Positions 1 to 42,509 of a DNA stretch of 42,509 nucleotides are shown one piece after another. The stretch is from a virus. Where the stretch lies: the IMG/VR virus record IMGVR_UViG_3300042484_002587, positions 1-42,509 of that record. One strand, written 5' to 3'. The position numbers were made by a program, and so were the translations under genes. The notes under the pieces were generated by a model, which ran no database searches, had not been told where the DNA came from, and saw nothing but the letters and a program-made list of their open reading frames with translations. How positions within the stretch are numbered: position 1 is the first letter of the stretch; every line of letters begins with the position of its first letter.

Positions 1-2
1 TT

Positions 3-179
3 AGCCCTAATGGCTTGCAAATGATGCCAGGCCTGTTTAGTGCAAAAATGGAGCAAGATGTACGGCTAAATACTAACAACATAGTAATGATCGCCGAAAC
101 ACGCGAGGATGTTCGCACCAATTGGTACCAGGCCACAACCGGTATTGTACCAATTTCAAGATCGATTATTACTGGATAA
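3..179 (+). CDS. C-terminus of a tail/baseplate-region protein (partial)
   Basis: Open reading frame that enters from the left edge and stops with TAA at 177-179, giving 58 residues. The fragment is rich in Asn, Met and Thr and ends in ITG. No catalytic motif is visible. It sits 14 bp before a PAAR spike-tip gene, so a baseplate or tail component is a reasonable inference, but the fragment itself is not diagnostic. Confidence 0.6.
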   Translation, partial: SPNGLQMMPGLFSAKMEQDVRLNTNNIVMIAETREDVRTNWYQATTGIVPISRSIITG

Positions 180-193
180 CCAAGGACCAGATC

Positions 194-472
194 ATGCCCG
201 GAGTTGCAACAGTAGGTAGTACCGGTGTTCCACACGTCGGAGTTCCTAAAGTCAACTCCGGCAGCCCAGATGTGTTAGTTAACGGAAAAGCCTGCGCCCG
301 AGTTGACGATAGTATTGCAGCACATCAATTCGGGAAAAAAGTTCACACTTCTAAAATTGGCACTGGAAATTCAACTGTGCTAGTTAACGGCCGACCGATT
401 GCTATTATTGGTAGTGTGTTGATACCGAGTTGCACTACCTTAAACACAGGCTCAGCCGACGTGATAGCGTAA
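194..472 (+). CDS. PAAR-motif spike-tip protein
   Basis: A 92-residue protein. PAAR proteins form the sharp cone at the end of the central tail spike (as in T4 gp5.4 and type VI secretion VgrG tips) and help pierce the outer membrane. Visible features are the repeated short beta-hairpin pattern, Gly/Pro turns, DVLVNG and TVLVNG repeats, and His/Cys residues (HVG, AHQFG, PSC) that could bind the structural metal. I chose ATG 194 because AAGGA lies 7 bp upstream; a longer TTG reading from 122 lacks this and overlaps the preceding gene. The next gene starts 3 bp after the stop, so both probably belong to one late operon. Confidence 0.85.
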   Translation: MPGVATVGSTGVPHVGVPKVNSGSPDVLVNGKACARVDDSIAAHQFGKKVHTSKIGTGNSTVLVNGRPIAIIGSVLIPSCTTLNTGSADVIA

Positions 473-475
473 ACT

Positions 476-2377
476 ATGAGTTACGGTACCTATAGTCCAT
501 TAATGTTGATAGCAACCAATGGTTTGATTCTGAACCAGGGGTTAGATCCTAATCCCAATCTCATTGCCGGGCTTGATCAATACACCAGTGTTGAACCAGT
601 TGCAGATATTCTTTTAGTAATTGCCAATGCAATACCGGCTGTGTCTGCAAATGTAATATCACAATCAACATTTAATTCAATTGTAACACTAGGAAACACA
701 ACCTTTCCGGCCCTGACTGATGCTATCCCTAGCAACTATACTGCTAACATGACTGCAGCATACGGTAACACCATCTATGGATCTACAACGGTCATAGACA
801 CACAGATTAATCGACTCTTGGGCAACATCAATGGCAGTGGTTACGATCTGGGAATTTTTACACAGATTTATTACAGTAGTGAAGGATATCGTGTCAGCAC
901 CAACACGATATTGAATTCAGTTACCAATAGTGATTTAATAAGTTCTACCTTTACTGACATGAACGCATTGACGTCGGGCGGTGTCAGCAATGTTAATGCA
1001 GACTTTGAAAAGTTTGGTGCTGACTTACGAAAGCTAGGTAGCCTGATCGATCTTGGTAACTTGGCAAATCTGGGACAACCTGCTGCGTTGTTACAACAAA
1101 TGGCAGCGGTGGGTGGTGTGATACCGGCGATATACACAGCGTTATTGTTTGCCGGGGTCACACAAAGTGACATTACTGAATCAAACACCTTGGGCACTGT
1201 AACTCCCAAGCTTAATAAAAAAATATACACTGCCCTTACTACAATCACCGGCAGTGACCTGGCTCAGATTTTAAATTTACTGGCAGTAACCACACCGGGT
1301 ATCGCTACAGCAGCTGATCTACTAGATCCGTTGAAGATATTCCCGACTAGTTACAGCACATTGGTCACACAGATTTCGTCAAACACAGCTACGTCACCGA
1401 ATCAACAAGTACAGGTACTAATCTATACAGGCACAACAGTAAACAGTGCACTATTTGCTGCTTATCCCACCACCACTGCTTATATTGAACTAAGTCGTGT
1501 TATCCCTCCAGACCAAGCTGCTGCCAATATTGCATTGCGAAATAGTTTAGGACAGGTGAAAAGTATTAAAGCTTCTACCTTGCCGGCCTTTGCTAACACA
1601 GTATCAACTCTTGAATCCAGTGCAGACTTTAGTCTAATTGGAAATCTTAGTTCGCCAATACCAACATCGGTAACAAACAGTCTGGTGGGTAATCTTGCTA
1701 CCGGGGCAACTGCTAATGCCACCTTGACCATATATGATTTCATGGGCGCCCTGACTGGTAATTCTTTTATTGAACCATTGGCCAATCTGACCACGGATAT
1801 TACTACATTAAACAATACTGGTAATTTAACTGGGTTAACAAACGCCAGTACTGGACTTTATGCTTACATGAATCTTGCATTGGCAACCCCGAGTGGTAAC
1901 GTGATTATCCCTACCGGGCCAGCTGCTGGTACGTATGCTAATGCTGAGATAGCGTTTACTGGCCCCGGAGTTCCGTCGGGTATTGGTCTTCTTCCAGCAA
2001 CCAGCGCAGAAATTGCAAACATTGCAAACAGTTATCCCACTATTGTGTCTACTACTACCAGTAATATTGATACCATGATGTTTCAGATTGATATAGAAAA
2101 CAATAACCTCTCCTTGGCCGGGGTCGATTGGACAGTACTAGCCGAAGTTGGTAATCTCGGCACAACCGGTATTATCCAATCCTTTGGTTCCGGGTTGCAT
2201 GATATTGGCAAGGCTGTGTCCTTTGAAGGACCTGCGCAATTCGTCGAGGCAATTGCCAACACTGCCACCCAAACTGGGCAAGCCATTGTTGCAACCATGC
2301 GCGAGGCTCGCAACATCGCAACACTCAACAATTCTGGGGTACAATCAGATACTCAAATCCCAGCCACAGGCCGTTGA
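476..2377 (+). CDS. Large Thr/Asn/Ala-rich tail-associated protein, function unknown
   Basis: A 633-residue protein of unrecognised family. It is rich in Thr, Asn, Ser, Ala, Ile and Leu and poor in Cys, with long alternations of helix-like stretches and TN-rich segments, typical of virion structural proteins rather than enzymes. No signal peptide or nucleotide-binding motif is visible. It follows the PAAR gene by 3 bp, suggesting a late tail operon and possibly a role in the tail tip or in something delivered with it; that role is inference from position only. Its TGA stop (2375-2377) lies inside the -35 box of the ligase promoter. Confidence 0.7.
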   Translation: MSYGTYSPLMLIATNGLILNQGLDPNPNLIAGLDQYTSVEPVADILLVIANAIPAVSANVISQSTFNSIVTLGNTTFPALTDAIPSNYTANMTAAYGNTIYGSTTVIDTQINRLLGNINGSGYDLGIFTQIYYSSEGYRVSTNTILNSVTNSDLISSTFTDMNALTSGGVSNVNADFEKFGADLRKLGSLIDLGNLANLGQPAALLQQMAAVGGVIPAIYTALLFAGVTQSDITESNTLGTVTPKLNKKIYTALTTITGSDLAQILNLLAVTTPGIATAADLLDPLKIFPTSYSTLVTQISSNTATSPNQQVQVLIYTGTTVNSALFAAYPTTTAYIELSRVIPPDQAAANIALRNSLGQVKSIKASTLPAFANTVSTLESSADFSLIGNLSSPIPTSVTNSLVGNLATGATANATLTIYDFMGALTGNSFIEPLANLTTDITTLNNTGNLTGLTNASTGLYAYMNLALATPSGNVIIPTGPAAGTYANAEIAFTGPGVPSGIGLLPATSAEIANIANSYPTIVSTTTSNIDTMMFQIDIENNNLSLAGVDWTVLAEVGNLGTTGIIQSFGSGLHDIGKAVSFEGPAQFVEAIANTATQTGQAIVATMREARNIATLNNSGVQSDTQIPATGR

Positions 2378-2402
2378 CCAATAATTCATCTTGTGTTATA
2401 CT
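2374..2402 (+). promoter_or_regulatory. Sigma70-type promoter for DNA ligase
   Basis: TTGACC at 2374-2379, 17-bp spacer, TATACT at 2397-2402. The TGA in the -35 box is the stop codon of the preceding gene. The spacer starts AATAATTC, the class A spacer shared with several promoters 18-34 kb away. Confidence 0.8.
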
Positions 2403-2431
2403 ACTGTAAATAGTTACAGAAAGGTGTGCTT

Positions 2432-3808
2432 GTGATCGATACTGCGTTGGATCAGTGCAATGGTGTTAAAGTGGCAGCAGATTGGATTCGAGATCTCGAA
2501 AGCTCGGATAGTCGTCTTTACAAAGAAGGCGTAATTGAAAAAGCTCTTGTGGCTTCCCGTATTGGGAGCACCAGCGCCCAATGTTTTTTATACAACTGTT
2601 ACTTGGCTTACCACCCGTTCTTTGTATACAACGTTCGTCAAGTACCCGAAACTATAGACTTAGTGGATCGCGAGAATCCCTGGGTAGAGTTTTGGGGCAT
2701 GCTCGAGGGCCTGCGTACTCGTAGTGTCACAGGTAATCGTGCTCGTGATGCAATTGATACTATGAGCAAGAGGTTTGACAGTACTGAGTGGAACGGGCTG
2801 GCGCGCCGCGTGATCATCAAAGATCTGCGCTGTGGTGTTACAGACAAGACCCTGAACAAAGTGCTCAAGAAAACAGCTTGGGCTATCCCGATCTTTGAAT
2901 GCCAATTGGCGCAAGACTCCACTGATCAGCCCAACAAGATGATCGGACACAAGCGTCTTGAGTGCAAGTTAGACGGGGTGCGTGTCATTGCCATGGTGTA
3001 TAAATCAGGCACAGTAAACTTGTTTAGTCGTAACGGCAAGGCATTTGTTAACTTCCCTCATATTGAAAAGCAATTGGCCGAATCTGGTCGTGAAATGGGC
3101 ATTGCAGCGTTTGGTCGACCTACTGACTTTGTGCTGGATGGAGAAATTATTGGGGATAGTTTTCAAGCCCTAATGAAACAAGCACATCGCAAACGTGATG
3201 CTGATGCATCGGACAGTAATTATTACATTTTCGATGTCATGCCACGCGAGGATTTTGCACGAGGATTCTGGAACACCCCACAGAATCGTCGAATTGAGCT
3301 CTTGGAAAAAATGCGTGTGGCCCAGATGTTTGTGCCGAACGTTCACGTTATGCCGGGTATGGAAGTTGACCTTGGTACTGCCGAAGGGCACAGTATCATG
3401 CGGCAGTTTGCCGACGCTTCGGTCAAGCAAGGATACGAAGGTATCATGATCAAGTCTGTTGATGCACCGTATGAATGCAAGAGATCGAGCTTTTGGATGA
3501 AATGGAAGCCGACTATCACAGTAGACTTGACTATTGTTGGGTTTGAAGAAGGCACAGGGCGCAATGCAGGCCGTTTGGGTGCTATAATTTTTGAAGGAGT
3601 TGATAATGATCGAAACATTCGAGTTAATGTTGGTACTGGCTATAGTGATGATGATCGCAGCCGCTTGTGGGCCACAAGGCCTGAGCTACTTGGTCAGATT
3701 AGTGAAATCCAGGCTGACGCAGTCACGCAAAATCAAGACGGAAGCTACAGTCTCCGGTTCCCGAGATTCCTGAGATTCCGTGGATTTGAAGCAGGCGAAA
3801 AGATATAG
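2432..3808 (+). CDS. ATP-dependent DNA ligase (T4 gp30-like)
   Basis: Seals nicks in duplex DNA using ATP during replication, recombination and repair. The 458-residue length is close to T4 ligase (487). Visible nucleotidyltransferase motifs: motif I ECKLDGVRV with the adenylated Lys near residue 179, FVLDGEIIG (motif III), EGIMIK (motif IV) and WMKWKP (motif V), followed by an OB-fold-like C-terminus. GTG 2432 is preferred over an upstream in-frame GTG at 2426 because AGAAAGG sits 7 bp before 2432 but almost abuts 2426. It has its own promoter and a strong hairpin terminator, so it is a single-gene transcription unit. Confidence 0.95.
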   Translation: MIDTALDQCNGVKVAADWIRDLESSDSRLYKEGVIEKALVASRIGSTSAQCFLYNCYLAYHPFFVYNVRQVPETIDLVDRENPWVEFWGMLEGLRTRSVTGNRARDAIDTMSKRFDSTEWNGLARRVIIKDLRCGVTDKTLNKVLKKTAWAIPIFECQLAQDSTDQPNKMIGHKRLECKLDGVRVIAMVYKSGTVNLFSRNGKAFVNFPHIEKQLAESGREMGIAAFGRPTDFVLDGEIIGDSFQALMKQAHRKRDADASDSNYYIFDVMPREDFARGFWNTPQNRRIELLEKMRVAQMFVPNVHVMPGMEVDLGTAEGHSIMRQFADASVKQGYEGIMIKSVDAPYECKRSSFWMKWKPTITVDLTIVGFEEGTGRNAGRLGAIIFEGVDNDRNIRVNVGTGYSDDDRSRLWATRPELLGQISEIQADAVTQNQDGSYSLRFPRFLRFRGFEAGEKI

Positions 3809-3829
3809 CCCTGCTTATTCCGAGCACAG

Positions 3830-3850
3830 GCCACCCCGGGGTGGCTTTTC
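3830..3850 (+). terminator. Rho-independent terminator after DNA ligase
   Basis: Perfect stem GCCACC/GGTGGC with a CCGG loop, followed by TTTTC. It lies 21 bp after the ligase stop. Confidence 0.85.
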
Positions 3851-3897
3851 TATTATACTCACTGATCATACACAGGCCCCCCGGTAAATACTTTACC

Positions 3898-5289
3898 ATG
3901 TTTTTAACATATCTAATGTTTTTGGTGGCGCTGTGCCTTAGCTCAGTTGCTGCGTTTTATAGTATAATAGGCCTAAGTGCCATATTCGCCGGTGCCGTCG
4001 TCCCCATTCTAATCATGGGATCTATTCTTGAGGTCGCCAAGCTTACTGTCACAGTGTGGCTGCATGAATACTGGCCGCGAGTGCACTTTACCATGAGGGC
4101 TTACTTGGTATCGGCAGTTGCTGTGCTCATGCTGATTACGAGTATGGGCATTTTTGGATTCTTGAGCAAGGCCCACAGCGATCAAGGTTTAGTTAGCGGC
4201 ACAGTGTTAGCCAAGATTGCCATCTACGACGAAAAGATCAAAACTGGGAAGGACAATATAGATGTCAATCGCAAGGCGCTCAAACAGATGGATGAGGCAG
4301 TGGATCAGGTCATGGGCCGCTCATCAGATGAAAAGGGTGCCGATAAAGCGGTACAGATTCGTAGAGGGCAGCAGAAGGAACGTGGCAGACTACTTGCCGA
4401 TATCGAAGCCGAGCAGAAAAAAGTTAGCCAGCTTGTGGAAGATCGAGCGCCCGTGGCAGCAGAGGTTCGCAAAGTTGAAGCAGAAGTTGGACCAATCAAA
4501 TACATAGCAGCATTGATCTATGGGGACAACCCGGACAGCAATACTCTAGAGCGGGCAGTAAGATGGGTAATTATTATACTGGTACTGGTGTTTGACCCAC
4601 TGGCCGTGATGATGTTGTTATCGGCAACTGAGAGTTTAAAATGGGAACGCGAAAAAAAAGAAGCTAACACCCAGCCCAAGGAAGAACTACCGCTGCCGGC
4701 TGATCCCCCGGCCAATGACATACATTCTTGGCCCACGGAATGGGCCGAAGAGACATATCAATTTGAAAAACCTACTCCAGTGCTGCCAGTTGAAGAACCC
4801 ACTGCGGTAGTCGAAGAACCAGTTGCAGAGGTTGAACAACTCGATCCAGATTATGTTGATATTGAACAAACCGTAGATGAATCATCTAAGGAAGCCAAGC
4901 GTCGGTGGAAAGCTGAGGATGGAGCGCATAGAATCAAATCCACTATCCGTATGTACGAGAAGGGTTTAATTGACCGCCTGCCTTGGGAAGACTATATAGA
5001 TGTGCCGGATAATAATCGAGATGTGCTGTTTGGTAACATCTGGCCTGAACAACCAGAAAAAGGTGATCAGTTCATCCGAATCGACTATAAACCCACCAAG
5101 GTTTACAAGTATAATAGTGTAAGATGGATAGAAGTAGATAAAACAGTAAATGGTAGATATGCATATAATACAGCGTATCTTGATTACTTGATTGATCGAA
5201 TCAAGTTAGGTGAATACAATACTGATTTACTAACCGATATTGAACGTGCACAAATTGAAGCCCACTTACAACGAGAAACTGGTCAATGA
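3898..5289 (+). CDS. Membrane-anchored coiled-coil protein
   Basis: About 463 residues from ATG 3898. The first ~90 residues hold three hydrophobic helices, followed by a long charged Glu/Lys/Arg/Gln coiled-coil region (roughly residues 100-200), another hydrophobic helix ([18 protein letters not shown]), then a Pro/Glu/Val-rich linker and an acidic/aromatic C-terminal domain. The pattern suggests an inner-membrane protein with a cytoplasmic tail. Family not recognised; similar multi-helix-plus-coil proteins occur in T4-like marine phages. A longer GTG start at 3841 would lie inside the terminator and is unlikely. No strong Shine-Dalgarno precedes 3898, so the start is uncertain. It overlaps clpX by 4 bp. 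Confidence 0.75.
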
Positions 5290-6479
5290 ATGAAACGCAA
5301 CTCTGTAGTTTTTGTAGTAAACCCAAAGATGCAGTTGCAAAACTGATTGTTAGTGATTCAGTTGCAATCTGCAATGAATGTGTAGCATTATGCACTGACC
5401 TCCTAGTGGACGAGCATGACAATCTAGTAATTGCTCCGGCACCGGAAGATCCTAAGAAAATGGATCCAATGAATCTCAAAGAGTATTTGGATCAGTATGT
5501 GATTGGCCAGGATCAAGCCAAGATCATGCTTAGTGTGGCAATTATCAATCACTACAAACGGATCAGTTGCACTGATCCCGAACGCGAGATAAACAAAGCA
5601 AACATCCTTATGGTCGGTCCTACTGGCACGGGGAAGACCCTGCTGGCAAAAACTGTAGCCAAGTACCTGGATGTGCCATTTGCTATTGCCGATGCAACTA
5701 GTCTTACCGAAGCCGGGTATGTAGGAGATGACGTAGAAAGTCTTATCAGCCGCCTACATGCCAATGGTGGTAATGACATTGCTAAAACACAGCGAGGAAT
5801 TGTGTTTGTGGACGAGATTGACAAGATTGCTCGCAAGAGTGAATCAGCATCAATCACACGCGATGTATCCGGCGAAGGTGTACAGCAGGCCTTGTTGAAG
5901 TTGGTCGAGGGCACCAAGTGCCGTATCCCTAGCACAGGTGGTCGCAAACATCCCACCGGAGAGATGACCGAGATTGATACCACTAACATTTTGTTCATTG
6001 CAGGCGGCGCATTTGTTGGGCTTAGTGGAATTGTAAAAAGTCGTATTAATGGAACCACTATTGGGTTCACTGGGTCTGTTAGCACACGGGAAGATGTAGA
6101 CCTGGATCTTGTAAATCCCGATGACCTTGTGCGCTTTGGTCTCATTCCTGAATTTGTGGGCCGTTTCCCGGGCATTGTTACTTTGAAAAAGCTTGAGCGT
6201 GTAGACATGGTTCGTATCCTAACCGAAGTCAAGAACAATTATATTGACCAGTATCAGTGGTTGTTTGAACAAGATGGTGTTGAGCTAACATTTACTACCG
6301 CAGCATTGGATACACTTGTAGATCGAGCTATGACATTGGGCACTGGTGCACGAGCACTGCATAGCGAGATTGAACGCACATTGATGCCGCACATGTTTAA
6401 TCTACGCCGGTATGTTGAGCGTGGGATTACCGGCATTCAAATAGACGTAGACAATATAAATACTCCAGCTGCATTGTAA
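5286..6479 (+). CDS. clpX: ClpX, AAA+ unfoldase of the Clp protease
   Basis: Unfolds tagged proteins and feeds them to ClpP. At 397 residues it is only slightly shorter than bacterial ClpX. Visible: N-terminal C4 zinc-binding domain (Cys 7, 10, 29, 32), Walker A GPTGTGKT (111-118), pore loop GYVG (144-147), Walker B VFVDEID (~173-179), RKH-type loop GGRKHP (218-223), IGF loop (259-261) that docks ClpX on ClpP, arginine finger in EFVGRFP, and sensor II GARAL. Everything needed for ATPase activity and ClpP partnership appears intact. It overlaps the preceding gene by 4 bp (ATGA) and is followed 13 bp later by the bS21 gene, suggesting co-expression. Two ClpP-like genes and clpS lie elsewhere in the window. 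Confidence 0.97.
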
Positions 6480-6492
6480 TGGAGATAGTATC

Positions 6493-6717
6493 TTGAGCTC
6501 AAAGGGAAGAATTGTTTTTGTTGGCGCCGACGGCAACGTTGATCGTGCCTTGAGAAAATTTAAGAAAAAGGTGCAAGAAGATGGCACCCTCCTAGAACTT
6601 CGAGCTCGAGAAAGTTATATCAAACCCACAACACGGCGCAAAATTGCTGCTCAACAAGCACGTAGTCGTTGGCTAAAGCATCTTGCAAGCCAAACTTTAC
6701 CAACCCGCAAATTCTGA
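6493..6717 (+). CDS. rpsU: Ribosomal protein bS21 homologue
   Basis: A 74-residue basic protein matching the bS21 pattern: ALRKFKKK, then LLELRARESYIKPTTRRK, then a Lys/Arg/Ala-rich helix. bS21 sits near the mRNA 3'-end/anti-Shine-Dalgarno region of the 30S subunit and helps initiation. Phage copies are known in some aquatic phages and are thought to exchange into host ribosomes. The start is TTG 6493, with GGAG (6481-6484) 8 bp upstream; no in-frame ATG gives a full-length protein. It is co-directional with clpX, and the next gene begins right after its stop. Confidence 0.9.
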   Translation: MSSKGRIVFVGADGNVDRALRKFKKKVQEDGTLLELRARESYIKPTTRRKIAAQQARSRWLKHLASQTLPTRKF

Positions 6718-6963
6718 TTGTACATTGAATTTCAACTTGAAAAGGCGTCGTATTGGTCTCGCAATATTCTAGATCATATACTTGTTGAACTTGAGAATTG
6801 GTCAACCAAGCACGATGCTCCGCACAGATACAAACTTCACAAACAAACCATCCGTGTGACCTTCGATGATGATAGGTTCTACACCTTGTTTACTATGTCC
6901 TGGGCAAATGATGTTTGGGCAGATTACAAACTGATTGTTGACCTAAATAACAGACATAGCTGA
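6718..6963 (+). CDS. Conserved-looking small protein, unknown function
   Basis: An 81-residue reading frame beginning with TTG directly after the TGA of the bS21 gene, so translation would have to be coupled. No Shine-Dalgarno is visible, and the true start is uncertain. The composition (Trp, Tyr, Asp, balanced charge, VTFDDDRFYTLF) looks like a folded soluble protein. No family recognised. Confidence 0.55.
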   Translation: MYIEFQLEKASYWSRNILDHILVELENWSTKHDAPHRYKLHKQTIRVTFDDDRFYTLFTMSWANDVWADYKLIVDLNNRHS

Positions 6964-6973
6964 TAATTTCATG

Positions 6974-6981
6974 TATAAATA
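6974..6981 (+). promoter_or_regulatory. TATAAATA box, possible T4-type late promoter
   Basis: Exact match to the T4 late-promoter core TATAAATA, 61 bp before the Hsp20 start, with no -35 box. The leader between it and the gene contains a plausible hairpin (TGTAG...CTACA, about 6987-7010). Confidence 0.4.
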
Positions 6982-7042
6982 CACTTGTAGTGCCCATGGT
7001 GGGGCTACACACAATAGTCAACTTGCCTAATAGGAGATAAAC

Positions 7043-7483
7043 ATGACTAAAATCACTTCGTTTGACCTTTCCCCCTGGTACCGTAATTCGGTTGGTATTG
7101 ATCGATTGTTTGATCGCATTACTACCCAACTGGATACTGCTGCCAACAACAACTATCCCCCTTACGACATTATCAAGACCAGCGACAATCTCTATGAGAT
7201 TCGTATTGCTGCGGCTGGATTTACTCGGGCCGAGATTGATATTGAACACCATGATGGACGTTTGCTTGTCACTGCTGCCCGCGGTGAGAAAGCACGTCCA
7301 GAAGTAGAATATCTGCATCATGGAATCAGTAATCGTAGTTGGATTCGTAGTTGGACGTTAGCCGATTATGTCGAGGTTAAGGACGCTGTCATGAAAGACG
7401 GCATTCTAAGCATTCGTCTTGAGCACGTGGTTCCCGAAACCATGAAGCCCAAGAAGATTGTAATCGCGTACGATACTCAATAA
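7043..7483 (+). CDS. hsp20: Small heat-shock protein, Hsp20/alpha-crystallin family
   Basis: A 146-residue chaperone that would hold unfolding proteins and prevent aggregation. The alpha-crystallin domain runs roughly from residue 45 to 140: LYEIRIAAAGF, IDIEHHDGRLLVTA, and DGILSIRLEH, the usual A-x-x-x-G-x-L-type strand. The N-terminus (FDLSPWYRNSVGIDRLFD) resembles IbpA-type sequences. ATG 7043 has AGGAG 6 bp upstream. Hsp20 genes are common in T4-like cyanophages and pelagiphages. A hairpin separates it from clpS. Confidence 0.93.
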   Translation: MTKITSFDLSPWYRNSVGIDRLFDRITTQLDTAANNNYPPYDIIKTSDNLYEIRIAAAGFTRAEIDIEHHDGRLLVTAARGEKARPEVEYLHHGISNRSWIRSWTLADYVEVKDAVMKDGILSIRLEHVVPETMKPKKIVIAYDTQ

Positions 7484-7496
7484 TTGTAAATAAACA

Positions 7497-7522
7497 GCAA
7501 GGGTCGCAATGACCCTTGCCTT
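7497..7522 (+). terminator. Hairpin between hsp20 and clpS
   Basis: Perfect 9-bp stem GCAAGGGTC/GACCCTTGC with a five-base loop (7497-7519). It is followed by CTTAA rather than a full T-run, so it may be a leaky terminator or an RNA-stabilising hairpin. Confidence 0.5.
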
Positions 7523-7537
7523 AACAGGAAGAAAAAC

Positions 7538-7846
7538 ATGGCTCAATCAGAAGTCAAAGCTCGTATTAAACCTAGTGAATCAGTAATCATCCCGCCGTTG
7601 TTTAGGGTAATTTATATTAATGACAATCAGACCAGCCAGGAGTTTGTGATTGAAAGTCTAATCCAGCATTTCAGATATGAGCCCGATGCTGCTGAAAAAA
7701 TTACCATGGACATTCACGAATCTGGTTCAGCAGTGGTGGCCATATTGCCTTACGAGATTGCTGAACAAAAGGGAATTGAGATCACTATCTCGGCCCGCAC
7801 CGAAGGTTACCCCTTACAAATCAAACTTGAACCCGAAGCCGGTTAA
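7538..7846 (+). CDS. clpS: ClpS, N-degron adaptor
   Basis: A 102-residue homologue of ClpS, which recognises destabilising N-terminal residues and hands substrates to the Clp ATPase. The family pattern is clear: PPLFRVIYINDNQTSQEFV corresponds to the PP-x-Y-x-V-x-hydrophobic-ND core, then a helix (ESLIQHFRY), VHxxG-like HESGSAVVA, and a final YPLQIKLEP strand. The usual partner is ClpA; no clpA is in the window, so it would act on host ClpA or adapt to the phage ClpX. ATG 7538 follows AGGAAG. The next gene starts 1 bp after its stop. Confidence 0.92.
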   Translation: MAQSEVKARIKPSESVIIPPLFRVIYINDNQTSQEFVIESLIQHFRYEPDAAEKITMDIHESGSAVVAILPYEIAEQKGIEITISARTEGYPLQIKLEPEAG

Positions 7847-7847
7847 T

Positions 7848-8210
7848 ATGAATATTATCTTTTCTAGCCGCGCTGATGCCGAAAACCTTGCAACCAAGTA
7901 CACAGTGTTGGAACTTGACACACTATGGCGGCCGGGTAAAGAACAGCCCGAAACAGCTTGGTGCCTGCTAGATCAAGTGGCTTTACCGGATCTTTCGACC
8001 TTAGCTCAGTATCGAGACTTACACAACAACATGATGCGCAATTACCAATTGCGCAATTGGAAGTACTGTCAAGATGCGCTAGAGCATTTGATTGGACGTT
8101 GGCAGGGAGAACTTGACAGCTTCTACAAAAATATGTCTGCCCGTGTCACGAAATATCAGCAGACTGAGCCAGCAGCGGACTGGTCCAGCTTATTAGACTC
8201 TGCTGCTTAA
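7848..8210 (+). CDS. Unknown protein downstream of clpS
   Basis: A 120-residue protein, translationally coupled to clpS (TAATATG). It contains LELDT near the N-terminus and Trp/Gln/Asn-rich helices (YRDLHNNMMRNYQLRNW). No family recognised. Its last 65 bp overlap, tail to tail, the 3' end of the reverse-strand gene at 8146-9429. Confidence 0.7.
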   Translation: MNIIFSSRADAENLATKYTVLELDTLWRPGKEQPETAWCLLDQVALPDLSTLAQYRDLHNNMMRNYQLRNWKYCQDALEHLIGRWQGELDSFYKNMSARVTKYQQTEPAADWSSLLDSAA

Positions 8211-9429
8211 TATTACCAACCCATGGATATTGTTTACAGATACTAGCATATCTTTTGGGTTGATACTGTTGTAAATTTTGGATTATTAGAGTAAATCTCT
8301 CCCGGGGCGGTCCGACAGCCGAGTATCCGTCCTTAATAAATCGATTATGCATTTTAAATAACGGGCCGCCGGGGTCTTGTTCAAGCTTGATCTGTTGGGC
8401 TACTATGCTGTCTTTTATATTGGTATCTAACTCTTGCATTAATGTTTTTTCAAACGCCTCGCTGAAAAAATGCTGTTGGTTATGTAATACAATCTGTTGA
8501 CATTGCTCTAGTTTCTTTTGAAAAGCTATAGTATCGAGTTGAGACAGTTCGTATATTAGTTTGATAATTTTTTCTAATCGTTTATTTTCATCAACTTCGT
8601 CATCATAACTCTCGTCCCAGATTGAATCAAACGTTTGAAATCCGTATCTCTGTAAATATTTCAACGACCCGGGTCCAGCAAATACAATAAACGGCTGTAA
8701 CATCACTATGGGCTTGAATATTTTTTCTGTAAGATGAACTCTTTGATCAAACACTGTTTCGGCTACAAGATGTATAGCGGAATCACAGTCATTAACATCA
8801 ATAGTTGCACTAGCATCACTAGATATACCTAATTGATTTTTCCAGTCATGTTTAACATGAGTTTGAATTGGGCGAAGAAGATCTATTATGTGTTGTCGAT
8901 ACTGTCTTGATCCTGTAAAAGATCTTGCATATAGTAAAAATCTATGAGACCAACTTAATCGAATGTTAATGTCGGCGTGATGTTTCCAGTGTCGATACCA
9001 ATCTCGTGCTATAAATCCGTGCCAAAAATAATGGCATTCAATCATGCCTAGTTCTGTTAGATATTGAATGCCTGGACTATTTTCTTCACTGTGACACACG
9101 ATTGGCCACAAGGTCGACTCGCCGACTGTTACAGTCAAGTACTCTTCGATAGTAAAATGTGGTAGCCCGGAATATTTTCTCGACTCGAGATGCTGAGCGT
9201 AATAAGTATCTGCAGCATCAATCATAAATGGTTCTTGATCATGTAAGACCATTGAACCATACATGTTCCAGATCCCCACATCCTTAATAAATTGTTTTTT
9301 ATCATATAACGATATTAAGTCATCGAACTTTTTGGAACCATGTACGTTAAACTTATAAGGCATTACTTGGGTTTTATCCCAACCGTAATGTGAATTAAAG
9401 ATTGTATAGAAATTATCAACGGAGAACAT
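8146..9429 (-). CDS. Glycosyltransferase-like phage protein
   Basis: A 427-residue protein. The C-terminal half has the pattern VAETVFDQRVHLTEKIFKP, ...FIVFAGPGSLKYLQRYGF, then W-DESYD. This resembles exostosin/fucosyltransferase-like proteins found in many T4-like aquatic phages, where the LTEKxFKP-GP-G stretch forms the nucleotide-sugar-binding part. The substrate cannot be told; glycosylation of virion protein, DNA or host surface sugar is possible. It reads against its neighbours. The start codon (CAT 9427-9429) lies 2 bp from the ATG of the divergent dehydrogenase gene and has no clear Shine-Dalgarno; an internal ATG at 9363 is an alternative. Confidence 0.7.
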   Translation of the reverse strand: MFSVDNFYTIFNSHYGWDKTQVMPYKFNVHGSKKFDDLISLYDKKQFIKDVGIWNMYGSMVLHDQEPFMIDAADTYYAQHLESRKYSGLPHFTIEEYLTVTVGESTLWPIVCHSEENSPGIQYLTELGMIECHYFWHGFIARDWYRHWKHHADINIRLSWSHRFLLYARSFTGSRQYRQHIIDLLRPIQTHVKHDWKNQLGISSDASATIDVNDCDSAIHLVAETVFDQRVHLTEKIFKPIVMLQPFIVFAGPGSLKYLQRYGFQTFDSIWDESYDDEVDENKRLEKIIKLIYELSQLDTIAFQKKLEQCQQIVLHNQQHFFSEAFEKTLMQELDTNIKDSIVAQQIKLEQDPGGPLFKMHNRFIKDGYSAVGPPRERFTLIIQNLQQYQPKRYASICKQYPWVGNIKQQSLISWTSPLLAQSADIS

Positions 9430-9431
9430 AT

Positions 9432-10667
9432 ATGCAAATTGGTTTTATTGGACTAGGAAAGCTCGGACTAGAATGCGCCGAGGTGTTTGCTGAACGCAAC
9501 ACAGTGCGGGGATACGATATTTACCCACGCACAAGCAGCTTGGTAAAAGTATGTGACATTGACGAAGTGGTCAATGAAAGCGACTGGATTTTTATCGCAG
9601 TACCGACCCCGCATGCTGAGGGTTACGACGGAAGTTTACCTAGCAGTCACAAGGAACCACGAGACTTTGGGCATGATGCAGTTAAAGCGGCCATTGCTCA
9701 AGTCAACAAGTACGCAAAGTCACCAAAGAAGGTTGTGTTGATTAGTACTGTACTACCCGGTACTACCCGTCGTCACTTTATTACCTTGCTGGACAAGAAG
9801 CATCAGTTCTTGTACAACCCTTACCTTATTGCCATGGGATCAGTAAAGTGGGACATGGTCAATCCTGAGATGATTATGATTGGCACTGAAGATGGCAACC
9901 CCAACACCTTGGCACAAGAGTTGATTGACATTTACCGCCCCTTGATGCAAAACAATCCTCGTTACGAGATCGGCACCTGGGATGAATGCGAAGCAATTAA
10001 GATTTTCTACAACACGTTTATTTCTGCCAAGGTGGGTCTTGTCAACATGATCCAGGACTTTGCTATGCGTATTGGTCATATCAATGTGGATGTGGTGACC
10101 AATGCACTGTCCAACTCTACTATGCGTATCATGGGACCCAAATACATGACTGCTGGTATGGGGGATGCCGGTGCCTGTCATCCGCGCGACAACATTGCAC
10201 TGCGTTGGCTAGCAGAAGAGTACGATGTTGGGTATGACTTGTTTGACACTATCATGTCTGCTCGTGAAGCACAGGCCAAAAATCTTGCCATGTTCTTGAT
10301 CGGGCAGAGCAATCGTCACTGCTTGCCTATTGTAATCCATGGTAAAGCATACAAGCCCAATGTAGCTTATTGTATTGGTAGTTACTCAACGCTGATCGGG
10401 CATTACATTGTTGAAGCTGGGCATCAGGTGGTATACATTGATCCACTTGCTGATGATCCTACTGATGTTGTAGCTGATGTTGACTATGCAGCAGTAATCC
10501 TTATGGCACATAACCGCAAGATTACATACGGTTATACTGGGACAGAAGCCGACGATCCCGACTACTTTAAATTCTGCCCAGGATCTGTGATTGTTGATCC
10601 GTTCCGCAAAGAACCGGATCGTGAAGGTATGACGGTAGTACATTATGGCAACACACGAAACAAGTAA
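9432..10667 (+). CDS. UDP-glucose/GDP-mannose 6-dehydrogenase family protein
   Basis: A 411-residue NAD-dependent enzyme family that oxidises a sugar-nucleotide hydroxymethyl group to a carboxylate. Visible: Rossmann motif GLGKLG (7-12), AVPTP (56-60), STVLPGTT (105-112), conserved Lys 190 in EAIKIFYN, and active-site Cys 249 in GDAGACHPRDN, followed by a C-terminal Rossmann-like domain (GKAYKPNV, then VVYIDP). The middle motif differs from the usual GGSCFPKD, so the substrate may not be UDP-glucose. GGAG lies 7 bp before ATG 9432. It overlaps the next gene by 23 bp and likely forms an operon with the oxygenase, amidinotransferase and fibre genes. Confidence 0.85.
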   Translation: MQIGFIGLGKLGLECAEVFAERNTVRGYDIYPRTSSLVKVCDIDEVVNESDWIFIAVPTPHAEGYDGSLPSSHKEPRDFGHDAVKAAIAQVNKYAKSPKKVVLISTVLPGTTRRHFITLLDKKHQFLYNPYLIAMGSVKWDMVNPEMIMIGTEDGNPNTLAQELIDIYRPLMQNNPRYEIGTWDECEAIKIFYNTFISAKVGLVNMIQDFAMRIGHINVDVVTNALSNSTMRIMGPKYMTAGMGDAGACHPRDNIALRWLAEEYDVGYDLFDTIMSAREAQAKNLAMFLIGQSNRHCLPIVIHGKAYKPNVAYCIGSYSTLIGHYIVEAGHQVVYIDPLADDPTDVVADVDYAAVILMAHNRKITYGYTGTEADDPDYFKFCPGSVIVDPFRKEPDREGMTVVHYGNTRNK

Positions 10668-11163
10668 GTATAACATTACTATTTTCTGGGACGATGAGTT
10701 TAAAAGGCTTGAGTATATCAAGGAGCCTTTTAATGATCCTGTCAGCGTAAACACCTGGATTAGTCAAGGTTACCAAAGTAAAATTACTGGTGACTTGTGT
10801 GACATGCGCCATCGTTTGCCCGATTGGGCCGGCAGATTCATCAAATATTACGAAGATCTAGGCTGGCAGGATGTAGGACTTGCATTCTATCGCATGCATA
10901 CCGGAACAGTTATGCCTAACCACAGTGATTTATATCGACGGTACATTGAGTTGTTTGATCTAGCAGGACGCGAATCTACAATTCGTCGAGCACTGGTGTT
11001 ACTTGAAGACTGGAAGTCCGGCCACTATCTGGAAGTCATGGGCAGTCCGGTTGTAGAGTGGTCTGCTGGCACTGTGTTAGAGTGGACGTATGATACCCCA
11101 CACATGGCAGCAAACATTGGCCTTGAAGATAGATATACCTTGCAGGTAACCGGTCACTTATGA
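10645..11163 (+). CDS. 2-oxoglutarate/Fe(II)-oxygenase-like protein (copy 1)
   Basis: A 172-residue protein with the double-stranded beta-helix signature of 2OG-Fe(II) dioxygenases: H93-x-D95 in PNHSD, distal His 153 in TPHMAANIG, and Arg 163 in DRYTLQVTG to bind 2-oxoglutarate. Such enzymes hydroxylate proteins, nucleic acids or small molecules. The local pattern (YRMHTGTVMPNHSDLY, LLEDWKSGHYLE) matches small oxygenases common in cyanophages. It overlaps both neighbours (23 bp upstream, 4 bp downstream), implying coupled translation. A paralogue with the same motif order lies at 37413-37934. Confidence 0.8.
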   Translation: MATHETSKYNITIFWDDEFKRLEYIKEPFNDPVSVNTWISQGYQSKITGDLCDMRHRLPDWAGRFIKYYEDLGWQDVGLAFYRMHTGTVMPNHSDLYRRYIELFDLAGRESTIRRALVLLEDWKSGHYLEVMGSPVVEWSAGTVLEWTYDTPHMAANIGLEDRYTLQVTGHL

Positions 11164-12077
11164 AAATTCACAGCTACAATGAGTGGGACACGCTGAAAGA
11201 AATTGTAGTTGGAACAGCAACCAATGCCAACTGGCCGTTGCATGATCCTGTGTTTGCGCTAGAGAGTAAGAAAACTACATGGCATGAGACCCCGGTGCCA
11301 AACGGCCCTGTACCACAGTGGATTATTGACGAGACAAATGAAGACCTAGACGGCCTGGTTAAAATTTTGCAGCAAGCCGACGTTACTGTGCACCGTCCCA
11401 AGGACCTGGACTTTGTTGGCTACGACGGCATGTATAACTATTGCCCACGTGACCGCTTGTTGATTGCAGGCAATTGTATTATTGATCCTGTTATGATGTA
11501 TCCTGCCAGGGATATTGAACTAGCTGCGTTAGGATGTGTTATACAACGGAACGAGCTAGTGACCATGCCCAGGCACTGGGGAATAGTGTTAGATGCTGCA
11601 AATATCTGCAGACTTGATGACACCTGGTTGTTTTTAGAATCAAGTTCGGGCAACCGTGCAGCAGCAGTATGGTTACAGGCACGTTTCCCTGAGATTCATA
11701 TTGAGTTATGCAACTTCTATGCAGGTGTGCACATTGACTCCACTGTGGTTCCGTTGAGAGAAGGTGTAGTCATGCTAAATGCCAGTCGCGTAACTCCGGA
11801 CACAGTGCCCAAATGCCTGCGATCCTGGACACAGATTTGGATCGATGACTGTGTACCACAACAGTTCTACCAGTATCCATACGCATCAAAGTGGATTGGT
11901 ATGAACACACTCAGCATCAATCCCGACACTGTGATTGTAGATGCAACACAAACTGATATTATTAAACGACTAGAAGCAATGAAGTTTACTGTAATTCCTC
12001 ATACCTTACGACACAGTAGAACACTAGGGGGCGGATTTCATTGTGTTACCCTAGATACCTGGAGACAGAATGATTGA
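11160..12077 (+). CDS. Glycine amidinotransferase-like enzyme
   Basis: A 305-residue pentein-fold enzyme of the amidinotransferase family, which moves an amidino group from arginine to an amine through a Cys-thiouronium intermediate. The triad can be read directly: Asp 145 in LDAANI, His 191 in AGVHIDSTVVPL, and Cys 295 in GGGFHCVTLD. The N-terminus has the family-like NEWDTLKEIVVG. It is shorter than bacterial AGAT (about 350-390). The acceptor is unknown; the surrounding sugar dehydrogenase, oxygenase and fibre genes suggest modification of a sugar, base or virion protein, which is inference. ATGA overlap with the previous gene, 8-bp overlap with the next. Confidence 0.87.
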   Translation: MKIHSYNEWDTLKEIVVGTATNANWPLHDPVFALESKKTTWHETPVPNGPVPQWIIDETNEDLDGLVKILQQADVTVHRPKDLDFVGYDGMYNYCPRDRLLIAGNCIIDPVMMYPARDIELAALGCVIQRNELVTMPRHWGIVLDAANICRLDDTWLFLESSSGNRAAAVWLQARFPEIHIELCNFYAGVHIDSTVVPLREGVVMLNASRVTPDTVPKCLRSWTQIWIDDCVPQQFYQYPYASKWIGMNTLSINPDTVIVDATQTDIIKRLEAMKFTVIPHTLRHSRTLGGGFHCVTLDTWRQND

Positions 12078-13362
12078 TACACAAGTGTTTGGAAATCTAA
12101 TAGAAACACAAATCAAATTAGTAGTTGAGCAGCAGGTAGCAACTCAAATTGCCGAGCGTGACTGGTTTGACACAGTTGAGGCCAAGGTTACCAAGTACAT
12201 CCAGGATCGGATCACTGCCAAATTCCGTAGTCTTGAATCGGTTCCTGAACTTATTGACACTGTGAAGACCAATGTTCAGAGCTTGTTTGATCAAGGGCGC
12301 ATTCCCGGGATTGATGCATACGTTGACCAAGCAACAATAAACACTGCAATTGATTTGGCAGTGCAAACACTTGTTTCGGAGTCGATTGAAAATCTAAGTC
12401 AGGATGACGCTTGGGTCAAGAAAATTGAACAGTTGGTTAATCATCAAATGGCCACTAAACTGTTTGAGAGATTGAGCAGTATTGATCTTGATGCAATGGT
12501 AGTAAAGCATATTGATTTGAGTATTGACAAGTGGCATGCTCGAATAACTGACAACTTTGCTAGTCGTGGTATTGTGGACCAGGCTCAGGACGTGCAGTTA
12601 GTGATCACAGATGAGACTGTGTATATCAAACCACATTTGGTAACGAATTCAGTTAAGATTGAAACTGATGCACATGTTGATGGGTCTCTCTCAGTTAACA
12701 ACTTGCTGGTACGCGGAATCATCAACACCGATAACCGCAGTTGGGACGAGATTACTAACCGTGCTGCCGCTCAGGCGGTTACCCGCATTGGGGATAGTTG
12801 GAAGACTCAATTAGTTGACCAAGTTCTGGAGCTGGCAAAAACACAAGGTATCGGGTTCGACCATGTAACTATCAATGGTAACCCGTTGTATACTGGTAAT
12901 ACGCTTACTCCGGATATTACAGAATCTAACATACAAAAAATTGGTGTGCTGCGTGACTTGCATGTGGATGGGCACACCGAGCTTAACCAAACTCTAAACG
13001 TACATCGGCGGCGCGTGGGTATCAACACAACTGATCCCGAAATGGCCCTGAGCGTGTGGGACGAAGAAGTATCGATTGTGGCTGGCAAGATCAAACAAGG
13101 CCAGGCTTACATTGGTACCGGTAGATTACAAAATTTAGCCATTGGAATTAATCGAACACCCTTGATGGAATTTGACACCGACGGGTTAACCACAATCAAG
13201 CAACTCAGGATAGGGCAACACAGGATCAGTTATGCACCTGGGGTTCCTGGATATATGGGAACTCGTGGTGACCTGGTGTTTAACTCTGATCCCAAACCCA
13301 ACACACCTTTTGCTTGGGTATGTTTAGGCGGGGTCAAGTGGCAAACAATTAAAGGTGCATGA
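12070..13362 (+). CDS. Tail-fibre / fibre-connector-like structural protein
   Basis: A 430-residue protein. The first ~190 residues are strongly helical and probably coiled-coil (VEQQVATQIAERDWFDTVEAK...). Then comes a beta-rich fibre segment with HVDGSLSVNNLLVRG, LHVDGHTELNQTLNV and RRRVGINTTDPEMALSV, repeats typical of phage fibre shafts and hinge connectors. The C-terminus (GTRGDLVFNSDPKPN-F-WVCLGGVKW) resembles fibre-tip domains. It probably forms a trimeric fibre. It overlaps the amidinotransferase gene by 8 bp and touches the next start. Confidence 0.8.
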   Translation: MIDTQVFGNLIETQIKLVVEQQVATQIAERDWFDTVEAKVTKYIQDRITAKFRSLESVPELIDTVKTNVQSLFDQGRIPGIDAYVDQATINTAIDLAVQTLVSESIENLSQDDAWVKKIEQLVNHQMATKLFERLSSIDLDAMVVKHIDLSIDKWHARITDNFASRGIVDQAQDVQLVITDETVYIKPHLVTNSVKIETDAHVDGSLSVNNLLVRGIINTDNRSWDEITNRAAAQAVTRIGDSWKTQLVDQVLELAKTQGIGFDHVTINGNPLYTGNTLTPDITESNIQKIGVLRDLHVDGHTELNQTLNVHRRRVGINTTDPEMALSVWDEEVSIVAGKIKQGQAYIGTGRLQNLAIGINRTPLMEFDTDGLTTIKQLRIGQHRISYAPGVPGYMGTRGDLVFNSDPKPNTPFAWVCLGGVKWQTIKGA

Positions 13363-13916
13363 TGCGTGTTAACTGGGTATTTGCTACCGGCTATAATCTT
13401 GATCCAACTGTAAACATTGAGCAATTAAAGTCCTGCGGCCCTACCTGGGGAAGCTGGAGTACTTGGCGCGGGTGTGGAACTGACAACGTAATATGTCACG
13501 ATCAAACCAAGCTACAGCAATTACTTCAACGAAACTTCCAGGCCAATTGCAATTTTTACATGCCAAACAACTTGTATGGTGATTTGGGGCGCCCACACGG
13601 GGTCAGGATATACAACGGAGAATATCTAGCCGAATTGGACAACATCGAGGATATAATTTCATTGCACTTGGTTGCCCCAATTTCGGACATTGTGCTGCTA
13701 GCCGGGTTTAATTTGGCAAAGTTGATCCCGGTAGAGGATCGATTCGAGTTGCACAAAATTCGTAATTATCACGGACTGATTCGAAGTACTATTGCAACCA
13801 GCCCCACAGTACAATGGGTAGTGGTTGATCATCCGGCTGAATTGGATAAAGCTTATCGTGAACTTGACAATATAACTTGCGATACAATGGAAAATGTGTT
13901 ACAATTGATCACTTAA
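13362..13916 (+). CDS. Unknown protein after fibre gene
   Basis: A 184-residue protein of unknown family with a mixed alpha/beta composition, Cys-rich near the N-terminus (SCGPTWGSWSTWRGCGTDNVICHD). Two adjacent ATGs exist (13359 and 13362); the second has AAAGG at a normal 6-bp distance. It overlaps the fibre-like gene stop, so it is probably in the same late operon. Possible roles are a fibre-associated or base-recognition protein; nothing in the sequence decides. Confidence 0.7.
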   Translation: MRVNWVFATGYNLDPTVNIEQLKSCGPTWGSWSTWRGCGTDNVICHDQTKLQQLLQRNFQANCNFYMPNNLYGDLGRPHGVRIYNGEYLAELDNIEDIISLHLVAPISDIVLLAGFNLAKLIPVEDRFELHKIRNYHGLIRSTIATSPTVQWVVVDHPAELDKAYRELDNITCDTMENVLQLIT

Positions 13917-13939
13917 CACACTCTATACAAGGCTGTACA

Positions 13940-14953
13940 ATGACTGGTCGTATTGGATTTTGCTGCAAATGGCTAGACAATGTCTCGGAGGTTAAAGGCA
14001 TGAAAGTAAATGCTGCCAACAGAGAACTGAATGGTCGAAGTACCACCATGCGATGGCTGCGTGAACACCCGCTAGAAGCTGAACAACGGCAGTGGGACAT
14101 CATGAATCATAATACCAGTGCGGCTGTCAAGATGATTGAACGTGTAGCGCAACTGCCTGCTGAACGTAGGATGGTGCGTATAGGATCGGAAATGCTCCAG
14201 GGCTATACTGAAAAAGACTGGAAGGCATGGTGGCAACAGTCCGATGTACAAAGTCATCTTGCACGCATCTTTGCTCCTGTTGGCGAAACAGCACGTAGAC
14301 TAGATGTCAGACTCAGCTTTCACCCAGGACAGTTTTGTGTGTTGGCCAGTGAGAATCCGGGTATTGTAGAACGTTCGATAGAGGAGTTTGAATATCATGC
14401 AGATATGGTCAGGTGGATGGGATACGGCAAGACTTTCCAGGACTTTAAAATCAACGTACACATCTCAGGTAAACAAGGTCCCGCCGGTATTCGAGCTGCT
14501 ATCCGACGTCTTAGCCCCGAAGCAAGAAACTGCATCACCATCGAAAATGACGAAAACTGCTGGGGGATTGATAGCAGTCTTGAACTTGCTGAACACTGTG
14601 CCCTTGTACTTGACATACATCATCACTTCATTCGCACTGGAGAGTACATCCAAGCATCAGATGATAGAATTAAGCGAATAATTGATAGTTGGAGAGGGGT
14701 AAGGCCGGCAATACACTTCAGCCAAAGCAGAGAAGATGTGCTGGTTGATCATGCTGTTGATGTGCTGCCAACCATGACTACATTATTGGCACAAGGATAT
14801 AAAAAGCAAAAATTAAGAGCCCACAGTGACTTTATGTGGAACACTGCTTGCAACAAATGGGCACTAACACATCTGGAATGGGCCGATATTCAAGTCGAAG
14901 CCAAGGGTAAAAACTTAGCTAGCCAACAACTGTATGACTCTTGGACTATGTAA
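13940..14953 (+). CDS. uvsE: UV-damage endonuclease (UvdE/UvsE family)
   Basis: A 337-residue TIM-barrel repair nuclease that nicks 5' to UV photoproducts and abasic sites. Visible family features: RIGFCCKWL at the N-terminus, LSFHPGQFCVLAS, VHISGK, ITIENDEN (metal-binding Glu/Asp), LDIHHHF (metal-binding His), IHFSQSR and AHSDFMWN. The length fits bacterial UvdE (about 300-350). ATG 13940 has AAGG 7 bp upstream. For a phage in sunlit water, repair of its own or host DNA would be useful; that ecological reading is inference. Confidence 0.95.
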   Translation: MTGRIGFCCKWLDNVSEVKGMKVNAANRELNGRSTTMRWLREHPLEAEQRQWDIMNHNTSAAVKMIERVAQLPAERRMVRIGSEMLQGYTEKDWKAWWQQSDVQSHLARIFAPVGETARRLDVRLSFHPGQFCVLASENPGIVERSIEEFEYHADMVRWMGYGKTFQDFKINVHISGKQGPAGIRAAIRRLSPEARNCITIENDENCWGIDSSLELAEHCALVLDIHHHFIRTGEYIQASDDRIKRIIDSWRGVRPAIHFSQSREDVLVDHAVDVLPTMTTLLAQGYKKQKLRAHSDFMWNTACNKWALTHLEWADIQVEAKGKNLASQQLYDSWTM

Positions 14954-15017
14954 TTTTTGTCATTGACTTAATAATGATAACTAATGGTTGTTATATACCC
15001 ACATTGAAACCTCTTGT

Positions 15018-15467
15018 ATGCCATTACATGTTATCCAGACACTCACAGATCCACTGACCCGACTAGTAGCCGATGATCCGGTTAGGCCTGAGATCCCATT
15101 GGATTTTAGGGTGTCACGCACTTCTGAAATATTTGTATTACAGAATAATGAAACTATGGAACCGGAAGCAGTTGTTTGCTGTGCATACAAAGATCATGTA
15201 CCGTCAGATACTTATGAGCTATCTTGTGCAACTGATCTGGCTACCACCGTGGCTGTATTTTATACCATCTGGAGTTATCGGCCTGGCGCTGGCCGCAGGC
15301 TAATACGCAGTGCAGCCGAGTGGATACGAAAAAATCGGACCAACATTACCGAGTTTGTTACACTTAGTCCGCCAACTGATATGGCACGTATCTTCCATCT
15401 TCGCAATGGTGCCAAAGAGTTTAGGATCAATGAGAATACAGTGAACTACCTGTATTCCGTCGAATAA
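15018..15467 (+). CDS. GNAT-like acetyltransferase
   Basis: A 149-residue protein with an acetyl-CoA-binding GNAT pattern: ATTVAVFYTIWSYRPGAGRRLIRSAAEWI, where RPGAGRRL resembles motif A (R-x-x-G-x-G/A), followed by a strand and FHLRNGAKEF. Similar proteins recur in T4-like marine phages. The target is unknown. ATG 15018 is the first start giving this domain, but no clear Shine-Dalgarno is visible. Its stop is directly adjacent to the stop of the reverse-strand gene at 15468-15830. Confidence 0.65.
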   Translation: MPLHVIQTLTDPLTRLVADDPVRPEIPLDFRVSRTSEIFVLQNNETMEPEAVVCCAYKDHVPSDTYELSCATDLATTVAVFYTIWSYRPGAGRRLIRSAAEWIRKNRTNITEFVTLSPPTDMARIFHLRNGAKEFRINENTVNYLYSVE

Positions 15468-15830
15468 TTATTTTGCAACTGGCTTTTTGCGAGCCGGCTT
15501 TGCTGAAGGTTTGGCAGCAGGTTTAGCAATTGGTTTAGCAACAGGCTTTGCTGCTGGTTTAGCAACAGGTCTGGTTGCCGGCTTTTTGCGAGCCGGTGTC
15601 ATAACAGGTGCAGCAGCCACAGGAACTGGCGCTGCAACAGGTGCCGGGACAGTAACGACAGGTACTTCTTCTACTGGTTTCTCTTGTGCCGCAGGCGACT
15701 CTATCTTGTACGGTGCTGCTGATAATTTTCTAATTTGTTCAATTTGATCGTCAGTTAATGGTCCATCATCTGGTTCGTATGCCGGGGTACTCTTCTTGCC
15801 AAATAAAAATTCTCGAATTGTTTTGAACAT
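15468..15830 (-). CDS. Histone-H1-like Lys/Ala/Pro-rich basic protein
   Basis: A 120-residue protein. Residues 1-55 are an ordinary charged N-terminal domain (MFKTIREFLFGKKS). Residues 56-85 are Pro/Val/Ala-rich, and the last ~40 residues are a repetitive AKP/AAKP/VAKP tract with KK pairs, like bacterial histone-H1-like nucleoid proteins. It likely binds DNA or RNA through the basic tail; N-terminal anchoring to something else is possible. AAGGAG lies 8 bp before the ATG (CAT 15828-15830). The repeats make unequal recombination likely. Confidence 0.75.
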   Translation of the reverse strand: MFKTIREFLFGKKSTPAYEPDDGPLTDDQIEQIRKLSAAPYKIESPAAQEKPVEEVPVVTVPAPVAAPVPVAAAPVMTPARKKPATRPVAKPAAKPVAKPIAKPAAKPSAKPARKKPVAK

Positions 15831-15905
15831 GGGTTCACTCCTTGAGCTATATTTACTTCCTAGTTGAATGAATCAGGATTTTTTACACAGAAAGGCAAAC
15901 TGATG

Positions 15906-15935
15906 TTGCGTTGCAGCATAAATATATGTTATACT
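15906..15935 (+). promoter_or_regulatory. Promoter candidate upstream of phasin-like gene
   Basis: TTGCGT at 15906-15911, 18-bp spacer, TATACT at 15930-15935. A late-type CATAAATA (15917-15924) lies within the same stretch, so either early or late use is possible. Confidence 0.5.
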
Positions 15936-16016
15936 GCTACAGTATTATAGACAACAAGGTGCTGCATGGTGCAGGTCCTGTCTGTCTTGAACTCGCTTAT
16001 TCCCAAGGAGAATATT

Positions 16017-16235
16017 ATGGAATTTACTAAAATCAACCCCGCCGAACTGTTTGATGCTACTATCGTAATTGATACTATCGAAAAAACTACCAAGTCTACT
16101 GTTTCGATGATTACAGATGAACGTACCCGTGAAGCTGTTGATACAATGACTACTGCCGGCATTGCTATGTGCCGTGCACAGCAGGCAGCATTCTCTGCAT
16201 ATAGTGATTCAATCAAGACTATCTTCCGAGTTTAA
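16017..16235 (+). CDS. Small phasin-like protein
   Basis: A 72-residue protein. The segment from residue 8 (PAELFDATIVIDTIEKTTKSTVSMITDERTREAV) to the end (CRAQQAAFSAYSDSIKTIF) is a heptad-like amphipathic helix pattern reminiscent of phasins, which coat polyhydroxyalkanoate granules. The match is by pattern only and the protein is about half the usual length. It has its own promoter, AAGGAG 6 bp before ATG 16017, and a very strong terminator, so it is an independent, probably highly expressed gene. Confidence 0.6.
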   Translation: MEFTKINPAELFDATIVIDTIEKTTKSTVSMITDERTREAVDTMTTAGIAMCRAQQAAFSAYSDSIKTIFRV

Positions 16236-16257
16236 TCGGCTGTAGTTAACTTACAGG

Positions 16258-16294
16258 GCCTGTGCGTGTATGCTATATACACGTACAGGCTTTT
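16258..16294 (+). terminator. Strong rho-independent terminator
   Basis: A 14-bp stem, GCCTGTGCGTGTAT (16258-16271) with ATACACGTACAGGC (16277-16290), containing one G-U pair and a five-base loop, then TTTT. Confidence 0.9.
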
Positions 16295-16300
16295 GTCATT

Positions 16301-16879
16301 ATGGCGACCATACCACTCGAAGACCCCTTATACTCTCTCTATACTGCTGAAACCCGCACTGCTGGAATATACGTGTTCATGGGACCCGTGGATGCAGAAA
16401 CCATACGGCCCATTGTTGAATGGATCCTGTGCGAAAACTATGTTGTAAAGAAAAAACGCAAAGAACTCTTGCTAATGATTTGCAGCGAGGGCGGAGACAC
16501 AGCAGCAGCATTTGCACTGATTGATGTAATGAAGTCTAGTCGTGTTCCGATCAAAACTATCGGCCTGGGCATGATTGCATCTGCTGGATTGTTGATTTTC
16601 CTTGCTGGCACACCCGGCCGTAGACTACTAACACCCAACACCAGCATCCTGAGCCATCAATTTAGTTGGTACAATGAAGGCAAGGCACATGAGCTGTTTG
16701 CCACAATGAAAGAGTTTGAGCTGACGCAGAACCGCATGGTTGCGCACTACCAAGCTTGTACTGGGCTAACAGAAGCAAAGATTAGACAACACCTGTTGCC
16801 ACCACAGGATGTATGGCTTAGTGCACAAGATGCACTAACGTTGAAAGTCTGCGATCATGTTGCAGACTTGACTCATTAA
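16301..16879 (+). CDS. Divergent ClpP-like serine protease
   Basis: 192 residues. Alignment by eye to ClpP keeps the triad: Ser 94 in GMIASAGLLIFLAG, His 119 in ILSHQ, and Asp 170 in PPQDVWLSAQDAL, spacing very like E. coli ClpP (97/122/171 in the mature enzyme). CSEGGD replaces the usual NSPGG oxyanion strand. It is clearly more divergent than the second copy at 18534, so it could form mixed rings or a separate peptidase. ATG 16301 lies just after a terminator and lacks an obvious Shine-Dalgarno; an in-frame GTG at 16262 would lie inside that hairpin. Its stop overlaps the reverse-strand stop by 4 bp. Confidence 0.85.
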   Translation: MATIPLEDPLYSLYTAETRTAGIYVFMGPVDAETIRPIVEWILCENYVVKKKRKELLLMICSEGGDTAAAFALIDVMKSSRVPIKTIGLGMIASAGLLIFLAGTPGRRLLTPNTSILSHQFSWYNEGKAHELFATMKEFELTQNRMVAHYQACTGLTEAKIRQHLLPPQDVWLSAQDALTLKVCDHVADLTH

Positions 16880-18471
16880 CGCTTCTTGCGCCCAAAGACT
16901 GATGCATTAACACCGGCTCCGCGATCAGGGGCAGGAGCACGTCTAGCAACAACCTTGCTACGAGCTTGGTCGACAGTGTCAAGTTGATCATTGTCGGCAG
17001 AAACACCCGGGGAAGCAGGGAAGTCGGCAGTGTCGGCCTCTTTTGGTCCTTCTTCCTTGTTGGGCACCAACTTGGGTTCCTTGTTGATATTGAACACTAG
17101 TTTACCACTGGAACTGGATGTCGAGCTGTAGCTCTTTGCTGCCTCGAGTGTAACTTCCGTGAACAACTTGCTGGGCCATACAGTTGTGAATCCTTGGATC
17201 ACAAACTCGCCATTCTTGGCCTTGCTGGCGTTGGTGTACATCTGCACAAACGCCGAGTGGTTAAGAATGTCTGCAGCAGCATCGCTGAAGTTGGTTTTCA
17301 TGTTGATCTCGTTAATCACCTTGTAAGCAATTGAACTAACCAAGTGATTCATTGGCACAATCTTACTGGGATCATCTGCAGTGCGTTCTTTGTAGATCTT
17401 TTTTAAGTTGTCAGTAAGATCAGTATCATCAATATTGAATCCCTCTACCCCGGCATACTTTTTCAATGACATTACTTGTTGTGCTTCGTCGGGCGTGATC
17501 ATATCATACTGCATGGCAAGATTCAGCGGGCCAGAGTTATGATCACCTTTGTCAATCACTTCTAAGATGTCAATAATATCTCGATACTTTTTACCGAAAT
17601 CAGACATTCCGGCTGCTTCAAGTTCTCGCACTGCAACCAACAGGTTAACAGAACTGGCCATAGCTCCCTTGGCACCCTTGCTGGACAATTTGATTTGCTT
17701 GCCGTCTGGACTGACCAACAAGCTATCATACAGGCCACCGGAAACATTTTGGTTAAAGCTGACTGTACAATCCGAGTAACCATTCTTGCCCATGAACAAG
17801 GCCGCAGCTTCGGCTGCATTTCCTGACACCGCGCCACCATTGATCAACACAATAGGTTGCAGCATTTCACAGAAGTAGTCTCGGAAGCCTTTGAAGTCCA
17901 TGTTGCCACCGGGCACAGTGACAGGAAACGTGCGAGCATTGGAAATAATTACAGCAGCCTGATATTCGTCGCTATCTTGTCCGAACTTGGTGGCAATTTG
18001 CGCTAATATACTTTTAGGAGTCTGATTTTTAAAGTCTGTTAACACGTCACTGGGTTTGTATCCAGCTTTTTCTTTGGACCCACGAGCATCAGTTTGACTA
18101 AAGTTTCCCGGAATGTCTTTGGTTTGGAAGAAAGTGTTTTGCGTTTTAACTGGTTTGATGTCTCTGGCAAACTTGGCCAAGTACCGTGTGCCTACCGCAG
18201 TGTCAAACGTAGCAATACCAAATGCTCGTAGGCCGGCTGTGGGCTGATTGATTTTTTCAATCGGATGCCCGACCCGTTTCTGTACTTGATCAAACGCAGC
18301 CATGGTAGCTTCTTCAGTGGGATAGCTGCCGACTTTGGGATAGAACTCCAAGCTTTGGAATACAATTTGGTCATCAGCCTCGCTGCTGCGGGCATACGAC
18401 GAGCCAGGTAAACGGGCACTGAGTCCGCGGCTTTCGCTAACATAATCGAGTAGGTTGAGTAAGTGTCTCAT
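16876..18471 (-). CDS. Large unknown protein with an SSKG motif
   Basis: A 531-residue protein not assigned to a family. The N-terminal 100 residues are mixed. The middle contains [23 protein letters not shown] and then [23 protein letters not shown], an Asp-then-Ser/Lys arrangement faintly like metal-dependent nuclease cores. The C-terminus is low-complexity, charged and Pro/Ala-rich ([14 protein letters not shown]..., ending RKKR), as in DNA-associated or packaged proteins. It is on the reverse strand between the two clpP genes. Possible roles: an internal virion or DNA-binding protein, or a nuclease. Confidence is high that it is a gene, low for its function. Confidence 0.8.
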
Positions 18472-18499
18472 TGTTTTTTCCAGGAAGTTGTGTTATACT
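18471..18499 (+). promoter_or_regulatory. Promoter for clpP
   Basis: TTGTTT at 18471-18476, 17-bp spacer, TATACT at 18494-18499. AAAGGA follows near 18521, upstream of ATG 18534. Confidence 0.6.
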
Positions 18500-18533
18500 T
18501 ATCAAACACTTATTAATAATAAAGGATTTAATT

Positions 18534-19121
18534 ATGCCCAATCTTGTACCCATCGTCCTCGAAAACACCAGCAAGGGCGAACGCAGCTACGATATCTACA
18601 GTCGACTACTGCGAGATCGAATTATCATGTTGGACACCGAAGTTAGCAGTCACTCGGCTAGCCTTGTTGTGGCACAAATTTTGTTCTTGGAAGCAGATGA
18701 CCCCGAGAAGGATATTCTTCTCTACATCAACAGTCCCGGTGGATCAGTAACAGCAGGCATGAGCATTTATGATACCATGCAGTTTGTCAAGTGTGACATT
18801 GCTACTATTGTCATGGGCCAGGCAGCTAGCATGGGGTCACTGTTGGCAGCGGCAGGTGCTCCGGGCAAGCGCAGTATTTTGCCCAATGCACGGCACATGA
18901 TCCACCAGCCCTTGGGCGGCGCATCGGGCCAGGCCACTGACGTTGAGATTCAGGCCCGCGAGCTTTTGCGATGGAAGCAAGTGCTGACCGATATATATGT
19001 CAAGCACACAGGGCAAACCTTTGAACAGCTTAAATCGGACATGGAGCGTGACAACTTCATGACCGCAGAGTCTGCTGTAGCATACGGGCTTGCTGATCGG
19101 GTGGTAACAGCACGGGTATAG
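18534..19121 (+). CDS. clpP: ClpP, proteolytic subunit of the Clp protease
   Basis: A 195-residue serine peptidase, very close to bacterial Clp[24 protein letters not shown] at the N-terminus, [11 protein letters not shown], Ser 99 in MGQAASMGS, His 124 in MIHQPLGG, Asp 173 in ERDNFM. It begins in a mature-like form, with almost no propeptide ahead of the axial loop. It would assemble into double heptamers and degrade substrates fed by ClpX. AAAGGA lies upstream of ATG 18534; an upstream extension to 18471 overlaps the promoter and is not used. The asparagine-synthetase-like gene starts 1 bp after its stop. Confidence 0.97.
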
Positions 19122-19122
19122 C

Positions 19123-20310
19123 ATGTTTTTTAATCTAGCACAACAACACAAACCAAACTTTGTAGCACACTGGCCCTTGGGGAGCCTTGTGCTCAACACT
19201 GACGCAGGTTGGTGTCAGGTTGATATTGACCACTACACCTGCGTGTACAAGGGATATGCTGAGGACTACAGGCTTGCAGATGGTATCCAGAATTTGATAC
19301 ATCAGACAGTACCCCGGGACCTTGGTAATTTTTGTGTAGTTGTGCTAGATAATGTTTCTGGGGAAATATTCTTTCGCACTGATCTGTACCGTAGCTTCCC
19401 AATATGGCAACATGAGTCGGGCGAGATTACCAATCTTGTAACCGGCAAACAAACATTCTGGACCGACAGCCTGATCACAGTTGATCAATCGTTAGCAGTA
19501 CAGGAACAAAAATTTGATATAATTGGCACAATCGACGATTCAGAGTTGTCAGTCAAGCAGGTGGTATCAATGATCAACAGTCGGCTTCTTGCGCGTGCCC
19601 AACAATTTGTCGACAACAATCCCGGTCGGATCAACGTCTTTTTAAGTGGCGGTGTGGACACCATGTTGGTGTTTGGTTTGTTGCAATCAGTAACTTGCAA
19701 CTATCGAATAATTTCTGGCAGTGGTATTGAATTCGATGAGTTTTGGTTAAAGAACTCGGGCACAATTACCAAGAACTTCTGGGGCTATAGCCAAATCCAT
19801 CACTGGAGAGCTCCGTCTATACTAGCATCGGGCGCCCCAGGTGATGAGTTCATGTTGCGTAGTCCAACCACACTTGATCTCTATCTTAAATATCACGGCA
19901 TCGATACTGCAACTGAACTGGAAAAGCCCGAGTGGAGTGACTGCCTGCACTACAAGTATTTTCATAGGCCCAGCAACCAAGCAATTTTCCATCGCCAGGG
20001 TGTTAATCGCGCCCAATCTCGTACCGAACTTGTTCAGTCACTGTGCAACATCATCGTCAACGACTGGCAACACTGGCATCTTGGCAACACACTGACATGG
20101 ACACCGTTACGGGATCTTGAGATATTCAAGTTGATTCTTCGTTTACCACTGACTGCTGCAATGGATCAAATTTTCAACAGCACCATCTCATGTCAGCTGA
20201 TCGAGAAAAACTCTCCGGGCGCGACCAAATGGATCAGCACTCACAAGAACAGCGATAACCCGTTGGAAAATCTGTGTGATTTCCTGCTGCCCAAACTGCC
20301 TAAAATTTGA
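19123..20310 (+). CDS. Asparagine-synthetase-like protein
   Basis: A 395-residue protein with the PP-loop ATP-pyrophosphatase motif FLSGGVDTML (SGGVD at 175-179) and a downstream SGAPGDEF resembling the GGDE motif of AsnB. The N-terminal ~130 residues resemble the class II glutaminase domain in shape (VLNTDAGW, FFRTDLYRSFPIW) but lack the catalytic Cys at position 2, so glutamine hydrolysis is unlikely; ammonia use or another adenylation reaction is more plausible. It is coupled to clpP. The TGA stop (20308-20310) is inside the -35 box of the next promoter. Confidence 0.85.
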   Translation: MFFNLAQQHKPNFVAHWPLGSLVLNTDAGWCQVDIDHYTCVYKGYAEDYRLADGIQNLIHQTVPRDLGNFCVVVLDNVSGEIFFRTDLYRSFPIWQHESGEITNLVTGKQTFWTDSLITVDQSLAVQEQKFDIIGTIDDSELSVKQVVSMINSRLLARAQQFVDNNPGRINVFLSGGVDTMLVFGLLQSVTCNYRIISGSGIEFDEFWLKNSGTITKNFWGYSQIHHWRAPSILASGAPGDEFMLRSPTTLDLYLKYHGIDTATELEKPEWSDCLHYKYFHRPSNQAIFHRQGVNRAQSRTELVQSLCNIIVNDWQHWHLGNTLTWTPLRDLEIFKLILRLPLTAAMDQIFNSTISCQLIEKNSPGATKWISTHKNSDNPLENLCDFLLPKLPKI

Positions 20311-20335
20311 CCAATAATTCAACTTCTGCTATACT
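20307..20335 (+). promoter_or_regulatory. Recurring cassette promoter, class A
   Basis: TTGACC 20307-20312, 17-bp spacer (AATAATTC...), TATACT 20330-20335. The TGA in the -35 box is the stop of the asparagine-synthetase-like gene. Confidence 0.8.
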
Positions 20336-20362
20336 ACTTGAATAACGTAACAGGAGCGCACT

Positions 20363-20620
20363 ATGAGATATCCATTCACTTACCGTGTAGTCACAGAATA
20401 TTCTAGTAAGGAAGATGCCGAGATCGACGAGAAAGGCCGCCAGGTGTTGTTCAAAACCAACAACTATCTAGTCGCACGAAAAGAGTGCATCGAGTGGGCG
20501 GCCTATGATGACATCCTAGTCCAAGTCCTGGGCCCTTATGGAAATGTTAAATTCTCCTGTGATGGCGCATCCGAAGCCTATGATCGCTATCCTAAGACCG
20601 CAGAATTGGTTGACCAATAA
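20363..20620 (+). CDS. Small early-type protein, unknown
   Basis: 85 residues: a strongly charged N-terminal half (TEYSSKEDAEIDEKGRQVLFKTNNYLVARKECIEW) and an acidic C-terminus. First gene of the cassette array. AGGAG lies 7 bp before ATG 20363. The stop TAA (20618-20620) lies within the spacer of the next promoter, so the last codons run through its -35 box. No family recognised. Confidence 0.75.
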   Translation: MRYPFTYRVVTEYSSKEDAEIDEKGRQVLFKTNNYLVARKECIEWAAYDDILVQVLGPYGNVKFSCDGASEAYDRYPKTAELVDQ

Positions 20621-20638
20621 TTCCCGATCTGCTATAAT
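20610..20638 (+). promoter_or_regulatory. Recurring cassette promoter, class A
   Basis: TTGACC 20610-20615, 17-bp spacer, extended TGC-TATAAT with the hexamer at 20633-20638. The leader AGCTTTATACAGTTAGCAAC then TAGGAG recurs at several later promoters. Confidence 0.85.
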
Positions 20639-20670
20639 AGCTTTATACAGTTAGCAACTAGGAGCAAGAA

Positions 20671-20958
20671 ATGCGTACCAAAACTTTGATCCCGGGTCTC
20701 AAGAACAGCCAAAAGATCCGTGCGATGCTTAACGGTGTGGGCATCTACATGACAGTAGGCGAAATTGCCGGCAAGTTCGCTACTTCGGCACACTGTATTG
20801 CAGTGTGGACGGTGACTGAAAAACTAGTTAGTGACCGTCGTATTGCTCGTGAACTCGGCTGGCTTCTCCCTACAGGCCTGGCCTTGCGCCTGGATAGCAA
20901 CAGCCCGGGCTACCGCGGCACCGAAATTGACGTTCAGATTGACCTGCTGCCCGGTTGA
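20671..20958 (+). CDS. Small protein, unknown
   Basis: 95 residues with a mixed fold pattern, including SAHCIAVWTVTEKLVSDRRIARELGW, which could be a winged-helix-like segment. Function unknown. AGGAG precedes ATG 20671. The TGA stop (20956-20958) is in the next -35 box. Confidence 0.75.
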   Translation: MRTKTLIPGLKNSQKIRAMLNGVGIYMTVGEIAGKFATSAHCIAVWTVTEKLVSDRRIARELGWLLPTGLALRLDSNSPGYRGTEIDVQIDLLPG

Positions 20959-20983
20959 CCAGAAATGGCTCCTGTGCTATAAT
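20955..20983 (+). promoter_or_regulatory. Recurring cassette promoter, class B
   Basis: TTGACC 20955-20960, spacer AGAAATGGCTCCTGTGC (17 bp), TATAAT 20978-20983. The stop codon of the upstream gene lies in the -35 box. Confidence 0.85.
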
Positions 20984-21014
20984 GTATGCTTACAGTGAAA
21001 AACAAGGAACGAAC

Positions 21015-21245
21015 ATGACTGAATTGAACATCAAAGCAGGAAACGAAATTGTGTACTCATCAGCAGCTGGTCGCCTCCGTGCTACCGTTGATGGCATCAG
21101 CATTGGTGCTACCGCGAAGCGTGGTCATTCTATTGCTTGGCTGCATATCACCACTCATGCCACCCGGAATCGTCCGTATCCTTCCCAGTTGCGCATCCCT
21201 GCTGATAATAACTCATTGCTGATGTTCAAGATCGAGTTGGCTTGA
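21015..21245 (+). CDS. Small beta-rich protein, unknown
   Basis: 76 residues, mostly alternating strand-forming residues (VYSSAAGRLRATVDGISIGATA), no charged low-complexity tract. ATG 21015 has AAGGAA 6 bp upstream. The TGA stop (21243-21245) is in the following -35 box. No family recognised. Confidence 0.7.
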   Translation: MTELNIKAGNEIVYSSAAGRLRATVDGISIGATAKRGHSIAWLHITTHATRNRPYPSQLRIPADNNSLLMFKIELA

Positions 21246-21270
21246 CAATAAATCAGCCCTGTGCTATAAT
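21242..21270 (+). promoter_or_regulatory. Recurring cassette promoter, class C
   Basis: TTGACA 21242-21247, 17-bp spacer (ATAAATCAGCCCTGTGC), TATAAT 21265-21270. The -35 TGA is the upstream stop. Confidence 0.85.
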
Positions 21271-21302
21271 GTATGCTTACAGTGAGAAACAAGGAGCAGG
21301 AC

Positions 21303-21521
21303 ATGGCTTATAAGATCATCGCTAGCAAGGAACAGATGGACGAAATGCGCGTCAAGTACGGTCCGCGCAAGGGCTTGGAAGGTCCGTTCAACTTCAGTGG
21401 GCGTGTTCTGTATTACGATGTCAAGGAAGGTCAGTACTATGATCCGTCCAGCGACTTTTACTTGGAACAGTCCGAAATGGACATGATCAATAACCGTTTA
21501 GTCGACATTCTTAGGAAATAA
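21303..21521 (+). CDS. Small protein, unknown
   Basis: 72 residues with a basic N-terminal half and an acidic C-terminal half, aromatic core (FNFSGRVLYYDVKEGQYYDP). AAGGAG precedes ATG 21303. It is followed 1 bp later by another gene, so the two are one transcript. Confidence 0.7.
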   Translation: MAYKIIASKEQMDEMRVKYGPRKGLEGPFNFSGRVLYYDVKEGQYYDPSSDFYLEQSEMDMINNRLVDILRK

Positions 21522-21522
21522 C

Positions 21523-21705
21523 ATGAGCAAAATGGCTGAACTCCACATGGAGATCAACGATGCGTTGGCTAGCGGCTACAATCCCCGGCTGATTGCTGCT
21601 GCACTGAGCATCCCACTAGACTGGGTACTGGCCGAGGAAGCAAATCTGCTGATGTCGCAGCCCGTGGACTTGGACACCTACGATGAGCAAGTTTCATACG
21701 GTTGA
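21523..21705 (+). CDS. Small acidic protein, unknown
   Basis: 60 residues, helical and Leu/Glu/Asp-rich, ending in an acidic DLDTYDEQ stretch. It is co-transcribed with the preceding gene (gap 1 bp). The helix-turn-like segment NPRLIAAALSIPLDWVLAEE could be a small DNA-binding helix pair but is not diagnostic. The TGA stop (21703-21705) is in the next -35 box. Confidence 0.65.
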   Translation: MSKMAELHMEINDALASGYNPRLIAAALSIPLDWVLAEEANLLMSQPVDLDTYDEQVSYG

Positions 21706-21730
21706 CCAATAATTCAAGTTCTGCTATAAT
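21702..21730 (+). promoter_or_regulatory. Recurring cassette promoter, class A
   Basis: TTGACC 21702-21707, 17-bp spacer AATAATTCAAGTTCTGC, TATAAT 21725-21730, leader AGCTTTATACAGTTAGC. Stop codon embedded in the -35 box. Confidence 0.88.
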
Positions 21731-21761
21731 AGCTTTATACAGTTAGCAACTAGGAGCGAAC

Positions 21762-22007
21762 ATGAACAAACAATGCTACATCAGATTCTACCAGGACCTG
21801 CACCTCCTATATGACGACCGTTATATCAGACTCTCCTTGTTCAGGGTTGAAGATGGGGATCTGTGCTGTCATCTAGGCGGGCCTGTTGGCTGGGAACTCA
21901 GCTACACAGGTCCCGAAGCTGAGGACAAGTTCAATGCCGTGTTGGCCCTGGACCGTGAGCTGACCTGGGATGACTTGAAGCGGCTGGGATTCACACAATA
22001 CGGTTGA
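21762..22007 (+). CDS. Small protein, unknown
   Basis: 81 residues with Tyr/Leu/Asp-rich strands (YIRFYQDLHLLYDDRYIRLSLF) and a helical C-terminus. No family recognised. AGGAG precedes ATG 21762. The TGA stop (22005-22007) is within the next -35 box. Confidence 0.7.
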   Translation: MNKQCYIRFYQDLHLLYDDRYIRLSLFRVEDGDLCCHLGGPVGWELSYTGPEAEDKFNAVLALDRELTWDDLKRLGFTQYG

Positions 22008-22032
22008 CCAATAATTCAAGTTCTGCTATAAT
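22004..22032 (+). promoter_or_regulatory. Recurring cassette promoter, class A
   Basis: TTGACC 22004-22009, same spacer as the promoter at 21702, TATAAT 22027-22032. Stop codon embedded in the -35 box. Confidence 0.88.
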
Positions 22033-22064
22033 AGCTTTATACAGTTAGCAACTAGGAGTTGGAA

Positions 22065-22427
22065 ATGAACGCAACGACAATGACCAAGATTGAGCAACTT
22101 TACAGCATCTTCTGGGACATGTACAAGGATGCTCATGGCGTCCGGCCCCGTGGCATCAACACCGACTCCTGGACTGAGAGCCAGTTCAACAAGGAAATTG
22201 ATGCCTTGGAGATCGTGATCCGCAACAACGAGGCCCTGCGTCGTGAGGACGAGGCTGCGGCAATCCTCAAGTTTGAGGACAGTGTGACCAATCTCATGCA
22301 CACAGGTACCAACCGTGAGCGGGTCATTGCTTGGCTCATGGATGCCGAAAATGCCGGCGGCGATTTTGAGTACTTTTGTTACCGTAACGGTCTCCCGTAC
22401 GGTTACTTCAACAGGAACACGCAATGA
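22065..22427 (+). CDS. Unknown helical protein
   Basis: 120 residues, strongly helical with Glu/Arg/Asn-rich heptads (KFEDSVTNLMHTGTNRERVIAWLM) and an aromatic C-terminus (FEYFCYRNGLPYGYF). AGGAG precedes ATG 22065 by 6 bp. It overlaps the next micro-gene by 4 bp. Confidence 0.75.
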   Translation: MNATTMTKIEQLYSIFWDMYKDAHGVRPRGINTDSWTESQFNKEIDALEIVIRNNEALRREDEAAAILKFEDSVTNLMHTGTNRERVIAWLMDAENAGGDFEYFCYRNGLPYGYFNRNTQ

Positions 22428-22522
22428 TCAAACAACACCACGAGCAGACGGCTTTCATAATTTTTATTATGATCGTAATTGGGCTGCTGCTGATTGGTAT
22501 ATTAAATCTCATCATTACATGA
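22424..22522 (+). CDS. Single-helix membrane micro-protein 1
   Basis: 32 residues: a polar N-terminus (MIKQHHEQ) followed by one hydrophobic helix (FIIFIMIVIGLLLIGILNLII). It starts at ATG 22424, overlapping the preceding stop (ATGA), and ends overlapping the next start. Translational coupling on both sides supports it as a real gene. Possible roles are holin accessory or membrane regulator; unproven. Confidence 0.55.
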   Translation: MIKQHHEQTAFIIFIMIVIGLLLIGILNLIIT

Positions 22523-22608
22523 TGCGCAAAATTGATCTAGCAGTTATTGGTCTGCTTGGCTTGTTTGTGATCATGTATTTGGGTTTGTTTGTTGCATCAT
22601 TCTTCTAA
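22519..22608 (+). CDS. Single-helix membrane micro-protein 2
   Basis: 29 residues with two possible starts (ATG 22519 or 22522) and one hydrophobic helix (LAVIGLLGLFVIMYLGLFVA). It overlaps the preceding micro-gene. Tandem micro membrane proteins are unusual and suggest a functional pair. Confidence 0.5.
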   Translation: MMRKIDLAVIGLLGLFVIMYLGLFVASFF

Positions 22609-22634
22609 GCAGAGGGTGCCTGAGTACTTTACTC

Positions 22635-22642
22635 GATAAATA
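22635..22642 (+). promoter_or_regulatory. GATAAATA, possible late-type promoter
   Basis: Matches seven of eight positions of the T4-type late core, but is only 5 bp before the next start codon, so it would give an almost leaderless transcript. Weak evidence. Confidence 0.2.
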
Positions 22643-22647
22643 GAAAC

Positions 22648-23250
22648 ATGAAAGTTACCGACATACTTTACGAATCCGGACTTAGTCGAGTATTCTCTGC
22701 TACCCGTGATCACGATTACGGCACCATCACAGCATTTCGCTTTGCGCCAGATTGCGGTCTTGGAAAACCATACACTTACTCTGAGAACATTCGGCGTAAT
22801 AAGAGTTTATTGGCAAAGTTGCGGGCCAGTGGATATGGTGTAACCTCTATCAAGGGCAGTTACATTGAAAACTACAACACAGAGAATGCTCGCGAAGTCG
22901 GCGAAAACTCGTTCCTAGTAGTCGACATGCAGGACCGAGGCAACTTAAAACAAACTCTTATGGCGTTAGGCGAAGAGTTTGACCAAGATTCTATCATTTT
23001 TGGTGCCGCAGGCGAAGTAGGTACTCTTATCGGAACCAATCATTGCGAAGATGGGTATCCGGGCTACCATAATGAAATCCCACAAGGCGGTGCTATCTTT
23101 GGTAAGTCCGGAGAGTTTATGAGCCGTGTCAATGGTAGACCGTTTGTGTTCGCCGAGACTACAGAATTAACAGAATACGGGGTTGCCAAATACCCCACTG
23201 AACTACGTGGCCCTGTTGCCACCGCTGCTAAAAACTGGAAAGACTTGTAA
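22648..23250 (+). CDS. Unknown protein, 200 residues
   Basis: 200 residues. The core YGVTSIKGSYIEN...EVGENSFLVVDMQDRGNLKQTLMALGEEFDQDSIIFG is a striking Gly/Asp-rich pattern seen in conserved phage proteins, and GEEFDQDSIIFG plus PQGGAIFGKSG look like ligand or nucleotide contacts. I do not recognise the family with confidence. No Shine-Dalgarno is obvious before ATG 22648. The next gene starts directly after its stop. Confidence 0.7.
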   Translation: MKVTDILYESGLSRVFSATRDHDYGTITAFRFAPDCGLGKPYTYSENIRRNKSLLAKLRASGYGVTSIKGSYIENYNTENAREVGENSFLVVDMQDRGNLKQTLMALGEEFDQDSIIFGAAGEVGTLIGTNHCEDGYPGYHNEIPQGGAIFGKSGEFMSRVNGRPFVFAETTELTEYGVAKYPTELRGPVATAAKNWKDL

Positions 23251-23676
23251 ATGGGAACACGAAGCGCGATTGGTGTCATGCATGGTGATGTGTGCAAGGC
23301 CGTCTACTGTCATTATGACGGGTACCCAGAACACAATGGCCGGATCCTGTTCGACCACTACACCAGTGAACGGGCCAATGCCTTGGTATCTCATGGTAAC
23401 ATGAGTATCTTGGGCAAAGAGATCTACCCCGAGGACGACCTGCCGATGCATTCGTTTGGTAATCGACAGGCCGATGTTTGTGTGTTTTACAATCGAGATC
23501 GTGGAGATTATAATGAAACATGGCAGGTGTGTACCTCATTCGAAGACATGCTTGATCAATTCTCACATTGCCAGTTCTTCTATCTCATGCGAGACGGGGT
23601 GTGGTACGTTAGCGATGGTGGTGACACACCGGAGCTTTTGAGTGCAGTACTTGCGGCGCTTGTAGAAACCAAATAG
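23251..23676 (+). CDS. Conserved phage protein (MGTRSAIGVMHGD family)
   Basis: 141 residues beginning MGTRSAIGVMHGDVCKAVYCHYDGYPEHNG, a sequence style recurring in phages of Gram-negative bacteria whose function is not established. Conserved Cys/His/Asp residues in VYCHYDGYP may bind metal. ATG 23251 immediately follows the preceding TAA. The promoter of the SWIM gene begins 6 bp after its stop. Confidence 0.75.
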   Translation: MGTRSAIGVMHGDVCKAVYCHYDGYPEHNGRILFDHYTSERANALVSHGNMSILGKEIYPEDDLPMHSFGNRQADVCVFYNRDRGDYNETWQVCTSFEDMLDQFSHCQFFYLMRDGVWYVSDGGDTPELLSAVLAALVETK

Positions 23677-23682
23677 CAAGAT

Positions 23683-23711
23683 TTGCCCAATAATTCCCGT
23701 TCTGCTATAAT
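23683..23711 (+). promoter_or_regulatory. Recurring cassette promoter, class A variant
   Basis: TTGCCC 23683-23688, 17-bp spacer AATAATTCCCGTTCTGC, TATAAT 23706-23711. The -35 has C for A at position 4, so no stop codon is embedded. Confidence 0.8.
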
Positions 23712-23741
23712 GTATGCATTAAGGAACACAAGGGGTTAGCG

Positions 23742-24098
23742 ATGAAGTTCTTGCAAGAAGTTACAGAGTGGTCCGGGCTTGCGCAGAATCATGTGTACAT
23801 CATGAACGACAGCCGCACCAAGGCCATTGCTTATGTGCGGCTTGGTACCGACACTCCGTTTAAATTCTCCAGCCCCATGCGTATGAGCCTGCGCGGACGC
23901 AAGTTCGTTGAGGTCAAGAACGTGTGGGGCTTTTCTGATCCGGATCCGGAAGTGCCTACAGGCCGCACCTGGCAGGTGGCCGGCAGCAAGGGCACCGTGT
24001 ATACTGTAAGTGAAGAAAATGGCAGCTTGTCCTGTACCTGCAGTGGATTCAAGTTCAGGGGCAAGTGCCGGCATCTAGAAGAAGTAGGCCCGGCCTGA
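23742..24098 (+). CDS. SWIM zinc-finger protein
   Basis: 118 residues. The C-terminal end has the SWIM arrangement CxC-(n)-CxH: SCTCSGFKFRGKCRHLEEV. SWIM domains bind DNA or proteins. The N-terminal half (GLAQNHVYIMNDSRTKAIAYVRLG, KFVEVKNVWGF) is an SH3-like strand-rich region. Small SWIM proteins of this type are common in phages. The gene has its own promoter and is followed by a bidirectional terminator. Confidence 0.85.
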   Translation: MKFLQEVTEWSGLAQNHVYIMNDSRTKAIAYVRLGTDTPFKFSSPMRMSLRGRKFVEVKNVWGFSDPDPEVPTGRTWQVAGSKGTVYTVSEENGSLSCTCSGFKFRGKCRHLEEVGPA

Positions 24099-24116
24099 CT
24101 TTTGCAGCCAAAACAA

Positions 24117-24138
24117 AACCGCCCTAGGGCGGTTTTTC
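24117..24138. terminator. Bidirectional terminator
   Basis: Perfect palindrome AACCGCCCTAGGGCGGTT flanked by A-rich and T-rich runs on both sides, serving the converging SWIM and outer-membrane genes. Confidence 0.9.
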
Positions 24139-24154
24139 TTATGTGTTGTTCTGT

Positions 24155-24697
24155 TTAGAACGTAACACGCATGCCAACTCCCATGGCCTTTTCCTGGATG
24201 GTTTGGTAGCTGCGGCTAACGTCAAGGTCAACCGACAGGGCCTTGGTCAGCGGATAGCTCACACCAGCGAAAGCAACGGTTTGCTTGGGATTAGAACTGT
24301 CCCAGTTGAGACGGGTCTTGACACCACCAAATGCCCAAACTGGACCAAGCTTTGCACCAGTGCTGGCACCAACGAGGCCGTATTGGTAGTTGGCGCCCTT
24401 GGCACCGTTAAAGCCATTGTCATATCCAACGCCACCAAACACGGTAACAGGACCAAAGCCCTTGCCCACAGTGCCTTCGATGCTGTTGAGCATGCCACCC
24501 TTGCGGAACACAGCAGTGCGAACAGCCAGGTCAAGATTAAGACCAGCAGCGTCAGTACCTGCGCGGAAGTACTGAGCAGTGCTGGTAGCCTTGTTGCCAG
24601 TGTCCTTGACGCTGTCGATTTCCATTGACACGTAATTAGCAGCAGATGCAGTGGCAGAGGCCAGGGCGATCACGGTAGCAGTTAGAATTTTCTTCAT
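24155..24697 (-). CDS. Secreted outer-membrane beta-barrel protein
   Basis: 180 residues. Signal peptide MKKILTATVIALASATASA, then a strand-alternating region with many Gly/Asn/Phe/Tyr residues (VTVFGGVGYDNGF, YQYGLVGAS, VWAFGGVKT), ending in MRVTF: a terminal Phe is the signal for barrel insertion in Gram-negative bacteria. At about 160 mature residues it would form a small eight-stranded barrel, like OmpX/OmpA domains. It has its own promoter (-35 24780-24775, -10 24756-24751 on the reverse strand). Possible roles are receptor masking or superinfection exclusion, inferred from location only. Confidence 0.85.
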   Translation of the reverse strand: MKKILTATVIALASATASAANYVSMEIDSVKDTGNKATSTAQYFRAGTDAAGLNLDLAVRTAVFRKGGMLNSIEGTVGKGFGPVTVFGGVGYDNGFNGAKGANYQYGLVGASTGAKLGPVWAFGGVKTRLNWDSSNPKQTVAFAGVSYPLTKALSVDLDVSRSYQTIQEKAMGVGMRVTF

Positions 24698-24750
24698 GTT
24701 TCGTTTCCTTTTTCAATATGTTGATATGCTGTAATATTGCAGCATGAACT

Positions 24751-24780
24751 ATTATATAGCACATTGGCGTGCGGAGTCAA
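24751..24780 (-). promoter_or_regulatory. Promoter for outer-membrane protein
   Basis: On the reverse strand: TTGACT (24780-24775), 18-bp spacer, TATAAT (24756-24751). GGAAAC-type Shine-Dalgarno follows before the ATG at 24697. Confidence 0.75.
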
Positions 24781-24817
24781 TGAATTCGGTGGTTTTTAAA
24801 CAATTTAGCCGTTTTAC

Positions 24818-24845
24818 TTGTATATTATTTTGTTTCTGCTATAAT
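24818..24845 (+). promoter_or_regulatory. Promoter for HTH-type gene
   Basis: TTGTAT 24818-24823, 16-bp spacer, TATAAT 24840-24845 preceded by TTTCTGC (extended -10). Confidence 0.65.
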
Positions 24846-24892
24846 AAGATCAGTTGCGCAGAACACGCAACACTTAACTTAAAGGAAATTTT

Positions 24893-25165
24893 ATGAAATT
24901 GATCAGCACCGATACCAAGACTTTCAAGGTTTTTCAAGCTCTCCAAGCCGGTGAGGCCCTTACCGCTGCTGCCGCAAGCAGCCGCTTTGGTGTAAAGAAC
25001 TTGGCTGCTGAAGCCAGCCGTATCCGCCAGCATGGATTTGCTGTCTACGCTAACAGTCGTAAAGCCAGCAATGGTGTTAATGTTACCGAGTACGTGATTG
25101 GCAAGCCTTCGCGTAAGTTGGTTGCTGCTGGCTACCGTGCCCTCCAACTTGGTTTGGTTGACTAA
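24893..25165 (+). CDS. HTH-like DNA-binding protein
   Basis: 90 residues. The region ALTAAAASSRFGVKNLAAEASRIRQHGFAVY reads as a helix-turn-helix, with the helix start at the Ala/Ser run and recognition helix at VKNLAAEASRIR. Similar small phage proteins are widespread. Likely a transcriptional regulator or recombination accessory. Its own promoter and terminator suggest a separate unit. AAAGGA precedes ATG 24893. Confidence 0.75.
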   Translation: MKLISTDTKTFKVFQALQAGEALTAAAASSRFGVKNLAAEASRIRQHGFAVYANSRKASNGVNVTEYVIGKPSRKLVAAGYRALQLGLVD

Positions 25166-25205
25166 TTGAGCGCTGCCCAACTCCCAATGGGCACATAGTA
25201 CATAT

Positions 25206-25231
25206 AAAGCCCGCGCAATGCGGGCTTTCTT
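25206..25231 (+). terminator. Rho-independent terminator
   Basis: Hairpin AAAGCCCGC/GCGGGCTTT with a short loop, then CTT-rich sequence. Confidence 0.85.
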
Positions 25232-25235
25232 CTAG

Positions 25236-25264
25236 TTGCGCATAAATTTAATACGTGCTATAAT
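25236..25264 (+). promoter_or_regulatory. Promoter candidate
   Basis: TTGCGC 25236-25241, 17-bp spacer, TATAAT 25259-25264 with TGC in front (extended -10). Confidence 0.7.
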
Positions 25265-25299
25265 ATAGCAAGCGTGGACTTTTGAAGGGATTATGAATT

Positions 25300-25593
25300 A
25301 TGGAATTATTTCTAGGGTTTGTAGCAGGGGTGATATCGGTTGTGATAACCATGGCTTGGCTTTTGTCCAAATGGGTTAAACGGGTAACAGCTCCCCCGCG
25401 TACAGAAAAAGTATCGATCCCGGCCCGTGTGGAAGAGATTGATGGCATGTTTTATGTGTACGATGCTCGTGACGGATCTTTTTTGGTGCAAGGACGCGAT
25501 CAAGATGAGTTGATCCAGCGACTCATGGACCAAGGCGTTGTTCGACGTATTGTGCAAGCAGGAGACAAAGATGTTGCCACCGACACCGTTTGA
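25300..25593 (+). CDS. Small membrane-anchored protein
   Basis: 97 residues with one N-terminal hydrophobic helix (LFLGFVAGVISVVITMAWLL) and a cytoplasmic strand-rich tail (VEEIDGMFYVYDARDGSFLVQGRDQDELIQRL). Type II-like topology. AAGGGA precedes ATG 25300 at about 9 bp. The next gene overlaps it by 23 bp. Confidence 0.7.
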   Translation: MELFLGFVAGVISVVITMAWLLSKWVKRVTAPPRTEKVSIPARVEEIDGMFYVYDARDGSFLVQGRDQDELIQRLMDQGVVRRIVQAGDKDVATDTV

Positions 25594-25768
25594 TTGGGTA
25601 CGCTATTCAGGTGCATCAATTACCGTCACCGTCAATCCCTTGCACTGGCGCTGGCTCCCTTCGCTGCAACGCGAAACCAGTGCCTGGGATACTCCGGGAC
25701 AGTACACCGGACGATTCACTTGGCTCATGCTTACTGTTAGAGTCTGGATCGATAATGGATCTTGGTAA
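25571..25768 (+). CDS. Small aromatic protein, unknown
   Basis: 65 residues, very rich in Trp, Tyr and Thr. ATG 25571 has GGAG 6 bp upstream and overlaps the previous gene by 23 bp, which supports it. No family recognised. Confidence 0.55.
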   Translation: MLPPTPFDWVRYSGASITVTVNPLHWRWLPSLQRETSAWDTPGQYTGRFTWLMLTVRVWIDNGSW

Positions 25769-25802
25769 TTTTGTATTTTAATTTTTTAAAGGAATACGCA
25801 AC

Positions 25803-26510
25803 GTGATGACCAATGCAATGAGTTCTATCCGTCCCTGGGAGCAACTTACCCTGTTATCAAACCCTTACCTTGATTCCGAGGAACTGCGACTAGGCGATGA
25901 CCCTATTGCGCTCAGTGTGGCTAGCCACAGGCAGTTTGTAAACTCTGGTGGACGAATTCGTTGGGCGGCCCTGGAAAGCCAAACCCCAGATACCTATGAT
26001 CGAGATGTTGCCCGTGACTTGCGAACACATTACAAAGGAGCATTAACGGTGCGGGGTCTTAAAGGTCCCAAGCTGACACCGTTCCAACGAGACTTGTATG
26101 AGCTGCTGTCCACAGAACGATTCACGAAAAAGCATCTGGGCATGGTATATCGACTGCCCTACTTTTATCAAGAAGACCAGCGTCGAGCACAGGTAACTCG
26201 AGAGTTCCCTCATTGGCCCGGCAGGCCGTTGTCAAGTTTGACAACCATGGGCAAAGAAACACGGTATCTACAGTTGATTGAAATCATCTTTAAGAGCCGT
26301 AGATCTTCGGAAGTGTATGAATACTGGTTTGGTGACACCGAAGGCCAGCCTTGTATGTGGGCAGTTCAGGCCAGTAGTCCATTGCGATCCCTGGTTGACA
26401 GCATTATTCGGCCAGGGCATGTCAAGCTGCGAGCTTCCTGGCATGTACTCACTAATCGTTATATGAGCATGCCTTATTACCAAGTTGGCGAACCTGAGCT
26501 TGCTGCCTGA
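25803..26510 (+). CDS. Unknown protein, 235 residues
   Basis: 235 residues. Basic and aromatic-rich, with a helical centre (FQRDLYELLSTERFTKKHLGMVYR) and a C-terminal mixed region. AAGGA precedes GTG 25803 by 9 bp; ATG 25806 is the alternative. It overlaps the next gene by 1 bp (TGATG). No domain recognised. Confidence 0.7.
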   Translation: MMTNAMSSIRPWEQLTLLSNPYLDSEELRLGDDPIALSVASHRQFVNSGGRIRWAALESQTPDTYDRDVARDLRTHYKGALTVRGLKGPKLTPFQRDLYELLSTERFTKKHLGMVYRLPYFYQEDQRRAQVTREFPHWPGRPLSSLTTMGKETRYLQLIEIIFKSRRSSEVYEYWFGDTEGQPCMWAVQASSPLRSLVDSIIRPGHVKLRASWHVLTNRYMSMPYYQVGEPELAA

Positions 26511-26761
26511 TGATGTCTAGCATGGTAAACCAGCTCACAGGCTGGCGTGCAGAATATGTTCGCAAAGTATCTCAACTTGAGTTTGACACATGGAAAAAAG
26601 AATGTGTGTTTGACGGGTTGAGAAATCAGAGACCGGGACAGAGTTTCTGTGCTAAATTTAATGTACAAGACAATCTCTTGTATTTTAGCCAAACACCTGA
26701 AGAAGCCTATGCTATCATTCGAAAACGCTATCTACAGTCCGAACCGAGAAATCCATCCTGA
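26510..26761 (+). CDS. Small protein, unknown
   Basis: 83 residues: helical, with Trp/Arg/Lys and a Cys-Phe segment (WKKECVFDGLRNQRPGQSFCAKF). It overlaps the preceding stop (TGATG). No family recognised. Confidence 0.6.
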   Translation: MMSSMVNQLTGWRAEYVRKVSQLEFDTWKKECVFDGLRNQRPGQSFCAKFNVQDNLLYFSQTPEEAYAIIRKRYLQSEPRNPS

Positions 26762-26966
26762 TATTCCTTGCGCATTTAAACATGCAAAAGAAATCGCTCG
26801 CAGCAGCCACGAGTTAGAGTCTATCTTAGACTGGTGCAAGGAAGCATGCAGCCAGGAATGGCGCTGGCAGCTGGTTGATTCAAGCGGCGAACGCCAATTG
26901 GGTCGTTACATTTTTTACTTCAATGACGAACGAGACTTTTGTGCGTTTATTTTGAAGTGGAGTTAG
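26709..26966 (+). CDS. Small protein overlapping the previous gene
   Basis: 85 residues from ATG 26709. It overlaps the preceding gene by 53 bp in another frame. GAAGAAG lies just upstream. The C-terminus is Trp/Arg/Phe-rich. Overlap this long between genes is unusual, so confidence is moderate. Confidence 0.5.
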   Translation: MLSFENAIYSPNREIHPDIPCAFKHAKEIARSSHELESILDWCKEACSQEWRWQLVDSSGERQLGRYIFYFNDERDFCAFILKWS

Positions 26967-26976
26967 TTATGACGAT

Positions 26977-27005
26977 TTGACTTTTCATTAAACAACAGTT
27001 ATACT
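26977..27005 (+). promoter_or_regulatory. Promoter for lysis operon
   Basis: TTGACT 26977-26982, 17-bp spacer, TATACT 27000-27005. A leader hairpin (CAGACAC...GTGTCTG, 27053-27076) follows before the start of the hydrolase gene. Confidence 0.75.
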
Positions 27006-27118
27006 AGTTGATTGTTGTTATATATACTCTTACGACTCCAAAAATAAGTCTACAGACACAGTTTTTTTAGTGTCTGGTGTGCGGCAACAAGCGCACATTA
27101 ACTATAAAGGAACCTAGT

Positions 27119-27694
27119 ATGATCAAGTACCTACGTTGGGCTATTCGTTTAGTCCTGCTTGCCCTGGTAGCAACCGGCGCTGCCTGGGCAGTCAATTGGA
27201 CTGTAACGCACAAGTTGGACAGGCTGCGTGGCGATCAATCGTCTCAGTCCGCCGATGATACTTCTCTCAAGACACGAGAGCGGCAATTGCTTTGCATGAC
27301 CCAGAACATCTACTACGAAGCCGGCAGCGAGCCGGCCGAAGGCAAGTTGGCAGTTGCGCAAGTGGTAATGAATCGATCCAAAAGTGGGCAGTTCCCAGAA
27401 GATCTCTGCAAGGTGATCTATCAAAAGAATGTGTTCTACGAAAAGACCGTGTGTCAATTTAGTTGGTACTGTGAAGGCAAAACAGACTTTTCCAAGATCA
27501 ACAAGAATCAGAAAAACTGGCAAGAAAGTGCCGATGCTGCCAAGATGGTACTGATGGAAGGCTTCCGCTTGCCCAGTCTCAAAACTGCACTCTATTACCA
27601 TGCAGACTATGTGAATCCCAACTGGGACAAGGATCGGCTGATCAAAATTGGTCGGCATATATTTTACAAAGACAAAGGAAACAAAAATGGTTAA
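27119..27694 (+). CDS. SleB/CwlJ-type cell-wall hydrolase with membrane anchor
   Basis: 191 residues. N-terminal hydrophobic helix (LRWAIRLVLLALVATGAAWAVNW), then a Ser/Gln/Asp linker and a hydrolase-2 domain: NIYYEAGSEP (Glu 67 in the catalytic position), AEGKLAVAQVVMNR and CQFSWYCEG. These enzymes cut peptidoglycan. The leading helix suggests a signal-arrest-release endolysin or anchored lysin. AAAGGAA 6 bp before ATG 27119. The next gene, with three helices, overlaps by 8 bp, so this is likely the lysis operon. Confidence 0.85.
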   Translation: MIKYLRWAIRLVLLALVATGAAWAVNWTVTHKLDRLRGDQSSQSADDTSLKTRERQLLCMTQNIYYEAGSEPAEGKLAVAQVVMNRSKSGQFPEDLCKVIYQKNVFYEKTVCQFSWYCEGKTDFSKINKNQKNWQESADAAKMVLMEGFRLPSLKTALYYHADYVNPNWDKDRLIKIGRHIFYKDKGNKNG

Positions 27695-27992
27695 GTTCGA
27701 TGTAAGCACAATCACCACCTGGTGCCGCACCAATGTGGCTCCTATCTCGGCCGAAACACTGGGTTGGTGTGCAGTGCTGTTGTTGCACAGTGCAACAGTT
27801 CCAACTCTGCTGGCGATCCTGACCGGACTCAGTGACAAGATGCCCACTGTGGATTTTGTGCTGCTGACCTGGGCAGGGCTGGCAGCACTGTTTGCACAGG
27901 CTGTGGTGAACAAGAACACCCTGATTACCATTACAATCAGCCTGGGATTTATGCTGCAATCTGTCCTAATGGCATTGATATTCTTCAAGTAA
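27687..27992 (+). CDS. Three-helix membrane protein, holin candidate
   Basis: 101 residues. Three predicted hydrophobic segments: LGWCAVLLLHSATVPTLLAIL, FVLLTWAGLAALFAQAVV and ITITISLGFMLQSVLMALIFF. Length and topology fit class I holins, and overlap with the endolysin candidate supports it. AAAGGAAAC lies before ATG 27687. No sequence signature distinguishes a holin from an antiholin or spanin, so the role is inferred. Confidence 0.6.
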   Translation: MVKFDVSTITTWCRTNVAPISAETLGWCAVLLLHSATVPTLLAILTGLSDKMPTVDFVLLTWAGLAALFAQAVVNKNTLITITISLGFMLQSVLMALIFFK

Positions 27993-28009
27993 ATTAGTAC
28001 AATTCTAGC

Positions 28010-28756
28010 ATGAAAAAATTCCTTTACAGGTTAATTGATCGCATCTCTGAGTGGGATCGTTACCCACAGCCCAACTGGTTTCAGAAACGTCTGTTGGGCA
28101 TGTACACTGACAGTATCGACACTGACTTTACTGCTCGTAAGTTAGCGTCTGTTCAGTCAGTACGGTTCATTCTAGAAAACATGAGGAAGGTGAAAAACTT
28201 CCCAACTGACTACGATTTGCATGAGTATATCAGTGCCAAGACTCTAGAACCTGAGCTGCGCAAGACTGGACTTGTACTGGAATTTGGTGTGGCTACAGGG
28301 CGAACTCTTAACCAGTTTGCCCGTTTTCTCCCGGAGAAAACTGTGCATGGGTTTGACGGATTTGACGGATTGCCTGAAGTATGGGACAGTCGATTTGAAA
28401 CCGGGGCCTTCAAACAAAACAATCTACCTGACGTTCGCAACAACTGTAAATTGCATGTGGGATGGTTTGATTACACTCTGCCCGAGTTCCTCGAAGATGC
28501 AGCACACCAAGGACCCATTGCCTTGCTGCACATTGATGCAGACTTGTACTCTAGTACCAAGACTGTGCTTGATTTGTTGCAAAAACAGATTGTGCCTGGA
28601 ACTGTGATTGTGTTTGATGAGTACCTTAACTATCCAGGTTGGCAGTTGGATGAGTTCCGTGCTTGGCAGGAGCATGTTGCAGCACATCGTATCAAGTTTG
28701 AATACATTGGCTACGTGAGCCGGCATCAACAAGTGGCAGTCCGTGTACTGAAATAG
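28010..28756 (+). CDS. TylF-type SAM-dependent methyltransferase
   Basis: 248 residues. Motif I LEFGVATGRTLN, VHGFDGFDGLPEVWDS and LHIDADLYSSTKTVLD (acidic Asp binding SAM and metal), FDEYLNYPGW near the end: the macrocin O-methyltransferase/TylF pattern. Phage copies usually lie with sugar or surface-modification genes. The substrate is unknown. Weak Shine-Dalgarno before ATG 28010; coupling to the lysis operon is possible. Confidence 0.85.
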   Translation: MKKFLYRLIDRISEWDRYPQPNWFQKRLLGMYTDSIDTDFTARKLASVQSVRFILENMRKVKNFPTDYDLHEYISAKTLEPELRKTGLVLEFGVATGRTLNQFARFLPEKTVHGFDGFDGLPEVWDSRFETGAFKQNNLPDVRNNCKLHVGWFDYTLPEFLEDAAHQGPIALLHIDADLYSSTKTVLDLLQKQIVPGTVIVFDEYLNYPGWQLDEFRAWQEHVAAHRIKFEYIGYVSRHQQVAVRVLK

Positions 28757-28759
28757 TAT

Positions 28760-28788
28760 TTGACCATTAATGGAACCTGTGCTACAAT
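28760..28788 (+). promoter_or_regulatory. Recurring promoter, class B-like
   Basis: TTGACC 28760-28765, 17-bp spacer ATTAATGGAACCTGTGC, TACAAT 28783-28788. One base off the usual -10. Confidence 0.75.
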
Positions 28789-28850
28789 ACGTTTGTGGTA
28801 GGGAATTCTACCAGCTAACTTAAAAATAACAACACGTTATGGAGTTGTGC

Positions 28851-29414
28851 ATGTTTGTTCCAATGAAAACACTTGTGGAGCGAGTCAGTGGGTTTGCACA
28901 AAAGAAGCCTCCTCGAGTAAAGCGAAATGGCCAAAGCTACGATGCTACTTACAAATTCTCGTATCGAGGGATCAAGATGTTAGTGTGGATGTACCGGCGC
29001 CTTCGGGCCGAGGATCAGACTGCACGTCTTGTTCGTGACACTATTGACTTCTTGTTGCGCCGATATCATAACTATTCAATCAAGGAAAATATTGGCGCTC
29101 ACTACTTTGAAAAAGGTTTGCCGCACGGAACCAAGACAGAATTTGAACATGTAATCCCGGCTGCAGTAGCACGTGACTTGTTGCTGTACGATCGATTAAC
29201 AGTCAACGAAGCATTGAATATTCCAACGTGCCGCTTGAGTGCTGTAAAGCATAAAAAGTTGAACTCGACCAAGCTGGGTTCGACTACGCCGGACATTTAT
29301 TGGTTCTGGCAACGGTATCAACAGCTTGGTATCCAGATTGAAACGCATGATGGTACCAAGGTTGATATGACAGCTTGGAATTTGGAAACCCATTACACTT
29401 ACTTTAAGATCTAA
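28851..29414 (+). CDS. HNH-like endonuclease candidate
   Basis: 187 residues. N-terminal basic helical region, then FEHVIPAAVARDLLL...ALNIPTCRLSAVKHKKL, an arrangement like HNH proteins of cyanophages (EH-x-x-P, PTC, H). GGAG before ATG 28851 makes it the better start than ATG 28839. The motif is not complete enough for certainty. Its own promoter sits upstream. Confidence 0.6.
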   Translation: MFVPMKTLVERVSGFAQKKPPRVKRNGQSYDATYKFSYRGIKMLVWMYRRLRAEDQTARLVRDTIDFLLRRYHNYSIKENIGAHYFEKGLPHGTKTEFEHVIPAAVARDLLLYDRLTVNEALNIPTCRLSAVKHKKLNSTKLGSTTPDIYWFWQRYQQLGIQIETHDGTKVDMTAWNLETHYTYFKI

Positions 29415-29423
29415 GGAAAAAAC

Positions 29424-29660
29424 ATGAGCAGACTTGCATACTTTGGCCGCCCGTTTGTGGCATTTGATGCATCGAACAAGGAACATCGGCAATGGTTTTA
29501 TGAGTTCCAAACTCAAAAAACTTGGGGACGGTGCCCTGTGCGTTTTTTGATCTCCGATGATGGTGGTGATCTAGTGTCACTGTGTCAGCGTCGCTTGGTT
29601 GATTTTTACAGTAAGACTGAATTTGATGTTGCAGGAACGCAACACCTGCTGGCTATCTAG
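29424..29660 (+). CDS. Small protein, unknown
   Basis: 78 residues. AAGGAAAA before ATG 29424. It starts 9 bp after the preceding stop. A mixed alpha/beta pattern (FQTQKTWGRCPVRFLIS). Its TAG stop directly abuts the next -35 box. Confidence 0.65.
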   Translation: MSRLAYFGRPFVAFDASNKEHRQWFYEFQTQKTWGRCPVRFLISDDGGDLVSLCQRRLVDFYSKTEFDVAGTQHLLAI

Positions 29661-29689
29661 TTGACAATAAATGGTTTCGGGTATATAAA
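29661..29689 (+). promoter_or_regulatory. Recurring cassette promoter, class C variant
   Basis: TTGACA 29661-29666, 17-bp spacer ATAAATGGTTTCGGGTA, TATAAA 29684-29689. Confidence 0.65.
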
Positions 29690-29721
29690 AGAATCTTAAA
29701 CAGTAAAGAACAGGAAATAAA

Positions 29722-29946
29722 ATGCGTAGTTTTACTTTTGATGTAGTGGATCAGATGAATGCTGATGGGCATTGCCGCACAGTTGAAGGTGCTAAGTGGA
29801 ATAAGCTAGCACTCAAGATGGTTAGTGAAGGTCGTGCTACTCTTGTAGAAAACAGCCGATCAATGACTGGATCCGGGACCGCATTTAGTAGTTCGAATGA
29901 TATATGTTATTTGCGTTTTAATATGACAGTGACCGAAGTTGTATAA
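29722..29946 (+). CDS. Small protein, unknown
   Basis: 74 residues with strand-like segments (SFTFDVVDQM, YLRFNMTVTEVV). AGGAAA precedes ATG 29722. No family recognised. Confidence 0.65.
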   Translation: MRSFTFDVVDQMNADGHCRTVEGAKWNKLALKMVSEGRATLVENSRSMTGSGTAFSSSNDICYLRFNMTVTEVV

Positions 29947-29963
29947 AAGCAACATACCCAAAT

Positions 29964-29992
29964 TTGACCAGAAATGGCTCCTGTGCTATAAT
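29964..29992 (+). promoter_or_regulatory. Recurring cassette promoter, class B
   Basis: TTGACC 29964-29969, spacer AGAAATGGCTCCTGTGC, TATAAT 29987-29992, leader AGCTTTATACAGTTAGCAAT then TAGGAG. The leader from -10 to the start codon is identical at 30281 and 30524. Confidence 0.88.
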
Positions 29993-30024
29993 AGCTTTAT
30001 ACAGTTAGCAATTAGGAGCAAGTG

Positions 30025-30261
30025 ATGACATACCAAGAAGTGCTGTGGCAGGGCAAATTCGTTTGGGTTGTGGGCATCCTCTCCAAGAGCGGCCGCATTC
30101 ATCGAGACCTTCGGCAGTATGTGGGACGCGGTGGTAAGGTCTTGGGTGAGTCCAAGAATGGCAGATTGCTTGTTCAGTTCAAAGGTCACACCCGCGGCAT
30201 TCCAGCAGGATGTGTTGCTGAGTACGGCACAGTGAAGACTGCGGGAACTACCCGAACTTGA
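30025..30261 (+). CDS. Small basic protein, unknown
   Basis: 78 residues, Gly/Lys/Arg-rich with an SH3-like strand order (VLWQGKFVWVVGILSKSGRI, LLVQFKGHTRGIPAGCV). ATG 30025 has AGGAG 6 bp upstream; the in-frame GTG at 30022 is too close. The TGA stop lies in the next -35 box. Confidence 0.7.
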   Translation: MTYQEVLWQGKFVWVVGILSKSGRIHRDLRQYVGRGGKVLGESKNGRLLVQFKGHTRGIPAGCVAEYGTVKTAGTTRT

Positions 30262-30286
30262 CAATAAATGGCCCTTGTGCTATAAT
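30258..30286 (+). promoter_or_regulatory. Recurring cassette promoter, class C
   Basis: TTGACA 30258-30263, spacer ATAAATGGCCCTTGTGC, TATAAT 30281-30286. The -35 TGA is the upstream stop. Leader identical to that at 29987. Confidence 0.88.
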
Positions 30287-30318
30287 AGCTTTATACAGTT
30301 AGCAATTAGGAGCAAGTG

Positions 30319-30504
30319 ATGACCTTTCCCCGAGCGTATGAAAGAACAAGTGATAGTTTGCTCCAAGGTCAACCGTCAAAGGGAACTCGCCCTTGTGTCA
30401 GGTTCATCGGTACTCATGTTCATGTGGGCACTCAAAGTCGGCATCGTGAGCGGGCCAGCAGGCAGTGGCGCATGTTCTGGAGATTGAAGTCCTTGTACGG
30501 TTGA
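30319..30504 (+). CDS. Small basic protein, unknown
   Basis: 61 residues, Arg/His-rich (RFIGTHVHVGTQSRHRERASRQWRMFWRLK). The composition suggests nucleic-acid binding. ATG 30319 has AGGAG 6 bp upstream. The TGA stop lies in the next -35 box. Confidence 0.6.
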   Translation: MTFPRAYERTSDSLLQGQPSKGTRPCVRFIGTHVHVGTQSRHRERASRQWRMFWRLKSLYG

Positions 30505-30529
30505 CCAATAATTCCCGATCTGCTATAAT
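30501..30529 (+). promoter_or_regulatory. Recurring cassette promoter, class A
   Basis: TTGACC 30501-30506, spacer AATAATTCCCGATCTGC, TATAAT 30524-30529. Stop codon embedded in the -35. The leader is identical to those at 29987 and 30281. Confidence 0.88.
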
Positions 30530-30561
30530 AGCTTTATACAGTTAGCAATTAGGAGCAAGTG

Positions 30562-30882
30562 ATGAAAGAGCTAGACACTAAACAAGCAGGCCGTTTTGCA
30601 CTGGCAGCGGTCTTAGATGCTCGACGTCGTAATACCAACAACAAGAGTCTTTACTCGCAAGATCAGATACGCAAGGCTTTGAGTGTACGGGACTTGCTAG
30701 ACTATGCGTTTTCTTACACGAGCCTTTACATAAACTATCGTCAAAAGTTCATCTCTATCAAAGTAGAGGGCGCCCGTGCTAGGGATGCTATGGCCAAGAA
30801 GGTTATTGAGCTGTTTGAAACGCAGGGATACGGTGTTGTATCTACGCAACAAGGCATCATTGTTCGAGTTGACAAGATCTAA
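30562..30882 (+). CDS. Small basic protein, unknown
   Basis: 106 residues. Lys/Arg-rich, with helices (KQAGRFALAAVLDARRRNTNNKSLY and DAMAKKVIELFETQGYGVV). No family recognised. ATG 30562 has AGGAG 6 bp upstream. The stop TAA lies within the spacer of the next promoter. Confidence 0.7.
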   Translation: MKELDTKQAGRFALAAVLDARRRNTNNKSLYSQDQIRKALSVRDLLDYAFSYTSLYINYRQKFISIKVEGARARDAMAKKVIELFETQGYGVVSTQQGIIVRVDKI

Positions 30883-30897
30883 GAACCCTGCTATAAT
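30869..30897 (+). promoter_or_regulatory. Cassette promoter for a four-gene operon
   Basis: TTGACA 30869-30874, 17-bp spacer, extended TGC-TATAAT 30892-30897. It lies inside the last codons and stop of the preceding gene. Confidence 0.8.
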
Positions 30898-30923
30898 ACA
30901 CACATGGGCAACAAGGAAGCAAG

Positions 30924-31112
30924 ATGAACGAACGAATCAGCAAGATAGCCCAAGAGACCGATGCCTGGTGTGACAAATACTATTTCGGCGATAAATTCTA
31001 TGATATTGAGTGGGAAACAAAGTTCGCCGAGCTTATTGTGCAGGAATGTTGCAATCAACTAAGAGAGATTGATGCTATGGCAATTAGGAAACATTTCGGA
31101 GTTGAAGAATGA
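30924..31112 (+). CDS. Small protein, paralogue of the gene at 31309
   Basis: 62 residues: MNERISKIAQE...KFAELIVQE...L-x-x-I-D-x-x-A...HFGVEE. The gene at 31309-31524 has the same spaced pattern (MNEQIEKLAEQ, KFAELLVFD, GVAR), suggesting a local duplication. First of four genes joined by ATGA-type overlaps. Function unknown. Confidence 0.7.
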   Translation: MNERISKIAQETDAWCDKYYFGDKFYDIEWETKFAELIVQECCNQLREIDAMAIRKHFGVEE

Positions 31113-31312
31113 TTCACTTTTTGAATATCACGATTCAATGTAAGGGTGGAGATGATTTCCGCGCTTTTTTGGATTGGGCAGACGACGAATGTATGACCCG
31201 CTATCAATTGCGTGGTTATGGAGATACTCCAGGCAGGGCCGCTGATGATGCTTGGACAAGATATAATGGGGATCGTGATACCTATATCGCATATGAGGAG
31301 AAGTGGGAATGA
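31109..31312 (+). CDS. Small protein in the four-gene operon
   Basis: 67 residues, aromatic and acidic (FRAFLDWADDECMTRYQLRGYG). ATGA overlap with both neighbours. Confidence 0.7.
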   Translation: MIHFLNITIQCKGGDDFRAFLDWADDECMTRYQLRGYGDTPGRAADDAWTRYNGDRDTYIAYEEKWE

Positions 31313-31524
31313 ACGAACAAATTGAAAAACTTGCTGAACAGTGCTACGAAACAGGTCCAATTGGCAAAGATGGTTGGCCAGAATATAGCAAATTCAATTA
31401 CAAAAAGTTTGCCGAGTTACTGGTGTTTGACGTTCTTAACGAACTGACTAACGACGACAACCTGGGGCCGGCCCGCATTGAAACTATTCGCCGCCTGGCG
31501 CAACGATACGGAGTAGCACGATGA
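31309..31524 (+). CDS. Small protein, paralogue of the gene at 30924
   Basis: 71 residues from ATG 31309, with GAGGAG 8 bp upstream. Shares the MNExIxKxAEQ...KFAELxV core with the gene at 30924. Function unknown. Confidence 0.7.
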   Translation: MNEQIEKLAEQCYETGPIGKDGWPEYSKFNYKKFAELLVFDVLNELTNDDNLGPARIETIRRLAQRYGVAR

Positions 31525-31718
31525 TTACAGATCAACAACGATTGGTGAATTATCTGCAAGCCGCAATCGACGCCTTGTTGCTGGTGATTGATCTAGAGCA
31601 GAAGATAACACACAATGCGCACCCAAACTGGACTTACAGTCAAATCCTAAACGACCTGCGATGCCAGTTGGATGCGGAAACAGCCCTTCTCCGTAGCCAA
31701 GAGGTGCTGGGACGATAG
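31521..31718 (+). CDS. Small helical protein ending the operon
   Basis: 65 residues, strongly helical (QRLVNYLQAAIDALLLVIDLEQKI). ATGA overlap with the previous gene. The next promoter starts 2 bp after its TAG. Confidence 0.65.
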   Translation: MITDQQRLVNYLQAAIDALLLVIDLEQKITHNAHPNWTYSQILNDLRCQLDAETALLRSQEVLGR

Positions 31719-31719
31719 G

Positions 31720-31748
31720 TTGGCCAGAAATGGCACCTGTGCTATAAT
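31720..31748 (+). promoter_or_regulatory. Recurring cassette promoter, class B
   Basis: TTGGCC 31720-31725, spacer AGAAATGGCACCTGTGC, TATAAT 31743-31748, leader AGCTTTATACAGTTAGC, then AAGGAG. Confidence 0.82.
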
Positions 31749-31780
31749 AGCTTTATACAGTTAGCAACAAGGAGAAGCAA

Positions 31781-31951
31781 ATGCGAATAGTCAACGTAAT
31801 CGTTATCGGTATTGCCAGTCAACGCATCGCTGTACTTCAGGCGCCGTTTGACCAGGCTGAAAAGGTAGCCAGGGAATTCCTGAGCAACGCTGGGCTGAAG
31901 TTCATCACTGACATCTTCAGCATGGGCGAATACCGTGTTTGGGCCAAATAA
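31781..31951 (+). CDS. Short protein, unknown
   Basis: 56 residues, with a beta-alpha pattern (IVNVIVIGIASQRIAVLQAPFDQAEKVAREFL). AAGGAG 7 bp before ATG 31781, directly behind a cassette promoter, so it is convincing despite its length. Confidence 0.7.
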   Translation: MRIVNVIVIGIASQRIAVLQAPFDQAEKVAREFLSNAGLKFITDIFSMGEYRVWAK

Positions 31952-31956
31952 ACACC

Positions 31957-32157
31957 ATGAACTCGACCATGTATCAATTCACTGAATACCAACTTGGGAT
32001 CATCCACACCATGCTGGAGATCAATCCTTGGGTTCAACCTGCTTATCGTTGGTATCACGAGCTGCATGAAAGCACCGGCATCAACGTCTACGACGTGGAA
32101 GACTGGGTGATCGAGTTCTACACGGCCTACAACAAGATCTATCCGGGTACCTATTAG
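31957..32157 (+). CDS. Small protein, unknown
   Basis: 66 residues, rich in Trp/Tyr (WVQPAYRWYHELHES). Starts 5 bp after the preceding stop. No strong Shine-Dalgarno; probably coupled. Confidence 0.6.
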   Translation: MNSTMYQFTEYQLGIIHTMLEINPWVQPAYRWYHELHESTGINVYDVEDWVIEFYTAYNKIYPGTY

Positions 32158-32165
32158 CAATCCGG

Positions 32166-32194
32166 TTGACCAGAAATGGCACCTGTGCTATAAT
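32166..32194 (+). promoter_or_regulatory. Recurring cassette promoter, class B
   Basis: TTGACC 32166-32171, spacer AGAAATGGCACCTGTGC, TATAAT 32189-32194. Confidence 0.85.
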
Positions 32195-32225
32195 AGCTTT
32201 ATACAGTTAGATAACGGAGCAAAAG

Positions 32226-32558
32226 ATGAGCAAAGTTGACAAGATCATTAAAGGCGAGTCGATCGGGGTGATCATCCACAGTGACTACGGTGGTGGTTGG
32301 TACAGCTGGCACGGAATCGAACGCCTGCTGTACGATCCCAAGATCGTCGAGATCCTGGAGGACGAGACCATCGACAAGTTTGCAGCCTGGGAATGGATCC
32401 GCGCCTATGTTCGGGAACTGTATCCTGAACAGTACTTTAGCGGCGAAGAACGGCTCGAGGTGCGTTGGATCCCAATCGGTGCTAAGTTCCGTGTTGCTGA
32501 GTACGATGGCAAGGAAAGCATTGTCCTACAGTCTGCTGAGCAGTGGTTGACAGCATAA
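32226..32558 (+). CDS. Unknown protein, 110 residues
   Basis: 110 residues, acidic with many Ile/Glu/Trp residues (VGYGGGWYSWHGIERLL-like Gly/Trp region, then helical WEWIRAYVRELYPEQYF). CGGAG precedes ATG 32226. The stop TAA lies in the spacer of the next promoter. Confidence 0.7.
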   Translation: MSKVDKIIKGESIGVIIHSDYGGGWYSWHGIERLLYDPKIVEILEDETIDKFAAWEWIRAYVRELYPEQYFSGEERLEVRWIPIGAKFRVAEYDGKESIVLQSAEQWLTA

Positions 32559-32575
32559 TATAAGTCTGCTATAAT
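32547..32575 (+). promoter_or_regulatory. Cassette promoter
   Basis: TTGACA 32547-32552, 17-bp spacer, extended TGC-TATAAT 32570-32575. Lies in the 3' end of the preceding gene. Confidence 0.8.
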
Positions 32576-32605
32576 ACACACATGAACAACGCAAAAGGAA
32601 ACAAC

Positions 32606-32779
32606 ATGCCCGCTAACCGTATCCCAGCGCACTTCCCCAGCGACTTTCCCCGTGACTCAACCGCGGCAGAGATTGCGCAGTTCCAACAGGATCTGGATGA
32701 TATCGAGCAGGATGCCATTGACGAGGCCGAGCTAGATGACTGGATTGAGTCCGGGCAAACCCTGACCCACTTCGGTTGA
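32606..32779 (+). CDS. Short acidic protein
   Basis: 57 residues with a strongly acidic helix (DDIEQDAIDEAELDDWIESG), a composition seen in nucleic-acid mimics or anti-defence peptides, though nothing proves this. ATG 32606 with AAGGAA 5 bp upstream is preferred over ATG 32582, which would start almost at the expected transcript 5' end. TGA stop lies in the next -35 box. Confidence 0.65.
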   Translation: MPANRIPAHFPSDFPRDSTAAEIAQFQQDLDDIEQDAIDEAELDDWIESGQTLTHFG

Positions 32780-32804
32780 CAGCTTAATCAATTTGCTGTA
32801 TAAT
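32776..32804 (+). promoter_or_regulatory. Recurring cassette promoter, class D
   Basis: TTGACA 32776-32781, spacer GCTTAATCAATTTGCTG, TATAAT 32799-32804. Same sequence as the promoter at 33339. Stop codon embedded in the -35. Confidence 0.85.
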
Positions 32805-32895
32805 ACTCACATCAACCGAACAAATAGAAGCGAACTATGAATGCAGCATTGAACATCAACACTATATAACTGACGGACTTGTCAAAGTATGTGAT

Positions 32896-33330
32896 GTGGC
32901 TAGGGACACCGAGAACCGTTGGTTCTACGAAAACATCAACGAGGCCACGATGTTCAGCGAACATCGTAGTTGGGTCTACTTTGTTGTGGTAGATAACGAG
33001 ATTGTCAAAGTAGGCGAGACTGGCAATCCTTTGGGTATACGCATAAAGAACAGCAATCAGCCCAAGACAGGCACTGAGGGACGCTTTGGGCGCTATCGTA
33101 TAGGAGATGCGACTGACTGGGTCATTCGCAATGAACTACGGAGAGAGGTGTGGGAAGGTCGTGTCACCCTGTGGGCCCGGCGATGTGAAATGGTGAAGTT
33201 GACTGTGTCGGTGGCTGGGTGCGAAGACTCCACAATGACCAGTTTTCACAAAGATCTTGAGATGCGATACATAGACTATATCTTTGTTCAAACGGGCAAT
33301 TTGCCCCGTTTGAACAAATCTCGCAAATAA
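32896..33330 (+). CDS. GIY-YIG-like nuclease protein with uncertain start
   Basis: 144 residues from GTG 32896. The pattern VYFVVVDNEIVKVGETGNPLGIRI, ending EMRYIDYIFVQTGNLPRLNK, resembles the GIY-YIG/T5orf172 nuclease fold (VYxxxxxxIxKVGxT and a later Glu with a PRLN loop). No Shine-Dalgarno lies before the GTG. The same frame stays open upstream, while the ATG with a ribosome site at 32837 is in another frame and stops after 10 codons. The true start may need a frameshift, or a base may be missing. Confidence 0.65.
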   Translation: MARDTENRWFYENINEATMFSEHRSWVYFVVVDNEIVKVGETGNPLGIRIKNSNQPKTGTEGRFGRYRIGDATDWVIRNELRREVWEGRVTLWARRCEMVKLTVSVAGCEDSTMTSFHKDLEMRYIDYIFVQTGNLPRLNKSRK

Positions 33331-33338
33331 CCTTTCGG

Positions 33339-33367
33339 TTGACAGCTTAATCAATTTGCTGTATAAT
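33339..33367 (+). promoter_or_regulatory. Recurring cassette promoter, class D
   Basis: TTGACA 33339-33344, 17-bp spacer GCTTAATCAATTTGCTG, TATAAT 33362-33367. Identical from -35 to -10 with the promoter at 32776. Confidence 0.85.
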
Positions 33368-33399
33368 ACTCACATACACTAGCAAAACAGGAGAACTTT

Positions 33400-33603
33400 G
33401 TGGCTTTTGAAAACAAGATCTTGGCAGTTGTCGAAGACTTTATCCCGGGAACCGCAGCTGAATTCGACTACGGAACGTTGTTTGTTTCCGGGCTTAATCA
33501 GAATCAAGCTACTCTTCTCTTGGATCGGATCCGTGGGTCCGTGCTGTGCGGTGTGCAGATGAGCAAAGAAATCGGGCTCGAGATCGCATACGACTTTACT
33601 TGA
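33400..33603 (+). CDS. Small protein, unknown
   Basis: 67 residues from GTG 33400, with AGGAGA about 6 bp upstream. Mixed composition (IPGTAAEFDYGTLFVSGLNQNQATLLLDRIRGSVLCGVQM). No family recognised. Confidence 0.65.
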   Translation: MAFENKILAVVEDFIPGTAAEFDYGTLFVSGLNQNQATLLLDRIRGSVLCGVQMSKEIGLEIAYDFT

Positions 33604-33622
33604 GAACACAAAGGATTCTATC

Positions 33623-33727
33623 GTGTTTGAAACTACGATCTTTCTTATGCAGGACGAGTGCCGAAAGTTGTCTATCTGGTTGAGCACCAGACTTGCAGAT
33701 TATCGTTATACCAAGGTGCATACTTAA
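33623..33727 (+). CDS. Micro-protein, unknown
   Basis: 34 residues from GTG 33623; AAAGGA lies 7 bp upstream. Its stop TAA is immediately followed by the ATG of the next micro-gene (TAAATG). Confidence 0.45.
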   Translation: MFETTIFLMQDECRKLSIWLSTRLADYRYTKVHT

Positions 33728-33799
33728 ATGTTTGCATGGTGCGTGGTTGCGGTGCTGTTTGGCTTCGCAGTGTTGTTCACAATGATGGACGAATGGTAA
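33728..33799 (+). CDS. Single-helix membrane micro-protein
   Basis: 23 residues, nearly all one hydrophobic helix (WCVVAVLFGFAVLF) with a charged end (MMDEW). It starts directly on the stop of the preceding gene. Very short, so real only if translation is coupled. Confidence 0.4.
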   Translation: MFAWCVVAVLFGFAVLFTMMDEW

Positions 33800-33814
33800 C
33801 CCCAAGGAACTAAA

Positions 33815-33988
33815 ATGGCCGGCAAAGCAACTTCGATTTATCTAACTATTCTGCCCAAAGGCAGTCATAACTCGGTGTTCAAGAAGGTATTCTTCGAAGC
33901 CAAGAGTTACAATGAATACATCAAGTCAGATGAGTTCAAGACCAAGTGGCCCAAGGAACAGTTCGACATTGTCAAAGAAGTGTACTAG
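33815..33988 (+). CDS. Short basic protein
   Basis: 57 residues, Lys/Phe/Tyr-rich (VFKKVFFEAKSYNEYIKSDEFKTKW). AAGGAA upstream of ATG 33815. No family recognised. Confidence 0.65.
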   Translation: MAGKATSIYLTILPKGSHNSVFKKVFFEAKSYNEYIKSDEFKTKWPKEQFDIVKEVY

Positions 33989-33994
33989 GGCCGG

Positions 33995-34023
33995 TTGACC
34001 AATAAATCGGCCTGTGCTATAAT
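33995..34023 (+). promoter_or_regulatory. Recurring cassette promoter, class C
   Basis: TTGACC 33995-34000, spacer AATAAATCGGCCTGTGC, TATAAT 34018-34023. Confidence 0.85.
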
Positions 34024-34052
34024 GTGTTTACTGTAGCAAAACGGAGTGCAAG

Positions 34053-34370
34053 ATGAAATTGCTGATTGATACCCCTTTGGTCCACGTGGCTTACGACGAG
34101 ATCGGTACTACCGAACAGGACCGTGCGGACAGCAAGGAAATATGGGATGAGGCCTGCGCAGTCTTGAACAAGTTCGGTGTGCACTACACTTTGACTTATA
34201 AGGCGCATTGTATTGTGTTTCTGCTGAAAACGCAGAAGATCACCCTGGATGATCTGGACATGAACGAACTGATCTATGATGGCTTTTGGGTTCTGGACAT
34301 GAACTTTCAATATGCTGGCCTGGGTGGACGAGGTTGCGAGACCAGCTTCACAGTTACTCAGCGGGTCTAA
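34053..34370 (+). CDS. Unknown protein, 105 residues
   Basis: 105 residues, with acidic helices (EIGTTEQDRADSKEIWDEAC) and a strand-rich C-terminus (FWVLDMNFQYAGLGGRGCETSF). No family recognised. CGGAG precedes ATG 34053. Confidence 0.7.
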   Translation: MKLLIDTPLVHVAYDEIGTTEQDRADSKEIWDEACAVLNKFGVHYTLTYKAHCIVFLLKTQKITLDDLDMNELIYDGFWVLDMNFQYAGLGGRGCETSFTVTQRV

Positions 34371-34374
34371 GAGT

Positions 34375-34722
34375 ATGGCCGGCTCTGTTATTGCAGTTGA
34401 CACTGGATCTATTTTGCGCGCCGTTCGCTGTGCCCAAAGCAAGATAGATCAAGTTGGGCTGATCCTGTACAATCTGTACAGTGGGCGGAATGTCGATAAG
34501 TTGATCTCAACTGGGAATCTGTTGAGTATTGACCCGTTAGTGATTGCCCCTGGTACTAGCAGCAAGTCCTTTACCAACTTGGCCGATTTGCGATGGGACT
34601 ATATTTCTTGCGAGGTTGCATATCTATGGCGTGATTCACAGTGGTTGGTCAGTGTTCGTAGCGAAGGGCCCACCGAAGGCACTTACGTGACCCTCGAAAA
34701 AGCCCTAAAAAAGGGAAAGTAG
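34375..34722 (+). CDS. Unknown protein, 115 residues
   Basis: 115 residues from ATG 34375, 4 bp after the preceding stop. The family is not recognised. The N-terminus is neutral and the C-terminus basic (LEKALKKGK). An in-frame upstream extension overlaps the previous gene and is less likely. Confidence 0.65.
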   Translation: MAGSVIAVDTGSILRAVRCAQSKIDQVGLILYNLYSGRNVDKLISTGNLLSIDPLVIAPGTSSKSFTNLADLRWDYISCEVAYLWRDSQWLVSVRSEGPTEGTYVTLEKALKKGK

Positions 34723-34748
34723 TGTTGTAAAAATACAACATTATTTGG

Positions 34749-34777
34749 TTGACCGGAAATTCCGGGTATGCTATAAT
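34749..34777 (+). promoter_or_regulatory. Recurring promoter, class B variant
   Basis: TTGACC 34749-34754, spacer GGAAATTCCGGGTATGC, TATAAT 34772-34777. Confidence 0.83.
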
Positions 34778-34809
34778 GTATGCATACAGTTAGTAACAAG
34801 GAGTTGGAA

Positions 34810-35154
34810 ATGAAAAAGGTAATCGTAGTAGGGTTGATAGCAGTGTTTGGCGCCGTGGGGCAGTCCCAAGCTTGGGGGCCGCGTGATCGAAGCGCCGTTG
34901 CTGGGGTTGCTGTTGGTGTTGCGGGTGCGCTGTTGGTCCAGCATTTTAGCAGGCCACAGCAGGATGTGCCGCAACAAATGCAGGCGGGCTGCTCGGGTTC
35001 GGGATGTGGCGGCCAAATGCCAGCCTACTACAATTCCCCTCCGGTCTACATGCAACCAGTCTACGTTCAGCAACAACCGCAGCAACCGCAGCCTGTTCCT
35101 TGTGTGGCAGCATTTGATATCAACAACAGGTACTTGGGTTGCTACTACCGCTGA
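34810..35154 (+). CDS. Secreted Gln/Pro/Tyr-rich protein
   Basis: 114 residues with a signal peptide (KKVIVVGLIAVFGAVGQSQA, then WGP). The mature part has a hydrophobic/Gly-rich stretch (AVAGVAVGVAGALLV), a Cys-rich patch (GCSGSGCGG), then a low-complexity Gln/Pro/Tyr/Val tail (PPVYMQPVYVQQQP). Glycine-zipper-like helix suggests membrane association in the periplasm. ATG 34810 has AAGGAG 7-8 bp upstream. Possible role in envelope modification or exclusion; inferred. Confidence 0.7.
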   Translation: MKKVIVVGLIAVFGAVGQSQAWGPRDRSAVAGVAVGVAGALLVQHFSRPQQDVPQQMQAGCSGSGCGGQMPAYYNSPPVYMQPVYVQQQPQQPQPVPCVAAFDINNRYLGCYYR

Positions 35155-35158
35155 ACGG

Positions 35159-35187
35159 TTGACCAGAAATGGCACCTGTGCTATAAT
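35159..35187 (+). promoter_or_regulatory. Recurring cassette promoter, class B
   Basis: TTGACC 35159-35164, spacer AGAAATGGCACCTGTGC, TATAAT 35182-35187. Located 4 bp after the secreted-protein stop. Confidence 0.85.
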
Positions 35188-35216
35188 GTATTTACTTTAA
35201 CGCAAACGGAAACGAA

Positions 35217-35492
35217 ATGCTCAAACACCAGATCAAGTACTCCAAGGCCGCGGTTGCTACTGAATCCAAATACCGTGAAGCCGATGCTGCGGTGAAGAAG
35301 TTCCAAGATGCTGCTCAAGCCAATTACGACACTTCTGCTTTTGCTAACGGTTATTTGGGATCAGCCATAGCTGGCATGGCAGCACAGTACTTGACCAAGG
35401 CGCAGTTCGCAGAGTTCCTGGCAGTGATGAAGCAGTCTGCAGCCAAGCAAGAAGCCGAAGTGGCTGCCAAGAAGAAGTACGAGCTGGCTTGA
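35217..35492 (+). CDS. Helical Ala/Lys-rich protein
   Basis: 91 residues, mainly one long helix with heptad repeats (YREADAAVKKFQDAAQ..., KQSAAKQEAEVAAKKKYELA). Probably coiled-coil. Function unknown. CGGAAACG precedes ATG 35217. Confidence 0.65.
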   Translation: MLKHQIKYSKAAVATESKYREADAAVKKFQDAAQANYDTSAFANGYLGSAIAGMAAQYLTKAQFAEFLAVMKQSAAKQEAEVAAKKKYELA

Positions 35493-35519
35493 TCTAACTT
35501 AGATAAAGGATATCCTATT

Positions 35520-35744
35520 ATGAAATTGTCCCTTAAACAACAAGCAGGAGTTGAGGTAGCCAAGATGTTTGGTACTTCGACTGCAGTCTTTGTATCAATC
35601 TACGCAGCTCTTGCTACCGGATATGGTTCGCTGTTGGGCATTGCTACTCTTGCGGTGCTAGTGGTGTACGGTATTTTGCAACTCTATCAAATGAAGTTGT
35701 GGCAGCTGGAAACCAAAGCGGCAAAAGCCCGGGCCCAGGGGTAA
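35520..35744 (+). CDS. Small membrane protein
   Basis: 74 residues with two hydrophobic helices (VFVSIYAALATGYGSLLG and IATLAVLVVYGILQLYQ) and a basic C-terminal end. Membrane protein of unknown role. AAAGGA precedes ATG 35520. Followed 3 bp later by another gene. Confidence 0.65.
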   Translation: MKLSLKQQAGVEVAKMFGTSTAVFVSIYAALATGYGSLLGIATLAVLVVYGILQLYQMKLWQLETKAAKARAQG

Positions 35745-35747
35745 GAA

Positions 35748-36089
35748 ATGACTGTTGGACTCAAGACCTATCGCAAGTTAATGAAGGTTGAAGCGCGGGC
35801 TCGTGCCTTGGGCATGCAGTTTACCGTCCCCAAGACTTACTACGAGGATCAAGATTGTATTGTACTGTCCCCGGTTGAACAAGAGTTACCTCTTTACATA
35901 AGGGATGCCGAGTTGTTTACTGGGGACGTTGATCAAGTTGCTACCTTCCTAAGAGGCATAGAATGGGCTCGTCAATATGACAGCTCGCTGATGAAGGGCA
36001 ATGATAACCGTCGCCTGCGCAAAGAGCAAGATTATAGAAACACTGGATTGAAAAATATTCTCGCTAACAAAGAAACGGTTGCCCAATAA
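35748..36089 (+). CDS. Unknown basic protein, 113 residues
   Basis: 113 residues, Arg/Lys-rich. No family recognised. It is coupled to the membrane-protein gene. The TAA stop lies within the spacer of the next promoter. Confidence 0.65.
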   Translation: MTVGLKTYRKLMKVEARARALGMQFTVPKTYYEDQDCIVLSPVEQELPLYIRDAELFTGDVDQVATFLRGIEWARQYDSSLMKGNDNRRLRKEQDYRNTGLKNILANKETVAQ

Positions 36090-36107
36090 TTCCGTTTCTG
36101 CTATAAT
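36079..36107 (+). promoter_or_regulatory. Recurring promoter, class A variant
   Basis: TTGCCC 36079-36084, spacer AATAATTCCGTTTCTGC, TATAAT 36102-36107. Same -35 variant as at 23683. Confidence 0.8.
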
Positions 36108-36169
36108 GTTTACATGCTGCAAAAAACAGCATAACTTTGTAACTTAATTTGTCACTGAAAAGGTTTATT

Positions 36170-36586
36170 ATGTTGAATACTGAAAAGCTCTTTACTGTCG
36201 CTGGTACCGCTACCAATCCTGATGGCACCACTAAGGTCCGCTTTGCTAACGATCTTGTTGCTCGTATCAAGATCCTGAACAAGGCAGGTTGCACGAATCT
36301 TGAGCTGGTTGAGCTGCCCCAGCCAATGACCAAGCTGGAGGCGATTACTTATCTTCAAGGCCTGGGTACTATCACAGGCGATGCTGCATTTGTGCTAGAG
36401 GGCAAGGCAGCAGAGAAGTCCAAGGTTGCCAAGAAGTCCGAAGTCAAGGTCATTGCTACCAAGCCCAGCATTGAGAGCATCCGTGCTCGCAAGCCCAAGG
36501 CAGCAGATGTTGAGGCAGTGGCCCTGTTGGCATCTGTGATGTCCACGCTAGTACGCGACAAGGGCGAGGATCAGGTTGAAGCCTAA
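36170..36586 (+). CDS. Unknown helical, Lys/Ala-rich protein
   Basis: 138 residues. The first half is strand-rich (FTVAGTATNPDGTTKVRFAND), the second is a Lys/Ala/Glu-rich linker (EGKAAEKSKVAKKSEVK) and a helix. AAAAGG precedes ATG 36170 by 7 bp. Followed by a strong terminator. Confidence 0.7.
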   Translation: MLNTEKLFTVAGTATNPDGTTKVRFANDLVARIKILNKAGCTNLELVELPQPMTKLEAITYLQGLGTITGDAAFVLEGKAAEKSKVAKKSEVKVIATKPSIESIRARKPKAADVEAVALLASVMSTLVRDKGEDQVEA

Positions 36587-36604
36587 CGGCTCCCTACTCC
36601 ACTC

Positions 36605-36634
36605 AAAGCGGCCCTTTTGGGCCGCTTTCCTTTT
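36605..36634 (+). terminator. Strong rho-independent terminator
   Basis: 10-bp stem AAAGCGGCCC/GGGCCGCTTT with a TTTT loop, then CCTTTT. Confidence 0.9.
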
Positions 36635-36663
36635 CCAAATTCAATTCTGGCATAATTAATTGT

Positions 36664-36912
36664 ATGCTTAATGATCCTGAGTTGGAAACTGCCCTTCAAG
36701 AGCTAGTGATTGATATCTGCGAAGTACTTTATTGTCGTGGGATCGATCGTGTTTGTATAGGTGCACTCATGCGCCTAGTCGGCATCGACAATGCAATTGC
36801 ACAGACAAACGACAACGAATATTTAAATTTGGATTCTACCTTCCAAGAAATAATACAAAAAAGAAAACAGCCAGTGCCAGCAGCCCCGCCCAGTGGCGCG
36901 GTACTCCACTAA
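36664..36912 (+). CDS. Unknown protein, 82 residues
   Basis: 82 residues, helical N-terminal half (ELETALQELVIDICEVLYCRGI) and a Pro/Ala-rich end. Starts at ATG 36664 behind a weak -10 (CATAAT). TAA is followed directly by the next ATG. Confidence 0.65.
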   Translation: MLNDPELETALQELVIDICEVLYCRGIDRVCIGALMRLVGIDNAIAQTNDNEYLNLDSTFQEIIQKRKQPVPAAPPSGAVLH

Positions 36913-37155
36913 ATGCCCATACCCAGTTACCGGGCTTCAGAAGCTCTTTATGTCGTAATCATACGAGAGAAAAATGCAGAACAGTTGCTCAAAGCCTGGG
37001 CCAAGGCTGCAAAGGCCCAAGTGGTAATCGAAAACAATAGGATGAAGATTTTCGAGCACCGTAGTTTAAACATGTTTCAACTGAACTGGCCACATAACTG
37101 GGACAACGTTACCATCTGGGATGCCTGGAATCGGCGACATTTATATCTAGACTAG
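36913..37155 (+). CDS. Unknown protein, 80 residues
   Basis: 80 residues, basic with an aromatic C-terminus (FQLNWPHNWDNVTIWDAWNRRHL). Begins directly after the preceding stop, so it is coupled. No family recognised. Confidence 0.6.
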   Translation: MPIPSYRASEALYVVIIREKNAEQLLKAWAKAAKAQVVIENNRMKIFEHRSLNMFQLNWPHNWDNVTIWDAWNRRHLYLD

Positions 37156-37168
37156 AGTGCCAAAAATC

Positions 37169-37197
37169 TTGACATCCTACACTAATCAGCATAAAAT
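37169..37197 (+). promoter_or_regulatory. Promoter for the small-protein/oxygenase pair
   Basis: TTGACA 37169-37174, 17-bp spacer, TAAAAT 37192-37197. Confidence 0.65.
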
Positions 37198-37220
37198 ACT
37201 AAACTACAAAGGAATAAAAC

Positions 37221-37409
37221 ATGTCTACCAATCACGATACCCTTAAAGCTGCATTCGAAACTTACACAACCGAGAACGAAAAGTTTACTGCCAAAGGCGT
37301 TAAAGCATCTGCTGCCCGTGCCCGCAAGGCCTTGCAGGAAATGACCAAGGCCATCAAAGAACGCCGCAAAGAAATCACAGCCGAAAAAGAAGCACTAACA
37401 ACAAAGTAA
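37221..37409 (+). CDS. Small basic helical protein
   Basis: 62 residues, Lys/Glu/Ala-rich helix with many charges (KGVKASAARARKALQEMTKAIKERRKEI). Possibly DNA-associated, like small nucleoid proteins. AAAGGAA before ATG 37221. Confidence 0.65.
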   Translation: MSTNHDTLKAAFETYTTENEKFTAKGVKASAARARKALQEMTKAIKERRKEITAEKEALTTK

Positions 37410-37412
37410 CAC

Positions 37413-37934
37413 ATGATTAAACCAGTATTTTTAGATTTAGATTTTTCGACAATACTGTCGGCTGACTACACTGCGGCCAAAGGTGCATTTGAGCAACCTA
37501 TCTATAAAGATGAAGGTATTGATCTCCCGGCGAGTTATTGTTTTGAGAACACCACGCTTCATATAGTATGGTGGGACCGGGGTCAAATTGACTACACCAA
37601 CATCGGGCAACAACTTGGTATGGAAGTTGTTACGGTTTCGAGCATTATGCAAGATCCGGGATGTGTGATCCCTTATCATTATGATAATTTTAATAACCCA
37701 GTTTGGGATCAATCTCGGGTAGACCAACTTGTTAGAGTAATTGTGTGCCTTGAAGATTATAAGCTAGGCCATCTTATTCAATACATAGAAGATGGAAAGT
37801 GCCGTACCTTCGTTAATTGGGTAGCAGGCGCTGGCCTCATGTGGGATAGTCAGAGTCAGGTACCTCATTTAACAGCCAATGCCGGAATGCAGCCCAAGTA
37901 TACCATGCAAATCACTGGATTTATGAACAAGTAA
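37413..37934 (+). CDS. 2OG-Fe(II)-oxygenase-like protein (copy 2)
   Basis: 173 residues. HxD at His 89/Asp 91 (YHYDNF), distal His 152 (VPHLTANAGM), and a basic Lys 162 where the 2OG-binding Arg usually lies (PKYTMQITGF). Motif order, spacing and C-terminal ending match the copy at 10645 (PHMAANIG...RYTLQVTG), so the two are paralogues. The Arg-to-Lys change might alter cofactor binding or leave the protein non-catalytic. Starts 3 bp after the preceding stop. Confidence 0.75.
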   Translation: MIKPVFLDLDFSTILSADYTAAKGAFEQPIYKDEGIDLPASYCFENTTLHIVWWDRGQIDYTNIGQQLGMEVVTVSSIMQDPGCVIPYHYDNFNNPVWDQSRVDQLVRVIVCLEDYKLGHLIQYIEDGKCRTFVNWVAGAGLMWDSQSQVPHLTANAGMQPKYTMQITGFMNK

Positions 37935-37938
37935 TAGT

Positions 37939-38133
37939 ATGGATGAACCGACCCACGCTCCTAAAACCAAGCTATGCTCTTGTGGTCGCAGTGCTACAGG
38001 ATTCTGTGTTGGGCTACATCGTATGTCCGATGCTGAATGGAATGCATACACCTTCGACGAGCAGTTTAACGCAGCCTCGCAAACAATCAATTCAACCACA
38101 ATAACTACGGATTCAACAAAGAATGACTACTGA
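37939..38133 (+). CDS. CDGSH-like/zinc-binding small protein
   Basis: 64 residues. The stretch CSCGRSATGFCVGLH follows the CxCx-S...FC-x-G-x-H order of CDGSH iron-sulfur proteins, but is one residue short between Ser and the third Cys, so it could instead bind zinc. The rest is polar and Thr/Asn/Ser-rich. It overlaps the next gene by 11 bp. Family assignment is tentative. Confidence 0.6.
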   Translation: MDEPTHAPKTKLCSCGRSATGFCVGLHRMSDAEWNAYTFDEQFNAASQTINSTTITTDSTKNDY

Positions 38134-38311
38134 CTCTTTTGTTCGCACCATAATCGAAGACCCTGATCATCCTGGCGAACTTCTACTTGATCTCGGTGAC
38201 GAGCTTTGCAAAAAGATGGGCTGGTGGCCCGGAGATCATCTTGAATGGACTGATAACGGCAACGACTCTTGGACCCTAAAGAAAATAGTACCCCCGGAAT
38301 CAGCAACATGA
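38123..38311 (+). CDS. AbrB-like small DNA-binding protein
   Basis: 62 residues. The pattern GELLLDLGDELCKKMGWWPGDHLEWTDNGNDSWTLKKI matches SpoVT/AbrB-type swapped-hairpin folds that bind DNA as dimers and is common in T4-like phages. Overlaps both neighbours (11 bp upstream, ATGA downstream). Likely a regulator. Confidence 0.7.
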   Translation: MTTDSFVRTIIEDPDHPGELLLDLGDELCKKMGWWPGDHLEWTDNGNDSWTLKKIVPPESAT

Positions 38312-38649
38312 GCATAAGCACAAACTGGGCTACTGGCCATACATTAACGGTTGACTCAACTACCTCGCTCGGAGCCGCGTCGCAGACCTACGCATCTCGG
38401 GCGCCTGGCATAAAGTGGGATATAACTTCGACCCCAATTGATCCGCCATCTTCGGAGTTTCGTACCGAGATCAAACTTATCATGAGCATGATCCAGGACA
38501 TTCAAACTCAGCTTAACATCTTGCAGCCAGCACCTGAACTGGAGCAGGAATGGCAGCAGTTGCGAGAACTAGGAGACCAGTATCGCAAGTTGGAAGCCGA
38601 GTTTAAAGAAAAACAACGCATGTGGACCACGCTCAAGAAATCACCATGA
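38308..38649 (+). CDS. Coiled-coil protein, unknown
   Basis: 113 residues. Ser/Thr-rich N-terminus then, from about residue 55, a coiled-coil (IQDIQTQLNILQPAPELEQEWQQLRELGDQYRKLEAEFKEKQ). ATGA overlap with the AbrB-like gene. Similar proteins appear in T4-like marine phages; function unknown. Confidence 0.7.
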   Translation: MSISTNWATGHTLTVDSTTSLGAASQTYASRAPGIKWDITSTPIDPPSSEFRTEIKLIMSMIQDIQTQLNILQPAPELEQEWQQLRELGDQYRKLEAEFKEKQRMWTTLKKSP

Positions 38650-38652
38650 CGC

Positions 38653-38681
38653 TTGACCAATAAATTGAATTGTGCTATAAT
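38653..38681 (+). promoter_or_regulatory. Recurring promoter, class C
   Basis: TTGACC 38653-38658, spacer AATAAATTGAATTGTGC, TATAAT 38676-38681. GGAG follows at 38694-38697. Last copy of the series. Confidence 0.85.
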
Positions 38682-38705
38682 ACAATTTAAATTGGAGTGA
38701 CAGAT

Positions 38706-39083
38706 ATGACAATGCATCTTGAAGGCCCCTGGTTGTCCATGACTGGCAAGCGTCGGGGCAAGATTAAGTTTCGCAGTTCCGAAGAAGCTCGCAAGGCACG
38801 TGAACTAGCAGCAGAGTGGGAGCGCAAGCAAGCTGAGTGGAAAGCAATGAGCAAGCCAGTTCCTGCTCGTGCTGCCAAGACTGCTGCACCAACAGCTCGT
38901 GCTGTGCCACCGGAGCAGCCCCGGAGCTTGAACTCTTGGGTCAAGGGTGCTTGTGCAGTTAAACCCAATCCGCAGTATACCGGAACCAAAATAATTGGTA
39001 TTGGTACCATGCACAAGAGCAATGCAGTGCCTATCTTTACTGACGAACAGGCCAAAGACATCAGCACCATGCGTCGAGGATGA
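38706..39083 (+). CDS. Conserved T4-like phage protein (HLEGPWLS family)
   Basis: 125 residues. Conserved-looking start HLEGPWLSMTGKRRGKIKF and end YTGTKIIGIGTMHKSNAVPIFTDEQAKDISTMRR, familiar from T4-like aquatic phages where the function is unknown. A Pro/Ala-rich linker joins them. ATG 38706 has GGAG 8 bp upstream. Followed 1 bp later by the phosphoesterase gene. Confidence 0.8.
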   Translation: MTMHLEGPWLSMTGKRRGKIKFRSSEEARKARELAAEWERKQAEWKAMSKPVPARAAKTAAPTARAVPPEQPRSLNSWVKGACAVKPNPQYTGTKIIGIGTMHKSNAVPIFTDEQAKDISTMRRG

Positions 39084-39084
39084 C

Positions 39085-39918
39085 ATGAAAATTTATCTTA
39101 CCAGCGACATTCACCTGGAATTTGGTGACCTGGACTTCAAGAACGAACACGAAGCGGAAGTGTTGATCTTGTCCGGTGACATCATGATTGCCAGCGACTT
39201 AAACGATCATCCGGTGCCCACAATTGCACCAACAATCAAGTTGGGTCAGCGACAATCAGCAGCGTATCGTTATCGTGACTTTTTGAAGCGTTGCAGTGAT
39301 CGGTTCCCACATGTGATTTACGTTGCCGGTAACCACGAGTTTTATCATGGCAAGTGGCCCGGCGGCATGAAGACCTTGCGCGACGAGTGCGCAGTGTTTC
39401 CAAATGTGTACTTTCTTGAGAAGGAAAGCAAAGTCATCTCCGACATAACCTTTATTGGGTGTACCCTGTGGACGGATATGAATCGGGGTGATCCTGTTAC
39501 CTTAAACGCAATCACAGGCGATATGAATGACTTTACCGTTATTCGCAATGATGAAAAAGGTTACACCAAGCTGAGACCGGCGCAAGTCATGTCCGATAAT
39601 CGCAAGGCTGTGGAGTACATTCGTGACACAGTAGAGAACGGACCTGGCGAAAAGTTTGTGGTCGTAGGGCACCATGCGCCCAGCAAGCTTAGTACTCATC
39701 CCAGGTACGCAGATGATTATGTCATCAACGGTGGGTATAGTTCAGACCTGAGTGAGTTCATTCTTGATCATCCCAAGATCAAGTTGTGGACACACGGTCA
39801 TACCCATTATGCGTTTGACTATGTGATTGGCGAGACCCGTATTGTTGCTAACCCGCGTGGCTACATTGGTTACGAGGCGCAAGCTGACCATTTCCAACCT
39901 AAACTGATTGAGGTTTAA
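39085..39918 (+). CDS. Calcineurin-like metallophosphoesterase
   Basis: 277 residues. Motifs in order: DIHLEFG (metal-binding Asp/His), SGDIM (GD), GNHEFYHG (GNHE), VVGHHAPS (GH), HGHTHYA (GHTH). This is a complete two-metal phosphatase/nuclease site. The substrate is unknown; phage members may act on nucleotides or nucleic-acid ends. Co-transcribed with the preceding gene; the next gene starts 1 bp after its stop. Confidence 0.9.
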   Translation: MKIYLTSDIHLEFGDLDFKNEHEAEVLILSGDIMIASDLNDHPVPTIAPTIKLGQRQSAAYRYRDFLKRCSDRFPHVIYVAGNHEFYHGKWPGGMKTLRDECAVFPNVYFLEKESKVISDITFIGCTLWTDMNRGDPVTLNAITGDMNDFTVIRNDEKGYTKLRPAQVMSDNRKAVEYIRDTVENGPGEKFVVVGHHAPSKLSTHPRYADDYVINGGYSSDLSEFILDHPKIKLWTHGHTHYAFDYVIGETRIVANPRGYIGYEAQADHFQPKLIEV

Positions 39919-39919
39919 T

Positions 39920-40279
39920 ATGACAATGACATTTGAAAAAGCCCAAACCTGGCGCAAAATTTCTGACCAACCGGGCAACTACTACTGCCAAGCGAACGAG
40001 AAGGAGCGAGAATATTTTCGCGGCTTTATCAAAGGCTTGATGGGAGAAAAGCAAATCACAGTGGAGTTTGAAAAAGCAGACGGCACTCCACGCGAGATGA
40101 TTTGTACACTCAGCGAACAGCACGGTGCTAAGTACGCAGTTAACGAATCAGTTCCGGGAACTGAGCAAAAGACACGTAAACAGAATTCCGATGTTTGCGT
40201 AGCATGGGACTGCGAATTGAAAGCATGGCGCAGTTTTCGCTGGGATCGACTAAAGAGGATTGAGTTTAAACTTGGGTAA
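39920..40279 (+). CDS. Sm/SH3-barrel-like protein (WYL_2 type)
   Basis: 119 residues. The core ITVEFEKADGTPREMICTLSEQH ... CVAWDCELKAWRSFRWDRLKRIEF resembles the WYL_2/DUF2693 Sm-like barrel that phages use as a regulatory or nucleic-acid-binding module. The end overlaps the IF-1 start by 8 bp. ATG 39920 starts 1 bp after the preceding stop. Confidence 0.75.
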   Translation: MTMTFEKAQTWRKISDQPGNYYCQANEKEREYFRGFIKGLMGEKQITVEFEKADGTPREMICTLSEQHGAKYAVNESVPGTEQKTRKQNSDVCVAWDCELKAWRSFRWDRLKRIEFKLG

Positions 40280-40490
40280 ATCAGATACATTGAAAGTGGA
40301 TGGTGTTGTGGTAGAAATTTTATCCAACGCCATGTTTCGAGTCAAACTTGAAAGTGCCGATCAGCCAGTTATTGGCGTGGCTTCTGGCCGAATCCGTCAA
40401 AACAGGATCATGATCCTACTGGGCGATCGAGTCGAGCTTGAGCTTTCGGTATATGATCTATCTCGGGGACGTATCGTGCGCAGGAAATAA
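40272..40490 (+). CDS. infA: Translation initiation factor IF-1
   Basis: 72 residues, exactly the length of E. coli IF-1. OB fold: KVDGVVVEILSNAMFRVKLESADQ, then GRIRQNRIMILLGDRVELELSVYDLSRGRIVRRK. The matches include the N-x-MFRV-x-L strand, R-x-N-x-I-x-(I/L)-GD and YDLS-GRI. IF-1 occupies the ribosomal A site and assists initiation. TTG 40272 gives a start MGKSD aligning with MAKED of bacterial IF-1; another TTG at 40260 is less suitable. No close Shine-Dalgarno, so translation may be coupled to the WYL_2-type gene, which it overlaps by 8 bp. Confidence 0.92.
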   Translation: MGKSDTLKVDGVVVEILSNAMFRVKLESADQPVIGVASGRIRQNRIMILLGDRVELELSVYDLSRGRIVRRK

Positions 40491-40498
40491 ATATTGAT

Positions 40499-41047
40499 AT
40501 GAACATTCGAGATCATATCAATATCCTAGAAGCTACCACGCGACCTGCCAAGCTAGAAACTACTCCTCTTCCCTACGGTGAAAAGGATCTTGAGCCAGTG
40601 TTGAGTAAAGAAAGTTTAGAATACCATTATGGGCATTTGGCCCGGGGTTATGCCAAGCGTTACAACGCAGGCGAAGGTGATCCCGAGTTTAATCGAGCCG
40701 GCAGCTTTTTGCACAACAAGTTCTTCCCGCAATTTCGTAAACCCAAGTCGGGTAACCGACCACGTGGTGCGGTAGCCGAGCTGATAGAATCCAAGTTTAA
40801 AACATTCGACGACTTTCAGGATGCAATTAAAGAAGCAGCAATGAAGATACAAGGCAGTGGATGGGTATACTTGAGCACCGGCGGCGAAATCAAGATCATA
40901 CACAACCATGCTGTGCGTACTGATATTGCTTTGTTGATTGACTGGTGGGAGCATGTTTGGGCGACCGATTACCAGTGGGACAAAGAAAAATACCTAGCCA
41001 ACATCTGGCGTATTATCAACTGGGACGTAATAAACGAACGACTATGA
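40499..41047 (+). CDS. sodB: Fe/Mn superoxide dismutase
   Basis: 182 residues. Metal ligands all visible: His 43 in EYHYGHL, His 72 in FLHNKFF, Asp 148 and His 152 in [38 protein letters not shown] and GSGWVYL are typical SOD segments. Converts superoxide to peroxide and oxygen. The first ~20 residues are an extra N-terminal extension. Fe versus Mn cannot be decided. Coupled to the IscA-like gene by a 4-bp overlap. Confidence 0.93.
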
Positions 41048-41370
41048 ATATTCAAGAATCTGCTGTACTCAAACTCAAAGACCTACTTGCTGAGGAAAAT
41101 AATCCCGATACCAAATTTCGCGTATATGTGCAAGGGGGAGGATGTTCCGGAATGAGTTACGGCTTTACGTTTGATGACTCGGTTAACGAAGATGACATCG
41201 CTATTGAAGTAGATACGTTTACTGTGCTGGTTGATTCTATCAGTATGCAATACCTAGCTAATGCAAATATCCGCTGGGAAGAGTCCTTGATGGGTGCCAG
41301 CTTTATAATTGACAATCCCAACGCAGAATCGACTTGCGGGTGTGGGTCTAGCTTTTCTCCAAGTATGTAA
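41044..41370 (+). CDS. IscA/ErpA-type Fe-S carrier
   Basis: 108 residues of the HesB/IscA/ErpA family. Cys ligands: Cys 34 in [11 protein letters not shown], Cys 98 and Cys 100 in STCGCGSSF. The family carries iron-sulfur clusters to target proteins. The pairing with SOD suggests iron/redox handling. ATGA overlap with the SOD gene; the next gene starts 2 bp after its stop. Confidence 0.93.
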
Positions 41371-41372
41371 GC

Positions 41373-42119
41373 ATGGCATTATTTTTACAAGATCCGGGCC
41401 CCAAGCATGCTAACTGGTCTAACGAGAAGTCAACCTTATGGGACGGGAGTGACCACGAAAAGCTCTATCAATCTAACATCAAAGACCCCAAGAACTGTGC
41501 ATTATTAGAAAAATATGGTTGGATTGATACCACGATTGAATACCGATTTAATCAACAGCGTTTTAGAGCCGACGAATTTGATAATCGACCGTGTGGTTTG
41601 TCCCTAGGTTGTAGTTTCACTCGTGGTATTGGGCTAAAAGAAGATCAAGCATGGCCTACAGTATTATCAAAAATATCCGGGTTGCATTTTTGGAATCTAG
41701 GAGTAGGTGGCGGCGCTATGGATACTTGCACCCGACTACTTGATTATTATATCAGTAAATTAAAACCACGAATCGTTATTTTACTAGCACCCCCAAAAAA
41801 TCGATTTGAATTGCATAACGATGATTTTTGGCATGTCATGGGCGTAAACTCGCACGAGTTTCGTGATTATCAAAAAGTATATTATGCCTATGATGAGAAT
41901 AGTATAATCAACCATCGAAGAAATATACTAGCTATGAAACAGATATGCGCTCAATATAACACCCCATTTTATTCCTGGGAATGCAGTAACGTCAATGCGT
42001 TTTTGCCAATTGAGAAAAGTGATCTTGCAAGAGATTTATTGCATCAAGGGCCTGCAACACAACAGAGACTGGCTGAAAGTATGCATAGAAGAATTTCCCC
42101 GGAAATAGCCCGATTGTAA
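41373..42119 (+). CDS. SGNH/GDSL-hydrolase-like protein
   Basis: 248 residues. SLGCSFTRGIGLKEDQAWP corresponds to an SGNH block I (catalytic Ser in GCSF), WNLGVGGGAMDTCTR to the Gly-block, and the end contains HQGPATQQRLAESMH with a possible His. Similar proteins occur in marine phages. Could remove acyl groups from polysaccharide, or be a non-enzymatic relative. Confidence 0.7.
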   Translation: MALFLQDPGPKHANWSNEKSTLWDGSDHEKLYQSNIKDPKNCALLEKYGWIDTTIEYRFNQQRFRADEFDNRPCGLSLGCSFTRGIGLKEDQAWPTVLSKISGLHFWNLGVGGGAMDTCTRLLDYYISKLKPRIVILLAPPKNRFELHNDDFWHVMGVNSHEFRDYQKVYYAYDENSIINHRRNILAMKQICAQYNTPFYSWECSNVNAFLPIEKSDLARDLLHQGPATQQRLAESMHRRISPEIARL

Positions 42120-42134
42120 ACACACCTAAACTGC

Positions 42135-42142
42135 CATAAATA
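42135..42142 (+). promoter_or_regulatory. CATAAATA, possible late-type promoter
   Basis: Seven of eight match to the TATAAATA core, 18 bp before the fibre-like gene's ATG; a plausible late-promoter position. Confidence 0.4.
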
Positions 42143-42160
42143 TCTCAAAGCGAGGAAAGT

Positions 42161-42509
42161 ATGGCAAGAGAAGTCATTAATGTAGGCGCAGCGCCCAATG
42201 ATGGTCAAGGCGACCCGATCAGAACTGCCTACATCAAAACAAACAACAATTTTGCTGAACTTTATTCGGCAGTTCAACTAGTCCCACCATCTACGCTGTT
42301 GGGCAGTGCAGGCAACAAGGCCGGCATGATTGCCTATAGCCCTACTGCTTTTTATTATTGCTTCCAGGACTATGATGGCAGCAGTGAAATCTGGGGCGAA
42401 CTGCCGCTAGCCCAGGATCCACCATCTACGTTGTTGGGCAGTGCAGGCAACAAGGCCGGCATGATTGCCTATAGCCCTACTGCTTTTTATTATTGCTTCC
42501 AGGACTATG
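42161..42509 (+). CDS. Fibre/appendage protein N-terminus (partial)
   Basis: 116 residues seen, open at the right edge. The start MAREVINVGAAPNDGQGDPIRTAYIKTNNNFAELY contains the NVG..PNDG-GDP-RTA..K.NNNF-ELY pattern typical of phage baseplate-attached fibre proteins. From about residue 42 a 45-residue repeat (PPSTLLGSAGNKAGMIAYSPTAFYYCFQDY...) begins and recurs. GAGG lies before ATG 42161. Likely a tail-fibre or capsid appendage. Confidence 0.75.
   Translation, partial: MAREVINVGAAPNDGQGDPIRTAYIKTNNNFAELYSAVQLVPPSTLLGSAGNKAGMIAYSPTAFYYCFQDYDGSSEIWGELPLAQDPPSTLLGSAGNKAGMIAYSPTAFYYCFQDY
42284..42509 (+). repeat. In-frame tandem repeat, 135-bp period
   Basis: The block beginning CCACCATCTACG at 42284 recurs at 42419, with one visible difference (GCTG versus GTTG) in the 91 bases that can be compared. 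The period of 135 bp equals 45 codons. It continues beyond the right edge. Confidence 0.9.

Follow-up and report, generated by a model that had tools for sequence, protein, structure and literature searches.

What might a phage make with a sugar dehydrogenase, an oxygenase and an amidinotransferase whose genes overlap one another and run into the gene of a fibre-like protein? The question is raised by a 42.5-kb linear virus record (42,509 nt, IMGVR_UViG_3300042484_002587), which is called the window here. No close phage record was found for it, and 20 kb of its sequence gave no match to phage records in a megablast search. We consider it rather probable that the block is a phage sugar-tailoring cassette, by which an amino-sugar would be hydroxylated, guanidinylated and then added to a glycan.

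Organization of the gene block

The genes in and around the block are as follows.

8146..9429, minus strand: GT-B-like protein, 427 aa (weak fold matches; divergent from the adjoining UGD)
9432..10667, plus strand: UGD, predicted nucleotide-sugar (UDP-glucose type) 6-dehydrogenase, 411 aa (phrog_9148, Pfam, PDB, residues)
10645..11163, plus strand: OXY, predicted Fe(II)/2-oxoglutarate oxygenase, 172 aa (motif, confident model, PDB fold matches)
11160..12077, plus strand: AMT, predicted StrB1-like L-arginine:amine amidinotransferase, 305 aa (phmmer, invariant triad)
12070..13362, plus strand: FIB, fibre-like protein, 430 aa (sequence motifs)
13359..13916, plus strand: conserved 185-aa protein (ORF, alignment of relatives)
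13919..14953, plus strand: UvdE-type UV endonuclease (PF03851, 4e-32)

According to the ORF list, UGD and OXY overlap by 23 bp (10645-10667), OXY and AMT by 4 bp (11160-11163) and AMT and FIB by 8 bp (12070-12077), the same overlaps from which an earlier note on this DNA had concluded that the four genes are probably made together. The coupling holds and takes in at least five genes, since there is also a 4-bp overlap between FIB and the gene at 13359-13916. The product of this fifth gene found no match in a PDB profile search. The UvdE-type gene comes after the block in many relatives, and its UV endonuclease is probably outside the pathway. The TylF-type methyltransferase gene further on, also mentioned in the earlier note, is real (28010-28756, PF05711, E 8e-11), but it was rejected as a pathway member, being 15 kb from the block with no linkage evidence. 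An anti-phage defence system was rejected as well, with zero PADLOC matches among seven proteins.

Predicted enzymes of the block

The UGD reading frame opens at a TTG (9402), while alignment of relatives backs the ATG at 9432 as the start. UGD matches phrog_9148 'UDP-glucose dehydrogenase' (E 1.6e-89) and UDP-glucose dehydrogenases in the PDB (1e-37), and both PF03721 and PF00984 are above cut-off. Its NAD-binding GxGxxG motif and catalytic Cys249, Lys190, Asn194 and Asp253 are invariant in 12 sequences. As UGD falls under the NCBIfam equivalog cut-offs (TIGR03026, 131 vs 190 bits; AglM, 100 vs 670 bits), we file it more broadly as a nucleotide-sugar dehydrogenase.

OXY was barely detected by sequence libraries; against PF05118 (aspartyl/asparaginyl beta-hydroxylase) it scored 14.5 bits with a gathering cut-off of 22.6 (E 0.03). 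Its predicted structure is of high confidence (pLDDT 95.4) and matches prolyl-4-hydroxylase (5e-6) and AspH in the PDB. His93-x-Asp95, His153 and Arg163 (HxD...H...R) are invariant in 46 sequences. Model and alignment together thus point to the DSBH fold, the HxD...H motif and the 2OG-binding arginine of Fe(II)/2OG oxygenases, and OXY is predicted to be one of them.

For AMT, the nearest PDB relative is StrB1, the inosamine-phosphate amidinotransferase of streptomycin biosynthesis (phmmer, 1bwd, 3e-58), followed by AGAT (4e-26), SxtG (3e-25) and HsvA (6e-22). The pentein-fold triad Asp145, His191 and Cys295 is invariant in 11 sequences, and the Cys-His-Asp triad and the HxDST-VPLR stretch are common to AMT and StrB1. 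Judged by sequence, AMT is a shortened amidinotransferase of the StrB1 type, its triad complete, and an arginine donor and an amine acceptor are predicted for it. StrB1 differs in its length (348 aa, vs 305 aa for AMT, which is shortened between the two matched regions) and in its partners, since AMT stands with UGD and a 2OG oxygenase and without streptomycin enzymes. The acceptor of StrB1 is an aminocyclitol phosphate, a point in favour of the sugar-tailoring reading.

The catalytic residues are hence intact in UGD, OXY and AMT. Family matches and active sites agree with the chemistries that the earlier note had assigned to them, namely sugar carboxylation, hydroxylation and amidino transfer, as predicted activities.

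These enzymes might also be read without a sugar acceptor: the substrate of OXY and AMT would be a protein side chain or a small metabolite, for instance a virion residue to be hydroxylated, or a polyamine or amino acid to be amidinated, and the sugar genes would be neighbours with another role. We regard this as unlikely. The best folds for OXY are indeed protein hydroxylases, and some members of the AMT superfamily, such as AmtA, use lysine or other amino acids (PMC4887976). However, HsvA and AGAT are far more distant from AMT than StrB1 is, and in two phage groups that are unrelated, homologues of OXY and AMT are repeatedly clustered with genes for DegT, epimerase and glycosyltransferase (GT) enzymes, as described below.

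The reverse-strand neighbour, which the earlier note had likened to a glycosyltransferase, does resemble one weakly. Its AlphaFold model (pLDDT 88.8) gives top PDB matches that are mostly GT-B enzymes (SdgB, the phage HY126 glycosyltransferase, a fucosyltransferase), at E 0.02-0.3 and TM of about 0.3. Pfam and NCBIfam gave no match, and nothing in the PDB fold search was below E 0.001. The model thus hints at a GT-B-like glycosyltransferase.

FIB gave no match in phage records and no firm family match. Its N-terminal half is variable, its C-terminal motif RGD-VFN...P-AW-CLGG is conserved in the alignment, and one of its relatives weakly matches phrog_4549 tail fiber (E 0.022). By its sequence, FIB looks fibre-like.

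Conservation of the block in IMG/VR

AMT has more than 585 relatives in all. Searches seeded on AMT, OXY and UGD yielded 143 distinct AMT loci, 132 of them with enough upstream sequence. OXY was found in 130 of these 132, UGD in 124 and the reverse GT-like gene in 110, and all three accompanied AMT in 102. Within the set of 124 loci, 76 share the 23-bp overlap between UGD and OXY and 87 the 4-bp overlap between OXY and AMT. Downstream of AMT, FIB was detected in 60 of the 124, some contigs ending early, and its 8-bp overlap is kept in 34. Because the arrangement recurs with the same overlaps in more than 100 distinct loci at an AMT identity of about 60-70%, it is far beyond chance; the locus counts are nevertheless not independent, since the loci come from related phages found by similarity. 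An additional gene stands between AMT and FIB in 32 loci (for example L107:6953-7702 and L116:6931-7674); it encodes a conserved product of about 245 aa, whose copy in L009 has no Pfam match.

The block is not invariable. UGD is absent from 8 of the 132 loci while GT-OXY-AMT is kept, and in two loci (L103 and L106) OXY and GT are absent and UGD is joined to AMT by a 4-bp overlap. Not every step can therefore be obligatory, and the lack of both OXY and GT in L103 and L106 is a point in favour of the side-chain or metabolite reading. When the search was seeded on UGD (80 loci), 47 lay in the block, counting loci with OXY, and 22 were of a NadE-UGD form. Outside the block, about two thirds of UGD genes are beside a NadE-like gene, with sugar epimerase or C-methyltransferase genes where the flank allows. 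In one record with a UGD-less block (G008), a NadE cluster elsewhere contains UGD; the seven other UGD-less records, several of them fragments, have no UGD elsewhere. The tight unit is OXY-AMT, which UGD and GT often accompany. The four-gene unit of the earlier note stands as regards OXY and AMT, but UGD can move to another sugar cluster and FIB is found in only about half of the loci. The same holds for the co-occurrence analysis that it had suggested: OXY, UGD and GT are kept with AMT, FIB less so. Scattering of each gene to unrelated places in relatives, which it had named as counting against a shared pathway, was for the most part not seen.

Such losses and moves of UGD, GT and FIB would be expected if there were no shared pathway, and independent auxiliary genes were together by descent and translational coupling. 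We give this explanation a small chance, lower than that of the side-chain reading. OXY and AMT are still adjacent in cyanophages, an unrelated setting in which they are 31-35% identical, and in locus L217 UGD occurs with OXY, AMT, FIB and GT all missing together from its side.

A bacterial source of the OXY-AMT pair was also considered and rejected: one genome scan gave five bacterial homologues of AMT (33-37% identical), and no OXY was seen beside them by eye in the listed ORFs, tblastn matching AMT only. The sixth match of the scan, L175 (DLXM01000205.1), is a contig of 4.4 kb from the bin of a Bacteroidetes MAG; it carries GT-OXY-AMT-FIB and is likely phage DNA that was binned there.

Sugar-gene surroundings in cyanophages and jumbo phages

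In Synechococcus phage S-SCSM2R (PQ898602), OXY (31% identical) and AMT (35%) are adjacent with a 4-bp overlap, as in the window, and lie amid consecutive glycosyltransferase genes, together with genes for a DegT enzyme of 195 aa and a radical SAM protein. This phage differs in that its UGD is distant in both place and sequence (28%) and that no fibre gene adjoins OXY-AMT. Across 64 distinct loci of the cyanophage AMT family, OXY (47 loci), a short DegT (56) and a GT25-like gene (57) were found within a few kb. DegT-OXY-AMT stand in direct order in L330 and L346, and AMT adjoins UGD in L370.

A DegT match was found in 20 of the 22 jumbo relatives searched, and six short DegTs sampled there share 37-45% identity with the cyanophage enzyme, two of these (in L188 and L190) being followed by an OXY paralogue. 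In the jumbo phages the block and the short DegT are far apart, and DegT would be outside the 42.5-kb fragment, a point against the tailoring reading. Eight sampled jumbo genomes carry a second cassette in the order epimerase, DegT, a large opposite-strand ORF, GT, GT and AMT2, so that homologues of the 8146-9429 protein, to whose family these GTs belong, adjoin a second amidinotransferase. AMT2 is 65-88% identical among the second cassettes, and a carbamoyltransferase gene is downstream in L206. All of the AMT paralogues conserve the His and Cys of the active site; only some also conserve the Asp, the alignment of which is unsure in the others.

Further amidinotransferase homologues are frequent in these genomes, with up to about six genes of the superfamily per genome (L198:4895-7168, L199:4259-6899, L189:472-1533, L201:5808-6863), and two extra ones compared with the PDB were AGAT-like. 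The position of the opposite-strand protein in the second cassette is constant, and its length varies widely, from 521 to 2047 aa (L213:3089-9232, L207:3315-7118, L208:9580-13179, L206:3665-5230); in L213 it consists of many FDYSWHPNP...PPYIYHF repeats. It was considered as a tail fibre and rejected, being made of repeats and giving no match to fibres.

Co-clustered GT, epimerase and aminotransferase genes, the hallmark of phage glycan-biosynthesis clusters, are thus found with the relatives' OXY, AMT, UGD and GT homologues; within the window, the glycan-cluster genes are UGD and the GT-like gene only.

Proposed pathway

The idea of the earlier note that an unusual group is built gains from these OXY-AMT relatives within sugar clusters. 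Because OXY and AMT homologues co-cluster with DegT, epimerase and GT genes, we favour an amino-sugar substrate, and the amine-donor step missing from the block is plausibly a DegT aminotransferase. Substrates, step order and product are our proposal, built on the observed gene identities, active sites, coupling and co-clustering. UGD would oxidize a nucleotide hexose to a uronic acid. A DegT-type aminotransferase, encoded elsewhere in the phage genome, would put an amine on the sugar or sugar-like precursor, OXY would add a hydroxyl to it, and AMT would transfer the amidino group of arginine to its amine. The reverse-strand GT-B-like enzyme and others would then add the guanidino-sugar to a glycan.

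Target of the product

The earlier note had left the fibre, the DNA and a host glycan as destinations. DNA is a candidate since the DNA of Bacillus phage SP-15 is glycosylated and hypermodified (glucuronate), and a group could be placed on phage DNA bases in the same way. SP-15 has a distant UGD (22%) beside UTP-glucose-1-phosphate uridylyltransferase and glycosyltransferase genes. However, the block is without a DNA-modification gene, the thymidylate-synthase/hydroxymethylase family (PF00303) was found in only 1 of 22 relatives, whose records may be incomplete, and no QueC was convincing, the two matches over cut-off including the NadE-like gene of G008. A DNA target is therefore disfavoured, and we consider it highly improbable; the fibre and the host surface remain from the earlier proposal.

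The same chemistry might instead place the sugar on the host envelope (LPS or capsule), for example for a superinfection block or so that progeny do not stick. This version is possible, at a clearly lower probability than the sugar-tailoring reading in general, with which it is compatible. Host-surface remodelling has been proposed for large freshwater phages that encode Clp protease, DegT and many sugar functions (PMC9723584), LPS-like clusters have long been known in cyanophages, their function stated outright to be unknown in a 2010 survey (PMC3037559), and the OXY-AMT cluster of S-SCSM2R has no adjoining fibre gene. In the opposite direction, the FIB-AMT overlap conserved in 34 loci points to the virion, and glycoproteins occur in the virion of jumbo phage XacN1, which encodes glycosyltransferases of its own (PMC5852040). 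The fibre target is weakened because FIB was not detected in about half of the loci. Our guess slightly favours the virion surface (the fibre) over the host envelope as the site of the tailored sugar.

Other genes of the window

The window has a ClpX-like gene (5286-6479), an Hsp20 gene (7043-7483, PF00011) and two ClpP-like genes (16262-16879 and 18471-19121), the Clp genes being read from sequence; such a Clp/Hsp20 set is also reported for freshwater bS21 phages. The protein of 19123-20310 has a PP-loop-like SGGVDT motif and is asparagine synthetase-like by eye, with no match in Pfam, PHROG, NCBIfam or PDB. An S-adenosylmethionine lyase-like gene (22648-23250, PF23780, 8e-10) has a possible anti-restriction role, and a Fe/Mn superoxide dismutase gene is located at 40499-41047 (PF02777, 9e-21). 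AGGAGG occurs 4 times against 12.4 expected, and as it is rarer than expected the host may be one without strong Shine-Dalgarno use, e.g. Bacteroidetes.

Relation to known systems

Phage sugar clusters, phage UGDs and the amidinotransferase module of Campylobacter phage CP220 are already known (PMC2853527). In Kyanoviridae, NadE-UGD-carbamoyltransferase clusters of Synechococcus phage Bellamy and Pelagibacter phage HTVC008M have UGDs 56% and 48% identical to ours in sugar operons, but with a NadE-like partner and no annotated amidinotransferase; some jumbo relatives carry this NadE-UGD form. The radical SAM-amidinotransferase module of CP220/CPt10, described as exchangeable (PMC2853527), likewise has a phage amidinotransferase among sugar-transferase-like genes; it differs in that AMT is only 21-24% identical and the partners are radical SAM enzymes. 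The CP220 gene upstream of the amidinotransferase was considered as an OXY and rejected, having no similarity to OXY. As the earlier note had supposed, no phage pathway with this gene set was described in the literature searched, which included few subscription-journal papers or bioRxiv preprints; the same applies to the UGD-OXY-AMT block, the DegT-OXY-AMT pathway and the multiple amidinotransferases.

Phage sugar clusters have been without assigned function for more than ten years (PMC3037559), and this module offers a compact chemical handle on them: a sugar guanidine would stand out readily in mass spectrometry, and with three small genes, expression and enzyme assays are feasible. A bolder and tentative extension is that large freshwater phages and cyanophages share a dedicated DegT-OXY-AMT pathway, several amidinotransferases being encoded in some genomes, and would display hydroxylated, positively charged guanidino-uronic sugars on their fibres. 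Such a display, if true, would represent a viral glycan of a new class. The module occurs in hundreds of freshwater viral contigs, and if the tailoring proposal is true, viruses would make their own cationic glycans by antibiotic-type chemistry.
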